Shown here in pieces: positions 1-64,000 of a DNA stretch of 64,000 nt (its first letter is position 1; each line of letters begins with the position of its first letter). A model generated the notes under the pieces. The model worked only from the letters and a program-made list of their open reading frames with translations, had not been told where the DNA came from and searched no databases. Origin of the DNA: Thermoleptolyngbya sichuanensis A183 (GTDB taxonomy: Bacteria > Cyanobacteriota > Cyanobacteriia > Elainellales > Elainellaceae); contig NZ_CP053661.1 of the NCBI RefSeq assembly GCF_013177315.1, positions 3,410,001-3,474,000 on the forward strand. Reading direction: 5' to 3'. The position numbers and the translations under genes are program-made.

Positions 1-203
1 CCGTGTTCTTTAAAGTCCCTTCTTTTTTTCGCCAGTTTGCAGACTTTTTCTAGCGCATACTGGTCAAAGTATTGCGAAGAGGTCGATCCATACAGAAGGG
101 GGTGGGGGGCATTTGCCGATTAAGAGTTGAAGCGTAGTATTGTTTAGACTGATAGTAACGCTTTTCAAAAATTAAATTCATAAGTGTATAGCTGTGGTGA
201 GCG
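1..203. other. Intergenic region upstream of the Crp/Fnr gene
   Basis: No gene is visible here. The region is AT-rich close to the downstream start and should hold that gene's promoter. A TATA-like stretch lies near 186-190, but no clear -35 box or operator palindrome could be assigned. Confidence 0.4.
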
Positions 204-800
204 ATGATGCAGAATTTAAACGTTTCCACTCACGAAGCTCCCTTGATGGGGGAACCCGCACTCCAGCTTGTTTCATCGGTTCGCTCGTTCCAGCGCAAAG
301 ATTTGCTCCCGCTCGAGCCGGATAGCGTTTGGTCGATCGAGCAAGGAATTGTGCGAACGCTAACCTGGGATGAGGAAGGGCGCACGATTGGGCTGGGCTT
401 TTGGGGACAGGGCGATGTGTTGGGTTTGCCGCTGTCGCCGATTTCGCCCTACCAGGCCGAATGTGTTACCCCGGTCAAAGTCGTGAAACTGTCGCTTGAA
501 AGTCGGCATCTCCAGGAGGGGCTGATCCGCCGCGCCCGCAAGAGTGAAGAGTTGCTGACGATTGTGCATCAGCCCTCCGTGGTAATGCGACTGTTGCAGC
601 TTTTGGAATGGCTGACGACCCATTTTGGGCAGCCTGTGCCGGGTGGGCGATCGCTCGACGTACTGCTGACCCATCAAGAACTCGCAGAAACCATCAGCAC
701 CACCCGCGTCACCGTAACTCGCCTGCTGAGCCAGCTAGAGCAAGAAGGCAAAATCGAGCGATCGCAGCGCAACTTGACGCTATTAGCGCCCAACTCCTGA
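204..800 (+). CDS. Crp/Fnr family transcriptional regulator
   Basis: 198-aa cytoplasmic DNA-binding regulator. Residues about 28-110 match the cyclic-nucleotide-binding-like beta roll, with the sensory-domain pattern GFWGQGDVLGLPLS. Residues about 145-195 form the winged helix-turn-helix, where LAETISTTRVTVTRLLSQL is the typical Crp recognition-helix region (compare SR.TV.R.L in the family). It is slightly shorter than classical CRP (about 210-230 aa), mainly at the N terminus. No cysteine cluster is present, so it is not an FeS-type FNR. Two ATG codons lie in tandem at 204 and 207. The ligand is unknown: many cyanobacterial members such as NtcA bind 2-oxoglutarate, but this sequence is not recognisably NtcA. 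The next gene runs convergently and ends 18 bp downstream. Confidence 0.85.
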   Translation: MMQNLNVSTHEAPLMGEPALQLVSSVRSFQRKDLLPLEPDSVWSIEQGIVRTLTWDEEGRTIGLGFWGQGDVLGLPLSPISPYQAECVTPVKVVKLSLESRHLQEGLIRRARKSEELLTIVHQPSVVMRLLQLLEWLTTHFGQPVPGGRSLDVLLTHQELAETISTTRVTVTRLLSQLEQEGKIERSQRNLTLLAPNS

Positions 801-817
801 GGAACCGAATCCCAGGG

Positions 818-1477
818 CTATTGCAGAGAAAACGGAGATTGCACCGTCAGGCTCAGATCTGTGCGGGGTTCCACCACCAGCACCTCGACCCGGCGATTCC
901 GGCGAATCAGCAGTTCAGCCGCTGCACCAATGCCTGCACCTGCCAGCACCTCTACAACCTGCACGCTGCCAAACACTTCCGCCAGCACCGCCGCCGCCGC
1001 TGCACCAATGGCTGCACCCCGCAACACGTCAGGGCGATTGCGGCGAGTAATGGTTTCTCGCTTTGTAATTCGGTTGGAAGTCGCGTCTAGCGGAATTTCG
1101 CGGGTGCTTCCGGCCGGAATGACTGAGCGAGCAAAGAACTGAGTCCCTCCGTCCACCGGGCGCAGTTCGCCCTTAATTTCGCTGCCCGCCCGCAGCATCA
1201 CCGTGCCGCTGGGGGTTCGCACGTCGCTGGTCAGCGTCAGGGTCAGGGGCGCAGTTTCGGTCGGTAGCACCACCACTCTCTCTGCACCGCTGTAGGCCAC
1301 AGGCAGCACCGTGCCCGCAGGTAGCCCCACCCGCGCCGGATTAGAAAAGACCTGAGCAAGCTGAATCGACTGAGCCACCGCACGCTGCGAAGTCCACACA
1401 GGCAGCAGCGAAGTTGCGGTCATGCCAACTGCCAGCAGCAGCGCAGCTTGTGAGCGGTATTGATATTGCTTAAGCAT
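818..1477 (-). CDS. Exported glycine-zipper protein of unknown function
   Basis: 219-aa protein with an N-terminal signal peptide: basic start, hydrophobic stretch around residues 10-28, probable cleavage after the first AVAQS. The middle is beta-rich (about 45-140: GLPAGTVLPVAYSGAERVVV and following), as in proteins often labelled conjugal-transfer TrbI-like in cyanobacteria. Residues about 150-190 are an Ala/Gly-rich helical hairpin (RGAAIGAAAAAVLAEVFGSV, then LAGAGIGAAAELL) resembling a glycine zipper that may associate with membrane. The ATG at 1477 has GAGGAA seven bases upstream, which supports this start. It is probably periplasmic or outer-membrane associated. The biochemical role is not recognisable. 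Confidence 0.7.
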   Translation of the reverse strand: MLKQYQYRSQAALLLAVGMTATSLLPVWTSQRAVAQSIQLAQVFSNPARVGLPAGTVLPVAYSGAERVVVLPTETAPLTLTLTSDVRTPSGTVMLRAGSEIKGELRPVDGGTQFFARSVIPAGSTREIPLDATSNRITKRETITRRNRPDVLRGAAIGAAAAAVLAEVFGSVQVVEVLAGAGIGAAAELLIRRNRRVEVLVVEPRTDLSLTVQSPFSLQ

Positions 1478-1516
1478 CCCGCGATTCCTCGAAACGAGTC
1501 CGTCAGATGCAGTTGA

Positions 1517-1681
1517 CTCGTCTTGGCACAGGGAGGTTCCCCCAATGGAAACAGGGAGGTTCCCCCAATGGAAAAAGTCTCAAGGTCCAGCAAATCAGGG
1601 GGATGCTGGGGTGGCTTGGAGTTTGGGGCGATCGCCACATCTCGCTATATCGTCCCGCTATATCGTCCCGCTACATCAATT
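1517..1681. repeat. Short tandem repeats in the gap before the PAS gene
   Basis: Between the two divergent minus-strand features there are two small arrays. A 22-bp unit containing GGGAGGTTCCCCCAATGGAAA occurs twice near 1530-1578. TATCGTCCCGCTA occurs twice to three times near 1645-1675. They overlap no convincing gene. Confidence 0.7.
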
Positions 1682-1730
1682 TCCCAGCCAGATTAATCGT
1701 GATATTAATCTGGTATTGGTCATCCAAATA

Positions 1731-3395
1731 TTAGTCATCCAGATAGCGCAAAGACTCAGCCTCTTCCAAAATCTTTTGAAAATAATCGGTTTGGACGATC
1801 TCTGCGACTTCCTGGGCCCGTCTGGACTGGTCGATTTGAATTTCGAGCTGCTCTAGCTGGCGTTTCAGATCCTCTTCCTTGCGCTTGCGCTCAGTCACGT
1901 CTTGCACGATCCCTTCATAATAGAGCAGGGTGCCGCCGCTGTCACAAACGGCACGAGCATCCATCGCCGTCCAGATGATGCTGCCGTCTTTGCAATAGCT
2001 ACGAAATTCAAAGCCTTTTAAAAAGCCCTGGGTTGCCAGCACCGCCTTCACTTGAAGACGGAGGGACGGCTCAACATACATCTGTTCGCCAATGTCAGTA
2101 ATGCTAGCGATCATGTCAGCGGGCGAATCGTAGCCGTAAATTCTCGCCATCGCTGGGTTGATGGTGATCAGCCGTCCCTCTGGCGTAGACTGAAAAATAC
2201 CTTCTAGCGCGTTTTCAAAGATGCTGCGGTAATTTTCCTCGGCAATTCGCAGGGCTTCTTCCTGGCGTTTGCGTTCCGTAATGTTGCGAATGATCAGCAG
2301 CACTTCGTCTGGGCCCGTCACCACCACGCGAACCTCTTCAAGCTCAAGCTGCCCATTGATTTCGATCTGCTGTTCATAAAACTGGTACTTGCCTGTTTGT
2401 AGGGCTTGTCGAATGTAGCGCATCCGCATCTCTGCCAGATCAGGCGGCATGAGTTCATACACGGTGCTTTTGCCTGGAACCATTTTGTCTTTGTTGAGCA
2501 CTGGGTAGCGATCGCCATTAGCCAGTTCCAGATGGGTGCCGTCCCCCCGCATTCGGATCAGCAAATCGGGAATCGCCTCAATCAGCGCTCGGTTTTTTGC
2601 TTCGCTTTGGCGGAGGGCGGATTCGGAGCGTTTGCGCTCGGTGATGTTGCGAATAATGACCAGCACTTCGTCTGGCCCAGTTGCTACTAGGCGCACCTCT
2701 TCGGACTGGATCTGCCCGTTAACTTCGATATCCTGCTCATAGAATTGAATCTGTCCCGTCTGGAGTGCCCGCTGAATGTAGTGCATCCGCTGCTTGGCTA
2801 GCTCGTAGGGCATGAGATCGTACACGCTGGCATTTCCCTGAACCAGCTTGTCTAACTCCAAAACTGAGTAGCCGTCGCTGTTAGCAATATCTAGATGAGT
2901 GCCATCGCCTCGAAAATGCATCAGCAGATCGGGGATTGCTTGGAGGATTGCCTGCTTGTCGGCTTCGCTGCGACGGAGAGAGTCTTCCGCGAGCTGTCGC
3001 TCAGTGATGTCTTGGGCAATGTAGACCATGCTGCCATCGGTCATCTGCGATAGGGCAAGGGCCTGGGGGTAGGTTGTGCCGTCTTGCCGCTGGGCGATCG
3101 CCTCTCCCGTCCAACTGCCTGCCTGAAGGCACTGCGGCAAAATCTCTCGCTCAAACCGCTGTTGTTCCTCTGGCGCGTAGAGGCGCTGCCAGGATTGGCC
3201 GATCAAGTCTTCGCGATTGTCGTATTGCCAGAGATTGGCGCAGGCGGGGTTGGCATAGATGATGCATCCGTCATCATTGAAAATAGCCATGCCGTAGACC
3301 GCGACTTCTAGGGCAGCAAGCTGCTGTTCAGGCGTTAGCCCGACCTGGTTGGGCGCAGGATCATCTTGCTGGCGATCGCCATTTTCAAGAGCCAT
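1731..3395 (-). CDS. Multi-PAS-domain signalling protein without an output domain
   Basis: 554-aa cytoplasmic sensor built from four PAS/PAC modules: residues about 20-138, 143-258, 265-380 and 387-505. Each is closed by a PAC-type signature (DITERQL, NITERKR, NITERKRQ, DVTERKRK). A C-terminal coiled coil of about 45 residues follows (KRKEEDLKRQLEQLEIQIDQ). Modules 2 and 3 are near duplicates: both contain IPDLL.R/H..GDGTHL, VYELMP-type segments and a shared TGPDEVL.IIRNITERK block. There is no histidine kinase, GGDEF, EAL, methyl-accepting or HTH domain, so signalling must go through a partner. The terminal coil could provide dimerisation. Module 1 has PAS-typical text (GMAIFNDDGCIIYANPACAN). 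The ATG at 3395 fits the first PAS. Known PAS domains bind haem, flavin or small metabolites, but no ligand-defining motif is evident here. Confidence 0.85.
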   Translation of the reverse strand: MALENGDRQQDDPAPNQVGLTPEQQLAALEVAVYGMAIFNDDGCIIYANPACANLWQYDNREDLIGQSWQRLYAPEEQQRFEREILPQCLQAGSWTGEAIAQRQDGTTYPQALALSQMTDGSMVYIAQDITERQLAEDSLRRSEADKQAILQAIPDLLMHFRGDGTHLDIANSDGYSVLELDKLVQGNASVYDLMPYELAKQRMHYIQRALQTGQIQFYEQDIEVNGQIQSEEVRLVATGPDEVLVIIRNITERKRSESALRQSEAKNRALIEAIPDLLIRMRGDGTHLELANGDRYPVLNKDKMVPGKSTVYELMPPDLAEMRMRYIRQALQTGKYQFYEQQIEINGQLELEEVRVVVTGPDEVLLIIRNITERKRQEEALRIAEENYRSIFENALEGIFQSTPEGRLITINPAMARIYGYDSPADMIASITDIGEQMYVEPSLRLQVKAVLATQGFLKGFEFRSYCKDGSIIWTAMDARAVCDSGGTLLYYEGIVQDVTERKRKEEDLKRQLEQLEIQIDQSRRAQEVAEIVQTDYFQKILEEAESLRYLDD

Positions 3396-3434
3396 AAGTG
3401 CCGCAAAGAATCAGTGCAACCCGGCACTTCAGGG

Positions 3435-3974
3435 CTAGCTCAAGAGCTTTGCCGCAGCAAGCTGAATCACGGCTTCAAACACGCTCAGATCCGTGTAATA
3501 GCTCGCTGTGTCAATCTGCTTGCCCTGAAAGTCGCCACTGCTAGTGTAGATCGCCCCCTCCAACATCAGGTTGTCATGCATTCCAAACTGTTCTACAAAC
3601 AGGTTGTTTTCGTCGTGCTCGGGCGTGGGCTGAGGGACGCGATCGCCATACAGCCGACCATCATTGCTATAGCCAAACACAGGCTTGCCCTGCGCCGCCA
3701 TATAGCCCATTTCAAACGCCGTGCCCACGTCCATGCTGGGGCCCCGAAACGGGGTCATGTTGGCCACGATCAGGTCACAGCGATCCATCAGTTGAATGTT
3801 GCTTTTGTAGATTGCCAGCCCCGCTTCAACAGGGGTCAACCCCGATAGATCCAGCGCATTGTCAAACGGAAACTGACCAACAAAGCCATATTTTGCACAA
3901 ATTTCCTTTTTGGCCCGCGCCGCTTCCAGTGGTTCTGGTAAAAAGACATCGGGCCCGGCGAGGTAGATGTTCAT
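3435..3974 (-). CDS. Nucleoside 2-deoxyribosyltransferase
   Basis: 179-aa cytoplasmic enzyme of the N-deoxyribosyltransferase family. The family transfers 2-deoxyribose between bases or hydrolyses 5'-deoxynucleotides. The N terminus MNIYLAGPDVFLPE is the family's first beta strand and substrate loop. The central DLIVANMTPFRG and SMDVGTAFEMGYMAAQGKP segments carry the conserved acidic residues, including the likely catalytic Glu in GTAFEMG. Length matches the family (150-180 aa). It lies on the same strand as the nucleoside transporter gene 111 bp upstream, with no opposing gene between, so uptake and salvage are probably co-expressed. Whether the substrate is a nucleoside or a nucleotide cannot be read from the sequence. 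Confidence 0.88.
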   Translation of the reverse strand: MNIYLAGPDVFLPEPLEAARAKKEICAKYGFVGQFPFDNALDLSGLTPVEAGLAIYKSNIQLMDRCDLIVANMTPFRGPSMDVGTAFEMGYMAAQGKPVFGYSNDGRLYGDRVPQPTPEHDENNLFVEQFGMHDNLMLEGAIYTSSGDFQGKQIDTASYYTDLSVFEAVIQLAAAKLLS

Positions 3975-4085
3975 GAAAGAGGATTGGGGGGTTGGAGTGC
4001 TTCGGAGCAGGTCATGCGGGGACTTGGGAGGATAGAGATTCAGCCATTCCCATCCCCCATCCCCCCGTTACGCCAAGACTCCAGA

Positions 4086-5357
4086 TCAGGTCAACAGGCC
4101 GGCGATCGCCGCGCTGACAAAGTTCGTAAACGAGCCTGCGATCATAGCGCGAACGCCCAGGCGGGCTACGTCGTCGCGACGACTGGGCACCATGCCACCA
4201 ATCACGCCGATTTGCTGACCGATAGACCCCAAGTTGGCAAAGCCGCAGAGGGCAAAGGTAGCGATCGTTGCTGCACGGGCCCCGATGGCGCTGTTGCTAA
4301 TAGCTTCTGCCAGATCGGTGTAAGCAATGAATTCATTCAGGATAATTTTCTTGCCCAAAAATACGGCAACGTTGGCACAGTCGGCAATCGGTACACCCAT
4401 GATGAACGCCAGCGGAAACAGCAGATAAGACAGCAAAAATTCCATCGAAAGCTGGGGCACACCAATCAGCCCGCCAAGCCAGCCCAAAAAGGCATTTATG
4501 GCAGCAATCAGCGCTAGAAACGCAATCAAAATCGCCATAATGGCTAATACCAACTGGATGCCCTGAATCGCACCATCGGCGATCGCCCCAATCGGATCTT
4601 TTGCTGTAGAAGCAGCTTCGGGCGGAATCAGCACCTCTTCTTCGCCTGCTTCTTTGCGCGCGATTTCGTCTTCCTTTAGCTCCTCATCTAAAACAGAATC
4701 ATAGGAAAATTTTCCAGTCTGTGGAAAAAACACCTTTGACATCGCCAAAGCACCCGGCGCATTCATCACCGAAGCAGCAATCAACTGCTCTGGGTTAATA
4801 CCAAACGAAATATAAGCAGCCAACACACCGCCCGCCACCGTCGCAAAGCCGCCCGTCATAATAGCGTGCAGCTCCGACAGCGTGACGCGCCCCACAAAGG
4901 GCTTAATCATCAGCGGCGCTTCCGTCTGCCCGATGAAAATATTGGCAGCGCAAGACGTTGTTTCAGGGCCAGAAGTTCGCATGGTGCGACGCATCAGTCC
5001 GGCGATCGCCCCCACAATTTTCTGCATCACGCCCAGGTAATACAAAAGCCCGATCACCCCAGAAAAAAAGATCACCGTGGGCATCACCTTAAAGGCAAAG
5101 AAATGCTCCCGAAAATCGGCTCCAAAAACGAACTCTGCACCCGCATCCGCAAAGTTTAGAAATCCCGTAACCAGGTCGCCAATAAACTTGAAAATTTGAT
5201 AGCCAATTGGCAGCTTCAGCACAAACAAACCCATCAAAAACTGAAGCAAAAAGCCGATAGTCACCGTCCGCCAGTTAATAGCCCGACGATTGACAGAAAA
5301 CAGATACGCTAAACCAAAAAATATAAGAATCCCAATCAGTGAAATCGCACGTTCCAT
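4086..5357 (-). CDS. NupC/CNT family concentrative nucleoside transporter
   Basis: 423-aa inner-membrane symporter with about ten hydrophobic segments. CNT landmarks are clear: FIGQTEAPLMIKPFV (nucleoside-binding QTEAP), GGFATVAGGVLAAYISFGI, the NEFIAY motif, and the C-terminal SNSAIGARAATIATFALCGF / ANLGSIGQQIGVIGGMVPSR block. Length agrees with bacterial NupC (about 400-425 aa). An in-frame GTG lies two codons upstream at 5363. AGGGAG ends five bases before the ATG at 5357 but directly abuts that GTG, so the ATG is the better start. A charged cytoplasmic loop rich in Glu (about 210-240, EELKEDEIARKEAGEEE) sits between membrane halves. Its downstream neighbour is the deoxyribosyltransferase, which supports a role in nucleoside uptake and salvage. 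Confidence 0.92.
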   Translation of the reverse strand: MERAISLIGILIFFGLAYLFSVNRRAINWRTVTIGFLLQFLMGLFVLKLPIGYQIFKFIGDLVTGFLNFADAGAEFVFGADFREHFFAFKVMPTVIFFSGVIGLLYYLGVMQKIVGAIAGLMRRTMRTSGPETTSCAANIFIGQTEAPLMIKPFVGRVTLSELHAIMTGGFATVAGGVLAAYISFGINPEQLIAASVMNAPGALAMSKVFFPQTGKFSYDSVLDEELKEDEIARKEAGEEEVLIPPEAASTAKDPIGAIADGAIQGIQLVLAIMAILIAFLALIAAINAFLGWLGGLIGVPQLSMEFLLSYLLFPLAFIMGVPIADCANVAVFLGKKIILNEFIAYTDLAEAISNSAIGARAATIATFALCGFANLGSIGQQIGVIGGMVPSRRDDVARLGVRAMIAGSFTNFVSAAIAGLLT

Positions 5358-5949
5358 GGACACTCCCTATCAAGCTTTTCTGAGAGAACCGATGGCGGCA
5401 CCTCTCGCAAATACACAAAAAACGAGCTTTACTAAACGGAAAATCAGGTGTCAAGTACCTGCCGCACAGCATCTCTACGGCATACGCACGACGCTTCGTG
5501 CTGCATATAACCTGGCCCTGTCTGCATGAGGAGTACGCCCAAAAGTATCAGGTTGACTTGCCCCGGAGTGTATAAACCAAAGCTTTTCTATAGAAAGTCG
5601 CGTCTCGAAGGAAAGTCGTTCACATAGCAGCGTGAATCTACAGGGGCACCACTACATCGAGATCACAGTGGAGATAGACGTGCAGAATGTCATCGTTATC
5701 TGAACTGCCCGTGTCTGTGTATTGAGCGCTACGACGGACACCGGTAGAACCCTGAATAATCCTGCAATATCCCAAATATTCTAGGAAATTAAAAATCCGT
5801 CTGTCCTGTGCGATCGCGGCTCCGGGTTTGGGCATTGCTGTTGGAGTTATGCTCGGCGACGGCAAGCCGCAAGGCATTCGGATTTTGCAATTTGGGCGTT
5901 TCTTTAGGCGTTTCTGCGTCTGGTTGTTCCGTTTGGTTGTGAGGAGAAC
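5358..5949. other. Intergenic region between transporter and porin
   Basis: No convincing gene. A 79-codon minus-strand frame at 5638-5877 is open, but it lacks a ribosome site and recognisable composition. The region must contain divergent promoters for the CNT gene (minus) and the porin gene (plus); no specific boxes could be fixed. Confidence 0.5.
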
Positions 5950-7806
5950 ATGAGGTCAACGTTTGAAAAGTTTGAAAAGTTTGAAAAGTTTGAAGAGTTT
6001 GAGCTGAATCATTTTTCCACAGGGGTTAAACAAGCCGAAGGACATCGGTCGCAGATCCAGCCGTCGCCTGCTAAGTCCTTCTGGCAAACGCTGATGCTGG
6101 GTATGGCGCTGATGACTGGGGGCATGGCGTGGGCCGGGTTGGGGACGTTGGCGCTAGCCTTGCAGAGCGATATCGCCAACGCCTCCGAACTTCCAGTCTC
6201 CGAACTTCCAGTCTCCGAAATTCCAGTCTCCGAAATTCCAGCAAGCGAACTCGCTGGAAGCAATCTGTCCGAATACAGCCTGGATACTCCGGCAAGTGCT
6301 GTCAGCCTGACCACACTCGACCAGCTTTCGGAATATGGCGGCGAAAACCGAGGCGACGGCAACATGGCCCAGGTCACGTCTGTCACCGAGTTTTCTGACG
6401 TTAGCCCCGGCGACTGGGCCTACGAAGCCCTCGCCTATCTCGCAAATTCCGAGAGCCAGGGTGGTTTGGACTGTCTGGAGGGCTACCCCAACGGCACCTA
6501 CCTGGGCGGACGAGCCATGACCCGCTACGAATTCGCCGCAGGTCTAGCGTCCTGTCTAGATGCAGTCGTGGGACGGCTGGAAAGCCTCGACCCCGAAGCT
6601 CTGGCCCGCATCGAAGCGCTCCAGCGAGAGTTTGCGTCTGAACTCGCCGCCCTGCGCGGCCGGGTCGATGCCCTCGAGGCCGCCGTCGAAGAACTGCAAG
6701 CGAACCAGTTCTCCACTACCACCACCCTCTTTGGTGAAACCATCTTTTCCATTGCCGACATTTTTGGCAGCAACGTAGACGATGCCAATAGCACCGTCTT
6801 CCAGGCCCGCGTCCGCCTCAACTTCAATACCAGCTTTACGGGTCAAGACCTGCTGAATACCCGTCTTCAGTTCTCCAACCTGGAGTTTTTTAACCTGGGA
6901 GACAACGGACTGCCCGACAGTTTTACGGCTGGCAATGTTGTGCCGATGGCGACGTTTCCCAACCCCTACTTGCGGCAAACTTCGCCCTACTATTTCTTTG
7001 GCACTAACAACTTCGACGTAACCCGCCTGTTCTATGCTTTTCCGGTGGGGAACCTGCGCGTCACGCTGGCGGCTACGGGCACAGGCATTACCGATATCGT
7101 CTCCAGCATTAGCCCCATCGATGCAGGCGGCTACGGCTCCATCAGTTTTCTGGCCTATAACCCGATCTACGATGCGGGTGCGCCCAGTTCTGGTATTGGT
7201 TTAACCTACGACTTTAGCGACACCTTCCAGATTGGTGTAGGTTATCTGACGGGCTTTGGCCAGGGCAATCCGTCTCCTGGCTTTGGGCTGTTCAACGGGG
7301 GCTATTCTCTGTTTGGGCAACTCACCTTCCGGCCGGGGCCCCTGTCGATTGGTCTGATCTATCTCAACGGGTATAACAACCTGGAGTCGAGCGGTTTGCC
7401 CGCCGCCGTGACCAACCAGTACGGCATTACCATCAACTACGCGCTGTCGGATACCTTCAACATCGGAGCCTGGTTTAACTATGAAGACGGCATCCTGATT
7501 GGAACGGCGGATTATCGCTCGGTGGCCTATGCGGGCTATCTGGCGATTAACGACTTGGGCGGGCCCAATAACCAGCTTGTTTTGGCAGCAGGGGTGCCGC
7601 CTCGCATTTCTGACTACGAAATCGGCAGCACTCGCATCGGCGCGTTTATTGACGATGCTGCGTTTTCAGCAGAGCTTTCGTACCGCATTAGCTTTAGCGA
7701 CAATATCTCGCTGACTCCAGGCATCATCTGGACGGCTGACCCCGGCAACAACAACGACAATAGCGACACCTTCCTGGGTGTGCTTCGCACGACGTTCTAT
7801 TTCTAG
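5950..7806 (+). CDS. SLH-domain outer-membrane porin (iron-uptake/OprB-like cyanobacterial porin)
   Basis: 618-aa precursor. After a charged N-terminal tail, a hydrophobic segment (about 43-70, MLGMALMTGGMAWAGLGTLA) serves as signal sequence. An SLH domain follows at about 148-205 (FSDVSPGDWAYEALAYLANS ... GYPNGTYLGGRAMTRYEFAA), then a coiled coil (about 210-250, ALARIEALQREFASELAALR). The rest is a beta barrel ending in an aromatic residue (TTFYF), the usual outer-membrane assembly signal. This SLH-coil-barrel layout is the cyanobacterial porin family, in which SLH binds pectin-like peptidoglycan decoration and the barrel conducts small solutes or ions. Two in-frame DNA repeats are odd: five 9-bp units giving FEKFEKFEKFEEFE at the extreme N terminus, and 15-bp units giving the ELPVS/EIPVS series at about 79-98. 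The first array lies ahead of the hydrophobic segment, so the true start could be internal, but no better RBS-ATG was found. Confidence 0.88.
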   Translation: MRSTFEKFEKFEKFEEFELNHFSTGVKQAEGHRSQIQPSPAKSFWQTLMLGMALMTGGMAWAGLGTLALALQSDIANASELPVSELPVSEIPVSEIPASELAGSNLSEYSLDTPASAVSLTTLDQLSEYGGENRGDGNMAQVTSVTEFSDVSPGDWAYEALAYLANSESQGGLDCLEGYPNGTYLGGRAMTRYEFAAGLASCLDAVVGRLESLDPEALARIEALQREFASELAALRGRVDALEAAVEELQANQFSTTTTLFGETIFSIADIFGSNVDDANSTVFQARVRLNFNTSFTGQDLLNTRLQFSNLEFFNLGDNGLPDSFTAGNVVPMATFPNPYLRQTSPYYFFGTNNFDVTRLFYAFPVGNLRVTLAATGTGITDIVSSISPIDAGGYGSISFLAYNPIYDAGAPSSGIGLTYDFSDTFQIGVGYLTGFGQGNPSPGFGLFNGGYSLFGQLTFRPGPLSIGLIYLNGYNNLESSGLPAAVTNQYGITINYALSDTFNIGAWFNYEDGILIGTADYRSVAYAGYLAINDLGGPNNQLVLAAGVPPRISDYEIGSTRIGAFIDDAAFSAELSYRISFSDNISLTPGIIWTADPGNNNDNSDTFLGVLRTTFYF

Positions 7807-7860
7807 TCCGTTTGCAAGTTGACTGCTCTAATTGTCACCCTGCAAATCGTCTGGCTCAGA

Positions 7861-8039
7861 GTTGAGGTGCTGACTGCCTGACACATCTCTGGAAACCCCT
7901 GATTTCTCGTAGGGGACGCTGGCCCAAAAGCTCCTCTGACCAAGCCCTCCGGCTCCAACTCAGGAGCTATGGGCTTCGATCCCAAGACAACGAATTTTCT
8001 GGGCTTTCGGGACTTGTGTCAGGCAACCAGGTTGAGGTG
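7861..8039 (-). mobile_element. 161-bp MITE, copy A, with 9-bp target duplication
   Basis: Element body 7870-8030. Its ends read CTGACTGCCTGACACATCTC and, as reverse complement of the other end, CTGGTTGCCTGACACAAGTC: 16 of 20 positions match, with TGCCTGACACA identical. The 9-bp sequence GTTGAGGTG flanks it on both sides (7861-7869 and 8031-8039), a textbook target-site duplication. It encodes no transposase. The interior is nearly identical to copies at 56220-56380 and 59361-59521, which lie in the opposite orientation. It was inserted directly behind the porin gene. Confidence 0.93.
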
Positions 8040-8481
8040 ATAGTTTCATTCATTCTGCATCAGTGCAGACATAGGCAACTCGTTCAACAATTCGTTCAGA
8101 GCGTTTGCAGCATCGGCTGCTAACAAAAATCTGTGCGTATCACAAAGGGCCTTTTTGAGGATCTTGTTCAGCAAGATTCACGAAAAGGTTCTTTTTTTAG
8201 GCCTATTTCTGTCTACTTTTGAACAGTGAATAACAGATGAGTTAGCAGGTGAGTTTTTGGGCGATCGCTCTTTTCCAAGTATTCGTTTGGTGTGCCACCC
8301 CCCCTCGATCAATCGCCCTAGATCGACAAAGCCTGCTTCGGAAAAATCGCAGCAAAGCCATGTGCTTTCTAAAACTTCAACTTTTATTAAAGGAGCGATT
8401 AAAGGTTCCCATAAAGTCTTTGCCTTGCAATGAATACTGAACTAGATTGAATTAAACAGTGTAAATAATAATACCTTATTT

Positions 8482-8497
8482 TAAGTGTTTACACTTA
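8482..8497. promoter_or_regulatory. Perfect palindrome upstream of the response regulator
   Basis: TAAGTGT-TT-ACACTTA is a 7-bp perfect inverted repeat around a 2-bp centre, in AT-rich DNA 133 bp before the response-regulator start. A related GTGTAAA lies about 20 bp upstream. It may be an operator; no terminator-like T-tract follows. Confidence 0.4.
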
Positions 8498-8630
8498 GAA
8501 AAAGTCAAGACCTTCACGCTGCATCCAACGCACAGGTGACTGACTCAATCTGCTCTAGTCGGTGTTCTCGCTTTATCTGCGATCGCGGGTGCGTCTCTTC
8601 TCTGTTGATCAATTTCGTTGCACTGCGCGT

Positions 8631-9119
8631 ATGAATCCTCCTGAAATCGAATCGTCACGTTTACTTTTAGTCGAAGATGATCCCAATGATGTTGAACTGA
8701 TCCGCCTTGCTCTGGAGACTGGCGGGCTAGCAGCCCCAATGGATGTAGTCAACGATGGAGAAGCAGCCTTGAACTATTTACTCGGCGAGGCTCTAGACAA
8801 TTCATTGGATGACGCTTCCCAATCCGCGGCGGCGCGTCCGCTGCCCCGCTTTGTGCTGCTGGATTTGAAACTCCCCCGCATCAACGGAATTCAGCTTTTG
8901 CAAAGGCTGCGATCGCACCCCCGCACTCGTCGTCTCGTCATCGTGGTCATGTCCTCCTCCCAAGAAGACCCAGATCTCAACGCCTGCTATGACCTGGGTA
9001 TCAATAGTTACATTGTGAAACCCCAGGACTTCCAGCAATTTTCAGACGCGGTTCAGCAAATCAGTCACTACTGGATGCAGTTGAATTGTCCGCCACTACC
9101 CACTCCTCTGCCCTCTTAA
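8631..9119 (+). CDS. Single-domain response regulator (Rcp1-like)
   Basis: 162-aa receiver protein without an output domain, of the type that pairs with phytochrome-like or hybrid kinases. LLLVEDDPNDVELIRLALE carries the acidic pair, FVLLDLKLPRINGIQLLQRL the phospho-acceptor Asp, VIVVMSSSQ the switch Ser, and INSYIVKPQDF the conserved Lys. An insertion of about 20 residues (about 50-72, GEALDNSLDDASQSAAARPL) before the phospho-acceptor strand is typical of this subclass. The frame is open further upstream, but the ATG at 8631 places the receiver at the N terminus, as expected. No partner kinase is adjacent; the next gene (receiver-GAF-kinase) starts 1.2 kb downstream. Confidence 0.88.
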   Translation: MNPPEIESSRLLLVEDDPNDVELIRLALETGGLAAPMDVVNDGEAALNYLLGEALDNSLDDASQSAAARPLPRFVLLDLKLPRINGIQLLQRLRSHPRTRRLVIVVMSSSQEDPDLNACYDLGINSYIVKPQDFQQFSDAVQQISHYWMQLNCPPLPTPLPS

Positions 9120-10335
9120 CTTCTCAGTAGTAGGGGGGCACCCCCCCACCCAGAAGTGTTGAATCTTGATGGTAAAACTTTACAAAAAGCACTCTCAAGA
9201 GGCGGATTATTGAGAATGGAAGCAATAAGTAGGTCATTACAGGCAGAATTATAGATCTTTTGTACTGGATTCAGCTATGAACTTGCCCTGCTAACATTGC
9301 GTTCAACACTTCTGCCCCCCACCATCTCGCCCCATCCCGCTAATAGTTGTCTAGGGAGATGCATTAAATCTAGAATCCCGATATACTGAGTTATCCACTT
9401 TACCAGCACAGCCAGATGAAACCATCGAAGCAGCAAGTTCTGCTTGAATCTGATTTCTGTTTTGAAATGGGTTCAAGCAATGAGCGAGTTGCTGTGGAAT
9501 TTCAGCCGTGCTGCTCATACCGCTATTTCGGATCGCAATCGAAATGGAGTCGGTCTTTTTTTGCAGGAGTTCCCGTTTCAACGGTAGCTCTTCTTATTAC
9601 TGGAAAGTGAGCTATCAGGGTGTCAGTTTCAGGTTGAGATGAGAACATCGCAGAGCATTAGGGCACAACTTTCGGAGCGGGATGGCTCCCGTTAAAGAGT
9701 CTACCCTTGGCGTGTTCTGCTGCTTCGGCTTTAGCAGATACAATGCTTTAGCAAACAAGTGCCGACCAAGTTAGGCTAGTTATCAACTGCTTGATGCGGT
9801 ATTAGGTGTGGCCGAAACGGGCGATTCGTAGCAAACGCAATGCGCCTTGTTGAGGTAGCCTACGGTTCAAGCCGTTGAGATTAAAGGCTTGGCAGCGATT
9901 CAGGGACTATCTGTTAGGGCTTCTTACTGGATGACATATCTAGTAGTCTGAACAGACAGATTTGGAATTCAAATCAGTTTTGAAGTCACTTCAATGCTTT
10001 TTTAATCAGGGCATTTTTCTCCTGGAAATGTGTCTCTCGAAGTGATTGTCTAAGGTTAAGCCTGAGATTTTTTATTTCAAAAGCCTGCTCAATTTGCGTA
10101 AAAGGACGCGATTGAGTGACTCAATTCCATTCAATTCCAAAGCTTTTCAACCTCTTGATTCAACCTCTTAATTAAGTCGGAGCTGCTTGTGTTCAGCAAG
10201 GGCGATCGCCCAGATTTCATCTATTTAGATTTAGCTGAACCGGATTTATCAGCAGCATCCTTGGTTTTGTTCCGTTTATAAGCTAGGCGGGCACGCCATT
10301 TTGGAAGTTGAACCCTATCGAAGAGAGCATCTACA
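9120..10335. other. 1.2-kb gene-free region
   Basis: Both strands carry only short frames without domain-like sequence. Just after the response regulator, GGGGGG-CA-CCCCCC (about 9133-9147) can fold but lacks a T-tract. Near 10115-10170 there are small direct repeats (CAATTCCATT/CAATTCCAAA and two copies of TTCAACCTCTT). It could be a degraded gene or host an untranslated RNA; neither can be shown from the sequence. Confidence 0.5.
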
Positions 10336-12594
10336 GTGCCGTCATCCCCCGAACTGCCGCTCAAACTGCTGCTGGTCGAAGATTCTGCAATGGATGCTGA
10401 ACTGGTTGCGCTGACTCTAGAAGAGAACGGCGTGTCGTTTACCTGTGACATTGTGGACTCATTATCGACCTATCAACAGTGCGTCAAAGAGCATGACTAT
10501 GACGCTGTATTAGCCGACTATCGCCTGCCTGGATTTACGGCCTACGAGGCCCTGGCGGCGTTGCAGTCTGCCGGACGGGATGTGCCGCTGATCTTGGTGA
10601 CTGGGAGCCTGGGCGAAGAGGCTGCGGTGGACTGCATTAAGGCGGGCATGACGGACTATGTGATGAAGGATCGGCTCTTTCGGCTGCCGATGGTGCTGAG
10701 GCGATCGCTCCAGGAATATGCCCTGCGCCGTCAAAAGCTGGCTGCTGACCAGCGCCTCCGGCAGCAGACGCGCCAGGTCGCCATCATGAACCAGGTGTTA
10801 CGCAAGATGCGCGAAACGCTGGTATTGGACGACTTGATGCAGTCCACAATGGATGTGCTGCATCAGGTGCTAGGTGTAGATGTCTGTGCATTGTTAATGC
10901 AAGGGAACACGGCTCAGCGGTCAGCGTGGAGCGAAACGATGATGGTTCGTTGCGTAAGCAATGCAACACCAGAGCGCGATCGCCTGTTGGGTCGAAAATT
11001 TGAGTGCGGGTTTCAGCGCTACTATGGCGATCGCCTGTTGCAGGGTCAGTCGATCGTCTTATCCACCATTCCGATTGATTCTCCAGTCGATATTCTGTCT
11101 ATTTCGCAATCCCAGAATATTCAGTCCACGCTGATTGTGCCGATGCTGTGTCAGAAGACCTATTTAGGGGCGATCACGCTGCATCAGTGCCAGCATCAGC
11201 GGGATTGGAGTCGCGAAGAGGTGGATTTGGTAGAGGCGATCGCCGGCCAGTTTGCCCTGGCCATCCACCAGGCCCAGTTGTTTGAACAGGTGCAGCAGCA
11301 GGCCCAGCGAGAGCAGTTTCTCAACCAGCTTGGGCAAACCCTCAATTCCAGCCTAGATCTGGATTTTATCTTGCAAGAACTGGTGCGGCTGGCGGGGGAA
11401 TACTTCGGGGTAGACCGCGTGGTGCTGCTGCGGCATGAGGCGGAGTGGATTGTGCCCCAGACAGAGTGGCGAGCCTCGGACGCGGTGATACCCAGCCTGG
11501 ATTTGCCGCTGCCCATGCACGAATGGCAGGACTTTTTCCGACCCGAGGGAGACTACCTGACGCAGAAAGTCTGGCACGCCCCCACGTTTCTCGAAGACCC
11601 GTGGGTGCAAAAAATCCCCAGCGCCCGCCTGCGGGGCCAACGCAAGCACATCCAGTCCATGCTTAGCACGCCAATTCTCGTGCGCGGGCAGCACTATGGC
11701 GAACTGTCGCTCGATTGCACCCAGACCCGCCGCACCTTCACGACCGACGAGATCCAGCTTGTGCAGCGACTAGCAGACGCAACGGCGATCGCCCTGTTCA
11801 ATGCCCAAAGCTATGAACGATTGGAAAAACTGGTGCAGGAGCGCACCCAAGAGCTAGAACAAGAAAAGCGAATTTCAGAAGCCGCCAACCGCGCCAAGAG
11901 TGAATTTCTGACTCATATGAGCCACGAACTGCGAACCCCGCTCACGGGCATTTTGGGCTTTGCCGACGTATTGAGCCGCCAACTCCACGGCCCCCTCAGC
12001 AGCCTCCAGCGGCAATACGTGGAGGGGATTCGCTCCTGTGGCGACCATCTGCTGGAGCTAATCAACGACCTGCTCGATTTATCTAAAATCGAAGCCGGAC
12101 GCGAGGAACTGTTTTTTGAACCCGTTCTGGTTCAGGAAGTCTGCGATGCCTGCATGAGCATGGTGCAAGAAACCGCCCAAAAGCGGGGACTACGGTTGAT
12201 TCTTGACATCGCCCAAGATGTTACCGTTTGCACAGCCGACAAGCGCCGCCTCAAGCAAATCCTGTCGAACCTGCTAGCCAACGCGGTTAAATTTACCGAT
12301 GAAGGGTCGGTGACGCTGAAGGTATGGCAGCAGGCAAAAGCACTGCACTTTGCCGTAATCGACACGGGCATTGGCATTGCCCCGTCCGACCAGAGCCGTC
12401 TTTTTCAAGCCTTTCAGCAGCTCAACGGAGGCCTCAACCGCAAATACGAAGGCACTGGGTTGGGACTGGTGCTGTCGAGCAAGCTGGCCCGGCTGCACGG
12501 CGGCCAGATTACGGTGTCGTCGGAGCTCGGAAAAGGCAGTTGCTTCACAGTTATTCTTCCAGAGAAAATTCCGCCCCTATCCCCGCCCCCTTAG
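10336..12594 (+). CDS. Receiver-GAF-GAF hybrid sensor histidine kinase
   Basis: 752-aa cytoplasmic two-component protein. Order: N-terminal receiver (about 8-125; LKLLLVEDSAMDAELVALTL, phospho-acceptor in DAVLADYRLPG, Lys in DYVMKDRLF), GAF 1 (about 155-318), GAF 2 (about 328-492), a short helix, HisKA (about 520-585, phospho-His in MSHELRTPLTGI) and HATPase_c (about 633-745; N box LSNLLANAVKFTDEG, G boxes DTGIGIAP and GTGLGLVL). No transmembrane segment is visible, so it is a soluble sensor. The GAF domains lack an obvious bilin-attachment Cys motif. The start is GTG at 10336; the receiver begins a few residues later, which leaves no room for a downstream start. tadA begins two bases after its stop, so the two are probably co-translated. 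Confidence 0.92.
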   Translation: MPSSPELPLKLLLVEDSAMDAELVALTLEENGVSFTCDIVDSLSTYQQCVKEHDYDAVLADYRLPGFTAYEALAALQSAGRDVPLILVTGSLGEEAAVDCIKAGMTDYVMKDRLFRLPMVLRRSLQEYALRRQKLAADQRLRQQTRQVAIMNQVLRKMRETLVLDDLMQSTMDVLHQVLGVDVCALLMQGNTAQRSAWSETMMVRCVSNATPERDRLLGRKFECGFQRYYGDRLLQGQSIVLSTIPIDSPVDILSISQSQNIQSTLIVPMLCQKTYLGAITLHQCQHQRDWSREEVDLVEAIAGQFALAIHQAQLFEQVQQQAQREQFLNQLGQTLNSSLDLDFILQELVRLAGEYFGVDRVVLLRHEAEWIVPQTEWRASDAVIPSLDLPLPMHEWQDFFRPEGDYLTQKVWHAPTFLEDPWVQKIPSARLRGQRKHIQSMLSTPILVRGQHYGELSLDCTQTRRTFTTDEIQLVQRLADATAIALFNAQSYERLEKLVQERTQELEQEKRISEAANRAKSEFLTHMSHELRTPLTGILGFADVLSRQLHGPLSSLQRQYVEGIRSCGDHLLELINDLLDLSKIEAGREELFFEPVLVQEVCDACMSMVQETAQKRGLRLILDIAQDVTVCTADKRRLKQILSNLLANAVKFTDEGSVTLKVWQQAKALHFAVIDTGIGIAPSDQSRLFQAFQQLNGGLNRKYEGTGLGLVLSSKLARLHGGQITVSSELGKGSCFTVILPEKIPPLSPPP

Positions 12595-12596
12595 CC

Positions 12597-13136
12597 ATGA
12601 TGGGTGCCTCTGAATCGTCTGAAATTTCTGAGTCAATCTCTGAGCCGATCTCTGAATCGATCTCTGAGTCAATCTACGATCGCCACTGTCGCTGGATGCA
12701 GCAGGCGATCGCCCTAGCCGCCGCCGCCGGACAGGCCGGAGAAGTGCCCGTCGGCGCAGTCGTCGTCGCCCCAGACAACACCCTGATCGCCACGGGCGAA
12801 AATCGCCGCGAACGCGACCATGACCCCACTGCCCACGCCGAAGTTCTGGCGCTGCGTCAGGCAGGGCAACGCCTTGGCACCTGGCGACTGGAAGACTTCA
12901 CGCTCTACGTCACGCTGGAACCCTGCCCCATGTGCGCTGGGGCGATCGCCCTTGCTCGCTTGGGAATGCTGGTCTACGGCGCAGACGACCCCAAAGCCGG
13001 AGCCATCCGCACCGTCCTCAACCTGCCCGACAGCGCCGCCTCAAACCACAGCCCCAGAGTGCTATCGGGAGTTTTAGAAGCAGCGTGTCGAGCGCAGTTG
13101 CAGCAGTGGTTTGCCAAGCGGAGGGGGAATGGGTAG
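12597..13136 (+). CDS. tadA: tRNA-specific adenosine deaminase TadA
   Basis: 179-aa zinc enzyme that deaminates A34 to inosine in the tRNA-Arg(ACG) anticodon. The CDA fold is clear: PTAHAEVLAL supplies the zinc His and catalytic Glu, and PCPMCAGAI the two zinc Cys. EVPVGAVVV and MLVYGADDPKAGA are further family blocks. The N terminus carries about 25 extra residues dominated by Ser/Glu (SESSEISESISEPISESIS), encoded by 12-15-bp tandem repeats (TCTGAGTCAATC-like units at about 12612-12675). Normal TadA starts near the RHCRWMQQAIALA helix, so this is an unusual low-complexity extension. ATG codons occur at 12597 and 12600, directly after the upstream kinase stop, which implies translational coupling. 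Confidence 0.93.
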   Translation: MMGASESSEISESISEPISESISESIYDRHCRWMQQAIALAAAAGQAGEVPVGAVVVAPDNTLIATGENRRERDHDPTAHAEVLALRQAGQRLGTWRLEDFTLYVTLEPCPMCAGAIALARLGMLVYGADDPKAGAIRTVLNLPDSAASNHSPRVLSGVLEAACRAQLQQWFAKRRGNG

Positions 13137-13139
13137 CCA

Positions 13140-13213
13140 CGCAGAGGGATTCGTTAACTCCAACCTTCCCTCTTCCCTTTTCGTTCTTCCCTCTTCGTTC
13201 TTCCCCTCTTCTT
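13140..13213. repeat. TTCGTTC/CTTCCCTC repeat array, first of the cluster
   Basis: Pyrimidine-rich strand with repeated TTCGTTCTTCCCTC units lying between the convergent tadA and NTRC genes. The same heptamer family (GAACGAA on the other strand) fills further gaps up to 21 kb. Confidence 0.8.
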
Positions 13214-14608
13214 CTACCCCACCGGGACGGCCGCCAGATTCTTCTGAATCATTTCCCGATACTGGCTCTTCTGCTTCACGCCAAGCATCTGCCCCACCAG
13301 GGCCTTGTCCTTGAAGAACTGCACGGTCGGGGTTCCCGTCACGCCTGCATTGGCCGCGATCTCAGGATCTTGCTCAATGTCGATGATGACGTAGTGAACC
13401 TGGTCTGCAAACTCGTCGATCACCTTGCTGAGAATCGGCTTCAGCGTGTGGCAGGGGCCGCAGGTGGGCGAAGTGTAGATGACCACAATCAGGCGATCGC
13501 TCTCGTGATACAGCTTCCGCAGCGCGTAGCCGCCCTCGTGCCGGGTATTTGCCAGGTCAAATTCCGAAGCCTGCTGTTCTTCGGTCTTGTGGGCAGGGGC
13601 TTCGTGGGGACGTTCCGAGGCTTCCGTTTGGTGGAACTCCTGAATCAGCGAGTTTGCCGAGAGATAGCGCTCCGCCAGCAGCGCCGCCATACAGCCCGTC
13701 CCCGCCGCCGTAATCGCCTGACGATATTCGTGATCCTGCACGTCGCCCGCCGCAAACACACCTTCTACATTCGTCTTCACATCTTCATGGGTGACGATGT
13801 AGCCCACGCCATCCAGGTCGATCTGCCCCTGAAACAGCGACGTATTCGGCGTGTGACCAATGGCATAAAACAGACCCTTCGCGGCAATTTCGCCCGTTTC
13901 GCCCGTGTGGTTGTTGATGGTCTTAATCCCCGTCATCAGGTTACCATCGCCAAATACTTCAGTCGCCGATGTGTTCCAATGCACAGTAATCTTGGGATTT
14001 CGCAGCACGCGATCCTGCATGGCCTTGCTAGCCCGCATCTTATCGCCGCGCACCAGCAGGTGAACGTGGGAGCCATACTTGGTCAGGTAGACCGCTTCTT
14101 CGGCCGCCGAGTCGCCGCCGCCAATCACCACTAGTTCCGCATTTCGGAAAATCGGCGTTGCGCCGTCACAGATCGCGCAGGCCGAAATGCCCCGCGTCCA
14201 ATACTCCGTCTCTCCGGGCAGATTCAACCGCTTAGCCGTTGCGCCAGTACAAATGATGACCGTGTGGGCCTGCACTTCGCGCTCCTCTGAGCGAATCACA
14301 AAAGGACGCTGGCTAAAATCTACAGAAGTCACGTCTTCAGTCACCAATTCCGCGCCCCAGCGCACCGCCTGCGCCTTCATGTTGTCCATCAGGTTGGGGC
14401 CAGTGATGCCGTTGGGAAAACCGGGGAAATTCTCGACTTCGGTGGTGGTCATGAGTTGTCCACCGGGCAGCCCGCCGGCCTGAAACCCTTCAAACATAAA
14501 CGGCTTCAAATTTGCCCGCGCTGCATAGATCGCAGCCGTATAGCCCGCTGGGCCGGAGCCAATGATGACCACATTCTCTACCGCATTTTCTACCGCTGGG
14601 TTCGCCAT
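13214..14608 (-). CDS. NADPH-thioredoxin reductase C (TrxR-Trx fusion)
   Basis: 464-aa chloroplast/cyanobacterial-type NTRC. The N-terminal 320 residues are a thioredoxin reductase with FAD motif [16 protein letters not shown], redox pair CAIC (about 141-144) and NADPH motif [12 protein letters not shown]. After a linker (about 325-355) comes a thioredoxin domain with CGPC (about 384-387; [14 protein letters not shown]). In the family this single chain uses NADPH to reduce 2-Cys peroxiredoxins and other targets, independently of photosynthetic ferredoxin. Length agrees with cyanobacterial members. The ATG at 14608 opens the FAD-binding strand. It is convergent with tadA; the upstream gap carries GAAGAAC repeats. 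Confidence 0.96.
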
Positions 14609-14675
14609 AGGGAAATAGATAAACTCATAACGACTACGTTTAGGTTATCACAGGATACTGGGGGTGTAAAGAGAT

Positions 14676-14790
14676 GTTGAGGGGAAGAACGAAGAACGAA
14701 GAACGAAGAACGAAGAACGAAGAAAATCTGGTCAGGGTTGGATAGGTACCTGGAAATTTTCATTTTTCGTTTTTCGTTCTTTAAAATTAG
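14676..14790. repeat. GAACGAA repeat array upstream of the NTRC gene
   Basis: GAAGAACGAAGAACGAAG units (about 14690-14722), then the reverse-strand counterpart TTTTTCGTTTTTCGTTC (about 14762-14780). The two halves could pair with each other. The array lies in the divergent gap between NTRC and the 200-aa unknown gene. Confidence 0.8.
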
Positions 14791-14888
14791 GTTTCCCCTC
14801 GGACTGGAATCTTGGCCACCATTTGCCGGGTGGGATCTGCGCTATCCTACTCACAACACTCATTCTTCATTCCTCAGAGATCGAGGCT

Positions 14889-15491
14889 ATGCTGACACAG
14901 ATTGTGCGCCCGATGGTTCGCACGCAACTGCGGCTTTTGGCAAGCAGCCAGTCTACCCGCGCCACGCTGGTGAATACGATCGCCCAATGGCTGGGCTTTT
15001 TGGGCGTGGAGGCACGGGTCACCGAAATTGATGCCGCATCGGACAAGATTCAGGTGTCGCTGGTGGTTGGCAAGCCTGAGGCCTGCGATAGCCACGACTG
15101 GGAGCAAATTTTGAAAAATTTGGAGGAGAGCGAGCGGGCCAGTGGTGCAGAACCAGCAGAGCCGATCGTGCTGACTCCCCAACAGCAGAGCAAGTTGCAG
15201 CGGCTTTTAGCCTACGTGATTCAGGCGGGTAGCCCCGATAGCAAGGTGGTGTGGGAGGATGTGCTGCCGCAGTTGCGCGGGCTGGGCTATGAAGAAGACA
15301 TGCTGCTGGGGATTCGTTCGGCGCTGAAGATTCCGCAATCGCTGGAGGTGCTGACGGAGGGGCTGGATGCTGACTTGGCGGCGATCGCCCTGCCCAAGGC
15401 CGTCAGTCTGTCGATGCTCGATCGTCGGGTCACCGCCTCAGAGGATCAGGCGCTCTCTGCCCTGCTAGAGGCCATGAAGCAACCGCTCTAA
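14889..15491 (+). CDS. Conserved hypothetical protein
   Basis: 200-aa soluble acidic protein with no signal peptide or membrane segment and no recognised family. The N-terminal third is helical (MLTQIVRPMVRTQLRLLASS), followed by a beta-type stretch (GVEARVTEIDAASDKIQVSL). The C-terminal half is helical with LTPQQQSKLQRLLAYVIQAG. The frame opens at 14823, but those upstream codons resemble the AT/CT-rich spacer; the ATG at 14889 (MLTQIVRPMV) begins the protein-like sequence. It is an independent transcription unit between repeat DNA and the split TPR gene. Confidence 0.7.
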   Translation: MLTQIVRPMVRTQLRLLASSQSTRATLVNTIAQWLGFLGVEARVTEIDAASDKIQVSLVVGKPEACDSHDWEQILKNLEESERASGAEPAEPIVLTPQQQSKLQRLLAYVIQAGSPDSKVVWEDVLPQLRGLGYEEDMLLGIRSALKIPQSLEVLTEGLDADLAAIALPKAVSLSMLDRRVTASEDQALSALLEAMKQPL

Positions 15492-15522
15492 CCCTGCTTT
15501 TTCTAACTAACTTTCCGGCTTC

Positions 15523-15813
15523 CTAGGAACCTCGCCGCTGTAGGGCAGACTGAGCCTGCGTATACCAGGTGTTTTCTTCGGGAATGGTGCGGTCTGCGGT
15601 GTTAGCGCAGGCTTGCCATTCTGCCACCGCAGGTTTGCCCTGAGCCGTCCACACCTGAGCCAGCAGGCAGTGAGCAGCGGCCCGTTGGGGGTCAAGCTGA
15701 ATCGCCGCTTGCAGATGGGCAGCCGCTTCATCGAGACGGCTCTGTCTGAACGCAATCCATCCCAAATTCTTGTGATAGCTATAGGTAAAGTCTGAGCTTA
15801 GTAGCGCCCCTGT
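15523..15813 (-). pseudogene. 3' part of a TPR protein gene cut by an insertion sequence
   Basis: 96 codons plus stop that continue the reading frame of the 5' part at 17338-18426. Joining codon GGA (ending at 17338) to ACA (starting at 15813) keeps frame, and 291 bp is exactly 97 codons. The text YHKNLGWIAFRQSRLDEAAA and HLQAAIQLDPQRAAAHCLLA is a classical tetratricopeptide repeat. It therefore belongs to the TPR array of the upstream fragment. In its present state it has no normal start; an internal TTG at 15765 is the only alternative. Confidence 0.9.
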
Positions 15814-17344
15814 TCCTTCGCTTTAGTTTGGACTAACTGGCATCACAATAATGCTCAACAGGATGCCATAAAGAATCTGCTCAACCGTTCATAACAGTTG
15901 AACTTAAGGAATTGGATACAATCCTGCTCGCAGTTAAGCTGCTGTTGCAACCGGACTGTTCAGGGATTGTTCGGATGTCTTGCGTTTCGAGGCTCGTTTT
16001 TTGACCATCGGATAGCAGGGACGAGGAGTTGGCTTGTGCCCCTTGCCTCGTCCTGGCGATTTACCACGAGGTTTAGGCGCAGGAGCAGGGGTGCCAATCG
16101 CTGCCAAAATGCCTGCAAACGCTTGTGCGACCCGACCCGGAGTCAACGTTTCTTGCGGTGCCTGCCAGGGCAAGGGGTGGTCAGTACAGTCCTTTCGCGC
16201 TAACCACAACTGCCAACTGAGCAACGGCATCAGGCTGCTCCACTGTTCGGTTGCCGATACAGAACTGAACTGGGGATGTGTCCAATATAGCCTCTGCTTG
16301 GCAAAGCGATACCAGTGTTCAATGGCAAAGCGACGGAGGTAGTGCAACCACAGGGTTTCTAACGGAGGCATCTGCTCACCCAGCCAAACTAACCACAAAG
16401 GAGCCAAGCGTCGCGTGCTGCTCTGTGTCTCCAGCACCTCCACGCGCAACACTTCCATTGCCCGTTTGGGGGATTTGCGGAAATGGTATGCACTCCAACG
16501 ACTGACCCGCACTCGTCCCCAGTTGGGATCATCGACTTCAACGGTTTCGACCGGGACACTCCAAGTGTCAGGGTCATTGAGTTTCATCTTATGTCCATGC
16601 TTGGCAGGTGCGCCTCGCCCACGATACGCTGGGGGCGCGCCATAGACACATCGATTGGATGTAACCCGCAGCAGCAAGTCTGCCTCAATCCCTGCCGTTT
16701 GGTTGACAAAACTGGCATTGCCGTACCCTCGGTCGTAGATCGCCAACGGACGCACCGCTAACTGCCGAGTCACTTGTTTGAGTTGGAATGCCGCTTTACT
16801 GGCGGGTGTTTCAAAGCTGGTGATGCGCTCATGCCGCAATGGTAATGCCCAACTGCCCCTGTCTTCAGCAATCCAGGCTAAGGTACTGTAGTTTTGTCCG
16901 GCTATCGGGGCATGTCCTGTTCTGCCTGATAAGGTGCGGTCTTTCAAACGCCTGGCAGCAGGACGGTTCCACCGACTCGCATCACCTGCCAACAACGGTT
17001 GCTGCTGAGTCGGTATCTGCTGCACCAACAGCTTCAGCACCTTTGATCGGGGTAGGCGGCTATCGCGCAACGCTTCATAGGTGCTCGACCACTGGCGACG
17101 AAAGACAGGACTCTGCGATAGCCTCACAAACGACACGATGCACGCACTCACTAACACGGCATCCATCAGATCAAACAGGGCATCTCTGGCGTTTCCCAAG
17201 CTGGCATACAACGTTTGGCGAAATTGCTGAAGTTCGTTGAAAATCATGGGGTCAATGTTGGTTGTACTTCATTGACCTTACGGCAGTCGGTGCTTCTCAT
17301 TGACTGCCTTCCTCTTCACCATTAGTCCAAACTAAAGTCCTTCG
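15814..17344 (-). mobile_element. Complete insertion sequence, 1517 bp, with 7-bp target duplication
   Basis: Body 15821-17337. The ends are the 16-bp perfect inverted repeat CTTTAGTTTGGACTAA. TCCTTCG is duplicated at 15814-15820 and 17338-17344. One transposase gene fills the element. It interrupts a TPR protein gene. Because the ends and duplication are intact, and the host frame is restored by removing the IS plus one duplication copy, the insertion appears recent. Confidence 0.95.
15934..17247 (-). CDS. DDE transposase (IS4/IS701-like superfamily, NF041680-type)
   Basis: 437-aa transposase of the interrupting element. The N terminus (MIFNELQQFRQTLYASLGNA ... DALFDLMDAVL) and SQSPVFRRQWSSTYEALRDS match a family common in cyanobacteria that I recall as NF041680. 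Probable catalytic acids: first Asp in LLAGDASRWNRPA, second Asp in LAIYDRGYGNASFV, Glu in RRFAIEHWYRFAKQRLYW. The C terminus is basic (KPRGKSPGRGKGHKPTPRP), likely for DNA contact. The frame is full length and uninterrupted, so the element may still be active. Family placement is from memory of sequence patterns; the DDE assignment is inferred. Confidence 0.88.
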   Translation of the reverse strand: MIFNELQQFRQTLYASLGNARDALFDLMDAVLVSACIVSFVRLSQSPVFRRQWSSTYEALRDSRLPRSKVLKLLVQQIPTQQQPLLAGDASRWNRPAARRLKDRTLSGRTGHAPIAGQNYSTLAWIAEDRGSWALPLRHERITSFETPASKAAFQLKQVTRQLAVRPLAIYDRGYGNASFVNQTAGIEADLLLRVTSNRCVYGAPPAYRGRGAPAKHGHKMKLNDPDTWSVPVETVEVDDPNWGRVRVSRWSAYHFRKSPKRAMEVLRVEVLETQSSTRRLAPLWLVWLGEQMPPLETLWLHYLRRFAIEHWYRFAKQRLYWTHPQFSSVSATEQWSSLMPLLSWQLWLARKDCTDHPLPWQAPQETLTPGRVAQAFAGILAAIGTPAPAPKPRGKSPGRGKGHKPTPRPCYPMVKKRASKRKTSEQSLNSPVATAA

Positions 17345-18426
17345 GGAGTCGCCCCAGCAGATGCAGTTTGCTCGCCCTGCATCAACACGCTGGCAGCCAT
17401 GTCGTATTGCCCATCGAGAATGTATAGCCGAGAGAGCGGAATACTGGCCTGGGGCAATCCACCCTGGAGCGCGAGGCGATATTGGGCGATCGCCTTTTCG
17501 GGATTCTGCCCGTCTTCATACACCGTGCCCAGGTCATAGCGCGTTTGGGGATTGTCGGGATTAAGGGCGAGCGATCGCCGCAGGTTCTCCTCAGCGCGGG
17601 TCATTTCGCCCTGAGCCTGATTGTCGTTGCCCCAGGCGGCATAGAGGCTGGCAATGCGGGGCAGATTGGCGTGTAGCCCCAGCAGCAGCAGCAGTAGCCC
17701 GGTCGAGAGTCCCAGCTTTGCCTCGTGGTGATAGGGGGAGGGCACGCCCAAGCGCTCCAGGCTGCGTTCGGTGGCTTCCTGCCCAGCTTGGGTCAGCGCT
17801 GTTTTCCCAGTCAGCAGCGTCAACACGCTCTGTCCCACGATGATGAAAGAACCGAGCAGGTCGGTGCCTCCTGTCAAGAACTTGCTGGAAATATCCATCA
17901 CCAGGCTAAAGCTGGCGGCCAGCGTGGTGACAGTGAGCGCGTCCCAGAGCCAGTCAAGGCGATCGCGCGGGTCGGGCGGCTTAGGAAACTTCCACCACCA
18001 GGCGCTTGCGGGCGGATTGAGGCTGTCGCGCCAGGTCGCCAGATCGAGATGACGGGCGATCGCCCCGCTCTGCTGCCGCAGCCGCTGATCTAGCCGATAG
18101 ATTTCAGCCCGAATTGTCGGATCAGCAGGTGCTTTATCCAGTGCAGCCTGCACCGCGTCTCGCGCCGTCAACGCCTGCAAAATCACATCTTCACTGGGCT
18201 GCTCGGCGTGGGCTTCCAGCGTTTCCAGAGCCACTCCATAGCGCCGAAGCACGAGATGATCAGACGATCCGAGCGGAGCAGCGGAACCCAGAGGCGGCTG
18301 TTCCAGAGCGGACTGTTCCAGAGCGGACTGTTCCAGAGCGGGCTGTTCCACGGGCGCTTCTCCACAAGGCAAAGGTTTACAGGAGCAGTATTCTGAAGCG
18401 AATCCTTCACCCGTCAGGGCCGCCAC
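17332..18426 (-). pseudogene. 5' part of a TPR membrane protein gene truncated by an insertion sequence
   Basis: 363 native codons followed by two codons and a stop supplied by the IS end. Features: an N-terminal Gln/Leu/Glu repeat (SALEQ units from 15-bp DNA repeats, about 18297-18350), a helical region about 70-130, hydrophobic segments near 168-215 (LTVTTLAASFSLVMDISSKF ... LLGSFIIVGQSVLTLLTG) and at about 243-262 (LGLSTGLLLLLLGLHANL), then TPRs (about 270-350; AEENLRRSLALNPDNPQTRY, PEKAIAQYRLALQGGLPQAS). With the 96 codons at 15523-15813 the intact gene would encode 459 residues. The GTG at 18426 follows the lipoprotein gene by 20 bp, suggesting one operon. The truncated product still contains the membrane part and the first TPRs, so it could be partly functional. 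Confidence 0.88.
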
Positions 18427-18445
18427 TGACAGCCGCCGGGGCTGT

Positions 18446-18865
18446 TCATAACACCAACTGCGTCACCCAGCTTTCCGTATCGGTCTGATTTTTGGGATTG
18501 GCCTGCCGCCGCGCCAAGCGCCAGGTTTTGCCCTCAATTTGCCGCTGGAGGTAAATCTCAAACGGGTTAGCCTTTTGCGTTACCGTTCGCCCCGGAAACT
18601 CCAGCGTCACATCATAGGTTCCCCGCACCCGAAACCCCCGCAGGTTGCCGATTTGCAATCCCTGCTCATCAGTGATTTTGACATTGCTGATGGTAAATGG
18701 GGGAAAGGTCGGGTCTTGAGGATTCAGCAGTTGGATCAGGTCTTCCTGCGTCTGGCTGAACTGGAGGGCGATCGCCCGCTCCACGATATCTCGACCCGGC
18801 CCAGAGACAGAGCTACAGGCAGTCAGGAGGAACGTGAGCAGGAGCGCGAGGAGGGGACGGAGCAT
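18446..18865 (-). CDS. Putative lipoprotein of unknown function
   Basis: 139-aa protein with a clear lipoprotein signal: MLRPLLALLLTFLLTAC ends in the lipobox LTAC, so it should be lipidated at Cys17 and anchored to a membrane facing the periplasm. The mature part is beta-rich (FTISNVKITDEQGLQIGNLR, TYDVTLEFPGRTVTQKANPF), reminiscent of small NTF2- or PilP-like domains, but no family is certain. The frame is open 10 codons further upstream (MCFIPSINPK), but the methionine at 18865 directly precedes the signal peptide. The disrupted TPR gene lies 20 bp downstream on the same strand. Confidence 0.75.
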   Translation of the reverse strand: MLRPLLALLLTFLLTACSSVSGPGRDIVERAIALQFSQTQEDLIQLLNPQDPTFPPFTISNVKITDEQGLQIGNLRGFRVRGTYDVTLEFPGRTVTQKANPFEIYLQRQIEGKTWRLARRQANPKNQTDTESWVTQLVL

Positions 18866-18899
18866 TTTCGGGTTAATTGAAGGAATAAAGCACAAAGGG

Positions 18900-19050
18900 A
18901 GGGAAGGGGAAGTTAAAGAACGAAGAACGAAGAACGAAGAATGAAAAATGAAAAATGAAAAACGAAAAATGAAAAATGAAAAACGAAGCCTCTTCCCTCT
19001 TCGTTCTTCTCTCTTCGTTCTTCTCTTTTCGTTCTTCCCTCTCCCCTTTC
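18900..19050. repeat. GAACGAA / TTCGTTC repeat array
   Basis: GAAGAACGAAGAACGAAGAATG and AAAAATGAAAAACG units on the left (about 18916-18985) are followed by TTCGTTCTTCTCTC units on the right (about 19005-19045). The halves are complementary and could form a long imperfect hairpin in this divergent promoter gap. Confidence 0.85.
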
Positions 19051-19099
19051 CCTTCTCAGAACATCTTATGATCCAATTGCCCTTCTACCGTTGAAAACC

Positions 19100-19762
19100 A
19101 TGACAGGCAAAAGCTTGGGACTGTCGGAACCGCTGCACGATTACCTGCTGTCGGTGTCGCTGAGAGAGCCGGAGGTGCTGCGATCGCTCCGAGAGGAAAC
19201 GTCCCGCCATCCAGAGCGCATCATGCAGACCACGCCCGATCAGGGGCAATTTTTGGCGCTGCTGGTGCAACTGATTGGCGCGACGAAAACGCTGGAAATT
19301 GGCGTGTTTACGGGCTACAGTTCCCTGGCGGTGGCGCTGGCGCTGCCGGAAGCGGGGCAAGTCATCGCCTGCGACGTGAGCGAAGACTACACGGCGATCG
19401 CCCGTCGCTATTGGCAGCAGGCCGGCGTGGCGCACAAGATCGCGCTGCATCTTGCACCTGCGCTGGAAACGCTAGATCGCCTGCTGGCAGAGGGACAGGC
19501 GGGCACGTTTGACTTTGCCTTTATCGACGCAGACAAGGGCAACTACTGGAACTATTACGAGCGATCGCTCCAACTCCTGCGCCCCGGCGGGCTGATCGCC
19601 GTCGATAACGTCCTCTGGGGCGGCGAGGTCATCAACCCCGATAACCAATCCCCCAACACCCTCGCCATTCGCGAGTTCAACCAAAAAATTCACCAGGACA
19701 ACCGCGTCTCCCTCAGCATGATTCCCGTATCGGACGGGCTGACGCTGGCGGTGAAGCGGTAG
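19100..19762 (+). CDS. SAM-dependent O-methyltransferase (caffeoyl-CoA OMT-like)
   Basis: 220-aa class I methyltransferase of the Methyltransf_3 family. The SAM site is LEIGVFTGYSSLAVALALPE, followed by the acidic strand IACDVSEDY. FDFAFIDADKGNYWNYYERS is the metal/catalytic block, and GGLIAVDNVLWGGEV with its Asp-Asn pair completes the divalent-cation site. Family members methylate vicinal diols (catechol-like) with Mg2+; the substrate here is unknown. A TTG start is possible at 19091, but the ATG at 19100 is preferred. It is flanked on both sides by GAACGAA repeats. Confidence 0.92.
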   Translation: MTGKSLGLSEPLHDYLLSVSLREPEVLRSLREETSRHPERIMQTTPDQGQFLALLVQLIGATKTLEIGVFTGYSSLAVALALPEAGQVIACDVSEDYTAIARRYWQQAGVAHKIALHLAPALETLDRLLAEGQAGTFDFAFIDADKGNYWNYYERSLQLLRPGGLIAVDNVLWGGEVINPDNQSPNTLAIREFNQKIHQDNRVSLSMIPVSDGLTLAVKR

Positions 19763-19765
19763 AGG

Positions 19766-19900
19766 GAAGGGGGAAGAACGAAGAGGGAAAAACAAAGAGG
19801 GAAGAACGAAGAACGAAGAGGGAAAAACGAAGAGGGAAAAACGAAGAGGGAAGGAGGCTCTTTTTTGTTTTTCGTTCTTCATTTTTCGTTTTTCCCATGC
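19766..19900. repeat. GAACGAAGAGGGAAAAAC repeat array
   Basis: Some six imperfect units of GAACGAAGAGGGAA, followed by TTTGTTTTTCGTTCTTC in the opposite sense. It starts immediately behind the O-methyltransferase stop, could form a hairpin that acts as a terminator, and belongs to the 13-21 kb heptamer cluster. Confidence 0.85.
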
Positions 19901-19969
19901 CTCTGCCGAAATCATCACTTACCCTAAGATCAGAGTCCTCTTGCAAAACCGCGTCTGGGAGGAGGTGCG

Positions 19970-20758
19970 ATGCCTATCTCTAGCGAATGGATGCCCTGGC
20001 TGGTGGGGTTGGGGCTGAATAGCCTGCTGGCGGCGATCGCCTGGGTTTTGCCCAAGAAACTGCTGACTCCGGCGGGCATTTTCCACGCCTGGGCCCTGGG
20101 GGTGATTCTGTTTGGCACGCTGGGCTGGCGCGGCTATGTCGTCATGGTGGTGTACTTCCTGGTGGGATCGGCGGTCACTCGCATCGGCAAGCAGCGCAAA
20201 GAAGAGGCCGGCATTGCCGAGAAGCGCTCTGGGGCACGGGGCCCCGAAAACGTCTGGGGGTCGGCGCTGACGGCGACGCTCTGTGCGCTGAGCATTTACG
20301 CCCTGGGGAGTGCGGGCACGGCGACAACGAAGGTGATCATCGTGCTGCTAGCGCTGGGCTATGTGGCCAGCATTGCCACCAAGCTAGCCGACACCACCGC
20401 TACGGAAATTGGCAAAGCCTACGGCCGCCGCACGTTTTTGATTACCAACTTCCAACCCGTTCCAGCGGGAACTGAGGGCGCAGTGAGCCTGGAGGGAACG
20501 CTGGCAGGGCTGTTGGGGGCAGCGCTGATTGCCACGCTGGGCTGGGCCGTGCGGCTGATCGCCCCGATTGAAATTCCCATGTGCATTGCCGCCGCATTTA
20601 TCGCCACGAATCTGGAAAGCCTGATCGGCGCAACGCTGCAATCCAAATACCGCTGGCTCACCAACGAGATGGTGAATATTGTGAACACATTTTTGGGGGC
20701 GATCGCCGCCATTGCGATCGCTGGAGCCTACTACTTCCTGGCCCACCAGCTTGCCTAA
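19970..20758 (+). CDS. DUF92/TIGR00297 membrane protein, VTE6-like phytyl-phosphate kinase
   Basis: 262-aa integral membrane protein with six to seven hydrophobic segments. Conserved family blocks: GIFHAWALGVILFGTLGWRG, KLADTTATEIGKAYGRRTFL, and GTEGAVSLEGTLAGLLGAAL. The plant homologue VTE6 phosphorylates phytyl phosphate for tocopherol and phylloquinone synthesis, and the cyanobacterial homologue has been linked to the same salvage of chlorophyll-derived phytol. Strong ribosome site: GGAGGAGGTGCG directly before the ATG at 19970. It ends in AHQLA. Confidence 0.85.
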   Translation: MPISSEWMPWLVGLGLNSLLAAIAWVLPKKLLTPAGIFHAWALGVILFGTLGWRGYVVMVVYFLVGSAVTRIGKQRKEEAGIAEKRSGARGPENVWGSALTATLCALSIYALGSAGTATTKVIIVLLALGYVASIATKLADTTATEIGKAYGRRTFLITNFQPVPAGTEGAVSLEGTLAGLLGAALIATLGWAVRLIAPIEIPMCIAAAFIATNLESLIGATLQSKYRWLTNEMVNIVNTFLGAIAAIAIAGAYYFLAHQLA

Positions 20759-21167
20759 AGCGCAAACATACCTGAAGCGCAAATATGCGTAAATTGCGTA
20801 AATATTGTGTCAGCCCACTTTCGGCCCACCATCTCCAAGCCTGTCATTCCTACCACTGACTACAGTCAGCCCAGTCTCCGCCCATCCAACCCTCTTCGTT
20901 CTTCTCTCTTCGTTCTTCTCTCTTCCCGGTCTATCACCCTTGCCCCGCTAGAGTTTGTCTTTCTTCGTTCTTCCCTCTTCGTTCTTCTCTCTTCCCTCTT
21001 CCCCTTCCCTCTGCTAGCCAGACGACCGCATTCCATCCCCCAATCCTGCTTTAATCTAGCTATTCTCTAGATCTAAGACCGCAAGTTTATCCGAGAATAG
21101 GATCACCTCACCCTGCTTTGGTGATTACCGCTGCTGGATTGTCCGGATTGGATTAAGCAAGCCCTGC
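20759..21167. repeat. Intergenic region with TTCGTTCTTC arrays
   Basis: 409 bp before the DICT kinase. Two blocks of TTCGTTCTTCTCTCTTC units (about 20892-20925 and 20960-21010) form the last array of the cluster. Immediately after the VTE6-like stop, GCGCAAA-CATA units are repeated. No gene is seen; the kinase promoter should lie in the last 100 bp. Confidence 0.75.
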
Positions 21168-23156
21168 ATGAGCATTTCTGAGTCCGTGCTGGATGCGCTA
21201 TTGAAGCGATCGCCCCACTTGCGCCCCCAGCTTTACTTCAAATCGTCGCTCACCGCCCTCTCTCACGCGATGGAGGATCAGGTTCTGGCATCCTCCGGCC
21301 AGCCGCTCATCATTGCCAGCTTCCAGCGCGAACGGTTCTATCGACAGGAATCTCACCGCTACCTCCGCATCGCCGCGCTCACACCCCAGGTCTACGTCCT
21401 GGCTGCGCCCGAAACGGACTTCATGAACCGTTCAGAAGAATATGAAACCGTCGCCTTTGACCCCTCTGACCAATTAAGCCAGGAATGGCATCTGGTGGTG
21501 ATTGGGCAGCAGTATTCCGCCTGTCTGGTCTGCCGCGAGCGTACCAGCCTGCCCAGCGCTGCCGACACCGCAGAAACGACGATGGATCAAACCCGCCGCT
21601 TTGAAGGCGTGTGGACGTTTGACCGCCAGGTGAGCTACCATGCCGCCGAAATTTTGCTCGATCGCATCCTGAGCTATCGCCCAGAACTGGCGGAAAAAAT
21701 CGCCGCCGCCAAGGCCGAAATTCTGCTGCCGCAGCCCACCAAGCTGGAAGTAGACCCCGACCCCTTTGCCCAGCGCCTAGTCACTCATTTGCAGGCAGGG
21801 CAATACAAGCTGCTCAAGGCCTATCGCTCCATCGCTACACAGGAGCGCAAAGAACGCCTGGTGAACTCCATCACCACAGCAATGCGCCAGTCCCTCAACA
21901 CCGACGACATCTTCCGTGTGGCAGTGGAGGAGTTGGGCAAAGCGATGCAGGTCTGTCGCTGCATCATCTATCGCTGCAAAGACACCGACACCAGCGCCAA
22001 AATCACCTATGAATATCTCCGCGACAAGCGCATTGCTTCCCTGGTGGATCAGGACTGGCCGCTGCGAGACAATCCCCTGTTTCAAGCCGTGGCCCAGCAG
22101 CAGACCTCGGTGGCGATTCGCGAGGCGCTCCCTGCGGGAATCGCAAACACCAGCACTGACCCGCCGCTCGACCTGTCGCCGATCAAGCCAATTTTGAAGC
22201 GTGCATCCATCCGCTCTTGGCTGATGGTGCCTGTGATTAACCAGGGACGACTGCTGGGCATGGTGGAGCTACACCACTGCCAGAAAGAGCCACATACCTG
22301 GACAGACGAAGCGCGATCGCTCGTAGAATCCGTCGCCTCCCAGTTGGGCGTTGCCATCCTCCAATCCGAATCCTACGCCAACCTGGAAGACCTGAACGAG
22401 CAGCTTGAAGCGCTAGAGCGCACCCGCAGCAACCTGATCGCCATCACGGGCCACGAACTCCGCACGCCGCTGTCCACCATTCAGGTTTGCCTGGAAAGCC
22501 TTGCCAGCGAACCTGACATGCCCACAGAACTGCGCCAAGTCATGCTCAGCACGGCCCTGTCCGATGCAGAACGAATGCGAAAACTGGTGCAGGACTTCCT
22601 CACCCTATCGCGGCTGGAGAGCGGCCGCGTCGAGTGGCATCTGGAACCGCTGGCGCTGCAAGAGTGCGTAGACCTAGCCCTCAGCAGCCTACGAACCCGC
22701 CAGTCCGACGCGCCATTGCCCAAAATCCAGACCAACGTGCCGGGGGAACTGCCGCTGGTCAAGGCCGACGGGGAATGGCTGGTCGAGGTGCTGGCCAAAC
22801 TGCTAGACAACGCCTGCAAATTTACCGAATCCACCGGAGAAGTGCTGATCGAGGCGCACCCAAACGGCGGCAAGATGCTGGAAGTCACCATTGCCGACAC
22901 GGGACGCGGCATCGAGCCAAATCGCCTAGAGGTCGTCTTTGATCGCTTCTATCAGGAAGAAGGAGCCCTGCGGCGGACGGCGGGCGGCACGGGGCTGGGC
23001 CTGGCGATTTGCCGACAGATCATCCTGGCCCTGGGCGGGCAGATCTGGGCCGAGTCGGATGGGCGCGACAAGGGCAGCCAGTTTCACTTTACGCTGCCGC
23101 TGGCGCAGGAGACGGCGGGCACGTCTGGGGCTAGAGCAAAGAACGGCCGCTCCTGA
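21168..23156 (+). CDS. DICT-GAF sensor histidine kinase
   Basis: 662-aa soluble histidine kinase. Residues 1-180 fit a DICT sensory domain (LYFKSSLTALSHAMEDQVLA ... QPLIIASFQRERFYRQE ... YVLAAPETDF), a module seen in cyanobacteria with kinases and diguanylate cyclases. A GAF domain follows (about 231-400), then HisKA (about 415-480, GHELRTPLSTI) and HATPase_c (about 528-648; LLDNACKFTES, DTGRGIEPN, GGTGLGLAICRQI). No membrane segments. Within the GAF domain, codons at 22112-22145 (IREALPAGIA) derive from a dispersed palindromic DNA repeat also found inside other genes here. Its 3' end overlaps the convergent glycosyltransferase gene by 26 bp. No cognate regulator is adjacent. Confidence 0.9.
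   Translation: MSISESVLDALLKRSPHLRPQLYFKSSLTALSHAMEDQVLASSGQPLIIASFQRERFYRQESHRYLRIAALTPQVYVLAAPETDFMNRSEEYETVAFDPSDQLSQEWHLVVIGQQYSACLVCRERTSLPSAADTAETTMDQTRRFEGVWTFDRQVSYHAAEILLDRILSYRPELAEKIAAAKAEILLPQPTKLEVDPDPFAQRLVTHLQAGQYKLLKAYRSIATQERKERLVNSITTAMRQSLNTDDIFRVAVEELGKAMQVCRCIIYRCKDTDTSAKITYEYLRDKRIASLVDQDWPLRDNPLFQAVAQQQTSVAIREALPAGIANTSTDPPLDLSPIKPILKRASIRSWLMVPVINQGRLLGMVELHHCQKEPHTWTDEARSLVESVASQLGVAILQSESYANLEDLNEQLEALERTRSNLIAITGHELRTPLSTIQVCLESLASEPDMPTELRQVMLSTALSDAERMRKLVQDFLTLSRLESGRVEWHLEPLALQECVDLALSSLRTRQSDAPLPKIQTNVPGELPLVKADGEWLVEVLAKLLDNACKFTESTGEVLIEAHPNGGKMLEVTIADTGRGIEPNRLEVVFDRFYQEEGALRRTAGGTGLGLAICRQIILALGGQIWAESDGRDKGSQFHFTLPLAQETAGTSGARAKNGRS
22112..22145. repeat. 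Dispersed palindromic repeat inside the DICT kinase gene
   Basis: Member of the family with consensus GCGATTCGCGAAGCGATCCC followed by TGCGGGAATTGC. It encodes AIREALPAGIA in this frame, inside the GAF domain. Other members lie at 24340-24373, 29758-29791 and 30718-30751. Confidence 0.75.
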
Positions 23157-24099
23157 GTTCTGACATCTTTGCCAAAAGCGCAGTTCCCATTGCTGCCAGC
23201 AGCCCCAACAGGTAAAAAAACAGACGAGTCATCACCTTCAGCGGGTGGCCGCCCTTGTTGCAGGGCGGATTTCCCAGCACATGACAGTCAAATAATTTGG
23301 CAAAAAACCGGAGGCATTGAGCAGGGGTCAGGTTCTTGAACCCCAGCCAGAAATGATTGTGATAGAAGCTGATCTGATAGCGGGGCGATCGCGTCGAGAG
23401 GTCATGACAGCCGCCCGTTTCCTCCCCCAGATGCACCAGCCACGCCTCCGGGTCGTACCAGATCACCAGCCCCGTCGCCCGCAGCCGCAAGCACACGTCC
23501 GACTCTTCCCGCACCGCGCTGCCCCGAAACCGCTCGTCAAACCAGAGATGATGCTGGGTAAAGAGCGATCGCCGAAAGGACATATTGCAGCCCCGTGCCG
23601 ACAGCACCCGCTGCGGCTGCACTGTATGCACCAGGTCGAGGTGATACCAGGCGATCGCCGGATCGTTTGCCTCCGGCGGCAGTTGCTCGATGCGGCGATC
23701 GGGGTCATCCGCCAGCTTCAGCCGATCCAGCACCCGGCCGGCGATCGCTCCAATCTCTAAGTTTTGATAATGCCGCGCGTGTCTTGCCAAAAAATCCGGC
23801 GGCATCTGCACGTCGTCGTCCACAAACACCACAATCTCGCCCGTTGCCTGCCGAATGCCGACATTTCGCGCCTGCGGCAGGCTGGCCCAGTCCACCCGCA
23901 GCCAGGTCAGCTTGCCTGCTGCGCTGAGTTCTGCCAGCATTGCCTCGGTTTCGGGTTCATGCACCGCCGTCTGATCCACCACGACCACGTCGTAGGTCGG
24001 GTAATCTTGCCACAGGGCATCCCGCAGCGTGGCCCGCAGCACCGCCTCGCGCTGGTAGGTGGGAATAATTAAGGACACGAAGGGAAGCATTTGGAGCAA
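23131..24099 (-). CDS. Family 2 glycosyltransferase with C-terminal membrane anchor
   Basis: 322-aa GT-A enzyme. VSLIIPTYQREAVLRATLRD starts the nucleotide-sugar fold, GEIVVFVDDDVQMPPDFLAR contains the metal-binding Asp cluster, and SARGCNMSFRRSLF with DERFRGSAVREESDVCLRLR is the acceptor half, including the conserved E-E/D-D motif. A hydrophobic segment near the C terminus (about 290-310, LFFYLLGLLAAMGTALLA) probably anchors it to the inner membrane. Donor and acceptor cannot be deduced. Start at 24099, or the second Met at 24090 directly before PFVSLIIPT. Convergent 26-bp overlap with the DICT kinase. Confidence 0.88.
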   Translation of the reverse strand: MLQMLPFVSLIIPTYQREAVLRATLRDALWQDYPTYDVVVVDQTAVHEPETEAMLAELSAAGKLTWLRVDWASLPQARNVGIRQATGEIVVFVDDDVQMPPDFLARHARHYQNLEIGAIAGRVLDRLKLADDPDRRIEQLPPEANDPAIAWYHLDLVHTVQPQRVLSARGCNMSFRRSLFTQHHLWFDERFRGSAVREESDVCLRLRATGLVIWYDPEAWLVHLGEETGGCHDLSTRSPRYQISFYHNHFWLGFKNLTPAQCLRFFAKLFDCHVLGNPPCNKGGHPLKVMTRLFFYLLGLLAAMGTALLAKMSELRSGRSLL

Positions 24100-24188
24100 G
24101 GCGCATCAGCCTCCATCCTGTCGCATTTTGCCAATCTTCAGCTATCCTTCGGGTATTGTGAGCATTGGAAATTCAAGGGCTTGGCAGA

Positions 24189-24566
24189 ATGCAGGTGTGG
24201 GTTGCAGGCGTGGTGCTGTTTTTTGTAATGGCAGAGCTATATCCCTGGGTCGAGGGTCTGAGCTTACCGCTGCCGCTGATGGTGGCGGCCGGGCTGGGAC
24301 TGGCGATCGCCTCCAATCGGTTTCCCCTCAACGGTAGAGGGCGATTCGTGAAGCGATCCCTACGGGAATCGCCCCGCCTCGCGCCAAAGCCCGCGCCAAA
24401 AGCCACTCCTCCAGAAACCGCTCAACCCGCCAACCCCGCCTCCGCACCGCACCCAAGCCCAGCGCCACAGCGCCCCCCCACCCAGCTTCCCAACCTCCAC
24501 CCCGCCCCGCCTGCGCCCCCGCCCCGCCCAATTTCTTTTACCATCCGCAAGCCTGGTGGTTCCTAG
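24189..24566 (+). CDS. Small membrane protein with proline-rich tail
   Basis: 125-aa hypothetical. Two hydrophobic segments (about 5-20, VAGVVLFFVMAELYPWV; about 26-42, LPLPLMVAAGLGLAIAS) anchor a C-terminal tail extremely rich in Pro and Ala (PPETAQPANPASAPHPSPAP). The RGRFVKRSLRESPR segment joining the two is encoded by a dispersed palindromic repeat (24340-24373). Removing it would fuse membrane part and tail, so the tail may be an acquired, fast-evolving extension. The frame is open from 24165; the ATG at 24189 (MQVWVAGV) precedes the first hydrophobic stretch. Function unknown. Confidence 0.6.
   Translation: MQVWVAGVVLFFVMAELYPWVEGLSLPLPLMVAAGLGLAIASNRFPLNGRGRFVKRSLRESPRLAPKPAPKATPPETAQPANPASAPHPSPAPQRPPTQLPNLHPAPPAPPPRPISFTIRKPGGS
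24340..24373. repeat. Dispersed palindromic repeat in the proline-rich protein gene
   Basis: GCGATTCGTGAAGCGATCCC then TACGGGAATCGCC: same family as 22112-22145, but read in a different frame (RFVKRSLRESP). Confidence 0.75.
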
Positions 24567-24712
24567 TTGTAGATGTGTGTTTGAGAGATGGGAGAGAATA
24601 GAAATCCGCCGAAAGTGCCGACATTCTGGAATCCGGCTGTGGCTTGCTGTAGTCCTCTCTGTTCCTCTCCCTGTGAACCCCTCTCCTCACCCAAGTCCTC
24701 CAGGAGGCTGCT

Positions 24713-25366
24713 GTGTTGTTTCAAAAACTTCGTCAGCTCAACATTGATTTGCTGAGCGTCGGCAAAGGCACCATTTCCCTGCTGCGGAATGCTGAAAATA
24801 CAGACTCGGTGTATGACATTGAAGACGGTCTGCGATCGACCAAAGCAATGGCGCTGGCGGTGGAATACGTCAAGCGTGACGAGGCGATCGCCCGCCTGTT
24901 TGCAGAACGCTACATCGCGCCGCCGCCCGATCTGGATGCCCTGCTGAAGCTGCCGCCCGATTCCCTCGGCTACATCTACGCTTCGACGCTCACCGCCGCC
25001 GGGTTCGACCCCAACTTTTATCGCAAGGTCGAAGTCACCGACGACATCACCTACATGCTGCTGCGCCTGCGGCAAACGCACGACATCTGGCATCTGGTGA
25101 CGGGCTTTGAAACCAGCGTCTTTGGCGAACTGGGGCTAAAGGCCTTTGAACTGGCGCAGACCCGTCGTCCCATGTCAATCGTGCTGATTTGCGGCGGGCT
25201 GTTGAAGACCCTCACCGATGCGCCAGAGTCCCTCGACGGCATCCTCAACGACCTGTCGAAGGGCTACCGCATGGGCATGACCGCCAAGCCATTTCTGGCG
25301 CAAAAGTGGGAGGAACATTGGGAGCGTCCGCTGGCTGAATGGCGGCAAGAACTGGGCATCGCATAG
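24713..25366 (+). CDS. Coq4-family protein
   Basis: 217-aa soluble all-helical protein of the COQ4 family. RLRQTHDIWHLVTGFETSVF carries the HDxxH metal-ligand motif and the downstream Glu typical of Coq4. The rest (RPMSIVLICGGLLKTL, WEEHWERPLAEWRQELGIA) matches family ends. Eukaryotic Coq4 organises the coenzyme Q synthesis complex and acts in C1 decarboxylation/hydroxylation. Cyanobacteria make plastoquinone rather than ubiquinone, so the role here is uncertain but may concern quinones or carotenoids. The start is GTG at 24713 with AGGAGG seven bases upstream. Confidence 0.85.
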   Translation: MLFQKLRQLNIDLLSVGKGTISLLRNAENTDSVYDIEDGLRSTKAMALAVEYVKRDEAIARLFAERYIAPPPDLDALLKLPPDSLGYIYASTLTAAGFDPNFYRKVEVTDDITYMLLRLRQTHDIWHLVTGFETSVFGELGLKAFELAQTRRPMSIVLICGGLLKTLTDAPESLDGILNDLSKGYRMGMTAKPFLAQKWEEHWERPLAEWRQELGIA

Positions 25367-25383
25367 GCGCTAGGCCAACCCGA

Positions 25384-25474
25384 AACCGTGAGTATCGCAG
25401 CCGTGAGTATCGCAGCCGTGACTATCGCAGCCGTGAGTATCGCAACCGTGAGTATCGCAGCCGTGACTATCGCA
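25384..25474. repeat. 15-bp tandem repeat array
   Basis: Six copies of CCGTGAGTATCGCAG (with A/C and G/A variants) directly downstream of the VOC gene stop, between it and the convergent coq4-like gene. The last unit overlaps the end of the VOC coding sequence (25467). Confidence 0.9.
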
Positions 25475-25862
25475 GCGCATAGTCAGGCTGGTACTCCACC
25501 AGTTCCACCTCGTTGCCGTCAGGGTCGCTAACGTAGAGCCGCAGCCGCGTTTCGGGCGAGGTGTAGGTGTAATACTCAATGCCGTGCTTTTCTAGGTGCG
25601 ATCGCATCGTTTCGGCATCTTCGATCACAAAGCCGACGTGGTTGAACCCCGCGCTGGCATAGGGGCGATGAGCCGCCGCAGGTTCGTGGGCATTGTTCAG
25701 CGACATATAGAACTGCTCATTGCCCAGGTGAACCCAGCGATCGCCCCCATAGCTGCCCTCCGCCCGCACATACCAGTCGGGAAACAGCGTTTGATAAAAC
25801 CGCTGGCTCGCCTCCAAATCTTGACAAGATAGATTGACGTGTTCCATCCGTTTGAAGTTCAT
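25467..25862 (-). CDS. VOC/glyoxalase superfamily protein
   Basis: 131-aa protein with two beta-alpha-beta-beta-beta modules: MEHVNLSCQDLEASQRFYQT ... FPDWYVRAEGSYGG and GFNHVGFVIEDAETMRSHLE ... VSDPDGNEVELVEYQ. Metal-ligand candidates are His in MEHVNL, His in NHVGF and Glu in NEVELVE, as in glyoxalase I and fosfomycin-resistance enzymes. The substrate is not deducible. The frame is open upstream to 25982, but those codons overlap repeat-rich DNA. The ATG at 25862 (MNFKRMEHVN) begins the domain. Confidence 0.85.
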   Translation of the reverse strand: MNFKRMEHVNLSCQDLEASQRFYQTLFPDWYVRAEGSYGGDRWVHLGNEQFYMSLNNAHEPAAAHRPYASAGFNHVGFVIEDAETMRSHLEKHGIEYYTYTSPETRLRLYVSDPDGNEVELVEYQPDYALR

Positions 25863-26029
25863 GACTGCCTCCAGCCATTGTGTAAGGAGTGTGGTGTGTA
25901 AGGAGTGTCGTGTGAGGCGCGTTGTGGCGATGGGCGATGAACCTGATCTGGCCCTCTGGAAAGGGGCGATCGCCAAAGCCAAACAGCCCCCACTCCTTAA
26001 TCATACTCGTAATGAGTACGAGTAGGTCT

Positions 26030-26095
26030 TCCCCTGATAGGGACTCCCGGATGGAGACTCCTGGATGTAGACTCCCGGATGTAGACTCAAAGGTC
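26030..26095. repeat. 15-bp tandem repeat near the oxygenase gene
   Basis: Four units of GACTCCCGGATGTA with small changes (about 26040-26088), between the VOC gene and the end of the redoxin-2OG oxygenase gene. Non-coding. Confidence 0.75.
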
Positions 26096-26167
26096 AGCTA
26101 ATCCCACAAAGGGCATCAGGATTTGGACTCACGGTTTTACGGACTATCACGAACTCCTCACTACGGA

Positions 26168-27256
26168 TTACTCGACGGCCAAAAACTGCCGATTCTCCTC
26201 GCGGATTTGGGCGGCGGCATCGTCGTAGAGGAAGGGCAGATAGGCGTAGCGGAGTCCCTGCGTCACGGGCGTGGCCTCATGCAGCAGCGAGCAAGAGAAG
26301 ACCACTGCGCCGCCCGCGGGGGCTTCGTAGGTTCGTCTGCCAAATTCGGGAAAGCGCAGTTTACCCCCTTCATATTCGCCCGTGTTGAGGTTGAGCGACA
26401 CCGCAAAACGGCGGTGGGCCGTACCTTTGGTGGTGTTGTCGCGATGAGGCCTGAAAAAGCCGCCGGAGTGGCCGTCGTAGCAGGCGACGATGTGGCGCTC
26501 GATGCGCGTGGCGCGAAACTGGAAGGCTTTGGCGATTTCGGGGACGAGGCGATCGTGAATCCGATACATCGCCGCATTCCGCAGGGGTTCGTCCAAAATT
26601 TCCTGGTCTTTTCGCCGCTTGAAGCTGTGGTCGCGTGCGGCAACGGTGCGCCCGCCCACCTCCCGCATAAAGCCCGATTCCTCGCCACCGTGCTGGTTGT
26701 AGTAATCAATCAAGGCTTCGCACAAATCTGACTCGAACACCCGCGGCACCACCAGCACGGGCGCTTGCACGGCGGCGGGTTCGGCAGGGTGGAGCGGCGG
26801 CAGTTGTTCGAGGATCTTCACCAGCAGGGCGACGTGCTGTTCGGGCTGGTCGCCAAAGGGCAGCACCCCCAGCACCCGCAGCCGCTCATCCAGGATATAC
26901 GTGCAGGGCGTGTAGCTCTGGGTAGCTTCGTCTAAAACGCCGTATTGGCGGCTCACTAACTGGTCAAAGTCCCAAAAAAAGCGAATGCCGGGAATGGCTT
27001 CCTGCACTCTGGCTTGCGCCTGATCTTCCGGGTCAATGCTGACTCCAAAAAAGCAGCAGTGGGTATCGTCGAACAGCGCCCGATGTTGGAACAGCAGCGT
27101 CAGCACTTGCTGACTGACGGGGACGCTGGTGGAGGCGAAAAAGCACAGCACCACATAGCGGCCAGCTACCGAGTCGAAATGATAGCGGGGGTTGCTGGTG
27201 GAAGGGGCGGTGAACCAGGGAGCGGGTTCGCCCACCGTAAGCAGTGACCTAGCCAT
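26168..27256 (-). CDS. Redoxin-2-oxoglutarate/Fe(II) oxygenase fusion
   Basis: 362-aa two-domain protein. Residues 1-150 have an AhpC/TSA-like thioredoxin fold (VGEPAPWFTAPSTSNPRYHF, VVLCFFASTSVPVSQQ, GVSIDPEDQAQARVQEAIPG). The peroxidatic position, normally Thr-x-x-Cys, reads SVPVS with Ser, so classical peroxidase activity is unlikely. Residues about 170-362 form a prolyl-4-hydroxylase-type domain: HRDN (HxD, about 278-280), distal His in LLHEATPVTQG and the 2-oxoglutarate Arg in GLRYAYLP. This should be an Fe(II)/2OG dioxygenase acting on protein or small-molecule substrates. ATG at 27256. A dispersed repeat (27294-27383) lies just upstream, so the promoter must be close by. Confidence 0.88.
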   Translation of the reverse strand: MARSLLTVGEPAPWFTAPSTSNPRYHFDSVAGRYVVLCFFASTSVPVSQQVLTLLFQHRALFDDTHCCFFGVSIDPEDQAQARVQEAIPGIRFFWDFDQLVSRQYGVLDEATQSYTPCTYILDERLRVLGVLPFGDQPEQHVALLVKILEQLPPLHPAEPAAVQAPVLVVPRVFESDLCEALIDYYNQHGGEESGFMREVGGRTVAARDHSFKRRKDQEILDEPLRNAAMYRIHDRLVPEIAKAFQFRATRIERHIVACYDGHSGGFFRPHRDNTTKGTAHRRFAVSLNLNTGEYEGGKLRFPEFGRRTYEAPAGGAVVFSCSLLHEATPVTQGLRYAYLPFLYDDAAAQIREENRQFLAVE

Positions 27257-27293
27257 GGCAAAGTGTTTATTTTTCCATGCAAAGAACCTTATT

Positions 27294-27383
27294 AGGACTT
27301 ACGCACTTGCGATAAACTTGCTGGGTTTCGCACGATTTCTCGCGGGCGCAGCCCGCGAGAAATCGTCCAACTTCGTAAGTCCT
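27294..27383. repeat. AGGACTTACG inverted-repeat element with internal hairpin, copy 1
   Basis: Ends AGGACTTACG and CGTAAGTCCT. The interior contains a 15-bp perfect stem (CGATTTCTCGCGGGC, 27333-27347) with loop GCA. No coding capacity. Related copies at 38918-39006 and 45748-45837 suggest a small non-autonomous family. No clear target duplication. Confidence 0.8.
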
Positions 27384-27427
27384 AGTTATGTCAATTTTAG
27401 GTTTTGGCTTGGGGATGGGTCGTCCAA

Positions 27428-27470
27428 TCATCCAAAATCCCTAATCCAAAATCCCCAATCCAAAATCAAG
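27428..27470. repeat. AATCCAAAATCCCC tandem repeats
   Basis: Three units of about 14 bp (CATCCAAAATCCCT, AATCCAAAATCCCC, AATCCAAAATCAAG) at the 3' end of the gamma-carbonic-anhydrase-like gene. Confidence 0.8.
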
Positions 27471-28056
27471 ATGACGCAGGCGGCAAACGCTTAAACCCCA
27501 AATCTGTCCCTGTGCCTGCGTGAACCTGGGCTAGCTTTTCGTATTTTTTAGCATGGTCGATCAGGTCGGCCACCTCTTCATCGCTGAGGGAACGCACCAC
27601 CTTTGCGGGAATGCCCACGACGAGCGATCGCCCTGGCACGTCCTTCGTCACCACCGCGCCTGCACCTACGATGCTGCCCGCCCCCACGCGCACCCCATCC
27701 AGCACGATCGCCCCGATGCCGATCAAACAGCCCCGCTCGATATGCGCGCTGTGGATGACGGCGCGATGCCCCACCGTCACGTAGTCTTCCAGCACCGTTG
27801 GCTGCCCCGGATCGCCGTGCAAAATTGCACCGTCTTGAATATTCGTGCAGTGCCCGATCTCAATCCGTTCCACATCGCCGCGCACCACCGCGCCATACCA
27901 GATGCTTGCGCCCTCCGCCAGCAACACCTCACCGATGACCGCTGCCCCCGGCGCAACAAACGCCGCCCTGGAGAGATCTGGGACAGACCAACCGCTGGTG
28001 CGATTTTGCTGTGAATTTTCCGTGAAACCCGTAGACAAGCTGTAAACTCCAGTCAA
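27466..28056 (-). CDS. Gamma-class carbonic anhydrase-like left-handed beta-helix protein
   Basis: 196-aa trimeric hexapeptide-repeat protein (YrdA/PaaY/gamma-CA family). Repeats run from AAFVAPGAAVIGEVLLAEGA to SIVGAGAVVTKDVPGR. Zinc ligands occur in the expected spacing: His in TNIQDGAILHGDPGQ, and two His in YVTVGHRAVIHSAHIERG. The terminal helix VADLIDHAKKYEKLA is family typical. Family members bind Zn or Fe and may hydrate CO2, though many are inactive as anhydrases. It is not the longer CcmM (no RbcS-like repeats). The frame starts at TTG 28056; a second TTG lies seven codons downstream and GGAG precedes it, so the exact N terminus is uncertain. Confidence 0.88.
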   Translation of the reverse strand: MTGVYSLSTGFTENSQQNRTSGWSVPDLSRAAFVAPGAAVIGEVLLAEGASIWYGAVVRGDVERIEIGHCTNIQDGAILHGDPGQPTVLEDYVTVGHRAVIHSAHIERGCLIGIGAIVLDGVRVGAGSIVGAGAVVTKDVPGRSLVVGIPAKVVRSLSDEEVADLIDHAKKYEKLAQVHAGTGTDLGFKRLPPASS

Positions 28057-28207
28057 ATTTCTTAAGATTGCCAGGATTCGCGCCCTTGCTTCCAGCGAAT
28101 ACCCGTAGAATTGTTTCTAGCTTTTAACTGAGAAAAGCCTAAGAAAAACCCAAAGTTATAATAGAGCCTTGCTGATGCTAGATGGAGACTACGCGGGTCG
28201 CGATTTC

Positions 28208-28720
28208 ATGATGAACCCAGCCCTACAGTACCCAATCTTCGGCCCGGAGATTCAGTGTCCCCACTGTCGTCAGACAATTCCGGCATTGACCCTGACCGAC
28301 ACCTATCTATGCCAGCGCCACGGAGCTTTTGAAGCGAATCCCAAAACGGGCGAACTGATTCACCTCCAGTCTGGCCGACACTGGCGACAGTGGGATAACG
28401 AATGGTATCGCCAGCACACGCATCCCGATGGCATCCGATTTGAAATCCATGAAGCGCTCGATCGCCTCTATACCCAGGGCTATCGCGCTACCCGCGTAAT
28501 CATTGCCCGTCGCTACCAGGATTTGATCAGCACCTACCTTGACCGCAGTGCCCCCTGGCGCGGCCAGGCAGACGCTAGCACTCGCCCCCGCCTCTACGGG
28601 CTGCCCGTAGAGTTCAGCCCCGACCCGAAGGAGGAGCCATGTTGGGATGTGATTAACTTTGACCTGGAGAAAGAGCCGGGTGCGCCCGTGCGGTATCCCT
28701 ACTTTCGGCTGTTTGAGTAG
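28208..28720 (+). CDS. TIGR02652 family conserved cyanobacterial protein
   Basis: 170-aa soluble protein. The start MMNPALQYPIFGPEIQCPHC and the block FEANPKTGELIHLQSGRHWR are very typical of a family restricted to cyanobacteria, which I recall as TIGR02652. CPHC together with YLCQRHGAFE suggests a small zinc-binding motif. Later YRATRVIIARRYQDLISTYL is helical. No enzymatic function is known to me. The frame opens at 28169, but homologous sequence begins at 28208. The VOC gene follows after 12 bp, probably in the same transcript. Confidence 0.85.
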   Translation: MMNPALQYPIFGPEIQCPHCRQTIPALTLTDTYLCQRHGAFEANPKTGELIHLQSGRHWRQWDNEWYRQHTHPDGIRFEIHEALDRLYTQGYRATRVIIARRYQDLISTYLDRSAPWRGQADASTRPRLYGLPVEFSPDPKEEPCWDVINFDLEKEPGAPVRYPYFRLFE

Positions 28721-28732
28721 CTTGCGCGAGCC

Positions 28733-29176
28733 ATGCATCACGCTTCAATTCGCACTGCCGATATCTTTCGGGCGATCGCCTTTTATGAGCGGCTGGGCTT
28801 CACGGTGTGCGAGCGGTTCACGGCGGGCATCACGCTGGGCTGCTGGATGGAGGGACTAGGCGGACGCATCGAGCTATTGCAGGTGCCCCAGCCCAGGGCC
28901 GCAGCAGATGCCTTTGGGGATGAGCATTACACGGGTTACTATCACCTATCGTTTGACCTGACGGAAGCAGTCGAGAGTTTGCCGGACTGGCTGGAACATT
29001 TGCAGCAAGATTTTGCCCAGGCGGCCGCCGCAGGCGAGGGCGATGCGCTGAAGGTGCTGCTGGAGCCGACGCAGCAGATGATCGGCGATCGCATCTACGA
29101 AGTCGCGTTTGTGGCAGATTCCGACGGGTTGCCGCTGGAGTTTATCCGGGTGCTGGGGGAACGGGGAGGCGCATAG
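28733..29176 (+). CDS. VOC/glyoxalase superfamily protein
   Basis: 147-aa protein with vicinal-oxygen-chelate fold: HHASIRTADIFRAIAFYERL at the N terminus, then GYYHLSFDLTEAVESLPDWL and VAFVADSDGLPLEFIRVLG. Metal ligands could be His2 or His3, His in YYHLSF and Glu in PLEFI. Substrate unknown. It sits 12 bp behind the TIGR02652 gene on the same strand and overlaps the 3' end of the convergent caspase-WD40 gene by 82 bp. Confidence 0.8.
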   Translation: MHHASIRTADIFRAIAFYERLGFTVCERFTAGITLGCWMEGLGGRIELLQVPQPRAAADAFGDEHYTGYYHLSFDLTEAVESLPDWLEHLQQDFAQAAAAGEGDALKVLLEPTQQMIGDRIYEVAFVADSDGLPLEFIRVLGERGGA

Positions 29177-32100
29177 TCGCTGCCCAAGTCCACCTGGGGG
29201 CACTCGCTGGATGCAAGGCGCAGATAGCGGCGACACTCGTCCGGGCTGAGCTGGCGCAATGTGCGATCGCGGGCCAGCTTTAGCAGGGTGTCCCAGGTTG
29301 CCGCCCACAGATACAGGCGGCCGTTGCTGGCCAGCGTGGCGACGTAGCTGCCGTCGGGCGTAAAGAACACCCGCTGAATGGTAACAGGCGACTCGGTGGC
29401 AGGCCGGAGTTGGGCCTGCTCTGTCCCTGTGTGGGGGTTCCACAGGCGAGCCGTGCCATCACTGCCCGCGGTGACGAGCGATCGCCCGTCGGGGCTGAAC
29501 TGGGCATCCAGCACTGGGCCCTGGTGGCCACTCAGCACCATGCGCGGATCGCCCGTGGTGGCATCGGAAATTCGCACCGTGCCATCGCGAGTGGTGGTGA
29601 CAAGGCTCAACCCATCGGGGCTAAAGCTGGCGCTGGTGAGCGGGGCCGTGTGGCTGAGGATGCCCTGTCGCCGGCCAGTCTGGGCATCCCACACAATCGC
29701 AGTGTGGTCTGCGCCAGCAGTAACAATTCGCGTGCTGTCTGGGCTAAAGCGGGCCGTGGCGATTCGCGACGCGATCCCTACGGGAATTGCCCCCTGATGC
29801 CCCTCTAGCGCTGCCACCAACTCGCCCGACTCGACCCGCCACAGGCGCACACGGTCGTCGCTGCCCAACCCCAGCAGCAGCCGATTATCAGGACTAAACG
29901 CCAACTGTTGAATCGTAACGGGATTGCCCGATGGATTACCTAATGGATTACCCGATGGATTACCGGACGGGGATGAGGAACTCAACAAAAGCTGGTGCAG
30001 CCGTGTAGTGGTGGCTGAGCCGGGTAGCGGTTGTTTGTCGGCCGACTGAACCCGACGAATCTCGAGCTGCCCTTCGCGAGTGGCGATCGCCATCAGTTCG
30101 CCATCTGCACTCAGCGCAAAACTGGTCAGCCCCGATGTGCCCTCTGCATCCGCCACCCGTGCAGCCCGCGCTGAGGTTTGCTGAAACCGGGAGAGAATCT
30201 GCTGAGTGATGCTCGGCTGCTCTTGCGCCTCTTCGGCAACGGTTCCAGAAGGCGCAGGCTGAGATGCAGTTGCGTCAGCGCTGGAGTCTGAGTCCGCAGC
30301 AGGGCGATCGGGCGGCATCCAGGTTTTGATCTGCTGCCAGAGCATTCTCGGATTAAGCCGATGCAGGTGGATTGCGTCGGGCATCTCCTGGACCACGGTT
30401 TCAACGTAGGGATCTGTCGAGCGATCGGCGTAAAACGCCCAGTTTTGCAAGATGCCCTCAGCGGTGACCAGTGCCAGACTGAGGGTTCCGGGCAGCGGAG
30501 CCGTCGAGTCGAGCAAACGGTCTTCGGGTTCCGCCAGCAGCGCCTCCGCAGCGTCCTCCGCCTGCTTTGCGGCCAGGGTGAACTTGGGGCGTTGGCGCAA
30601 GCTCTGGGGAGCCGCATCGCGCCGAATCGACAGCAGCGCCCCATTTGCCGGAAGCCCGATCTGTCGCTCGCTGCCCCGTTCGTCGCCAGAAGAGGCGGTT
30701 TTACTTTGCAACGCTGGCGCGATTCGCGAAGCGATCCCTGCGGGAATTGCCGACTGTACCCCGCCATCGGGCAGAAACGCCAGCCAGGACACACCACCCT
30801 CTGGAATAGCAATGCTGGGCAGTTCCCCGCCCGCCTCAGCCGACCACAGGTAAACATCACCCGCGTCATCTCCGGTTGCCAGGTGGGTTCCCCCAGGGCT
30901 GAATTGCAGGCGGGTTACAGGGCCACTGGGGTTTTGCAGTAGCGCCACAAGCTGCCCTGTGTGCGGGTTCCAAAGCTGCGTGGTGGCCCCGCTGACGGCG
31001 GCCAACAGATTTCCTCGCGGGCTAAAGGCGATCGCCCGCACGATGGGCTGCGGAGTCTTCCCCCGCCCCACCGAGAGATCTTGCTGCACCTGTCCAGTCC
31101 GCAAGTCCCACACCCGGATAGGTTGCCCAGGCGACACCGCCGCCAGCAGGGTTTCATCGGGGCTGAACTGAAGCTGGCTAAGGGCGGGCGGCTGCTGAGC
31201 AGTCTGGGCAAACCCCGTGAGTGTCATCTCCAGCGTACCCGTTTGGGCATCCCACAGACGAGCGATGCCATCGGCTCCCGCCGTTGCAATCCACCGGCCG
31301 CTGGGGCTATAGGTGGCGTGCAGGATACCGCCCGTGTAGGGCAGCGCAATGTGCTGTCGGAGATCGAGGTTGCCCGTGAGCGTCAGGGCTGCCGGGGCCG
31401 GGGGCGTGGGTTGCGCTGGGTCGTTTGCTTCAGCAGTCGCTTCTGCTTCTGAGGACTCCGGCTGAGCGGGCGTAATCTTCCAGATTTGCACCATACCCGA
31501 CTGTCCTGCGATGAGCAGGGATAGTTCCTGGGGGCTAAACTGGAGCGTCTGGATCGGCCACTCTTGGGTGAGTTGAGCCACCTGCTGACCGCTTTCAACA
31601 TGCCAGAGGGAAAGGGTACGACTCCCGACGGGATCGGTTTGCGAATCGCCCACAGTTGCCAGCCAGTTGCCATCAGGACTGAAGCGAAGCTGGGTCGCAG
31701 GCTGGGTCATCGGCAGGGTTTGCGCCAGAGTTCCAGTGTCCACGTCCCAGAGGTAAAGCTGAGTCGCAGATTTGGCGGTTGTGTCGGCATTGTGGAGCAA
31801 AATCGCAGCCAGCTTCTTGCCGTCTGGGCTAAAGGCAATTTCCGTAATCTCTGCCTTAGCGTCGCCGGGCCTGGTGAACACCCGCAGCGGCTTCGCGGTC
31901 GTGTCGGCATAGATGACCTGATCGGGGCTGGCCCACAGGCGAATGCTGCCGTCGGCACTGACTGTGGCGAGATAGCGACGATCGGGGCTATGGACCAACT
32001 GGCGAATTGCGCCGCGATGCCCCGGTAGCCAGATTTGCAGCCGCAAGTCCTGGAGCGCAGCCCGCAGGCTCGATTCGGCTTCGTAGGTTGCGCCCTGGGC

Positions 32101-34533
32101 CGCTGCCAGTCGGCTGACCACGAGGGCCGCCATCGCGTCTCGGTCTGGCTCTTGCAACATCGACTGGGCGATCGCCGCTCGCGCCCGCGAGGTGGCCACC
32201 ATCGTCTGGTAATCTTTCTCGGCCTGCGTTTTTACGGTAGTGCGATATTGCCCCAACGACAGCGCCACCGCCAGCGCCAGGGCAGACGGCACAGACACCT
32301 TTACCCACACAGCCTTGCGACGAACTCGACGGTTTTCGGCATCGCTGACGCTGAGAAATTCTCGGGCCAGGGTCGAAAGCTCCTGGGGATAGGTCTTCTG
32401 GAAGCTGATGGCATCCTGGAGGCGATCGCTCCCCAGCAAATACTCGTGCCGGGTGGGTTTGCCCAGCTTTGCCCACTCCAGCGCCGCCTGTTCGATCCGC
32501 CGCTGGCGACGCAGCATCTCGCGGCTCTCATCCAGCCAGCCCCGCAGCAGGCTCCAGTTGCGAATCAGCGCCTCATGCACCACATCCAGCAATTCTGCCG
32601 ATGGGCGACTCCGCATCTTCCCTTCCGTCCGATCGCCCTCGCTGCCCCGACTGGTGACAACGAGTTTGCTGGCAACCAGCTTTTCCAGCGTGCGCTCGAT
32701 CAGCGGTCTGGGAAACGCAGGGCTAACTAACTCATCCTTGGCGGCGCGGCGGCGCGTGTCTTCCGTGCCTTCACCCAGTCGAGTCAGCGTCAGGAAAATG
32801 CGCCGCGCCGCCGCCTGCTCATCCGGCTCCAGGCTGTTGTAAATGTCCGTCGCCCGCTTTTGCAGCGTGCCCCGCACGCCGCCCAGTTCTGTGTAGGCAT
32901 TGAGGGTCAGCTTGGAGGGTGCGCCCTGGGGCGATCGCTCGCGCTGTTCCCACAGTTCCCGCAGCGTATATTGCAGCAGCGGCAATTCTCCCGGTGCCCC
33001 AATCACGTCCAGCAGCATCGTGTAGACAAGATTGGGTTCGCAAATCAGCCCGGCCCGTTTGGCAGGGCGCACAATCGTATTTTTAATCTGCTCATAGCTC
33101 ATGGGCAGCACTTTGAGAATCTGCCGCTTGATCTGAGCCGCTAGCCCCGCATATTGCAGGCACTTGCCAAAAAAATCTGCCCGCAGCACGACAACTATGC
33201 TAAGGCAGTCTTCCGACTGGGCCAGAGCACTGGTCAAGCACTGGAAAAACTGCTGCCGTAGGGTCTCCGCCTGAGAGCCACAGCAGAGCGTGAACACCTC
33301 CTCGAACTGGTCGATAATCAGCACTAGGCGCGGACGGACGGCCCCAGAGGGAAGCGTGGAGACTGGGCTGGAAGTGGGACTGTTGGGCAGGCTAGCCCGA
33401 ACCAATCGCGCCAACCCCGTGCCGCCGCTTTGCAAAAAGGTCTCTGCCCGCTGGATTTGCTCCGCCCGCTCGATCTCTGGTGCGTTTGGATCGACAAAAG
33501 CGCTGGCCAGGCTCCGCAGGGGGTTTTCGCCCGGCGTAATCAGCTTGAGTCGCCAGCGATCGCTGCCTGCGAGCCGCTGCCCCCGGCGCAATTCGTGCAT
33601 CAGCCCGGCCCGCGCCAGCGACGACTTGCCGCTGCCCGACGCACCCAGCACCGTGACAAAGGGACTCGTGCGGAGTCGTTCGACCAGTTGATGGGTCAGT
33701 TCTTCGCGCCCAAAGAAGAAGTCGGCGTGTTCTTCCTCAAAGCACTCCAGCCCGCGAAAGGGGCAAATCTCCGGCTTTTCCGGGGTTTTGGGGAGAAGGG
33801 GGGAAGTAGCCATGCCGCAGCGCGTCAGGATGATTTCGCTGCCGGAGTTTTCAAACAAGGGCTGCTGGAGTTCGTGCTTGAGGCGATCGCTCACCCAGGC
33901 CGTCAGGTAGTGCGCCGTCACAGTGCCCGTGCTGGCGTGGCGCGGGTCTAGCCCTTCCAGCAGCGCTTGGGTCAAAACGCTGTAGTCGCTATTGAGCGAT
34001 TCGTAGGCGGCTTCATATTCCCGCGAGGCCGCAATAAACAGGCGATCGGTTCCCGTCCGTGCGCCGGGGTCTGCCTCCAGCATGTTGAGCAACTCGCCGC
34101 TGTGGCAGCAGTCCAGAATCACAATTCGCTGCCGCACTGGGCTTTCTTGCAACAGCCGCCGCAGCCAGTAGAGCGACAGTCCGTAAAATCCCGCATCGGG
34201 GTTGGCATCGCTGACTGCGAGGTAGCCTTCGTGAATCCCCGCTTCTTTTTGAATGCCATGTCCAGAGAAGTAAAACAGCGCAGTCTGGGGAATATTGCTG
34301 CCTTTGGGCTTGAATAAATTGACCAGCGCAGTTTCTAGATCTCGCAAAAAAACGGGTGTCGCTTGACCGATTTTGGGCTGCCCTACCTGCACAACTTCGG
34401 GCAGTCGCTGCACCCGAAATTCGCCGTAGGTTTGCAACATTTGGGCGATCGCTTCTGCATCTCTAGCGGGGGCTTTGAGCGGCTGTAAGAACTGATAAGC
34501 ATTAACTCCAACAACGAGTGCATCCCGAGACAT
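29095..34533 (-). CDS. Caspase-like (C14) - nSTAND ATPase - WD40 giant protein
   Basis: 1812-aa multidomain protein. Residues 1-240: metacaspase-like peptidase with catalytic His in LFYFSGHGIQ (about 90) and Cys in IVILDCCHSGEL (about 139). About 254-690: STAND NTPase of the nSTAND1 type, opening CPFRGLECFEEEHADFFFGR, P-loop GASGSGKSSLARAG, Walker B-like LVLIIDQFEEVF. About 742-760: one hydrophobic segment (VSVPSALALAVALSLG). About 838-1770: WD40 propeller blades (FSPDGRSLVTAGSDGTARLW and others). Such proteins are built like animal apoptosome or NLR sensors and are thought to trigger protease activity on ligand binding; the ligand is unknown. Start at 34533, with GAGGAG seven bases upstream, rather than the open Met at 34557. 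Two small palindromic repeats (29758-29791, 30718-30751) add about 10 codons each, and 12-bp repeats encode SGNPSGNPLGNP. Confidence 0.93.
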   Translation of the reverse strand: MSRDALVVGVNAYQFLQPLKAPARDAEAIAQMLQTYGEFRVQRLPEVVQVGQPKIGQATPVFLRDLETALVNLFKPKGSNIPQTALFYFSGHGIQKEAGIHEGYLAVSDANPDAGFYGLSLYWLRRLLQESPVRQRIVILDCCHSGELLNMLEADPGARTGTDRLFIAASREYEAAYESLNSDYSVLTQALLEGLDPRHASTGTVTAHYLTAWVSDRLKHELQQPLFENSGSEIILTRCGMATSPLLPKTPEKPEICPFRGLECFEEEHADFFFGREELTHQLVERLRTSPFVTVLGASGSGKSSLARAGLMHELRRGQRLAGSDRWRLKLITPGENPLRSLASAFVDPNAPEIERAEQIQRAETFLQSGGTGLARLVRASLPNSPTSSPVSTLPSGAVRPRLVLIIDQFEEVFTLCCGSQAETLRQQFFQCLTSALAQSEDCLSIVVVLRADFFGKCLQYAGLAAQIKRQILKVLPMSYEQIKNTIVRPAKRAGLICEPNLVYTMLLDVIGAPGELPLLQYTLRELWEQRERSPQGAPSKLTLNAYTELGGVRGTLQKRATDIYNSLEPDEQAAARRIFLTLTRLGEGTEDTRRRAAKDELVSPAFPRPLIERTLEKLVASKLVVTSRGSEGDRTEGKMRSRPSAELLDVVHEALIRNWSLLRGWLDESREMLRRQRRIEQAALEWAKLGKPTRHEYLLGSDRLQDAISFQKTYPQELSTLAREFLSVSDAENRRVRRKAVWVKVSVPSALALAVALSLGQYRTTVKTQAEKDYQTMVATSRARAAIAQSMLQEPDRDAMAALVVSRLAAAQGATYEAESSLRAALQDLRLQIWLPGHRGAIRQLVHSPDRRYLATVSADGSIRLWASPDQVIYADTTAKPLRVFTRPGDAKAEITEIAFSPDGKKLAAILLHNADTTAKSATQLYLWDVDTGTLAQTLPMTQPATQLRFSPDGNWLATVGDSQTDPVGSRTLSLWHVESGQQVAQLTQEWPIQTLQFSPQELSLLIAGQSGMVQIWKITPAQPESSEAEATAEANDPAQPTPPAPAALTLTGNLDLRQHIALPYTGGILHATYSPSGRWIATAGADGIARLWDAQTGTLEMTLTGFAQTAQQPPALSQLQFSPDETLLAAVSPGQPIRVWDLRTGQVQQDLSVGRGKTPQPIVRAIAFSPRGNLLAAVSGATTQLWNPHTGQLVALLQNPSGPVTRLQFSPGGTHLATGDDAGDVYLWSAEAGGELPSIAIPEGGVSWLAFLPDGGVQSAIPAGIASRIAPALQSKTASSGDERGSERQIGLPANGALLSIRRDAAPQSLRQRPKFTLAAKQAEDAAEALLAEPEDRLLDSTAPLPGTLSLALVTAEGILQNWAFYADRSTDPYVETVVQEMPDAIHLHRLNPRMLWQQIKTWMPPDRPAADSDSSADATASQPAPSGTVAEEAQEQPSITQQILSRFQQTSARAARVADAEGTSGLTSFALSADGELMAIATREGQLEIRRVQSADKQPLPGSATTTRLHQLLLSSSSPSGNPSGNPLGNPSGNPVTIQQLAFSPDNRLLLGLGSDDRVRLWRVESGELVAALEGHQGAIPVGIASRIATARFSPDSTRIVTAGADHTAIVWDAQTGRRQGILSHTAPLTSASFSPDGLSLVTTTRDGTVRISDATTGDPRMVLSGHQGPVLDAQFSPDGRSLVTAGSDGTARLWNPHTGTEQAQLRPATESPVTIQRVFFTPDGSYVATLASNGRLYLWAATWDTLLKLARDRTLRQLSPDECRRYLRLASSECPQVDLGSDYAPPRSPSTRINSSGNPSESATNATS
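29758..29791. repeat. Dispersed palindromic repeat inside a WD40 blade
   Basis: Encodes AIPVGIASRIA between LEGHQG and TARFSPDS on the minus strand. A normal blade reads LEGHQGAI-TARFSPD, so about ten residues look inserted. Confidence 0.8.
29926..29975. repeat. 12-bp in-frame tandem repeat in the WD40 gene
   Basis: Four units of GGATTACCCGAT (with variants) encode SGNP/LGNP repeats on the minus strand, in a loop just before a WD40 blade (VTIQQLAFSPDNRLL). Confidence 0.85.
30718..30751. repeat. Second dispersed palindromic repeat in the WD40 gene
   Basis: Encodes AIPAGIASRIAP on the minus strand, in a linker between propeller segments. Same consensus as the copies at 22112, 24340 and 29758. 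Confidence 0.78.
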
Positions 34534-35925
34534 GACCCAACTCCTCACACACAACAAACAAGGCTAGCTGTAGTAACTTCGACGGTGGATTTGACGACTA
34601 ATACCGCTATGGATAGACATAAGAACTTAGACGAGAAGAATAGACTAAGACAGGTGAAGAAAGAATTCTGGATGTATTAATCGAGTTGGCGATCGCAGGC
34701 TAAGCCCACTGAAAATTACTTAAACAAACTACTTAAACAAATCACTTAAATCAGCCAGAAAAACTAAGACTGGAAAATTGAAAAAGCGCCTGAAAAAGTC
34801 GTGACAAAATGACGGCAAGCGTTCTTCACGATGTCCGCATCTGAATATTCTCAGTTTCTAAAGTTATCTGGAAGGCGGTTATAAACTTGCGTAGCCTAAT
34901 TGCGATCGCAAAACCTTATAGAGTTTCCTTGCATCGCGAGGCGCGTTTGCCATGAGAGGCAAGGGTTTCGTGATCGCTCACGACCCTCACGAGCTATAAA
35001 AGCACTGCCAAAAGGTCAATCTGATAAAGTCTGTCAATGCAGATGCTCGATAGAGCCAGTAGAGCCTGTAGAGCTAGTCATTGTTATCGAACTTGGTCGA
35101 ACTGGGTCAAACTTGGTCAAACTCGAACTAATCCATGACGCTGAATTCAAATCACTAGAGAAATCATTAGAGACAATTTCACAACTCGGCTTCTTGAAAA
35201 TGGTCTTTGGCAACTACGGGAAACTACTGATTCTCGAAAAGCATTTGCTGCCGAAGCCTGATTTTTCAGCCTTGTTTGCTAAAATGCCCTAAAGTTTTCA
35301 GATTTCACCACTTAATTTTTCCTCGCATGTCCCTCGCTTATGTTTTGTTTTTGTTTCATTTGTCAGCGATGCGATACTCTCAAGAACAAGATCAATTAGA
35401 ATTGAAAAAACCTGAATCGGCTTTACTAATCCAACTATAATCAAAACCAAGTTTTAATAAAAAGAGGGCAAAACCCCTCATTTGAAAGCATTTCAACCCT
35501 TTATTAATCGATATTAATTAGGTCTTTAAGGCGCAAAAAACCTTACGTCAATCCGCCAAGACGCTGAAGGTTTTAAAGCAATTCTATTGATTGTTATCGA
35601 TCGTAAGATTAGTCTTAATGTGCTTATGTATTATCCCGGAGTTTACCTTTTGAAATTTAGTACGGTGGCGATCGCCCTGCGTATTTTCTCTGAATTTACT
35701 TGCGTAGTATCCGTGAAATATGGCGAAATGAGTCAAGCTTGAATCTTCACAAAAGATTTGCACAGCGCCTACATCACGCCCGATGGATCGTTTTGCTCCG
35801 CCATTTGCCCGAAGTTCGACTCAAATCGGCACGGATCTCAACTCTTATTAACCTCCACACAGCCATCCCAGACCTGCCATGTAAAATGAGGGAGTCGAGC
35901 TAGGGGATCGGACTGCCGATCCGTT
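34534..35925. other. 1.4-kb region between caspase-WD40 gene and hflX, no convincing gene
   Basis: A 130-codon plus-strand frame (34900-35292) includes tandem DNA repeats (GTAGAGC units; AACTTGGTCGAACTGGGTCA near 35089-35125) and has no recognisable protein pattern, so I do not call it a gene. At 35537-35574 a long hairpin-like structure (AAAACCTT...AAGGTTTT with GACG/CGTC inside) may mark a terminator or small RNA. The last 300 bp is AT-rich and should carry the hflX promoter. Confidence 0.5.
35905..35922 (+). promoter_or_regulatory. Hairpin directly before the hflX start codon
   Basis: GGATCGG-ACTG-CCGATCC, a 7-bp perfect stem ending three bases before the GTG at 35926. It covers the position where a ribosome site should lie, and no free Shine-Dalgarno is visible. 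It could restrain translation initiation. Confidence 0.45.
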
Positions 35926-37689
35926 GTGCCTATCGAAACGATTTTTGGCAACTTGCAGGGACTCAAGCCCAGCCAGATCAAGCAATTGCAGCGGCTCTAT
36001 CACCAGCGACTTCCGGGCGATCGCCTGACGACCCCCGAATTTGCCCAACGCCTCGCGGCCGTTAGCACTGAGATTGGTCAGCCCGTTTGCGCCTATATTA
36101 ATCGCCGGGGACAGGTGATTCGCGTGGGAGTGGGCACTCTGCGACAAACTCAAATTCCGCCACAAGAGCTCCCGCGATATGGCGCAGAGCGTCTCAGCGG
36201 CATCCGCTGTGTGGCCACCAAATTCAAACCGGAACCCCCCAGCAGCGCGGCCCTCACCGCAATGGCGCTACAACGGCTAGATGCACTGGTGCTGCTGGTG
36301 ATGACGGGCGAAGGCTTCGAGCGACGCGGCGGCGGCGCAACGGGCTATATCCGCGAAGCCTATCTGGCCCACCTGATTCCCCATCCTGAGGCCAACTGGA
36401 CCGTTTCGCAGCCTCTCAGCCTCGATCGGGTCAGCCAGCAAGACTTTCTGGAGCTAACGGAAGGGCTGGAGTCAGAATTTCGCCGCGAGTTTGTGGCGCA
36501 GCAGGTCGAAGTCGATCACGATCGCGCGTTGCTGGTAGGCGTAATGACCGACAACCTTTCGGCTCAGCAGTTTCAGGCAGGGCTGGAGGAACTGGCGCGG
36601 CTGGTAGAAACGGTAGGCGGCGACGTGGTGCAAGTCCTCTCGCAAAAGCGGGCCCACCCCCATCCCCAAACCGTCGTAGGGGAAGGAAAAGTCCAGGAAA
36701 TTGCCCTAGCCGCCCAGACCGTCGGCGCAAACCTGATCGTGTTTGATCGGGATTTGTCGCCTGCCCAGGTGCGGAACCTGGAGGCGCAGATCGGCGTGCG
36801 GGTGGTAGATCGCACGGAAGTAATCCTCGATATCTTTGCCCAACGGGCCCAGACGGGGGCTGGCAAGCTCCAGGTGGAACTGGCGCAGTTGGAATACACC
36901 ATGCCCCGGCTAACTGGGCGAGGGCGCGATATGTCTCGACTGGGGGGCGGCATCGGCACGCGAGGCCCAGGAGAAACCAAGCTAGAAACCGAGCGACGCG
37001 CGATTCAGCGGCGGATTGCCCGACTGCAACAGGAAGTCAACCAGCTCCAGGCGCATCGGGCCCGATTGCGACAGCGCCGACAGCATCGAGACGTGCCTTC
37101 GGTGGCGGTGGTGGGCTATACCAACGCGGGCAAATCTACCCTGCTGAACGCGCTAACCAATGCGGAGGTCTATACCGCCGACCAGCTCTTTGCCACGCTC
37201 GACCCCACGAGCCGCCGCCTGGTGGTGACGGATGCCGAAACCCAGGAACCTGTGGAACTGGTGCTGACAGACACCGTGGGCTTTATCCACGACCTGCCGC
37301 CATCGCTGGTGGATGCCTTTCGGGCGACGCTAGAAGAGGTGACTGAAGCAGACGCACTGCTGCACTTGGTGGATTTGTCTCATCCGGCTTGGCAAAGCCA
37401 AATCCGCTCGGTGATGAAGATTTTGAGCGAAATGCCGATTACGCCGGGGCCGGCGCTGCTGGTGTTTAACAAGATTGACCAAGTAGACGGCGACACGCTG
37501 GCGCTGGCTCAGTCGGAGTTTCCGCAGGCGTTGTTTATTTCGGCGGGCGATCGCCTCGGTTTGGGCACCCTCCGACAGCGCTTGCTGCAACTGGTTCATT
37601 ACGCCGTGTCGATGAACGCAGAAATGGGCGAGCTTCCCGCATCGGATTCTCCTGCCCAGCAGTCTCGCCGCTCTTATGATTTCCCCTAG
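35926..37689 (+). CDS. hflX: GTPase HflX
   Basis: 587-aa ribosome-associated GTPase that splits stalled ribosomes. Features: an extended cyanobacterial N-terminal domain (1-190), the HflX domain (about 200-390; QKRAHPHPQTVVGEGKVQEI, GRGRDMSRLGGGIGTRGPGE), a coiled linker (about 360-385), then the G domain: G1 VGYTNAGKSTLLN, G2/switch around DQLFATLDPTSR, G3 DTVGFIHDLP, G4 FNKIDQV, and a SAGDRLGLG-type G5. It starts at GTG 35926, preceded by a hairpin. The downstream 37706-37752 stem-loop is a likely terminator. Orthologues are usually about 430 aa in other bacteria; the long N terminus is normal in cyanobacteria. Confidence 0.96.
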   Translation: MPIETIFGNLQGLKPSQIKQLQRLYHQRLPGDRLTTPEFAQRLAAVSTEIGQPVCAYINRRGQVIRVGVGTLRQTQIPPQELPRYGAERLSGIRCVATKFKPEPPSSAALTAMALQRLDALVLLVMTGEGFERRGGGATGYIREAYLAHLIPHPEANWTVSQPLSLDRVSQQDFLELTEGLESEFRREFVAQQVEVDHDRALLVGVMTDNLSAQQFQAGLEELARLVETVGGDVVQVLSQKRAHPHPQTVVGEGKVQEIALAAQTVGANLIVFDRDLSPAQVRNLEAQIGVRVVDRTEVILDIFAQRAQTGAGKLQVELAQLEYTMPRLTGRGRDMSRLGGGIGTRGPGETKLETERRAIQRRIARLQQEVNQLQAHRARLRQRRQHRDVPSVAVVGYTNAGKSTLLNALTNAEVYTADQLFATLDPTSRRLVVTDAETQEPVELVLTDTVGFIHDLPPSLVDAFRATLEEVTEADALLHLVDLSHPAWQSQIRSVMKILSEMPITPGPALLVFNKIDQVDGDTLALAQSEFPQALFISAGDRLGLGTLRQRLLQLVHYAVSMNAEMGELPASDSPAQQSRRSYDFP

Positions 37690-37705
37690 CGATGGACTGA
37701 GATTT

Positions 37706-37752
37706 GGAAGAATCAAGCCCGGATGACTCCCGATCCAGGCTTGATTCTTTCC
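37706..37752 (+). terminator. Stem-loop terminator behind hflX
   Basis: GGAAGAATCAAGCC (37706-37719) pairs with GGCTTGATTCTTTCC (37738-37752) with one bulge, around an 18-base loop. An A-rich stretch follows rather than a strong T-tract, so termination efficiency is uncertain. Confidence 0.7.
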
Positions 37753-37863
37753 GTAAAAACCGATAAATTCACTAAATCTTTATAAAGAAAATTAAACTTG
37801 CCTGTTACTTTCCCAGTAGACATAGGTAAGCATCAGATGGCACTTCGCTTTAGGAGTTTGGTC

Positions 37864-38883
<1,020 letters not shown>

Positions 38884-38917
38884 CCAGGGTTCCAGATTAT
38901 AGGCAGGACTTAGCACT

Positions 38918-39006
38918 GGACTTACGCACTTGCGATAAGCTCCTTGGGGTTTGGACAATTTCTGGTGGGATGTGCCCGCGAGAAATTGTCCAACTGCGTA
39001 AGTCCT
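38918..39006. repeat. AGGACTTACG inverted-repeat element, copy 2
   Basis: Starts GGACTTACGCACTTGCGATA and ends GCGTAAGTCC, with internal ACAATTTCT...AGAAATTGT pairing. Lies 35 bp behind galE. A half copy (TGGCTTACGCACTTAGACTAG) also occurs near 52638. Confidence 0.78.
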
Positions 39007-39223
39007 AATAGGGTTCATCAGGTTTCCAGAAGCAGATCCCAACGTCTTTGAAGCCAGATTGCGATAAATCCACTCGGCAACCCGGTATTCTAAGCAGCAA
39101 GGGGCCAATGACAGTTTGAGTGATGCCACTCGGAGCGATCGCCCTTCGAGTGGTGATTTTTATGCTTCTGTGATTTTTATGCTTCTGGATTGACATCTGT
39201 GTTGACATGAGGGCGATCGCCAG

Positions 39224-39383
39224 GAGCTTGAGCCGTTGAGCCAGCAGCTTGAGCCAGCAGTTTGAGCCAGCAGCTTGAGCCAGCAGATTGAGCCAACAGC
39301 TTGAGCCAGCAGCTTGAACCAGCAGATTGAGCCAACAGCTTGAGCCAGCAGCTTGAACCAACAGATTGAACCAACAGACTGAA
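39224..39383. repeat. 13-bp tandem repeat array (about 12 units)
   Basis: Unit CTTGAGCCAGCAG with A/C/T at position 1 and GCC/ACC and GCAG/ACAG variants. Because 13 is not a multiple of three, all minus-strand frames read a 39-bp/13-residue repeat (for example GSSCWLKLLAQ). These frames are repeat artefacts, not genes. The array sits 10 bp before the start of the 107-aa gene. Confidence 0.9.
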
Positions 39384-39394
39384 TAGACAAATCG

Positions 39395-39718
39395 GTGTGG
39401 GAGCCTGTGAAGTATTTTTTTCTATCGGATGGTTGGACGGTGGGGCGCGTGTGGGAATTTGGCGGGCTGTGGGATGAGCGGGCCTGGCGGCGACCGCCCC
39501 ATATCCAGCGGATGCAGCTCTCTATCGTGGAGCGGGGCGAGCGCCTCTGGCTGCACCAGGTCGAAGAGTCGGTACTGATGGTAGAAGTCTGTCCATCGCC
39601 TACGATCCAAGCAGACGGATCAAGTGCATCGATTGGGCAAGTCGTGCTAAAGCGGCTGATCACGGCAGAACAGGTGTTAGAACTGTTGTGTGGAGCCGAT
39701 CTGGAGGCAAAATCCTAG
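39395..39718 (+). CDS. Conserved cyanobacterial hypothetical protein
   Basis: 107-aa basic, Trp-rich protein: MWEPVKYFFLSDGWTVGRVW and EFGGLWDERAWRRPPHIQRM, then IVERGERLWLHQVEESVLMV. I recognise this N-terminal pattern as recurrent in cyanobacteria, without a known role. No signal peptide or membrane segment. It starts at GTG 39395 immediately after the 13-bp repeat array. A 10-bp repeat (TGCGGTCAAC) follows its stop. Confidence 0.65.
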   Translation: MWEPVKYFFLSDGWTVGRVWEFGGLWDERAWRRPPHIQRMQLSIVERGERLWLHQVEESVLMVEVCPSPTIQADGSSASIGQVVLKRLITAEQVLELLCGADLEAKS

Positions 39719-39726
39719 TCTCCACT

Positions 39727-39784
39727 GGACTGCGGTCAACTGCGGTCAACTGCGGCCAACTGCGGTCAACTGTGGTCAACGGTT
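39727..39784. repeat. 10-bp tandem repeat upstream of the CHAT-TPR gene
   Basis: Five units of TGCGGTCAAC (one GCC, one TGTGG variant) end 20 bp before the CHAT-TPR ATG. They could influence its promoter or leader. Confidence 0.9.
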
Positions 39785-39802
39785 AACTTTACGGGTTCAG
39801 CC

Positions 39803-42370
39803 ATGACGCTTCCGTCAATCGATTCCTGCCATTCCCAGTCCAGATCTCGATCTTGGCTGCTGCTGTTCACCAGTCTAATCGGCGGTCTGAGTTTGCTAGC
39901 TGCGCTGGTGGGGCAGAGCGCTCAGGCTCAAGCCCCAAACCTGCCGCAGACGCTAGAAGCGGCAACCCGTCAGGATGAGGCCGATCGCCTGCTGCGAGAG
40001 GGCGTACAGGCCTATAGCGCCAGTCAGTTTGCCGTTGCGCTAGACAGATGGCAGGCGGCGCTGGCGATTTATCAGGAGTTGGGCGATCGCCCCGGCCGCA
40101 CGGTTGCGCTAACCAACATTGGCGAAGCCCATCGCAGCCTGGGGCAATATGCCGAAGCCATTGCGGCCTTTACCCAGGCGCTCCCGATTGCCCAGGAAAC
40201 GGGCGATCGCCGTCGGCAAGGGCTGATTTTGGGCAATTTGGGCGTGACCTACTATGCCACGGGCGACTATACTCTGGCCCTGGAAAATTTGCAGCAGGCG
40301 CAAGCCATTGCTCAGGACGTGGGCGATCGCGAGGGCATCGCCACAGCGCTGCTTAATCAGGCGGTCGTCTATCGGGCGCTAGGCCAGCCAGAGGAGGCCG
40401 ATCGCCGCGTGCAACAAGCTCGGACGGCTGGCGGCGAGGGAGAGGTGGCTTCGCAGCCCGCTGGGGAGACGATGACTCGACTGGAGCGAGAACTGCGAAT
40501 TGCCCAGGAACAGGGCGATCGCCAGGGCGAGGCTGCCATTCAGGGAGCCATCGGAGTGCTGTGGCTCAACCAGCGCCAGTATGACCGGGCGATCGCCGCC
40601 ATGCAAAGCCAGTTGGACATTGCCCGCGAGATTGGCGATCGCTCCCTCGAAGCCACTGCGCTCAACAACCTGGGACTGGTGCATGTCGAGCTTCAGCAAT
40701 ATCCCCAGGCGATGGATATGCTGCAAGACTCGCTGCTGGTGAAGCAGGAAATTGGCGATCGCGAGGGCGAAGCCCGCACCCTGGCAAACCTGGGGCGGCT
40801 CTTTTTGGAGCAAGACCAGCCCGCGATGGCGATCGTGTTCCTAAAGCAGGCGGTGAACCTGTGGGAAGCGCTGCGGGCCGGGCTGCAACAGACCAACCCC
40901 GACATTCAGCAGACCTACACCGACCGGGTAGCCAGCACCTATCGCCTGCTCGCAGATCTGCTGCTGCGCCAGGATCGGGTGCTGGAGGCGCAGCAGGTCT
41001 TGGATTTGCTCAAGGTGCAGGAACTAGACGACTATCTGCGCGACGTGCGCGGCAACGAGCAGACGGGACGCGGCATTGCCCTCTCTGAGGAAGAGCGAAA
41101 CATGCTCAACCTCTACGATCGGGCGATCGCCCAGGGACGGGAACTGGTCAGGCTGCGGGCGATCGCCCCCGACCGCCGCACCCCCGCCCAGCAGCAGCGC
41201 CTCGCCGTGCTGGTCGCCGCCGAGCAAAACCTGGCCCGCACCTTCGATGATTTCCTCAATCGCCCAGAGGTGGCCGCCGCTCTAGATCAGCTCAGCCGCA
41301 CCACGCGCCGCCAAAACATTGACCCGGTGCAGTTCACCGCGCTGCAAAACAATCTGCGAAACCTGAATCAAAACGCCGTCCTGCTCTATCCGCTGGTGCT
41401 AGACGATCGGCTAGAGCTAATTTTGGTTACGCCCTTTTCGCCGCCCATCCGCCGCACGGTGAACGTCCCGCGCACCCAGCTCAATCAGGCAGTTTTGGAA
41501 CTGCGGCAATCCCTGACCGACATTCGGGTCAACCCCAGACCCAGCGCCCAGCGACTTTACAACTGGCTGGTGCGGCCGCTCGAAGCAGACCTGGCCCAAG
41601 CCAACACCCAAACCATTGTCTATGCCCCAGACGGGCAACTGCGCTACATTCCGCTGGCGGCGCTGCACGACGGCACGCAATGGCTGGCCCAGCGCTACCG
41701 GGTTAACTACATTACCGCCGCCTCCCTCACAGAGTTTGATCGACGACCCCAGCGCGACTTGCGGGTGCTGGCAGGGGCGTTTGTGCAGGGTGAAGTTAGC
41801 GTGCGAGTGGGGACGCGAGAACTGCGGTTTCCGGGGCTGCCGTTTGCAGGCATCGAGGTAGAGAATATTGCAGCCCAGATTCCCAACACGCAAAAGCTGA
41901 TTGATGCCCAGTTTAGCCCCCAGGCAACCGTGCCCCGCATGAATGACTATACGGTAGTTCACCTGGCGACCCACGCGCAGTTTGTGGCGGGTTCGCCGGA
42001 GGAAACGTTTATTGTGTTTGGGAATGGCGATCGCGTCACGCTTCAAGATGCGTCGCGCTGGTCATTGCCCAATGTGGAACTAATCGTGCTGAGCGCCTGC
42101 CAGACCGCCGTGAGCGGCGAGAGCAATGGCGAAGAAATTCTGGGATTTGGCTTCCAGATGCAGCGCACCGGGGCCAGAGCGGCGATCGCCTCGCTGTGGC
42201 GGGTCAACGACGAAGGCACCGAGGCGCTGATGACCCAGTTTTACCGACTGCTGAATCAGAAAACCATCTCCAAAGCAGAAGCCCTCCAGCAGGCCCAGAT
42301 CAGTCTCATTCAAGACAACCAGCCGCCGTTTTTCTGGGCCCCGTTTATCCTGATCGGCAATGGACTTTGA
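39803..42370 (+). CDS. Exported TPR-CHAT protein
   Basis: 855-aa protein with signal peptide (about 18-42, SWLLLFTSLIGGLSLLAALV ... AQAQA). Residues about 60-400 hold TPRs of the 40-residue NPHP3/kinesin-light-chain type, each closing with a GDR-containing loop. A helical linker runs about 400-560. Residues about 570-855 are a CHAT domain, a caspase-clan protease fold: probable catalytic His in VVHLATHAQFV (about 724) and Cys in LIVLSACQTAVSGE (about 765). The C terminus FFWAPFILIGNGL is typical. CHAT proteases such as separase-like TPR-CHAT act in signalling and defence; the signal peptide places this one outside the cytoplasm. HIP1 octamers sit at an exact 120-bp spacing in the TPR-coding part. 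Confidence 0.93.
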   Translation: MTLPSIDSCHSQSRSRSWLLLFTSLIGGLSLLAALVGQSAQAQAPNLPQTLEAATRQDEADRLLREGVQAYSASQFAVALDRWQAALAIYQELGDRPGRTVALTNIGEAHRSLGQYAEAIAAFTQALPIAQETGDRRRQGLILGNLGVTYYATGDYTLALENLQQAQAIAQDVGDREGIATALLNQAVVYRALGQPEEADRRVQQARTAGGEGEVASQPAGETMTRLERELRIAQEQGDRQGEAAIQGAIGVLWLNQRQYDRAIAAMQSQLDIAREIGDRSLEATALNNLGLVHVELQQYPQAMDMLQDSLLVKQEIGDREGEARTLANLGRLFLEQDQPAMAIVFLKQAVNLWEALRAGLQQTNPDIQQTYTDRVASTYRLLADLLLRQDRVLEAQQVLDLLKVQELDDYLRDVRGNEQTGRGIALSEEERNMLNLYDRAIAQGRELVRLRAIAPDRRTPAQQQRLAVLVAAEQNLARTFDDFLNRPEVAAALDQLSRTTRRQNIDPVQFTALQNNLRNLNQNAVLLYPLVLDDRLELILVTPFSPPIRRTVNVPRTQLNQAVLELRQSLTDIRVNPRPSAQRLYNWLVRPLEADLAQANTQTIVYAPDGQLRYIPLAALHDGTQWLAQRYRVNYITAASLTEFDRRPQRDLRVLAGAFVQGEVSVRVGTRELRFPGLPFAGIEVENIAAQIPNTQKLIDAQFSPQATVPRMNDYTVVHLATHAQFVAGSPEETFIVFGNGDRVTLQDASRWSLPNVELIVLSACQTAVSGESNGEEILGFGFQMQRTGARAAIASLWRVNDEGTEALMTQFYRLLNQKTISKAEALQQAQISLIQDNQPPFFWAPFILIGNGL

Positions 42371-42465
42371 AGCGAGATTTTGCTATCTGACAAAAACGCA
42401 ATGCTAAAAACTAGAAACGCGATGTTAAAACCGCAATGTTAGAAACGCAATGTGCAACGTTCAAT

Positions 42466-42560
42466 TTTCCCTCATCCCCCAACCCCTTCTGCCAAGTCGG
42501 GAGAAGGGGAGCAACAGAGGCTTGAAGTCTCTCTCCCGCTCTGGATTTAGGATGAGGAGG
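42466..42560. repeat. CCCTCATCCCCCAACCCCTT repeat
   Basis: Typical cyanobacterial interspersed sequence with GGGAGAAGGGG and CTCTCCCGCTCTGG; its ends are CCCTCATCC and GGATGAGGA, an inverted pair. Its sequence resembles the interior of the element at 47771-47924. Confidence 0.7.
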
Positions 42561-42622
42561 ATTGGCAAAGTTGCACATCCCGTTGATAAATAGGTAGACA
42601 TTAATAGATATAAAACCCAAAG

Positions 42623-42668
42623 ACCCTGCGCCGCCCGCTGCGCGGGCGGCGCAGGGTTCAGGATCTAT
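42623..42668 (+). terminator. 16-bp perfect stem hairpin followed by T6
   Basis: ACCCTGCGCCGCCCGC, loop TGC, then its exact complement, followed eleven bases later by TTTTTT. Stem energy must be very high. It lies 250 bp behind the CHAT-TPR gene, so it may serve as a distal terminator, or be part of a repeat. Confidence 0.6.
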
Positions 42669-42751
42669 TTTTTAATCTGGTCTATCTACTTAAAAGATTT
42701 GTCCCTGATTTGTCCCTGATATGATTAGGACTCCGGTGAAGGGAACCCATC

Positions 42752-43330
42752 ATGGCAAAAGTCATTGCAGTCACCGACGCGGTTAAAAGCTTATCTGAAG
42801 TGGAAGCTCGGTTTGGATTACGCCGGGTGGAAGATGAGCAATTTTTTACCGAATGGCAGCAGGATTTGCCGGAGTTGAATGATGCTGAACGGGCAAGGCT
42901 GCAAGTTTTGCGTCAACGGTTACTTTATCATCGGGCTGAAGGGGATTTGCTGGGAGGCTCGGTGATGCTGCTGGTGGCTTCGCCTCTTCTGGAGCAGACC
43001 GGATTCTACGACCCGCCCTTTCGGATGCAGGCAGAGACAGGCGTGGAAGTGACGGTTATAGATGGCGAAGAAATTTTGCGGGGGCGCATTGATGTTTTGA
43101 TTATGCAGCGGCAGTTTTGGGCGCTGGTCTTGGAATCGAAGAAAACGACAATCTCAACGCGATCGGCCTTGCCCCAGGCATTAGCCTACATGATGGCAAC
43201 CCCTGAGTCAGACCAGCCCCAGTACGGAATGTTGACCAATGGGGATGATGTGCTGTTTATCAAGCTAGTGCTGCGACCAGAAAAACAGTACAGTTTGTCG
43301 CGGGTCTTTTCGCTCTATACGCTCACTTAA
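42752..43330 (+). CDS. Restriction-endonuclease-like (type I HsdR N-terminal-like) protein, 3' end apparently cut short
   Basis: 192-aa protein. The fold resembles the nuclease domain at the start of HsdR-like proteins: VTVIDGEEILRGRIDVLIMQ provides an acidic residue and ALVLESKKTTIS the E-x-K of a PD-(D/E)XK site. ARFGLRRVEDEQFFTEWQQD is an N-terminal family block. Such stand-alone proteins are common in cyanobacteria. After TAA (43328-43330) the same frame continues for 27 codons as EWQGALQVLKKLARMMESAQ to a TGA near 43405; this matches the usual helical end of the family. The TAA therefore looks like a nonsense mutation. The nuclease core is intact, so activity might persist. Confidence 0.72.
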   Translation: MAKVIAVTDAVKSLSEVEARFGLRRVEDEQFFTEWQQDLPELNDAERARLQVLRQRLLYHRAEGDLLGGSVMLLVASPLLEQTGFYDPPFRMQAETGVEVTVIDGEEILRGRIDVLIMQRQFWALVLESKKTTISTRSALPQALAYMMATPESDQPQYGMLTNGDDVLFIKLVLRPEKQYSLSRVFSLYTLT

Positions 43331-43563
43331 GAGTGGCAGGGGGCATTACAGGTACTAAAGAAGCTAGCGCGGATGATGGAGTCGGCCCAAGGGACTTCTG
43401 GTTGATGAGCTTGCAGGGTTGAAGAGAGCGAGCGGGAAGCCTCCCCAATCACTTGCAAGTTTTGAGTCAAGTTTTGAGTGAACCAAGCTTGAATTAATTC
43501 ATTTTGTTCAAATGCTTGCCTGCCCTGTGCAGCATAGCAATCAATCCGGGCGATCGCCCCCAT
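43327..43563 (-). pseudogene. HepT (DUF86) toxin remnant
   Basis: 78 codons resembling the middle of HepT ribonuclease-type toxins: GAIARIDCYAAQGRQAFEQN and LQVIGEASRSLS followed by HQPEVPWADSIIR. Both ends are missing. The family's N-terminal helix before AIARI is absent, and the RNxxxH active-site region that should follow PWxxII is replaced by unrelated ASFFSTCNAPCHS. A direct duplication (TQNLTQNL) interrupts the helix before LQVIGEA. No MntA-type antitoxin lies next to it. It is therefore a decayed toxin-antitoxin remnant. Its 3' end meets the restriction-like gene. Confidence 0.75.
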
Positions 43564-43569
43564 GATTGT

Positions 43570-45678
43570 CTAATTCTTCAACACGACTTTCATCACTTCA
43601 TACAGCACCCGCGACAGTTCCCGGCGGCGCAGGGATTGGCGGTCGATGGGCGTGCGGGCAAAGGCCCGGTCATAGGCATCGGGTGCGGCTTTTTTCACCA
43701 AGAAGGACAACTGCTCGCGGGTGATGGGCGACTCTGGCGCAAAGCGGCCGCGGCCGACTCCGGCGATCAGTCCGGCTGCGGCCAGCGCCTCGATATAGGG
43801 ATGGGCCCAGTGGTTTTTGGGCACGTCGGAAAAGGTGGGCTGGTGGGGCGTGGTGGGCGACAGGTTGAGCAGCTTCACCATTGCGGTAGAAACGACGGCG
43901 CGGGTGACGGTGTTTTCGGGGCGGAAATGCAGATCGGTGGTGGTTTCGCTGCGGACGATGCCTGCGGTCGCCATCACCTGGATCGGCTCGAAGTCGGGGT
44001 CGCTGTGGGATACATCGTCAAACCAGAAGATAGGAATGCCGTTGCGGGTGATCAGCCCTTGCAGCTTGCGGAGGAGGGGTTCTTGCAGGGCGATCGCCCT
44101 CGGCTGCACTCCCGCCCACACGGCCAGCGCCGCCAGATAGCCGCTGGCTTCCCCGATCGCCCATTCCACCGGATGCATTCGGTAGGCGGCGTTGGTGATG
44201 TGGGTCGTGCCGAGGCTTTTGGAGGACAGCACCAGCCCGTCGGTGTCCAGGGGAACAAGCGACCCCACGGGCAGCGTAAAGGGCAGCGCAATTACCTTGT
44301 CTCCGGGCAGGCTGGCGTGGCCCTGGCGATCGTTGCCGTGCAGGTCGAGATAGTGATATTGCCCAATGCCCACGCTGTCGGCAAAGCAGCGGGCCCGCGC
44401 CTGGTTGGGGAAAAAGGCCTTGGCCACGTCTTCGTGGAGGATGGGGGTGAGGGCGATACCGCGCCGCGCCTCGCGGATGTAGGGTTCCAGGGCGATGCCG
44501 TCGGCGGTCCAGGTGAGGTCGCCCCGGGGTTTTAGCGGAATGCCCCGCTGCTGCAAATAGTGGACGTAGGCCCGAGCGCGATCGCGCCCTTGTTTTAGAT
44601 GCAGCTTGCGTTCCTCCCGACTCACGCCGACCAGTTCCCCCACGCGATAGTCGTTGCCGCAGAGCATGGGCCCGCCCTCGCCGTGCTGATGCTGGCCCCA
44701 GTTCAGCACCGACACGTCCCCCGGCTTTACCAGCTTCTCTTGGGTAGACACGCGAATCAGGCGGCGATAGCGGAAAATCCCAAAGGGATGCAAAAAGGGG
44801 CGCGGCTGTGGCTCCCACTGACCGCCAGATTTCGTCCAAAAATCGGCTTCAAAATCTGCCGCCAGCAGCCAGGGGGCGACGTTGTATCCTGGCGGTGCGC
44901 CAATGGGTTTGCCTTTGCCCGGTTCCGCCAGTTCGATCACCGCGCCGTAGGTAAAGGACTGCTGACATTCCGGCAGGGGATGTTTGGGAAGCGCCTGTTC
45001 GCCGGTTTCTTCGCGGGTTTCCTGCCCCACGCGGGAGGGAATATTGCCGACTTCCAGCAAATCCCCCAAATCGGTTGCCTCAATGGTGATCTGCGCCGAA
45101 ATCGTGAAGCGATGCCCCCGCTGGAGGTCTTGAAACACAACCCCCGTGACGCGCCGCCGCCCGCCGGGGGGAGTGACAAACCGCACCTCGACGGGTTCTG
45201 CAAAGGGAATGAAGCGGAGGGTACCCCGTTCCAAGCAGGGGGCGATCGCCTCGTTTAGGGCTATGGCGGATACGACGGGACTGGTGCAAATCGGGCTGAC
45301 CCAGCCGCCGCCGGGGTTTTGCAGCACCTCCCCCTGCACGGGTTGGAGCTGTCGCTGGCGATCGCGAAACCAGCGCTGCAACGGCGAAATCGCAAATTCT
45401 TCCCCTGCCCGATGAAATGCGCCCGCCCGCTCTTTGAGCAAATCGCCATCGTCCGACGCGGGCAGCGCCTGCACGGTGAACTGTCCCCCCAAGATTTGCG
45501 TCGGCTGCACCAGGCACACCGACAGATTGGCCCGCGCCGCCACCAGCGCCGCCGTATAGGCCGCCGTCGATCCCCCCACCACGAGAATGGCGCAGGAAAG
45601 TTCGCTGTTTGGCGTTGGGCGGGTAAAGGCGCGGTCTTCAAAAATGCCGTTGTGCTGGCGCAGGGGGGCGGTGAGCAT
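43570..45678 (-). CDS. FAD-dependent oxidoreductase with C-terminal SLH repeats
   Basis: 702-aa protein. The N-terminal flavoprotein has CAILVVGGSTAAYTAALVAARA (FAD Rossmann motif, first Gly pair kept) and family blocks TQILGGQFTVQALPASDD, ITIEATDLGDLLEVGN, CNDYR-like GNDYRVGELVG. It resembles the FAD_oxidored family (xanthan-lyase-like annotation). Near the C terminus are two SLH segments: TAGIVRSETTTDLHFRPENT and FSDVPKNHWAHPYIEALAAA ... FAPESPITREQLSFLV. SLH normally attaches proteins to secondary cell-wall polymer, yet no signal peptide is obvious at the N terminus. The location is therefore puzzling (a Tat or cryptic signal, or cytosolic use of SLH). The substrate is unknown. ATG at 45678. 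Confidence 0.85.
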   Translation of the reverse strand: MLTAPLRQHNGIFEDRAFTRPTPNSELSCAILVVGGSTAAYTAALVAARANLSVCLVQPTQILGGQFTVQALPASDDGDLLKERAGAFHRAGEEFAISPLQRWFRDRQRQLQPVQGEVLQNPGGGWVSPICTSPVVSAIALNEAIAPCLERGTLRFIPFAEPVEVRFVTPPGGRRRVTGVVFQDLQRGHRFTISAQITIEATDLGDLLEVGNIPSRVGQETREETGEQALPKHPLPECQQSFTYGAVIELAEPGKGKPIGAPPGYNVAPWLLAADFEADFWTKSGGQWEPQPRPFLHPFGIFRYRRLIRVSTQEKLVKPGDVSVLNWGQHQHGEGGPMLCGNDYRVGELVGVSREERKLHLKQGRDRARAYVHYLQQRGIPLKPRGDLTWTADGIALEPYIREARRGIALTPILHEDVAKAFFPNQARARCFADSVGIGQYHYLDLHGNDRQGHASLPGDKVIALPFTLPVGSLVPLDTDGLVLSSKSLGTTHITNAAYRMHPVEWAIGEASGYLAALAVWAGVQPRAIALQEPLLRKLQGLITRNGIPIFWFDDVSHSDPDFEPIQVMATAGIVRSETTTDLHFRPENTVTRAVVSTAMVKLLNLSPTTPHQPTFSDVPKNHWAHPYIEALAAAGLIAGVGRGRFAPESPITREQLSFLVKKAAPDAYDRAFARTPIDRQSLRRRELSRVLYEVMKVVLKN

Positions 45679-45747
45679 GGGTGGGTTGGTAGGGGCGGTG
45701 CTATTTAATCATCTCACTCCCGCCCCTCAACCCGCCAAAACCTCAAC

Positions 45748-45837
45748 AGGACTTATGCACTAGCCATCCGTGTTCTGGACTTTGGCGGATTTCTCGCGGA
45801 TGCAGCCCGTGAGAAATCTGCCAACTGCCTCAATCCT
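45748..45837. repeat. AGGACTTACG-type element, degenerate copy 3
   Basis: Begins AGGACTTATGCACTAGCC; the interior GATTTCTCGCGGATGCAGCC pairs imperfectly with GTGAGAAATC, and it ends CAACTGCCTCAATCCT. Clearly related to copies at 27294 and 38918 but decayed. Confidence 0.65.
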
Positions 45838-45890
45838 GCTCAACCTAAAATAGAGGCATTGCCACACCGTCGCGCCGCTGAGTATTTTGC

Positions 45891-47690
45891 ATGTACGCTG
45901 ATTCTGAGTTTGATTCTGAGTTTGATTCGGATGTTTCATGGTCTGGTAATGATTTGGCTCGGTTAACGCCAGCGGAGTGTGGGCAGCGGCTGAGTGAGGC
46001 GGCGTTGCCAGAGGCAGAGCGGGCAGGGCTGCTGTGTCGGCTGGGCTGGTGGCAGTTGCGAGATGGGCAGATCGAAGCGGCGATCGCCCAGTTTGACCAG
46101 GCGTTGCTGCTGTGGCCAGACTTGGTGGCGGCCTATCACGGGCGGGGGCGGGCGCTGGATGGGCTGGGGCGATTTAAGGAGGCGCTGGCAAATTTTGACC
46201 AAGCGATCAAGCTGGCGGCCAAACCGAGGGCAAGGCTGTGGCGCGATCGCGGCTGTACGCTCCGCAGTCTGGGGCGCTATGGCGAGGCGCTGGCCAGCTT
46301 TGGCAACGCATTGGAACAACAGCCCCAGGATGCCCTATCGATGAGCGCGAAGGGGTCTTTGCTGGCGGTGCTGCGGCGACAAAAGCAAGCGGCGATGCAG
46401 CTTTGCGATCGTGCCTTGCAGCTTGACCCAAACCTGCCAGAAGCGTGGAACAGTAAGGGTGTGGTGCATTCGGTGGCGGGGCAATATGCCGAGGCGCAGC
46501 AGTGCTATGAGCGGGCGATCGCCCTCGACAGCAGGCTAGACCGGGCCTGGAGCAACCGGGGGATTGCGATGCTGCGGCAAGATCGGGTGCTGGAGGCGAT
46601 CGCCAATTTTGAGCAGGCCCTCTCGCTGGCTCCGCATCGGCAGGAGGCGTGGAAAGCGGCTGCTTGGGCGCATCACGGGCGGGCGCTGATGCGGCTGGGG
46701 CGCTATGAGCGGGCGATCGCCAGTTGCGAAGAGGCACTGCGGCTGCAACCGGGCTATGCTCCGGCGGCGCTGAATCGGCTGCTGAGCCTGGGCATGGCGG
46801 GGCAGTTGTGGATGCACCTGCGGCGGGGGGAAACGCGCTGGCCCCTGCTGCACAATGTGGGCGCAGTGCTGAATGCGGCCAAGCTGCGGCTGCTGATTGT
46901 GACGGCGGCGGTGCTGCTGCTGGCGCTGGGGCAGGGGCCGGCGGCGGAGTTGCTGCGGCAGGGGGTGTCGGTGCTGCTATCGCTGGGCGTGCTGGGGCTG
47001 ATTGTGGCCGATCTGTGGCGGCATCGGTCGCGGCTGGGCTTCGTCTGGCAGACCTACTTTGGCACCCACTGGCTGACCTATGGGCGGGCGCTGGGCATCG
47101 TCGTGGCAACGCTGGTGACCTATTCGATTGCCGATGCGATCGCCCCGCCGATTTTGCGTCTGGGCTGGTCGGATCTGGTGTTTGGGCGACCCGGCAACGT
47201 CATGTTTCAGCCGTTTAACCTGATCAAAGATGCCGCCCCTGCGCCATCCCCTGTGCCAGACCTCCCTACCCCGCCGATGCCAGGATTGGAGCCGCCGCCT
47301 GTGCCAGAAGCAGTATCCCATTTCAACTGGGCGACGCTGCTGATTCTGCTGTTTTGGCTGGCGCTGCTGCTGGGCATTCCCTTTTGGGCGCGGCTGGAGG
47401 AGCGGCTGTTTCGGCGCGGGGCCAACACCTGGCGGCAAATCGGCGTGCGTTCCACCTGGTTTGGGCTGGCGCACCTGCTGGCGGGAATCCCCCTAATCGG
47501 CGGGATCGTGCTGATTTTGCCGGGGTTCCTGTTTGCCTGCCGCTATAAGTATGTGCGCGATCGCCATTTGCGGCAAACGGGCAACGCCTTCCAGTCCGAA
47601 GAAGCAGGCGTGCAAGCCAGCACCGCCGACCACGCCGCCTACAACGCCATCCTGATCACGCTAGCCGCCGCCGTAATGATTTTTCTTTAG
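45891..47690 (+). CDS. TPR protein with C-terminal CPBP-type intramembrane protease domain
   Basis: 599-aa membrane protein. Residues 1-13 read MYADSEFDSEFDSD, from 12-15-bp DNA repeats. About 50-300 hold seven tetratricopeptide repeats (AYHGRGRALDGLGRFKEALA, AWNSKGVVHSVAGQYAEAQQ). From about 325 on there are six or more membrane segments, with a proline-rich loop (about 445-480). The CPBP/ABI motifs are present in order: EERLFRR (EExxxR, about 504-509), FGLAH (FxxxH, about 524) and HAAYN (HxxxN, about 581). CPBP proteins are glutamic intramembrane proteases (Rce1-like) involved in prenyl-protein or bacteriocin-immunity processing. Fusion to a cytosolic TPR scaffold suggests substrate recruitment. 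The MEROPS-style assignment is inferred from motifs only. Confidence 0.82.
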   Translation: MYADSEFDSEFDSDVSWSGNDLARLTPAECGQRLSEAALPEAERAGLLCRLGWWQLRDGQIEAAIAQFDQALLLWPDLVAAYHGRGRALDGLGRFKEALANFDQAIKLAAKPRARLWRDRGCTLRSLGRYGEALASFGNALEQQPQDALSMSAKGSLLAVLRRQKQAAMQLCDRALQLDPNLPEAWNSKGVVHSVAGQYAEAQQCYERAIALDSRLDRAWSNRGIAMLRQDRVLEAIANFEQALSLAPHRQEAWKAAAWAHHGRALMRLGRYERAIASCEEALRLQPGYAPAALNRLLSLGMAGQLWMHLRRGETRWPLLHNVGAVLNAAKLRLLIVTAAVLLLALGQGPAAELLRQGVSVLLSLGVLGLIVADLWRHRSRLGFVWQTYFGTHWLTYGRALGIVVATLVTYSIADAIAPPILRLGWSDLVFGRPGNVMFQPFNLIKDAAPAPSPVPDLPTPPMPGLEPPPVPEAVSHFNWATLLILLFWLALLLGIPFWARLEERLFRRGANTWRQIGVRSTWFGLAHLLAGIPLIGGIVLILPGFLFACRYKYVRDRHLRQTGNAFQSEEAGVQASTADHAAYNAILITLAAAVMIFL

Positions 47691-47760
47691 CAATAAAGCT
47701 TTTCGATTTTCAGGTTTTGATTGATGCGATCGATGCGGTCAGGTTTGTCTAATCTATTGA

Positions 47761-47934
47761 ATCGGGCACCCTGGTTGACTGACAAAACTCGAATCACCCT
47801 CGCCCCAACCCCTCTCTCAAAGCGGGAGAGGGGCTTCAAACCCAGTTCTAAACTCCGGCTCCCCTTCTCCCTTTTTGGGAGAAGGGGTTGGGGGATGAGG
47901 GAAAAAGATTTGTCAGTCAACCAGATCGGGCACC
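47761..47934. mobile_element. 154-bp MITE-like element (copy D) with 10-bp target duplication
   Basis: Body 47771-47924. Perfect 16-bp terminal inverted repeats CTGGTTGACTGACAAA / TTTGTCAGTCAACCAG. ATCGGGCACC is directly repeated at 47761-47770 and 47925-47934. The interior is a CCCTCTCTCAAAGCGGGAGA / CCCTTCTCCC-GGGAGAAGGGG palindromic repeat unrelated to the interior of copies A-C, but the terminal CTGGTTGNCTGACA is the same. No coding capacity. Confidence 0.93.
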
Positions 47935-47971
47935 ACTTTCCCAATCTAAGATAATCTATAATCTGCCTCTG

Positions 47972-48790
47972 CTATGGAAGAGGATGCCAGTGGGCGGGAT
48001 CAAACATGGGAGGACGTAGTTTTTCATTCATCAGATCGCTCCTTAGATAAACCAAGTCACACTGCCACAAAACTTGTCCATACATAACTCGATCCACAAT
48101 ATCAATCAGCTCAAACCCGTATTCCTCAAGAATCTTTCCCCTAGCCGTCAATGCAGCCCAATGTGCCTCCACAATCACAACGGAGGCATTACTGATGCAG
48201 CCAGAGGCTCCTTTAAGAACTTCCAAATCTTTTCCGTCAACATCAACCTTGAGCAAGTAATCCTTTTCAAGTAAATCGGAGTATGAGTCAAGTCTGTCTA
48301 CCTTGATCTCCTCACAGGAAACAATTTCTTGCCCATCCGGTATTACTGGTACTTCGCTGATTCTTGCATGAGTAGCAACTCCATCCTTCAAGAGCGCCGT
48401 CTGAATAAGCCAGGCAGATCCTATTTCATCTGACAATGCAATAGGGTAAAGCGTATTGCTGATGGCGGAATAGTTCTTCTCTATATCTCCATACCACAAG
48501 GAAACAGGCTCAAATAGATGGTGATGTCTTTCCCGAAGTGGCTCCATCAATTCTGGAGTACCTCTTTGAACACCCACATCAACCACTGCATTGATAGGAA
48601 CGCCTAACGCAAGCAGCGAAATCACCCTATCTTTCTTGTTAGCGACTAGCTGCTGAACAGGAAATGTTTGAGAGGTTACTTGAGACACTGTAGATCCTTG
48701 AGCAGAAGCTCTTTGAGCAGAATCAGCGTCAGCAAGCACCTCTTGAACAGACTCAGCTCGACGGAGAATTGATCTTAAGCTTCTGAGCAT
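47972..48790 (-). CDS. FkbM-family methyltransferase
   Basis: 272-aa SAM-dependent methyltransferase of the FkbM/Methyltransf_21 family. INAVVDVGVQRGTPELMEPL is the SAM strand-loop, LFEPVSLWYGDIEKN the acidic strand, and KVDVDGKDLEVLKGASGCIS with VVIVEAHW the catalytic half. In polysaccharide clusters these enzymes O-methylate sugars. The N-terminal 45 residues are polar and helical (RSILRRAESVQEVLADADSA). It is the last gene of the minus-strand surface-glycan cluster. MITE copy D lies just downstream of its stop. Confidence 0.9.
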   Translation of the reverse strand: MLRSLRSILRRAESVQEVLADADSAQRASAQGSTVSQVTSQTFPVQQLVANKKDRVISLLALGVPINAVVDVGVQRGTPELMEPLRERHHHLFEPVSLWYGDIEKNYSAISNTLYPIALSDEIGSAWLIQTALLKDGVATHARISEVPVIPDGQEIVSCEEIKVDRLDSYSDLLEKDYLLKVDVDGKDLEVLKGASGCISNASVVIVEAHWAALTARGKILEEYGFELIDIVDRVMYGQVLWQCDLVYLRSDLMNEKLRPPMFDPAHWHPLP

Positions 48791-48982
48791 ATTTTCTAAA
48801 CCTACAGACTCAAGTTCATCAGAGCTAATTTGTAAAGGAGCCTGAAAGCCTTGTTAATCAAGGATTTCCGAGAAACCGCTTTTCCTGGGCAAACATGACC
48901 TCAAAGCCACACATGCCAAGAGTTTCAGGCTTCTTAAGATTTGCTTCATAAATCAGCTCTCAAGTTTGGTCACAAAATTGCT

Positions 48983-49348
48983 TTAAACCCTACCCATGTC
49001 ATGACTTTTTTCCGAACTCTTCTCAAGCCGATCAATCCTATCTTGGAGGGCGCTAACTTGCTCTCTCATATCACGAATTTGAGATATGGCATTGCTCAGC
49101 AACTCATGCTGAGCCATCCCTTGGCGGTGAATTGTATTGATCTGATGTAAAAGCGTTGTTTGAAAATCTTGATTAAGCTTTTCCTGGCGCTGCATCGCGT
49201 CTACTAAAAACACTGAAGACCTTAATAGGGCAGTCTCATTTTCAGAGGCGGCAGAAGAAACCTGCTCAAACTGCTCAACCTTCGATTGAATCTGATCTAA
49301 TTTGTTTAGAATTAGGTCTTTAATCGTTTTTAGTCTACCAACTACCAT
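48983..49348 (-). CDS. Small coiled-coil protein of the glycan cluster
   Basis: 121-aa protein, almost entirely heptad-type coiled coil: LKTIKDLILNKLDQIQSKVE, MRQEKLNQ-like stretch, ISQIRDMREQVSALQDRIDR. No membrane segment, no catalytic motif. It may scaffold glycosyltransferases, as other proteins here end in coiled coils. 49 bp separate it from the GT2 gene upstream. AGGTACGGAGGAAGC before the ATG gives a good ribosome site. Confidence 0.65.
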   Translation of the reverse strand: MVVGRLKTIKDLILNKLDQIQSKVEQFEQVSSAASENETALLRSSVFLVDAMQRQEKLNQDFQTTLLHQINTIHRQGMAQHELLSNAISQIRDMREQVSALQDRIDRLEKSSEKSHDMGRV

Positions 49349-49397
49349 TGCTTCCTCCGTACCTCTAAGAACCCGTCAATTGAATCTGGAACTTGTA

Positions 49398-50276
49398 CTA
49401 GAACTGCTTTCCAAGCCGTCTTGGATTGATTTGGCAATAATAAACCCAATTATCTATTGGCAAGCGTTCAAAAGTTCTTGATTCAAACTCAGCATAGTTT
49501 CTCCAGGACTCATACAAGCTAGAGATGAGTGCCTGATTGCTAGAACCAAACGTGTACTCTGCAAAATAGGCGTACATTTTATCTTGGGGAATTGTGGAAC
49601 CGTTATAACGCTGATGCAACTTAGCAATCTCAGGAAGTCCTACAGTTTCCCAGCGGGACTTTGTTTTCTGATCGGGATAGTATCGAAAGAAGCCAAATGT
49701 CTCAGGTGCGGCGTAAAATCGAGCATCATGCTCCAGAAACCTAAACCAAAGCTCATAATCCATCGCGAAATCGAACTCTTCGTTTATCCACTCGCCTGCT
49801 TTCCTAAAGATATCTCTCCCCCAAAAGACACACTCTTGAGGGATATAGTCTGTCCAAACTAGATACTCTTTTGAATACTCCCTGTAAGGATGAAAATTTG
49901 TTTGATAGCCATCTTCTGAAATGAACTTCCGACAACCATAAACAACATCTGCTTTGGTTTCCTGAAAGTGCTTGATGGCTGTAGAAACAACATTTTCATC
50001 TGCGTATACATCATCAGAATTCAGATAGGCTAGGACATCCCCTGTAGCCAATCTAAATCCCTTGTTTAGAGCATCGGACTGACCCCGATCTGGCTCAATG
50101 ATTAGGTGATCAATAAAATCCCTGTAGTATTCCAGAATTTTAATGGTTTCATCGCTGGAGTTTCCATCAACCACGATGTACTCTATGTCGGGATAATTTT
50201 GGCATAGGACACTAAGCAGAGTCTTCTCAATAAATTTCCCTTGATTATACGAAGGGGTGATAATGCTAACCTTCAT
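49398..50276 (-). CDS. Family 2 glycosyltransferase
   Basis: 292-aa cytosolic GT-A enzyme. VSIITPSYNQGKFIEKTLLS starts the fold, YIVVDGNSSDETIKILEYYR carries the first Asp, GDVLAYLNSDDVYADENVVS the DxD-like metal site, and FWGRDIFRKAGEWINEEFDF the acceptor-side E-D motif. No transmembrane segment. It likely adds a sugar in surface-polysaccharide synthesis. The sequence is more AT-rich than the genes at 43-47 kb, as is most of 48-56 kb. Confidence 0.92.
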   Translation of the reverse strand: MKVSIITPSYNQGKFIEKTLLSVLCQNYPDIEYIVVDGNSSDETIKILEYYRDFIDHLIIEPDRGQSDALNKGFRLATGDVLAYLNSDDVYADENVVSTAIKHFQETKADVVYGCRKFISEDGYQTNFHPYREYSKEYLVWTDYIPQECVFWGRDIFRKAGEWINEEFDFAMDYELWFRFLEHDARFYAAPETFGFFRYYPDQKTKSRWETVGLPEIAKLHQRYNGSTIPQDKMYAYFAEYTFGSSNQALISSLYESWRNYAEFESRTFERLPIDNWVYYCQINPRRLGKQF

Positions 50277-50349
50277 GTTAAGCCTTGACTCTGTGGGTTT
50301 TCTGTAATCCTATTGCCGCCTCAACTAAGTACACCCCAAACAGGAGGAA

Positions 50350-52569
50350 TTAATACATAAAACGTTTCTTTAGGTCATCTAAATCTTGCTTCATCGCAAG
50401 CAACTCGTCATGGACAGTCAGCGTATACTTTGCCTGATAGTCAACATAGTATCGATGTAAACGCTGGACTTCATTGATTAGTTCGCCAAACATCTTGCTA
50501 TATATCATCTCGCCTTCGTAGTAAGAAGGTAAAGCAGGAGATGATTCACCCAGGCGAAACTCTTCATCCTTAGAGCGAACTGAGGGTTTTATAAAGGCTT
50601 TCTCGTCTAGAAGAATATCACTGGTTTCTGAGGGGATCAGTCCTTCGCGAACGAAGACAATATCTTTTTGGAGCAAGGCTCCATCAACGGGCGATCGCCA
50701 TTCTCCAGCATCATCATAGTAGCGAAATCCTAAGTCGGAAATAATGCCTACCATCTCTGCGAGGGTTCTAGCGTCAGCATCATACTGAACGAGGGATAAC
50801 TCTACAACCAGAATATCGACCTTGGACAAAAACTGGGCTGCTCCTTCTAGAACCAAATGTTCAGCACACTGAACATCAATTTTTAGAACACCCCGTCCTT
50901 CAATCGACAGTTCCTCAGAGACTTGATCAAGGGTTTTCACTTCGACTTCCACAGATTCGTATGAACGGAAGTCAGCAGGTTTTAGCAAAGAACTACCATA
51001 GAGATCTTGAGATACTTGCAGGTGCGTTTTTCCAGACTGATTGGAAATTGCTGCTTCTACCAAATCATGATGTCTTAATGATCCAGCGAACTGACGCAAT
51101 AAGTTGGCATCATGTTTTGCCAACAGTGGATCAATGAGGACGTAGCGAACGCTGGGATATAGCTTACTGATGGTGAATGACCAAACACCAACAGAACAGC
51201 CCACGTCAATGATGAAATCAGGTTCATACCCTCGCCGCTTTAGCCGACGAAATGAATTGAATGATGGAACAAACTCCGGAAACAAATCGCGTGGTGTCGG
51301 CGGTTCAATGAAATAAAGCAGGTCGCTAGGGCGGTGCGGGCAGAGTTCCTCAAATCTAAAGTCGATTGGCTGTCCTGCTTCTAGAGATTTCCATAACCAG
51401 GTGTCAAATTTCTTATCTGAAAATGCGTCAGCTAGCATAGCAGCCCGCTGCCGCATTTCACGCTGATTGTCGGGAGCAGTAACGTACTCCACAGCTTGAT
51501 TGAAGCTAGCAGGATCGTAATCTGAAACTACTCCTATGCCGAAGCGCTCAATGAACTTAGCGGCTGCGGTTTTTGGGCTACCTACCACAATCATCGGAAT
51601 ATTTGTGGTGGCCAGTAGGTAAGGAATGCGACTAGGCAGGCTGAGATACCCAACGGGAAGATGTTCATCTTCTTGATCGAGTGTGCTGGAGGGAATTACG
51701 GCGTAGGGGTATTGCCGCAGCTTTTGCACGAATTCAAACTCATCTTCAATGAAGTTTTGCTCACGAAGAATGCCTTGTTGCAGAAAAGCTTGTTTATCAG
51801 CAAGCCATTCAAAATCTTGAACCTGCCCGCTGCGGAACCAATCAATGTGATGCGGGAAACCAGTCAGCAGCTTTTGCAGGTTGTTGAACCATCGCTCATT
51901 CCAGACATTCCCAATTAGTACGCCCGTCTTGTCATTGCTTTTGTCATCGGCGGCGGGCTTGAAGTAGTTCTGAATTAGATCACTGGGTACAACGGGTGGA
52001 ACGAACCAAAACTTTAGGCGATAGCGCTGTTCGTAAGCATCTCTCATTTCAGGAGAAACGGCTAAACGAAGTGAGGACTTTTCTAATAGCTCGCGCATCA
52101 AGCCATCTGGAATATTCTTAACGTATATGTTCTGATCGTCCAGAATGTAAGTGCAAAGTGGGACATTGAATATTTCCTTAAGGGCGATCGCCGTAATCAG
52201 GTCATCTTTGAAGAAGGGGATGCAGAGAATTCGACGAATGGTTACGTCCTCTAGCTGCTTCAATAGCTTCTTGAAAGACTCTGGTCGAGAACAGCCTCGA
52301 TGAGAAATTGACAAGCTGAGATCCCCAAACTGATGATCGCCAGGGTAGGTATCCGCAGAGCGAATTGAGATTGTATTCGCCCCTGTGCCAAAGATTCGCT
52401 TTACGAGAAGGCCTGTACCGTGTCGAGTATTGATCTCGTTTGGTGTGATAACAACATCCGCTTTTGTCAGCGTTTTGCCCTTAGGAAATGCAGAGTAACC
52501 AGTTAGTAAAGTCTCTAAGCGTCGGCGAAGTTTAGCCTGTTTTGCTGGAAAATTAACCTTCTTCTGCAT
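50350..52569 (-). CDS. Glycosyltransferase-FkbM methyltransferase fusion
   Basis: 739-aa bifunctional protein. Residues about 35-400 resemble a GT-B glycosyltransferase: ADVVITPNEINTRHGTGLLV at the N-terminal Rossmann half, SSLRLAVSPEMRDAYEQRYR, and a C-terminal half with KTGVLIGNVWNERWFNNLQK and VPYLLATTNIPMIVVG-like text. Residues about 440-670 are an FkbM methyltransferase (FIIDVGCSVGVWSFTISKLY, YVLIDPLLAKHDANLL, GVLKIDVQCAEHLVLEGAAQ, DILVVELSLVQYD). A terminal helix (YHVDYQ-like, LLAMKQDLDDLKKRF) may form a coiled coil. The fusion suggests sequential sugar transfer and methylation, possibly chain capping. ATG at 52569. Confidence 0.85.
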   Translation of the reverse strand: MQKKVNFPAKQAKLRRRLETLLTGYSAFPKGKTLTKADVVITPNEINTRHGTGLLVKRIFGTGANTISIRSADTYPGDHQFGDLSLSISHRGCSRPESFKKLLKQLEDVTIRRILCIPFFKDDLITAIALKEIFNVPLCTYILDDQNIYVKNIPDGLMRELLEKSSLRLAVSPEMRDAYEQRYRLKFWFVPPVVPSDLIQNYFKPAADDKSNDKTGVLIGNVWNERWFNNLQKLLTGFPHHIDWFRSGQVQDFEWLADKQAFLQQGILREQNFIEDEFEFVQKLRQYPYAVIPSSTLDQEDEHLPVGYLSLPSRIPYLLATTNIPMIVVGSPKTAAAKFIERFGIGVVSDYDPASFNQAVEYVTAPDNQREMRQRAAMLADAFSDKKFDTWLWKSLEAGQPIDFRFEELCPHRPSDLLYFIEPPTPRDLFPEFVPSFNSFRRLKRRGYEPDFIIDVGCSVGVWSFTISKLYPSVRYVLIDPLLAKHDANLLRQFAGSLRHHDLVEAAISNQSGKTHLQVSQDLYGSSLLKPADFRSYESVEVEVKTLDQVSEELSIEGRGVLKIDVQCAEHLVLEGAAQFLSKVDILVVELSLVQYDADARTLAEMVGIISDLGFRYYDDAGEWRSPVDGALLQKDIVFVREGLIPSETSDILLDEKAFIKPSVRSKDEEFRLGESSPALPSYYEGEMIYSKMFGELINEVQRLHRYYVDYQAKYTLTVHDELLAMKQDLDDLKKRFMY

Positions 52570-52641
52570 CTCAAACTGCCGCCTTGCGGAATCCTAAATC
52601 TGCGATCGCCCAAGATTCGCCTTGATTCGCTCCGTCCTGGC

Positions 52642-53613
52642 TTACGCACTTAGACTAGTATCGCACAGAATGGCATCAACCATACCCCGTACTACGTCTT
52701 TCATCTTTCGCTGGGCCAGCCAGCCTAACTTTTCATGAGCCTTTTGGGGACTGCCTCGGTTGACGGCAATTTCAGACGGTCGAAACAAGGACTTGTCGAT
52801 TTCAATGTAAGCCGTCCAATCTAATCCCACATAGGCAAAGACTTCGGCCACAAAATCTTCCAGACAATGGGTTTCACCTGTAGCAATCACATAATCCTCA
52901 GGCTGTGGAGCCTGCAACATTAGATACATTGCTTCGACATACTCTGCTGCCCATCCCCAGTCCCGCCGAATTGAGATATCGCCCAGGTACAGTCGCTCTG
53001 CACGACCTTTTGAGATTTCGATCGCAGTGGTCACCACTTTTTGAGTGACAAAGCGCCTGGGACGGAGCGGAGATTCGTGGTTGAACAAAATGCCAGAGCA
53101 GGCGAAGAGATTGTAGGCCTCTCGGTAGTTGGCAACCTGCCAGTGGGCAGCGGCCTTGGCAACGGCGTAGGGACTGCGTGGAGAAAAGGCAGTGGTTTCA
53201 TCGGCTGTGCGATCGCCCGTGTTGCCAAAGCATTCACTAGAGCCAGCGTTGTAGAACTTGATGGGGGCATTGATAAAGCGAATCGCCTCTAGCAGATTGA
53301 GCGTGCCTAGGGTGATGCTTTCCATCGTTTCTACGGGCTGCTCAAACGACAGCCCAACGGAGGTCTGCCCAGCCAGATTGTAGATTTCGTCGGGTTTGAC
53401 CCGATGAATCACTTGCAGGACGCTGCGGAAGTCATTAAGCGCCATTGAGTGCAGCACCAGGCGATCGCGGATGTCCAGCCGATCCAAGTTTTTAAACGAC
53501 GAAACCTGGGCATCGCGGGAGGTTCCATGAACTGTGTAACCCTTTTCGAGCAAAAACCTCGCCAGGTATGCTCCGTCTTGTCCCGAAACGCCGCAAATCA
53601 GCGCCGTTTTCAT
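52642..53613 (-). CDS. gmd: GDP-mannose 4,6-dehydratase
   Basis: 323-aa NADP-dependent extended SDR that makes GDP-4-keto-6-deoxymannose, precursor of GDP-fucose, GDP-rhamnose and related sugars. ALICGVSGQDGAYLARFLLE is the family N terminus, NLAGQTSVGLSFEQPVETME the substrate loop, SPYAVAKAAAHWQVANYREA the YxxxK site, and LYLGDISIRRDWGWAAEYVE the dehydratase signature. The frame is open to 53676, but the ATG at 53613 gives the exact family N terminus and follows the upstream stop by five bases. No GDP-fucose synthase or reductase is in the window, so the final sugar is unknown. Confidence 0.96.
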   Translation of the reverse strand: MKTALICGVSGQDGAYLARFLLEKGYTVHGTSRDAQVSSFKNLDRLDIRDRLVLHSMALNDFRSVLQVIHRVKPDEIYNLAGQTSVGLSFEQPVETMESITLGTLNLLEAIRFINAPIKFYNAGSSECFGNTGDRTADETTAFSPRSPYAVAKAAAHWQVANYREAYNLFACSGILFNHESPLRPRRFVTQKVVTTAIEISKGRAERLYLGDISIRRDWGWAAEYVEAMYLMLQAPQPEDYVIATGETHCLEDFVAEVFAYVGLDWTAYIEIDKSLFRPSEIAVNRGSPQKAHEKLGWLAQRKMKDVVRGMVDAILCDTSLSA

Positions 53614-53618
53614 AGCCG

Positions 53619-54173
53619 CTATGGATTCAAACGCAACCGGTTTTTCAAAGAAACCCATGCTGTGCGGAGCTTCCAAAACTTGCTGCTTTGCATAGATTCG
53701 ATCTGTTGCTGCAAGTTGCTGATCTTGAGCTTTGTTTTTTGCAGGCGATCGCGCAACTTCTGCTTATCCCCTTTGAGTTGCTCAATCCGAGATTGCCGCT
53801 CAGCTAGTTGTGATTGTAGCTGTTCTGCGTGCGATCGCAATTGTAGGGCTTGCACCTCTAGAGTCTTGGCGTAAGACTGAACCTGTTCTAGGGAGAGATA
53901 CACTTCCTGAAGTTGTTTGTTCAGTTCTTGGATCTGTTCCTGCTGGTGTTGGATTTGTTCCTGCTGGTGTTGGATCTGTTCCTGCTGGTGTTGGATTTGT
54001 TCCTGCTGATACTTTTGAAATTGATCTTGTCTTTGGAATAAGCTTTGATACTCATAATTTAAAGACAAGAAGCGCTCACGCGACATAGTAACAGAATGGT
54101 CACGCGCCTCAATAATTTTCCAGAGATTGCTAATACATGAATATGAAAAATCTGTATCTAGATTGTTATCCAT
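53619..54173 (-). CDS. Coiled-coil protein with QEQIQHQ repeats
   Basis: 184-aa protein, mostly coiled coil. Residues about 57-82 contain the heptad QEQIQHQ four times, encoded by a near-perfect 21-bp tandem DNA repeat (about 53933-54003), so length may vary by slippage in whole heptads. The C terminus QQIESMQSSKFWKLRTAWVS is shared with the sulfotransferase encoded at 54954-56144 (MESSKFWKIKRFLSSL). This tail motif is frequent at the ends of cyanobacterial glycosyltransferases, suggesting a common docking element. Its start overlaps the upstream sulfotransferase-like gene by 8 bp, and the gmd start follows five bases downstream, so these are coupled. Confidence 0.8.
   Translation of the reverse strand: MDNNLDTDFSYSCISNLWKIIEARDHSVTMSRERFLSLNYEYQSLFQRQDQFQKYQQEQIQHQQEQIQHQQEQIQHQQEQIQELNKQLQEVYLSLEQVQSYAKTLEVQALQLRSHAEQLQSQLAERQSRIEQLKGDKQKLRDRLQKTKLKISNLQQQIESMQSSKFWKLRTAWVSLKNRLRLNP
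53933..54003. repeat. 21-bp tandem repeat encoding QEQIQHQ
   Basis: Unit TGTTCCTGCTGGTGTTGGAT on the plus strand (plus one base), about 3.4 copies with T/C changes; in frame with the coiled-coil gene on the minus strand. Confidence 0.92.
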
Positions 54174-54957
54174 AACCTAATAGTCTGTTTGCTTCTACAC
54201 AAGACTCATTTTTCTGGGTGTCAACATAGTATTCGGAATCAGTATAACTTTTTAGTCGTGTGATAACATCCAGATTAAATCCCCTAGACCCAACAGCAGG
54301 TTGACTATCACCTGTACACTGCCTGAAGTATTTAAACTTTTCCAAGAAACTCGCACTGTACTGAATCTCTAAGCACTCACACAATTCTTTAATCTGAGCC
54401 TCTGGCTCCTCACAAATATCTTCGTAGTGAAAAATTCGATGTTTGCAAACAGACTTTGCGTAACGTAAATAGCGTATGCCAAAATCTTCAGCACTTAAGA
54501 AACGGAAGCTTTCTGGCACTTTTTCTGCAAAGGATTTAATAATTGATGTATAGACATCTTCTGCTCTCCTAGTAATTACCGCAGAGCAGCATTCAAAATC
54601 GCCATGCGATAAGTAGACCTCCTGCTCCAGAACATAGCTAGGAGTGAGAATATCTTGAACAAGGAGATCCCCCAGAAAATTGACAGATGGCCAGTCTCGA
54701 ATAATAAGATTCAACTGACGTTCATGAGCTTTTTGAGAAAAGTATCTAATCTTTTGGATGTATGTTTGTGACCTTAGAACATCAACTTCTTCGTCCGAAA
54801 TTAACTTCCACCATTCATGAGCCTGTTGCTCAGGAGGAACAACAGAAGCATGAGGATTAACCTCGGACAGAACCAAGTTTCCGGGAATACAACCAATGCA
54901 TCTATTAATCAAGGTTCCACCGGAGCGGGCAAAAGCGTAAAACACCGCAAGCTTCAT
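54166..54957 (-). CDS. Sulfotransferase-like protein
   Basis: 263-aa P-loop-type protein. The N terminus AVFYAFARSGGTLINRCIGC resembles the 5'-phosphosulfate loop of PAPS-dependent sulfotransferases (RSGGT like RSGTT). CCSAVITRRAEDVYTSIIKS matches the 3'-phosphate-binding R-x-D/E-x-x-S region, and FHYEDICEEPEAQIKELCEC the YEDL element seen in the family. It probably transfers sulfate from PAPS to a glycan. The start at 54957 overlaps the previous gene's stop by ATGA, direct evidence of translational coupling. The stop overlaps the next start by 8 bp. Substrate not deducible. Confidence 0.82.
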   Translation of the reverse strand: MKLAVFYAFARSGGTLINRCIGCIPGNLVLSEVNPHASVVPPEQQAHEWWKLISDEEVDVLRSQTYIQKIRYFSQKAHERQLNLIIRDWPSVNFLGDLLVQDILTPSYVLEQEVYLSHGDFECCSAVITRRAEDVYTSIIKSFAEKVPESFRFLSAEDFGIRYLRYAKSVCKHRIFHYEDICEEPEAQIKELCECLEIQYSASFLEKFKYFRQCTGDSQPAVGSRGFNLDVITRLKSYTDSEYYVDTQKNESCVEANRLLGYG

Positions 54958-56144
54958 AGATACATCCCACAACGTTTGGTCGTCAAACTTGACAAAAATC
55001 GCTTAATCTTCCAAAACTTGCTGCTTTCCATCTGCTTAATTCTGTTCTCTAGAATCCTCAAATTTTGAACAGTTTCGCATAATTGACGTTCCTGCTCCGA
55101 AACTCTGGCTTTCAATCTCTTGACTGCGGAAGACTTTCTCTTGATAACTGATTTTGCAGTAGCCAGTTTCTCCTGAGTGTGCGAAAGTTCTTGACTGATT
55201 TCCGCAAGACAAGAATTCCTGAGAGACAGTTCTTGTTTAGTAGAAGACAGTTCTTGTTTGGTAGAAGACAGTTCACCTTCAATAGAACTGATCCTCGTCT
55301 CGGCGGCACACAGATCAGAATAGACTTCAGATGAAAGCCGTTGATAAAAACACAAATTTTGCCAAGTTAATTCATCCCTCGACTTGTAGCCTAGTTTTTC
55401 TGGCAATCCTCCTGCAACATTTTGAAGCTCTTCCAGGATCTCGTCATCCAGGAAATTAATCCAGTCCCCTTCTATGCCTTTCCTGAGATGCGCCTGAAGA
55501 TCTTGAAGCCCTTTTTTTCGACCTGTCAGACTCTCAAATCTATACTCCTCCAGAACCTCTCTTAAAGTATTTTCGGGCGCATCTATTCCGAAGCCTCTGA
55601 AAAGATCCATGAAAACTTTGACATTATTCTTTGATGTCAAGTCTTCATATTTAATGAGAACAATATTCTTGTCCTTTGAGGATGCATTAATCCACGAGCG
55701 AATTGACTCAAATAAATCAAAACTATCCAATAATCGAATACTCTGTTTTAGTCCTTCTTTTTCAGGCTTTGAGTTAAGCAATTCCCTAATCAATGACACA
55801 TCATCTACAATTGCCTGATGCGAATATTTCATAGAGAAGTACCAAGAAACGAGCATATCTCTCGGATCTCTCGTCACAAAAAAGGCAAAAGATGGGGAAT
55901 GTGCCATTGCTCTGGCCCTGCAAAAGCTCTCATAGTCTACGTAGAGCGGTGTGATCACCGTATTGTCTGGAAATGGCTCATTAAAAACTTTCTCAGTCGG
56001 CTTCTGAACACCATATTTTAAGAGTAATTCATCTTCATAAAAATATGGCTGCAACCCTGAAAACTCTTGTACCCTGGAGTCTGAAAAGATAGCACGAACC
56101 CATTGGCTTGCAGTTTTATGGGTGCAACAATGAAAAATGTTCAT
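54954..56144 (-). CDS. Sulfotransferase domain protein with coiled-coil tail
   Basis: 396-aa protein. Residues 1-265 form a sulfotransferase domain: MNIFHCCTHKTASQWVRAIF (5'-PSB-like KTASQW), FAFFVTRDPRDMLVSWYFSM (3'-phosphate-binding R-D-P-R-D...S) and VLIKYEDLTSKN (YEDL). Residues about 285-385 are coiled coil, including two DNA-repeated ELSSTKQ units. The tail MESSKFWKIKRFLSSLTTKR is the same end motif as in the 184-aa coiled-coil protein. PAPS-dependent sulfation of a surface polysaccharide is the likely role. First gene of the coupled run 56144-52642; the upstream 380 bp holds MITE copy B. Confidence 0.88.
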   Translation of the reverse strand: MNIFHCCTHKTASQWVRAIFSDSRVQEFSGLQPYFYEDELLLKYGVQKPTEKVFNEPFPDNTVITPLYVDYESFCRARAMAHSPSFAFFVTRDPRDMLVSWYFSMKYSHQAIVDDVSLIRELLNSKPEKEGLKQSIRLLDSFDLFESIRSWINASSKDKNIVLIKYEDLTSKNNVKVFMDLFRGFGIDAPENTLREVLEEYRFESLTGRKKGLQDLQAHLRKGIEGDWINFLDDEILEELQNVAGGLPEKLGYKSRDELTWQNLCFYQRLSSEVYSDLCAAETRISSIEGELSSTKQELSSTKQELSLRNSCLAEISQELSHTQEKLATAKSVIKRKSSAVKRLKARVSEQERQLCETVQNLRILENRIKQMESSKFWKIKRFLSSLTTKRCGMYL

Positions 56145-56523
56145 GCTTTAACTCCTCTCTCTAACACCGTACTAATCAGAACTAATCAGATCTGGTACGG
56201 CTACAACTGTGTCTTGTCCCTGGTTGACTGACACAAGTCCCGAAAGCCCAGAAAATTCGTTGTCTTGGGATCGAAGCCCATAGCTCCTGAGTTGGAGCCG
56301 GAGGGCTTGGTCAGAGGAGCTTTTGGGCCAGCGTCCCCTACGAGAAATCAGGGGTTTCCAGAGATGTGTCAGGCAGTCAGGGCGATCCCTCCAGCGCGAT
56401 CGCCATTCTGTCTGGTATGACGTAGCAATGCATACTATAGCCTTACAGGCTACCAAGTCATGGGATGCTTTTGTGCAAGAAATTTCATTTTCTAGAACGC
56501 GAACTTTACAAAGCTGGGTGGCT
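56145..56523. other. Intergenic region with MITE copy B
   Basis: 379 bp between two minus-strand genes. Apart from the MITE (56220-56380), nothing gene-like is present. The promoter for the sulfotransferase operon must lie in or beside the MITE. Confidence 0.6.
56220..56380 (+). mobile_element. 161-bp MITE, copy B
   Basis: Same 161-bp length and nearly identical interior as copies A and C. Left end CTGGTTGACTGACACAAGTC, right end (reverse complement) CTGACTGCCTGACACATCTC. Flanks GTCTTGTCC and GGCGATCCC do not match, so no target duplication remains. This copy is older or has undergone flank exchange. Confidence 0.9.
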
Positions 56524-57213
56524 CTACCCAACCAGGTTGTATTTCAAAATGCAGTAAATGGCGCGGAAGCCGTCTTTCCAGCCGATTTTCTTGCCTTCTT
56601 TGTAGGTGCGGCCGTAATAGGAAATGCCCACCTCATAGATGCGGCAGCCTGCCTTGGCGACCTTGGCGGTGATTTCTGGCTCAAAGCCAAAGCGGTTTTC
56701 CTGAATGCGGATAGACTGGATTACCTCGCGGCGAAAGGCTTTGTAGCAGGTTTCCATATCGCTGAGGTTGATATTGGTCAGCATGTTCGACAGCAGCGTT
56801 AGGAACTTGTTGCCCACCATGTGCCAAAAGTAGACCACGCGGTGGGGGCGGCCGCCCATAAAGCGAGAGCCAAACACCACATCGGCTTTGTCATTGAGAA
56901 TCGGCTCTATCAACAGGGGAAACTCCTGGGGGTCATACTCCAGGTCGGCATCTTGCACAATGACGACATCGCCCGTTGCCGCCGCAAAGCCCGTCCGCAG
57001 GGCGGCTCCCTTGCCGCGATTTTTGGGATGATAAATCACCTGGTCTACTAGCGGCTCGATTTGAGATTGCAGCAGTTCGCGGGTGCCGTCGGTCGAGCAG
57101 TCATCAACGATGATGATTTCGAGATCTTGGACGGGCGATCGCCTCACAGCCTCCACCACCTGCCCAATTGTTCCCAATTCGTTGTAGCAGGGCACCACAA
57201 CCGAAAGTTTCAT
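56524..57213 (-). CDS. Dolichol-phosphate-mannose-synthase-like GT2 glycosyltransferase
   Basis: 229-aa GT-A enzyme. [40 protein letters not shown] and [20 protein letters not shown] carry the Asp motifs. [20 protein letters not shown] and [13 protein letters not shown] are DPM1/polyprenyl-phosphate glycosyltransferase blocks. It likely charges undecaprenyl phosphate with a hexose at the inner membrane. No membrane domain, so it is of the short type that may need a flippase partner. First gene of the minus-strand glycan region as read in transcription direction. Confidence 0.93.
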
Positions 57214-57427
57214 GCAGTTTGCCCTCCCTCCTCAAACACTTGACCCTGCTCTATGCAGACACGCTCATGCGAACAAGCCCATGCAGGCAAAATGCGTACT
57301 CGTCCACAATCACTCGTCCGCAGTCGAATATCTGACTATAAGTACCATAAAGCGGGGACTCAGTGTTGCTAAATTTTGCACGGTTGGGTTCAGAGTGGCA
57401 GACTGGAGGGCGATCGCGCTTCGTCGC

Positions 57428-57754
57428 TCAGGAAAACACCTGTCGGGCGATCGCCAAAAAAGCATCTGCTTGGGCAATTAGCATCTGAGCGTCTTGTTTC
57501 GAGAGATTAGGATAAATGTCGTAATCGGCACGAGTGCGAAGGGCTTGGGCATCAATCAACTGGCGGTGTAAATCGAGCGGCACTTTTCCTGGGCGAGCGA
57601 GATACTGACCAAAGGCGCTAATCACAGCAGCATGGCTAGAGAAAGAGAGTCCCTTTTTGTCCAAGAGCGCCTCAGCGACGTAAAACAGGGCATAGTACGC
57701 ACGGAAAACAGCAAAATCGTAAACCCATTGCCGATTTCTCAGCGTGCCGATTTC
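57428..57754 (-). pseudogene. HEPN-domain protein remnant lacking its N terminus
   Basis: Open frame of 108 codons without a normal start. FRAYYALFYVAEALLDKKGL, SFSSHAAVISAFGQYLARPG and LHRQLIDAQALRTRADYD match HEPN domain proteins of MNT/HEPN toxin-antitoxin pairs. The N-terminal helix of the family is missing. A 16-bp direct duplication containing CTGAGAAATCGGCA lies exactly at the 5' limit (about 57729-57758) and introduces the upstream in-frame TGA (57755-57757). No nucleotidyltransferase partner lies nearby. A TTG at 57664 could start a 78-aa product. Probably inactive. Confidence 0.72.
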
Positions 57755-57780
57755 TCAGAATGAAAATCAAGCCAAACGCC

Positions 57781-59292
57781 TCAGCGCATATCATAGCCAA
57801 ACAGATTGGGGTCTACCTCTTCCAGATTCAGGTCAGCGAGGCCATATTCAGCCCAGCGGCGCGACACCAAATCCGCCGTGTCGGGGTCGGGGTCTAGCTG
57901 CTTACCCCAGGGGCGATCGCTCTCTGGGTAGATCTTGGTGGTCGCGTCGATGCCCATTTTGCTGCCCAGACCCGGGCGCTCGGTGGCAAAGTCCAGCGAG
58001 TCGAAGGGGTTATCCGGCAGAATGAACACATCCCGCGCTGGGTCCACCTTTGACGTAATCGACCAGACCACCTGGCGCGGATCGCGGACATTGATATCTT
58101 TGTCCACCACCACCACAAATTTCGTATAGCTAAACTGCGGCAGCGCACTCCAAAACGCCAGCGCCGCCCGCCGCGCCTGCCCCGGATAGGATTTGTCAAT
58201 CGACAGCACGGCCACCTTATAGCTCAAGCCCTCCATCGGCAAGAAAAAGTCCACAATTTCCGGCACCTGTTGGCGCAAAATGGGCGTATAAATCCGGTTT
58301 AGCGCCAGTGCCATCATTGCGTCTTCCTTGGGCGGGCGACCGCTGAAGGCGGTGAGATAAATCGGATTTTTGCGGTGGGTCATGCAGTGGAAGCGGATCA
58401 GCGGGCCGTTGGGGTTTGCAGGGCCGTAGTAGCCCATGTGGTCGCCTGCCGGGCCGTCCATCGCCACCTCGCCGGGAGTAATCGTACCCTCCAGCACAAA
58501 TTCTGAATCGGCGGGCACTTCCAAGTCCACCGTCTTGCACTTGGCCAGATGCACGCCGCCGCCGCCGTAGAGGCCAGCAAAGAGCCACTCCGACATGTCG
58601 ATGGGCAGGGGAGTTGCGGCCGCCATCACGAGCATCGGGTCTACCCCAAGGGCGATCGCCACCTCCAGCGTTTCGCCCCGCTCGGCCGCCTTCCGCAAAT
58701 GCCGCGTTGCGCCGCGCACCGAGAGCCACTGCACCGTCATCGTGTTTTTGGATTGCAGTTGGAGGCGATATACGCCCACGTTCACAATTTTGTTTTCAGG
58801 GTCTTTGGTAATCATCAGCCCCAGCGTGATCACCTTGCCCGCGTCGCCCGGATACACCCGCAGCAGTGGCAGCTTAGTCAGATCTACCTCGTCGCCCTTC
58901 AGCACCACCTGCTGACACGGCGGCAAAAGCTCGCGCATGGGCTTGGCCTTCACCACGTCAAACAGGGCCTTGCCCAAGTCAACCGCCTGAGAAATCTTCT
59001 TGGGCGGGCGGGGTTGATACAGCAGGGCCAGCTTTTTGCCCAGCGCTTCCAGTTCTTCGGGCTGCTCCATGTTCATTGCCCAACAGACGCGCTGCACCGT
59101 ACCCATCACGTTCACCGCAACGGGATACTCAGCCCCCTTCACGTTTTCAAACAGCAGGGCCGGGCCGCCGCTTTGCAGCAGGCGATTGGCAATTTCGGCA
59201 ATTTCCAGTTCGGGATCAACCAGCGCCGTAATGCGCCGCAACTGCCCCCGCTGCTCTAGCTGGTTCAAAAATCCCCGCAGATCTCGCGCCAT
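57781..59292 (-). CDS. ubiD: UbiD family decarboxylase
   Basis: 503-aa prenylated-FMN-dependent (de)carboxylase. ARDLRGFLNQLEQRGQLRRI is the family N terminus. PLLRVYPGDAGKVITLGLMI, NVGVYRLQLQSKNTMTVQWL, GPAGDHMGYYGPANPNGPLI and the E-x-x-R...E type acidic residues of the prFMN site (EFVLEGTITPGE) are present. It decarboxylates aromatic or alpha-beta unsaturated acids; in cyanobacteria plastoquinone synthesis is one candidate pathway. The cofactor needs a UbiX prenyltransferase, which is not in this window. The frame opens at 59328; the Met at 59292 (MARDLRGF) fits the family. MITE copy C sits 69 bp upstream. Confidence 0.95.
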   Translation of the reverse strand: MARDLRGFLNQLEQRGQLRRITALVDPELEIAEIANRLLQSGGPALLFENVKGAEYPVAVNVMGTVQRVCWAMNMEQPEELEALGKKLALLYQPRPPKKISQAVDLGKALFDVVKAKPMRELLPPCQQVVLKGDEVDLTKLPLLRVYPGDAGKVITLGLMITKDPENKIVNVGVYRLQLQSKNTMTVQWLSVRGATRHLRKAAERGETLEVAIALGVDPMLVMAAATPLPIDMSEWLFAGLYGGGGVHLAKCKTVDLEVPADSEFVLEGTITPGEVAMDGPAGDHMGYYGPANPNGPLIRFHCMTHRKNPIYLTAFSGRPPKEDAMMALALNRIYTPILRQQVPEIVDFFLPMEGLSYKVAVLSIDKSYPGQARRAALAFWSALPQFSYTKFVVVVDKDINVRDPRQVVWSITSKVDPARDVFILPDNPFDSLDFATERPGLGSKMGIDATTKIYPESDRPWGKQLDPDPDTADLVSRRWAEYGLADLNLEEVDPNLFGYDMR

Positions 59293-59351
59293 GATGAAGA
59301 ACTGTAACGTGTCTCCTCTCATTATCAACGAGATTGGGGCAGTAGTTTTGC

Positions 59352-59530
59352 GGTGCAGAGCTGGTTGCCTGACACAAGTCCCGAAAGCCCAGAAAATTCG
59401 TTGTCTTGGGATCGAAGCCCATAGCTCCTGAGTTGGAGCCGGAGGGCTTGGTCAGAGGAGCTTTTGGGCCAGCGTCCCCTACGAGAAATCAGGGGTTTCT
59501 AGAGATGTGTCAGGCAGTCAGGGTGCAGAG
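59352..59530 (+). mobile_element. 161-bp MITE, copy C, with 9-bp target duplication
   Basis: Body 59361-59521. Ends CTGGTTGCCTGACACAAGTC and (reverse complement) CTGACTGCCTGACACATCTC. GGTGCAGAG is directly repeated at 59352-59360 and 59522-59530. Differs from copy B by very few bases, so transposition is recent. It lies in the divergent gap between ubiD and the 128-aa gene and could alter both promoters. Confidence 0.95.
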
Positions 59531-59645
59531 ATCCACACCCAAATTAGCCAGAAACGTAAACCTTGCAGAATGTAGTTTTTCAACATCCACAAATTGCACC
59601 TCAAATCGCAATTTGGCAATAGTTCAGCTAAATCTGAAAATCGTC

Positions 59646-60032
59646 ATGGCTATCAATCATCACAGTGCAATATCTCAGGTTCGTTTGGGCATTTCGGAAG
59701 CTGAGGAGGGGGAGTTAAGCCGTCAGCTTTGCACGCTGCTGCGGGCGGAGTCTGCCAGAAGCGGAAGGCCGTGGGTGCAATTTTCGCGCCTCGCAGAGCT
59801 GTATCGTCTGCAATATGGAAAGGTGTTGGTGCAACAGTTCAAGCAGGCGGGCTATGCAGATTCATGTCTGTTTTGGCGGGATCATCGGCAGGTGTTTTCG
59901 ACCTACGCCACGCCAGATTCAGGAAATCCCTACGTGGCAGTGTTTGAAATGGTGAACCCGACCCAGGATTTTCGGTGGAGCGATCGCCCTCCTGCTCGTC
60001 GCCGCCGCAAAACATGGCCAACTTGTCCATAA
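59646..60032 (+). CDS. Small hypothetical protein
   Basis: 128-aa soluble protein without a known family. The middle FSRLAELYRLQYGKVLVQQF followed by KQAGYADSCLFWRDHRQVFS looks like a small winged-helix/OST-type module (short helices plus a basic strand), but this is only a suggestion. The tail SDRPPARRRRKTWPTCP is strongly basic. The frame continues upstream through MITE copy C; the ATG at 59646 (MAINHHSAIS) is chosen because codons before it come from the mobile element and spacer. Confidence 0.55.
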   Translation: MAINHHSAISQVRLGISEAEEGELSRQLCTLLRAESARSGRPWVQFSRLAELYRLQYGKVLVQQFKQAGYADSCLFWRDHRQVFSTYATPDSGNPYVAVFEMVNPTQDFRWSDRPPARRRRKTWPTCP

Positions 60033-60137
60033 ACATGACTTCTCACTTTGAAAAGCTGCCCTTAACAAAAATATTACTCATTGCTAAGGGCAATTTTAAG
60101 TTTTACCTAGCAGCCCTAGTCACCTTGTTTCGAGCAT

Positions 60138-60593
60138 CTATTTGTAGTTTTGAATAATGGGCTTGGCCTGACTACAAGCACCAGTCTGCCAAGACTCTGT
60201 AAAGCTGGACAAATCGAGAGCCGCTAACCAAAATTGTTCACCCACCACTCGCCAGTTTACGGAAGGAGCTTTACTCCTGTTGTATGCCGTCTGGGCATTT
60301 TCAGAGAAGCGTTGAACATCGACAAGACAGGCACTCATTAGCGTCGCATCTGCCTTAGTTTGCGCTAATTGCTGGCTAAGCGATAGCTCAGTTTGTTGGC
60401 TAGCCAGCAGAGCTTTTTGAGTCAGCCTGAGCTGCTCTGCTACCATGCTTGAGCTTTGAGCAACATTCCGCAGTCGATATTCTTGAACCGCAGTTGGAAT
60501 ACCGGCAAAGAGAATAAGAAGCGATGCAAGCAAAATAGGGGGTAAGTGAATATCTCTCCAAGAGTTGGGATTGAGATTAGTATGCAGCGTCAT
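60138..60593 (-). CDS. Single-pass membrane protein with coiled coil
   Basis: 151-aa protein. One membrane segment (about 18-36, LPPILLASLLILFAGIPTAV) followed by a helical region (AEQLRLTQKALLASQQTELS) and a C-terminal part with LDLSSFTESWQTGACSQAKP. No family recognised. An in-frame GTG lies three codons upstream at 60602, but AGGAGG ends nine bases before the ATG at 60593 and directly abuts the GTG, so the ATG is preferred. Confidence 0.6.
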   Translation of the reverse strand: MTLHTNLNPNSWRDIHLPPILLASLLILFAGIPTAVQEYRLRNVAQSSSMVAEQLRLTQKALLASQQTELSLSQQLAQTKADATLMSACLVDVQRFSENAQTAYNRSKAPSVNWRVVGEQFWLAALDLSSFTESWQTGACSQAKPIIQNYK

Positions 60594-60913
60594 GGTAGAC
60601 ACCCTCCTCCTGATCAGCGATCAGGTTCCCTGGTAGAAGCCTTGCAGATAGAGAGTTTGAAGCGTTTTCTATGGGCTTTGGCTTACACCTTGATCCTACC
60701 TCTGGCAAGCAGAATTGCTCACTAGGCGCAATTTTTCTTAAGCAGAGCTTATGTACTAAGCAGCTTCTGTACAAGTTATCTGTACAAGCTGTCTGTACAA
60801 GTTAAAAGCGATCGCCCTCCCTAGAAAGTTCAAACAAGTTCAAACAAGCTCAAACAGAGAACTCAAAAAGAGAGGCGATCGCCCAATTCTGACAAAACCC
60901 GGCTTCGCTCGAC
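60594..60913. other. Intergenic region with short repeats
   Basis: 320 bp. Contains three CTGTACAAG(T/C)T units (about 60765-60800) and three CAAACAAGTT-like units (60826-60860). No gene seen. Confidence 0.55.
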
Positions 60914-61180
60914 CTAGCCAAACGCCGCCGCGCTGCGGGTAGGCATTTCCTGCTCATCGTCGATCGTCAGCTTGTGGGGCTTGCAGCGCTTGATGCTGAG
61001 CTTGATTCCCTGTGCGCCTTCTTGCACCAGATCTTCGACGTAGCCGCCCTTGTGTTGTTCTGCTTCCGTTGCACTGGCGAACGGGCCGAAGTAGTAGGTG
61101 CAGCGGGGCGAGTCAGTCACAATTTCCACCCACCAGGCCGCACCTACCGTTTGCAAGATTGATGTCCAGGTTTCTTTCAT
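60914..61180 (-). CDS. DUF1816 family protein
   Basis: 88-aa cyanobacterial protein. WWVEIVTDSPRCTYYFGPFA and GYVEDLVQEGAQGIKLSIKR are the conserved DUF1816 core, a small beta-alpha fold occasionally found next to phycobilisome or CpcD-related genes. Function is not established to my knowledge. The C-terminal extension CKPHKLTIDDEQEMPTRSAA is polar. It starts at ATG 61180 (MKETWTSILQTVG) and is transcribed alone, 338 bp from rlmB. Confidence 0.82.
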   Translation of the reverse strand: MKETWTSILQTVGAAWWVEIVTDSPRCTYYFGPFASATEAEQHKGGYVEDLVQEGAQGIKLSIKRCKPHKLTIDDEQEMPTRSAAAFG

Positions 61181-61518
61181 AAGGCGTTAGGATGTAAGTC
61201 TTTGGCTTAAACTGTAGGGTTCTCTTTAGGAAAATTCAATATTTATTACAATCCTTTATGAACCAGCTTCAGCAAAATAAGGCATCCTATGAGCCAGTCT
61301 ATTCAAGGGGGCTAAGCTTCCATCCCCTTCAATCCCTAAGACTCCTAGCTCAAGTTTTGTCCCGCCTACAGCATCCCTTGAAATCTGCCCCCCAGATCGT
61401 ATTGTGTGTGACGTTTAGGCAAAAATTCTGATCGCTTCTGATTTCAGACTTATTTTGCCTCTGCGTTTTTTTGGCATATTTTCTGTTTCGGGGGGCAGAT
61501 GTATACCCAGCCAGTGAA
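61181..61518. other. Intergenic region between DUF1816 and rlmB
   Basis: 338 bp, AT-rich on the DUF1816 side, where its promoter should be. No gene, hairpin terminator or repeat of note. Confidence 0.5.
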
Positions 61519-62916
61519 TCACTTGGCGATCGCCGGACTGAGCGAGAGCGTATTCGTCCAGCGCTGGCGATACACCTCATACAGCGCCATACCCGCGGCC
61601 ACCGAGGCATTCAGGCTGGCTGTTTTGCCCCGCAGCGGAATCGACACCAGCACATCGCAACTGCGCTGCGTCAGCATGTTTAGCCCGTCACCCTCGGAGC
61701 CGACCACCAGCACCGTCGCCCTGTGAAACGTGACCGTGTTGATCGACTGCCCCGCTTCTGCGTCGGTGCCGTAAATCCAGAACCCTTCGGCTTTCAACTC
61801 TTCGAGCGCTCGTCCCAGGTTGACCACGCGGGCGATCGCCAGGTTTTCCAATGCACCCGCCGCGACTTTCATCACCGTTGAGGTAACACCGACCGAGCGC
61901 CGTTGCGGGATCACGATGCCCTGAGCGCCCAGCGCTTCGGCCGTGCGAATAATTGCACCCAGGTTGTGGGGATCGGTGATGCCGTCCACTGCTACCAGCA
62001 CGGGCTGTTCGGTTGCGGCTTTGGCCTGGGCAATCAGGTCGCCCAATTCCAGATATTCATAGGGAGCAACCTGCGCCACGATGCCCTGATGCGTTGCGCC
62101 GTGGGTCAGATGGTCGAGCCGTCGATTGTCTACCTCGTCGATGACGGCTCCGTTGCTCTTGGCTTTTTGCAGCAGCGTATGGAAGCGGGGATCGTAGCGC
62201 AGGCGCGGCGTGACCCAGATGCGGTTAAGCTGGCGATCGCTCTCTAGGGCCGCCACCAGCGTATGACGACCATAGATCAAATCGAGGCTGGCTTCTTCGG
62301 ATTCATGCAGTTCATTGCCGAGGCTCTCCGTGGCCCTATAGCGGGCTTCCGAAACGTCCCCAAAGTTCCTCGGTTGGGATGTGCCGCGATCGCTCTCCCA
62401 GGCTGGTCGGGGCGGTTTGCGGCCGGGGCGATCGCTCCCGTCTCTGCCTGGCGCAGCGGCCGGGCGGCGGGAAATAGGTCGAACCTGGTCACCGGAAAGG
62501 CGGACGGGCCGGTCTGGGCTAAATTTGGCTTTGGCGGGCTTGTCTGCATCACTGCGACGACGGGCAGGGCGATCGCCCACTGATTGCTCTGGCTGCCTCT
62601 GATCCGACGGTCTGGCGCTGTAGGAGTCTCTGGCAGGACGATCAGGGCGATCGCCCGAAAACTTTCTGCCCGCAGGTTTGCCGTAGCGATCGCCAGAAGG
62701 CTTTCGACTCGCAGATCCGTCACCATAGCGATCGCCCCGATCGTCGCCTGCTGCCCGCTCACTAAAGTAGCGATCGCCCGCCGACTTTCCGCCTGCCGAC
62801 TTTCCGCCCGAAAACTTTCGCCCGCCCCCGCCTGCACGCGGTTTGCCTGGTCGGGATGAACCCTGTCCTTTGCGCGGGGACGACCCCCGGTTTGAGTCGC
62901 GGTTTTGAGCAGCCAT
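61519..62916 (-). CDS. rlmB: 23S rRNA (guanosine-2'-O-)-methyltransferase RlmB-like, long basic N terminus
   Basis: 465-aa SPOUT enzyme; the family methylates the 2'-OH of G2251 in 23S rRNA. Residues about 212-290: RNA-substrate-binding domain ([20 protein letters not shown]). About 305-465: TrmH fold with motif 1 [20 protein letters not shown], motif 2 [11 protein letters not shown] and motif 3 [20 protein letters not shown], which form the knotted SAM site. The first 200 residues are disordered, rich in Gly, Arg, Ser and Asp, with repeated [11 protein letters not shown] units. Many of these are encoded around HIP1 octamers. Such long tails are common in cyanobacterial RlmB and may bind RNA. 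mrnC lies 210 bp upstream on the same strand. Confidence 0.94.
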
Positions 62917-63126
62917 GAGTCTCCTTCCCTGACGTAGTCGTAGTGTCCAAATGTCTAAGACGCGCCGGGCAGTAAAACCGTCAGCATCTCCGGGTTTCTA
63001 GCATAGCGGAGCCAGCTCCAAATTGGGGGAAAATCAACACGATTCCCTGACCAAAGATTTCTTGCGATTTCGTTTCAGTTTCTTAAGCGAGCGGAGGGCA
63101 GATTGCAACGGATCTATACAGGTCTA

Positions 63127-63609
63127 TCAGGCTTTTTCACCGCCTCTCTCACCGCCTTTTTCACCGCTTGCTTCTGGCGGGGGCTTCAAGTTTTCGAGGG
63201 GCTGCATCTGTGCCAGCAACTCCTGCAATCGCCCCGGATTGCTGAGATACAGGTATCCCAGCAGCGTTTCTAGACCTGTGGCCTGACGATAAATTTCAGC
63301 ATCCACCCGCCGGGGGCCTCGCTGAGCCGCATTGCGCCCTCGCCGCACAATGTCTTGCTCCTGTTCGGTGAGATGGCTAGAGAGCGATCGCACTTGGGCG
63401 GCCTGGCTTTCGGCCCGCACCTGCTCCACGACTTGCCGATGATAGTCTTGAATGCGTTTGGGCGGCAGCAGGCAGGCTATCCGTACATGCAGTTCGTACA
63501 CTGCATCGCCCACGTAGGCCAATGCCGCCGGAGAGAGCCGCTGGAGGTCTTGCTCCCGGAATCCCTTCTCAGCGGGGCACGACCCGGCCGCATCAAGACC
63601 GCTTGGCAT
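63127..63609 (-). CDS. mrnC: Mini-ribonuclease III (MrnC)
   Basis: 160-aa RNase III-type nuclease lacking the dsRNA-binding domain; it matures 23S rRNA ends in Bacillus and cyanobacteria. [20 protein letters not shown] supplies the D-x-x-(Y)E signature, and [20 protein letters not shown] with [13 protein letters not shown] the second acidic cluster. The C terminus is Gly/Glu/Lys repeats ([12 protein letters not shown]). The ATG at 63609 overlaps the end of the STAS gene by 17 bp, so they are translated together. Followed by rlmB, giving a 23S rRNA processing and modification set. Confidence 0.93.
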
Positions 63610-63985
63610 TCTCCAGCGCTGCCTCGACGTTGGGCTGAATCTTGAAAAACTGCTCCAAACGCACCATTTTGATCGTCTGCATGACGCGGGAGTTGGCGAT
63701 CAGTTGCAGCTTGCCATTTGCCTGCTGCACTTTCTTGGCCACCTGCACCAGCGCTCCAATGCCGGAGCTATCAATAAAGTCAATCTGGGACATGTCGAGG
63801 ATGACGCTAGACGGCCCCTCCTCTACATATTTATCGACAACCTTGCGGAAGGTGGGTTCAGAAAACGCATCGAGAAGCCCCGCGAGGCGGAAGACCTGGC
63901 TGTTGTCTCGCACCTCCCGAGTGCCGCGCAAGCTCACCGTTAAAGTAAGTGTCTCAGGAATAAGAACCTCCCCGCTGGCGTTCAA
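63593..63985 (-). CDS. STAS-domain anti-sigma factor antagonist
   Basis: 130-aa (possibly longer) SpoIIAA-like protein. [20 protein letters not shown] is the core strand-helix. [20 protein letters not shown] contains the conserved DSSGIGAL with the Ser that anti-sigma kinases phosphorylate. The rest ([20 protein letters not shown]) matches family ends. It regulates a partner-switching cascade; no RsbW-type kinase is in view. The listed start is TTG at 63985, but the frame is open to the window edge, so the true start may lie outside. Confidence 0.9.
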
Positions 63986-64000
63986 CTCAGCGCTGTGTCT

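Follow-up and report, generated by a model that had tools for sequence, protein, structure and literature searches.

The 161-bp repeat present three times in the analysed DNA is a small transposable element that carries no gene and has undergone a recent spread across the chromosome of Thermoleptolyngbya sichuanensis A183. Comparison of its ends with those of a resident 1315-bp insertion sequence (IS) of the IS4 family indicates that the element, a MITE, is very probably moved in trans by the transposase of this IS. The IS is supported as helper by the matching ends, the target duplications, the near-identical copies, an empty site, and the presence of an intact partner on the same chromosome. 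The whole stretch of DNA analysed (64,000 nucleotides) is termed the window and corresponds to G000:C1:3410001-3474000 of the finished 5.53-Mb chromosome.

The 161-bp element in the window

The copies and their target duplications are located in the window as follows.

7861-7869, strandless: left target duplication of copy A, GTTGAGGTG
7870-8030, + strand: MITE copy A, 161 bp, 63 bp past the stop codon of an OprB/SLH porin gene (5950-7806)
8031-8039, strandless: right target duplication of copy A, GTTGAGGTG
56220-56380, - strand: MITE copy B, 161 bp; no target duplication, and one extra change in the outer terminal repeat (CTGGTTGACTGACACA)
59352-59360, strandless: left target duplication of copy C, GGTGCAGAG
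59361-59521, - strand: MITE copy C, 161 bp, 32 bp upstream of a UbiD-like gene (57781-59328, - strand)
59522-59530, strandless: right target duplication of copy C, GGTGCAGAG

These coordinates and lengths are those of the sequence-only reading that preceded this analysis, and the following further particulars were reproduced as well. Copies B and C, whose interiors were described there as near-identical, each differ from copy A by one base over the 161 bp; the terminal repeats match at 16 of 20 positions, the same count as before; and the 9-bp duplications claimed for A and C are exact, with none at B. Exact 9-mer pairs at the spacing of the element occur at five of 63,780 window positions, namely at copies A and C and at the consecutive positions 28909-28911. 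The unit is thus below 500 bp, gene-less, bounded by terminal inverted repeats, and present in near-identical copies with target duplications, the features by which a MITE is recognised.

Ends of the MITE type are confined in the window to the three MITEs and, with two mismatches, to a different 154-bp element, so no IS with these ends lies there, in agreement with the earlier claim that a matching transposase is lacking from the window. A transposase gene of the DDE_5 type is located at 15934-17247 (- strand).

Copies across the chromosome and the empty site of copy C

The sequence-only reading had suggested searching the whole genome for the 161-bp sequence and for an IS with the same ends, and both were recovered, the former in 21 near-identical copies and the latter in six intact copies of 1315 bp. 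Altogether 32 chromosome matches to the 161-bp element were found, of which the 21 are full length with 0-2 differences; 13 of the 21 are identical. Perfect 9-bp target duplications flank 17 of the 21 copies and a 10-bp duplication flanks one, while the remaining three (1044827, copy B at 3466220, and 2193224) have none. The homology stops exactly at the 161-bp boundaries, the flanks are unrelated, and the 9-mer pairs of the 17 copies differ from one another. Read on both strands, the targets tend to start with G (position 1) and to close with C (position 9); Y3/R7 and T2/A8 are favoured less strongly. A divergent copy at 4483678 (29 differences) is also flanked by a perfect 9-bp duplication, which indicates that mobility was not limited to a single sequence variant. 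Most of the copies examined are intergenic; two, at 3204880 and 2401554, break frames of about 302 and 280 codons, respectively, as judged from the joined-flank sequence.

Two identical copies of a shorter element have the same ends as the MITE and perfect 9-bp duplications, and they represent a second, shorter MITE subfamily of the 1315-bp IS.

G000:C1:2763125-2763207: 83-bp element
G000:C1:4660818-4660900: 83-bp element

We also note that a CRISPR array (repeat CTTTCAAACCCATTTCCCCGCAAGGGGACTGAAAC) is flanked by two diverged MITE copies at G000:C1:5176500-5179000.

The comparison of empty sites, likewise proposed earlier, yielded the exact empty site of copy C in a genome of the same genus (G001), a draft that is 85% complete and has no match to the MITE. 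The copy C region is intact in G001 (C218) and aligned on both sides. G001 reads ...GTTTTGC-GGTGCAGAG-ATCCACACCC..., where the window reads ...GTTTTGC-GGTGCAGAG-[161 bp]-GGTGCAGAG-ATCCACACCC...; exactly 170 bp are absent, corresponding to the 161-bp element plus one 9-mer. The empty site is direct proof of insertion. Joined flanks from other MITE copies gave four partial matches in G001, copy C being the one case verified across the junction. This genome is also devoid of a close relative of the 1315-bp IS (best 36%); absence from G001 carries little weight because it is a draft of the stated completeness. Two outcomes had been named earlier as speaking against insertion, namely flanking 9-mers distributed inconsistently with it, and a lack of further copies and of matching IS ends; both were checked and neither was found.

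The 1315-bp insertion sequence

The chromosome search for the MITE ends revealed pairs of ends spaced 1315 bp apart, outside the window. The IS that they delimit exists in six complete, practically identical copies and in further interrupted ones, and a 403-codon gene is intact in a single frame in all six. Its 403-aa product is hit by Pfam DDE_Tnp_1 and by the IS4 models of NCBIfam; for IS4_2 the score, 115.8, lies below the equivalog cut-off of 152. The IS4 family is defined by DDE residues together with the signature Y-(2)-R-(3)-E-(6)-K in region C1, and by the absence of a frameshift (PMC2266710). Residues D110 and D173, together with Y268, R271, E275 and K282, are invariant in an alignment of 8 homologues and the frame is uninterrupted, which places the 1315-bp IS in the IS4 family. 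The duplications, about 10 bp in that family, are 9 bp on the MITEs, and re-paired exact 9-mers are found at the IS flanks.

The right end of the IS is identical to the left end of the MITE over 19 bp (19/20 positions), and the left end of the IS corresponds to the right end of the MITE at 17 of 20 positions. The contrast of TCTY with AAGTS between the two ends is kept in the IS as in the MITE. The end consensus of the IS50 subgroup is CW------Y---CA-A--W- (PMC2266710), and all seven of its conserved positions are fitted by both IS ends and both MITE ends. Like the IS50 (Tn5) subgroup, the 1315-bp IS combines DDE and YREK residues, a single frame, the end consensus and direct repeats of 8-9 bp (PMC2266710). 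In contrast to that subgroup, listed at 1350-1550 bp, the IS is slightly too small and falls inside the IS10 range of 1200-1350 bp (PMC2266710); moreover, sequence and profile searches of solved structures with the 403-aa protein gave no meaningful match, the Tn5 transposase included. The size and the missing Tn5 match therefore place the IS in the IS4 family only, without a subgroup. The IS4/IS10-like transposition read from the window alone holds at the level of the family, as an IS with the predicted ends was found, along with its YREK transposase, 9-bp duplications and an empty site. The refinement is that the ends fit the IS50/Tn5-subgroup consensus, while the transposase is not assigned to a subgroup.

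A ~1.8-kb element interrupts one copy of the IS at IS position 591 (G000:C1:1727000-1730800); its 441-aa gene resembles an IS110-type (DEDD) transposase by reading of the sequence. The same position-591 junction recurs at 3592663 and at 4640417/4012360.

Relatives in other genomes

Kaiparowitsia implicata (G016), which is in the same family as the host by kinship, possesses relatives of the MITE that are about 73-77% identical, in four full or nearly full copies and one chimeric copy. A related full-length element is present in Phormidium sp. FACHB-1136 (142/162 aligned positions), and a truncated or diverged relative in Leptolyngbya sp. ULC186bin1. Two other genomes contain elements with duplications of their own: a 162-bp element with the same ends and a 9-bp duplication in G026, and an 83-bp element, 74/83 identical to the 83-bp element of the host, with a 10-bp duplication in G032. 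These demonstrate that sister MITEs are mobile in other genera. Judged from such homologues, the MITE family is older than the burst in the host genome. No transposase closer than 38% to the 403-aa protein was found in K. implicata, which indicates that the MITE and its helper are not always together. On contig C100 of that genome (about 1193-1475), a left part of the MITE of about 80 bp is joined to unrelated palindromic DNA.

Proposed mode of movement and alternative explanations

In the proposed mechanism, the MITE terminal repeats of ~19 bp would be recognised by an IS4-family transposase; they enclose a non-coding, imperfectly palindromic interior that does not derive from the IS. The transposase of the resident 1315-bp IS would act in trans on these ends, excise the MITE, and paste it into a staggered target, which would produce the 9-bp (occasionally 10-bp) duplication with its G1/C9 preference. 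We infer that the resident IS, rather than a close relative since lost, is the mobiliser; the cut-and-paste chemistry is presumed by analogy with IS10/IS50. A mobile MITE with a different helper, either such a lost relative or a 1322-bp IS with ends CTGGTTGACTGACAAA, is an unlikely reading, though one with evidence to its name. The family occurs in K. implicata, where the closest transposase is only 38% identical, so other helpers are conceivable; it is spread across several genera and so predates the present IS copies; and the MITE right end, CTGGTTGCC, has CTGGTTG in common with the 1322-bp IS, a second IS of the genome that has ends two mismatches away and could contribute to MITE movement. 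Against this, the ends of the 1322-bp IS (...GACAAA) are two positions off every MITE end tried, and its transposase is broken into two reading frames in the copy read; recent activity demands intact, practically identical copies, and the 1315-bp IS has six of these. The notion that the three window copies arose by segmental duplication or recombination, with coincidental 9-mers, can draw on the two copies that lie 3.1 kb apart in the same orientation. It has practically no probability left, given the exact 161-bp limits of the homology, the unrelated flanks and the 17 different perfect 9-mer pairs, and it is refuted by the empty site with its single 9-mer.

A third reading, in which the repeat is kept for a hairpin in transcripts (serving as terminator, attenuator or small RNA), its mobility being of secondary importance, is very improbable. 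The MITE forms a single long, imperfect palindrome (DNA z-score -5.6), the entire unit folds as a single hairpin with RNA z-scores of -7.3 and -6.4 on the two strands, and the copies examined lie mostly between genes. In 12 diverged relatives the fold can still form 82.5% of its base pairs. Compensatory changes among these relatives are, nevertheless, no commoner than in shuffles (9 pairs observed against 9.3 expected), which provides no evidence of selection for a folded RNA; RNAalifold gave no covariation support, and the window has no Rfam match. A structural RNA was rejected on the missing compensatory-change signal and Rfam match. The two copies that break frames also oppose a role of this kind, and recent insertion accounts for the low divergence together with the duplications. 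Returning to transposition by the 1315-bp IS, alignment of the MITE with that IS is limited to the terminal 16-19 bp, and interior matches are at chance level. By this alignment, with IS homology confined to its ends, the element falls among the type II MITEs. Its derivation from the 1315-bp IS by internal deletion was considered and rejected, as no above-chance homology extends past the terminal 16-19 bp.

Re-paired 9-bp flanks and MITE-IS fusions

None of the six full-length 1315-bp IS copies has a target duplication of its own. Comparison of the outward 9-mers of all collected element ends yielded six exact pairs between distant elements, against about 0.003 expected among roughly 43 ends. 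The elements with re-paired 9-bp flanks are given by their positions.

G000:C1, re-paired IS elements: 1727342, 2100719, 2276138, 2561275, 3002200, 3592663, 3771248, 4390675, 1455897

Both flanks of the IS at 3771248-3772562 pair with both flanks of an old 468-bp remnant at 1455897-1456364, and a further pair is formed by the right flank at 2102033 and the left one at 3592663. The pair formed by 2561275 and 1730460 (CTTACGCAC) may be coincidental because the same 9-mer is part of the terminal sequence of a different repeat family. No partner flank for the lost duplication of copy B was found among all collected element ends. We read the re-paired flanks as the apparent trace of a chromosome rearranged by recombination or end-swapping between IS copies. 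That the MITEs mostly kept their duplications fits with homologous recombination working poorly on a 161-bp sequence, or just with a younger age. The contrast between these short elements and the 1.3-kb IS copies, which have swapped theirs, constitutes a readable record of the elements that served as substrates for genome rearrangement.

Four truncated MITEs end at position 105, each joined directly to an IS or MITE end. The partners fused to MITE bases 1-105 are as follows.

1727342: full IS
2276138: full IS
4640417: interrupted IS
1044987: full MITE

In the three fusions examined, the partner is not followed by MITE bases 106-161. Two of the four truncated MITEs carry the change G104A, which indicates that they have a common history. 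The 9-bp flank on the left of the fused MITE at 1727237 forms an exact pair with that on the right of the IS at 4391989; this is suggestive of a MITE-IS fusion that transposed in one piece before recombining with a further copy of the IS. It is conceivable, though on balance doubtful, that MITE 1-105 together with a complete IS or MITE forms a joint mobile unit, which would use the left end of the MITE and the right end of the partner, with the interior site GCTATGGGC as a preferred target. If such joint units are real, the MITE donates ends to new composite transposons, and the swapped 9-bp duplications record the resulting rearrangements.

Relation to known elements

The MIC231 cassettes of Bacillus cereus are non-autonomous elements with the ends of an IS4-family IS (IS231-type) and carry passenger genes. 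The 161-bp element resembles them in being non-autonomous and in having the ends of an IS4-family IS, while it is gene-less, in contrast to MIC231 with its passenger genes and IS231-type ends. Among cyanobacterial MITEs, Nezha is reportedly active (Zhou et al. 2008, as cited in PMC10969869), and the likeness, that of an active cyanobacterial MITE, is by description only. The papers searched for cyanobacterial literature gave no account of this MITE or of the 1315-bp IS. In common with the type II prokaryotic MITEs that have been reviewed (PMC10969869), the element is shorter than 500 bp, has inverted ends, duplications at young copies, no gene and a stem-loop interior, and shares only its ends with an IS. 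The 161-bp family does not differ from these in kind and adds a new, well-documented example to an ordinary class of mobile DNA; the probable helper, the duplication and an empty site are all identified here for a single family. The likely helper, duplication size, target preference and precise empty site of one MITE family are thereby available in one finished chromosome, which renders trans transposition by an IS4-family enzyme with Tn5-like ends directly testable.

Other repeats in the window

The 154-bp MITE-like element (window 47771-47924) has perfect 16-bp ends, those of the 1322-bp IS4-family IS located at 1205834-1207155 and 1680005-1681326, and a 10-bp duplication (ATCGGGCACC). Sequence matching the interior of this element (bases 26-135) recurs at about 40 other places in the chromosome, which are end-less except for one 81% full-length relative, as though IS ends had come to enclose a widespread palindromic repeat. 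Another MITE family is probably represented by a 90-nt repeat with ends GGACTTACGCA...GTAAGTCC (window 27295-27384, 38918-39007 and 45749-45838). A 13-bp tandem repeat (TTGAGCCAGCAGC) occupies window 39210-39408.
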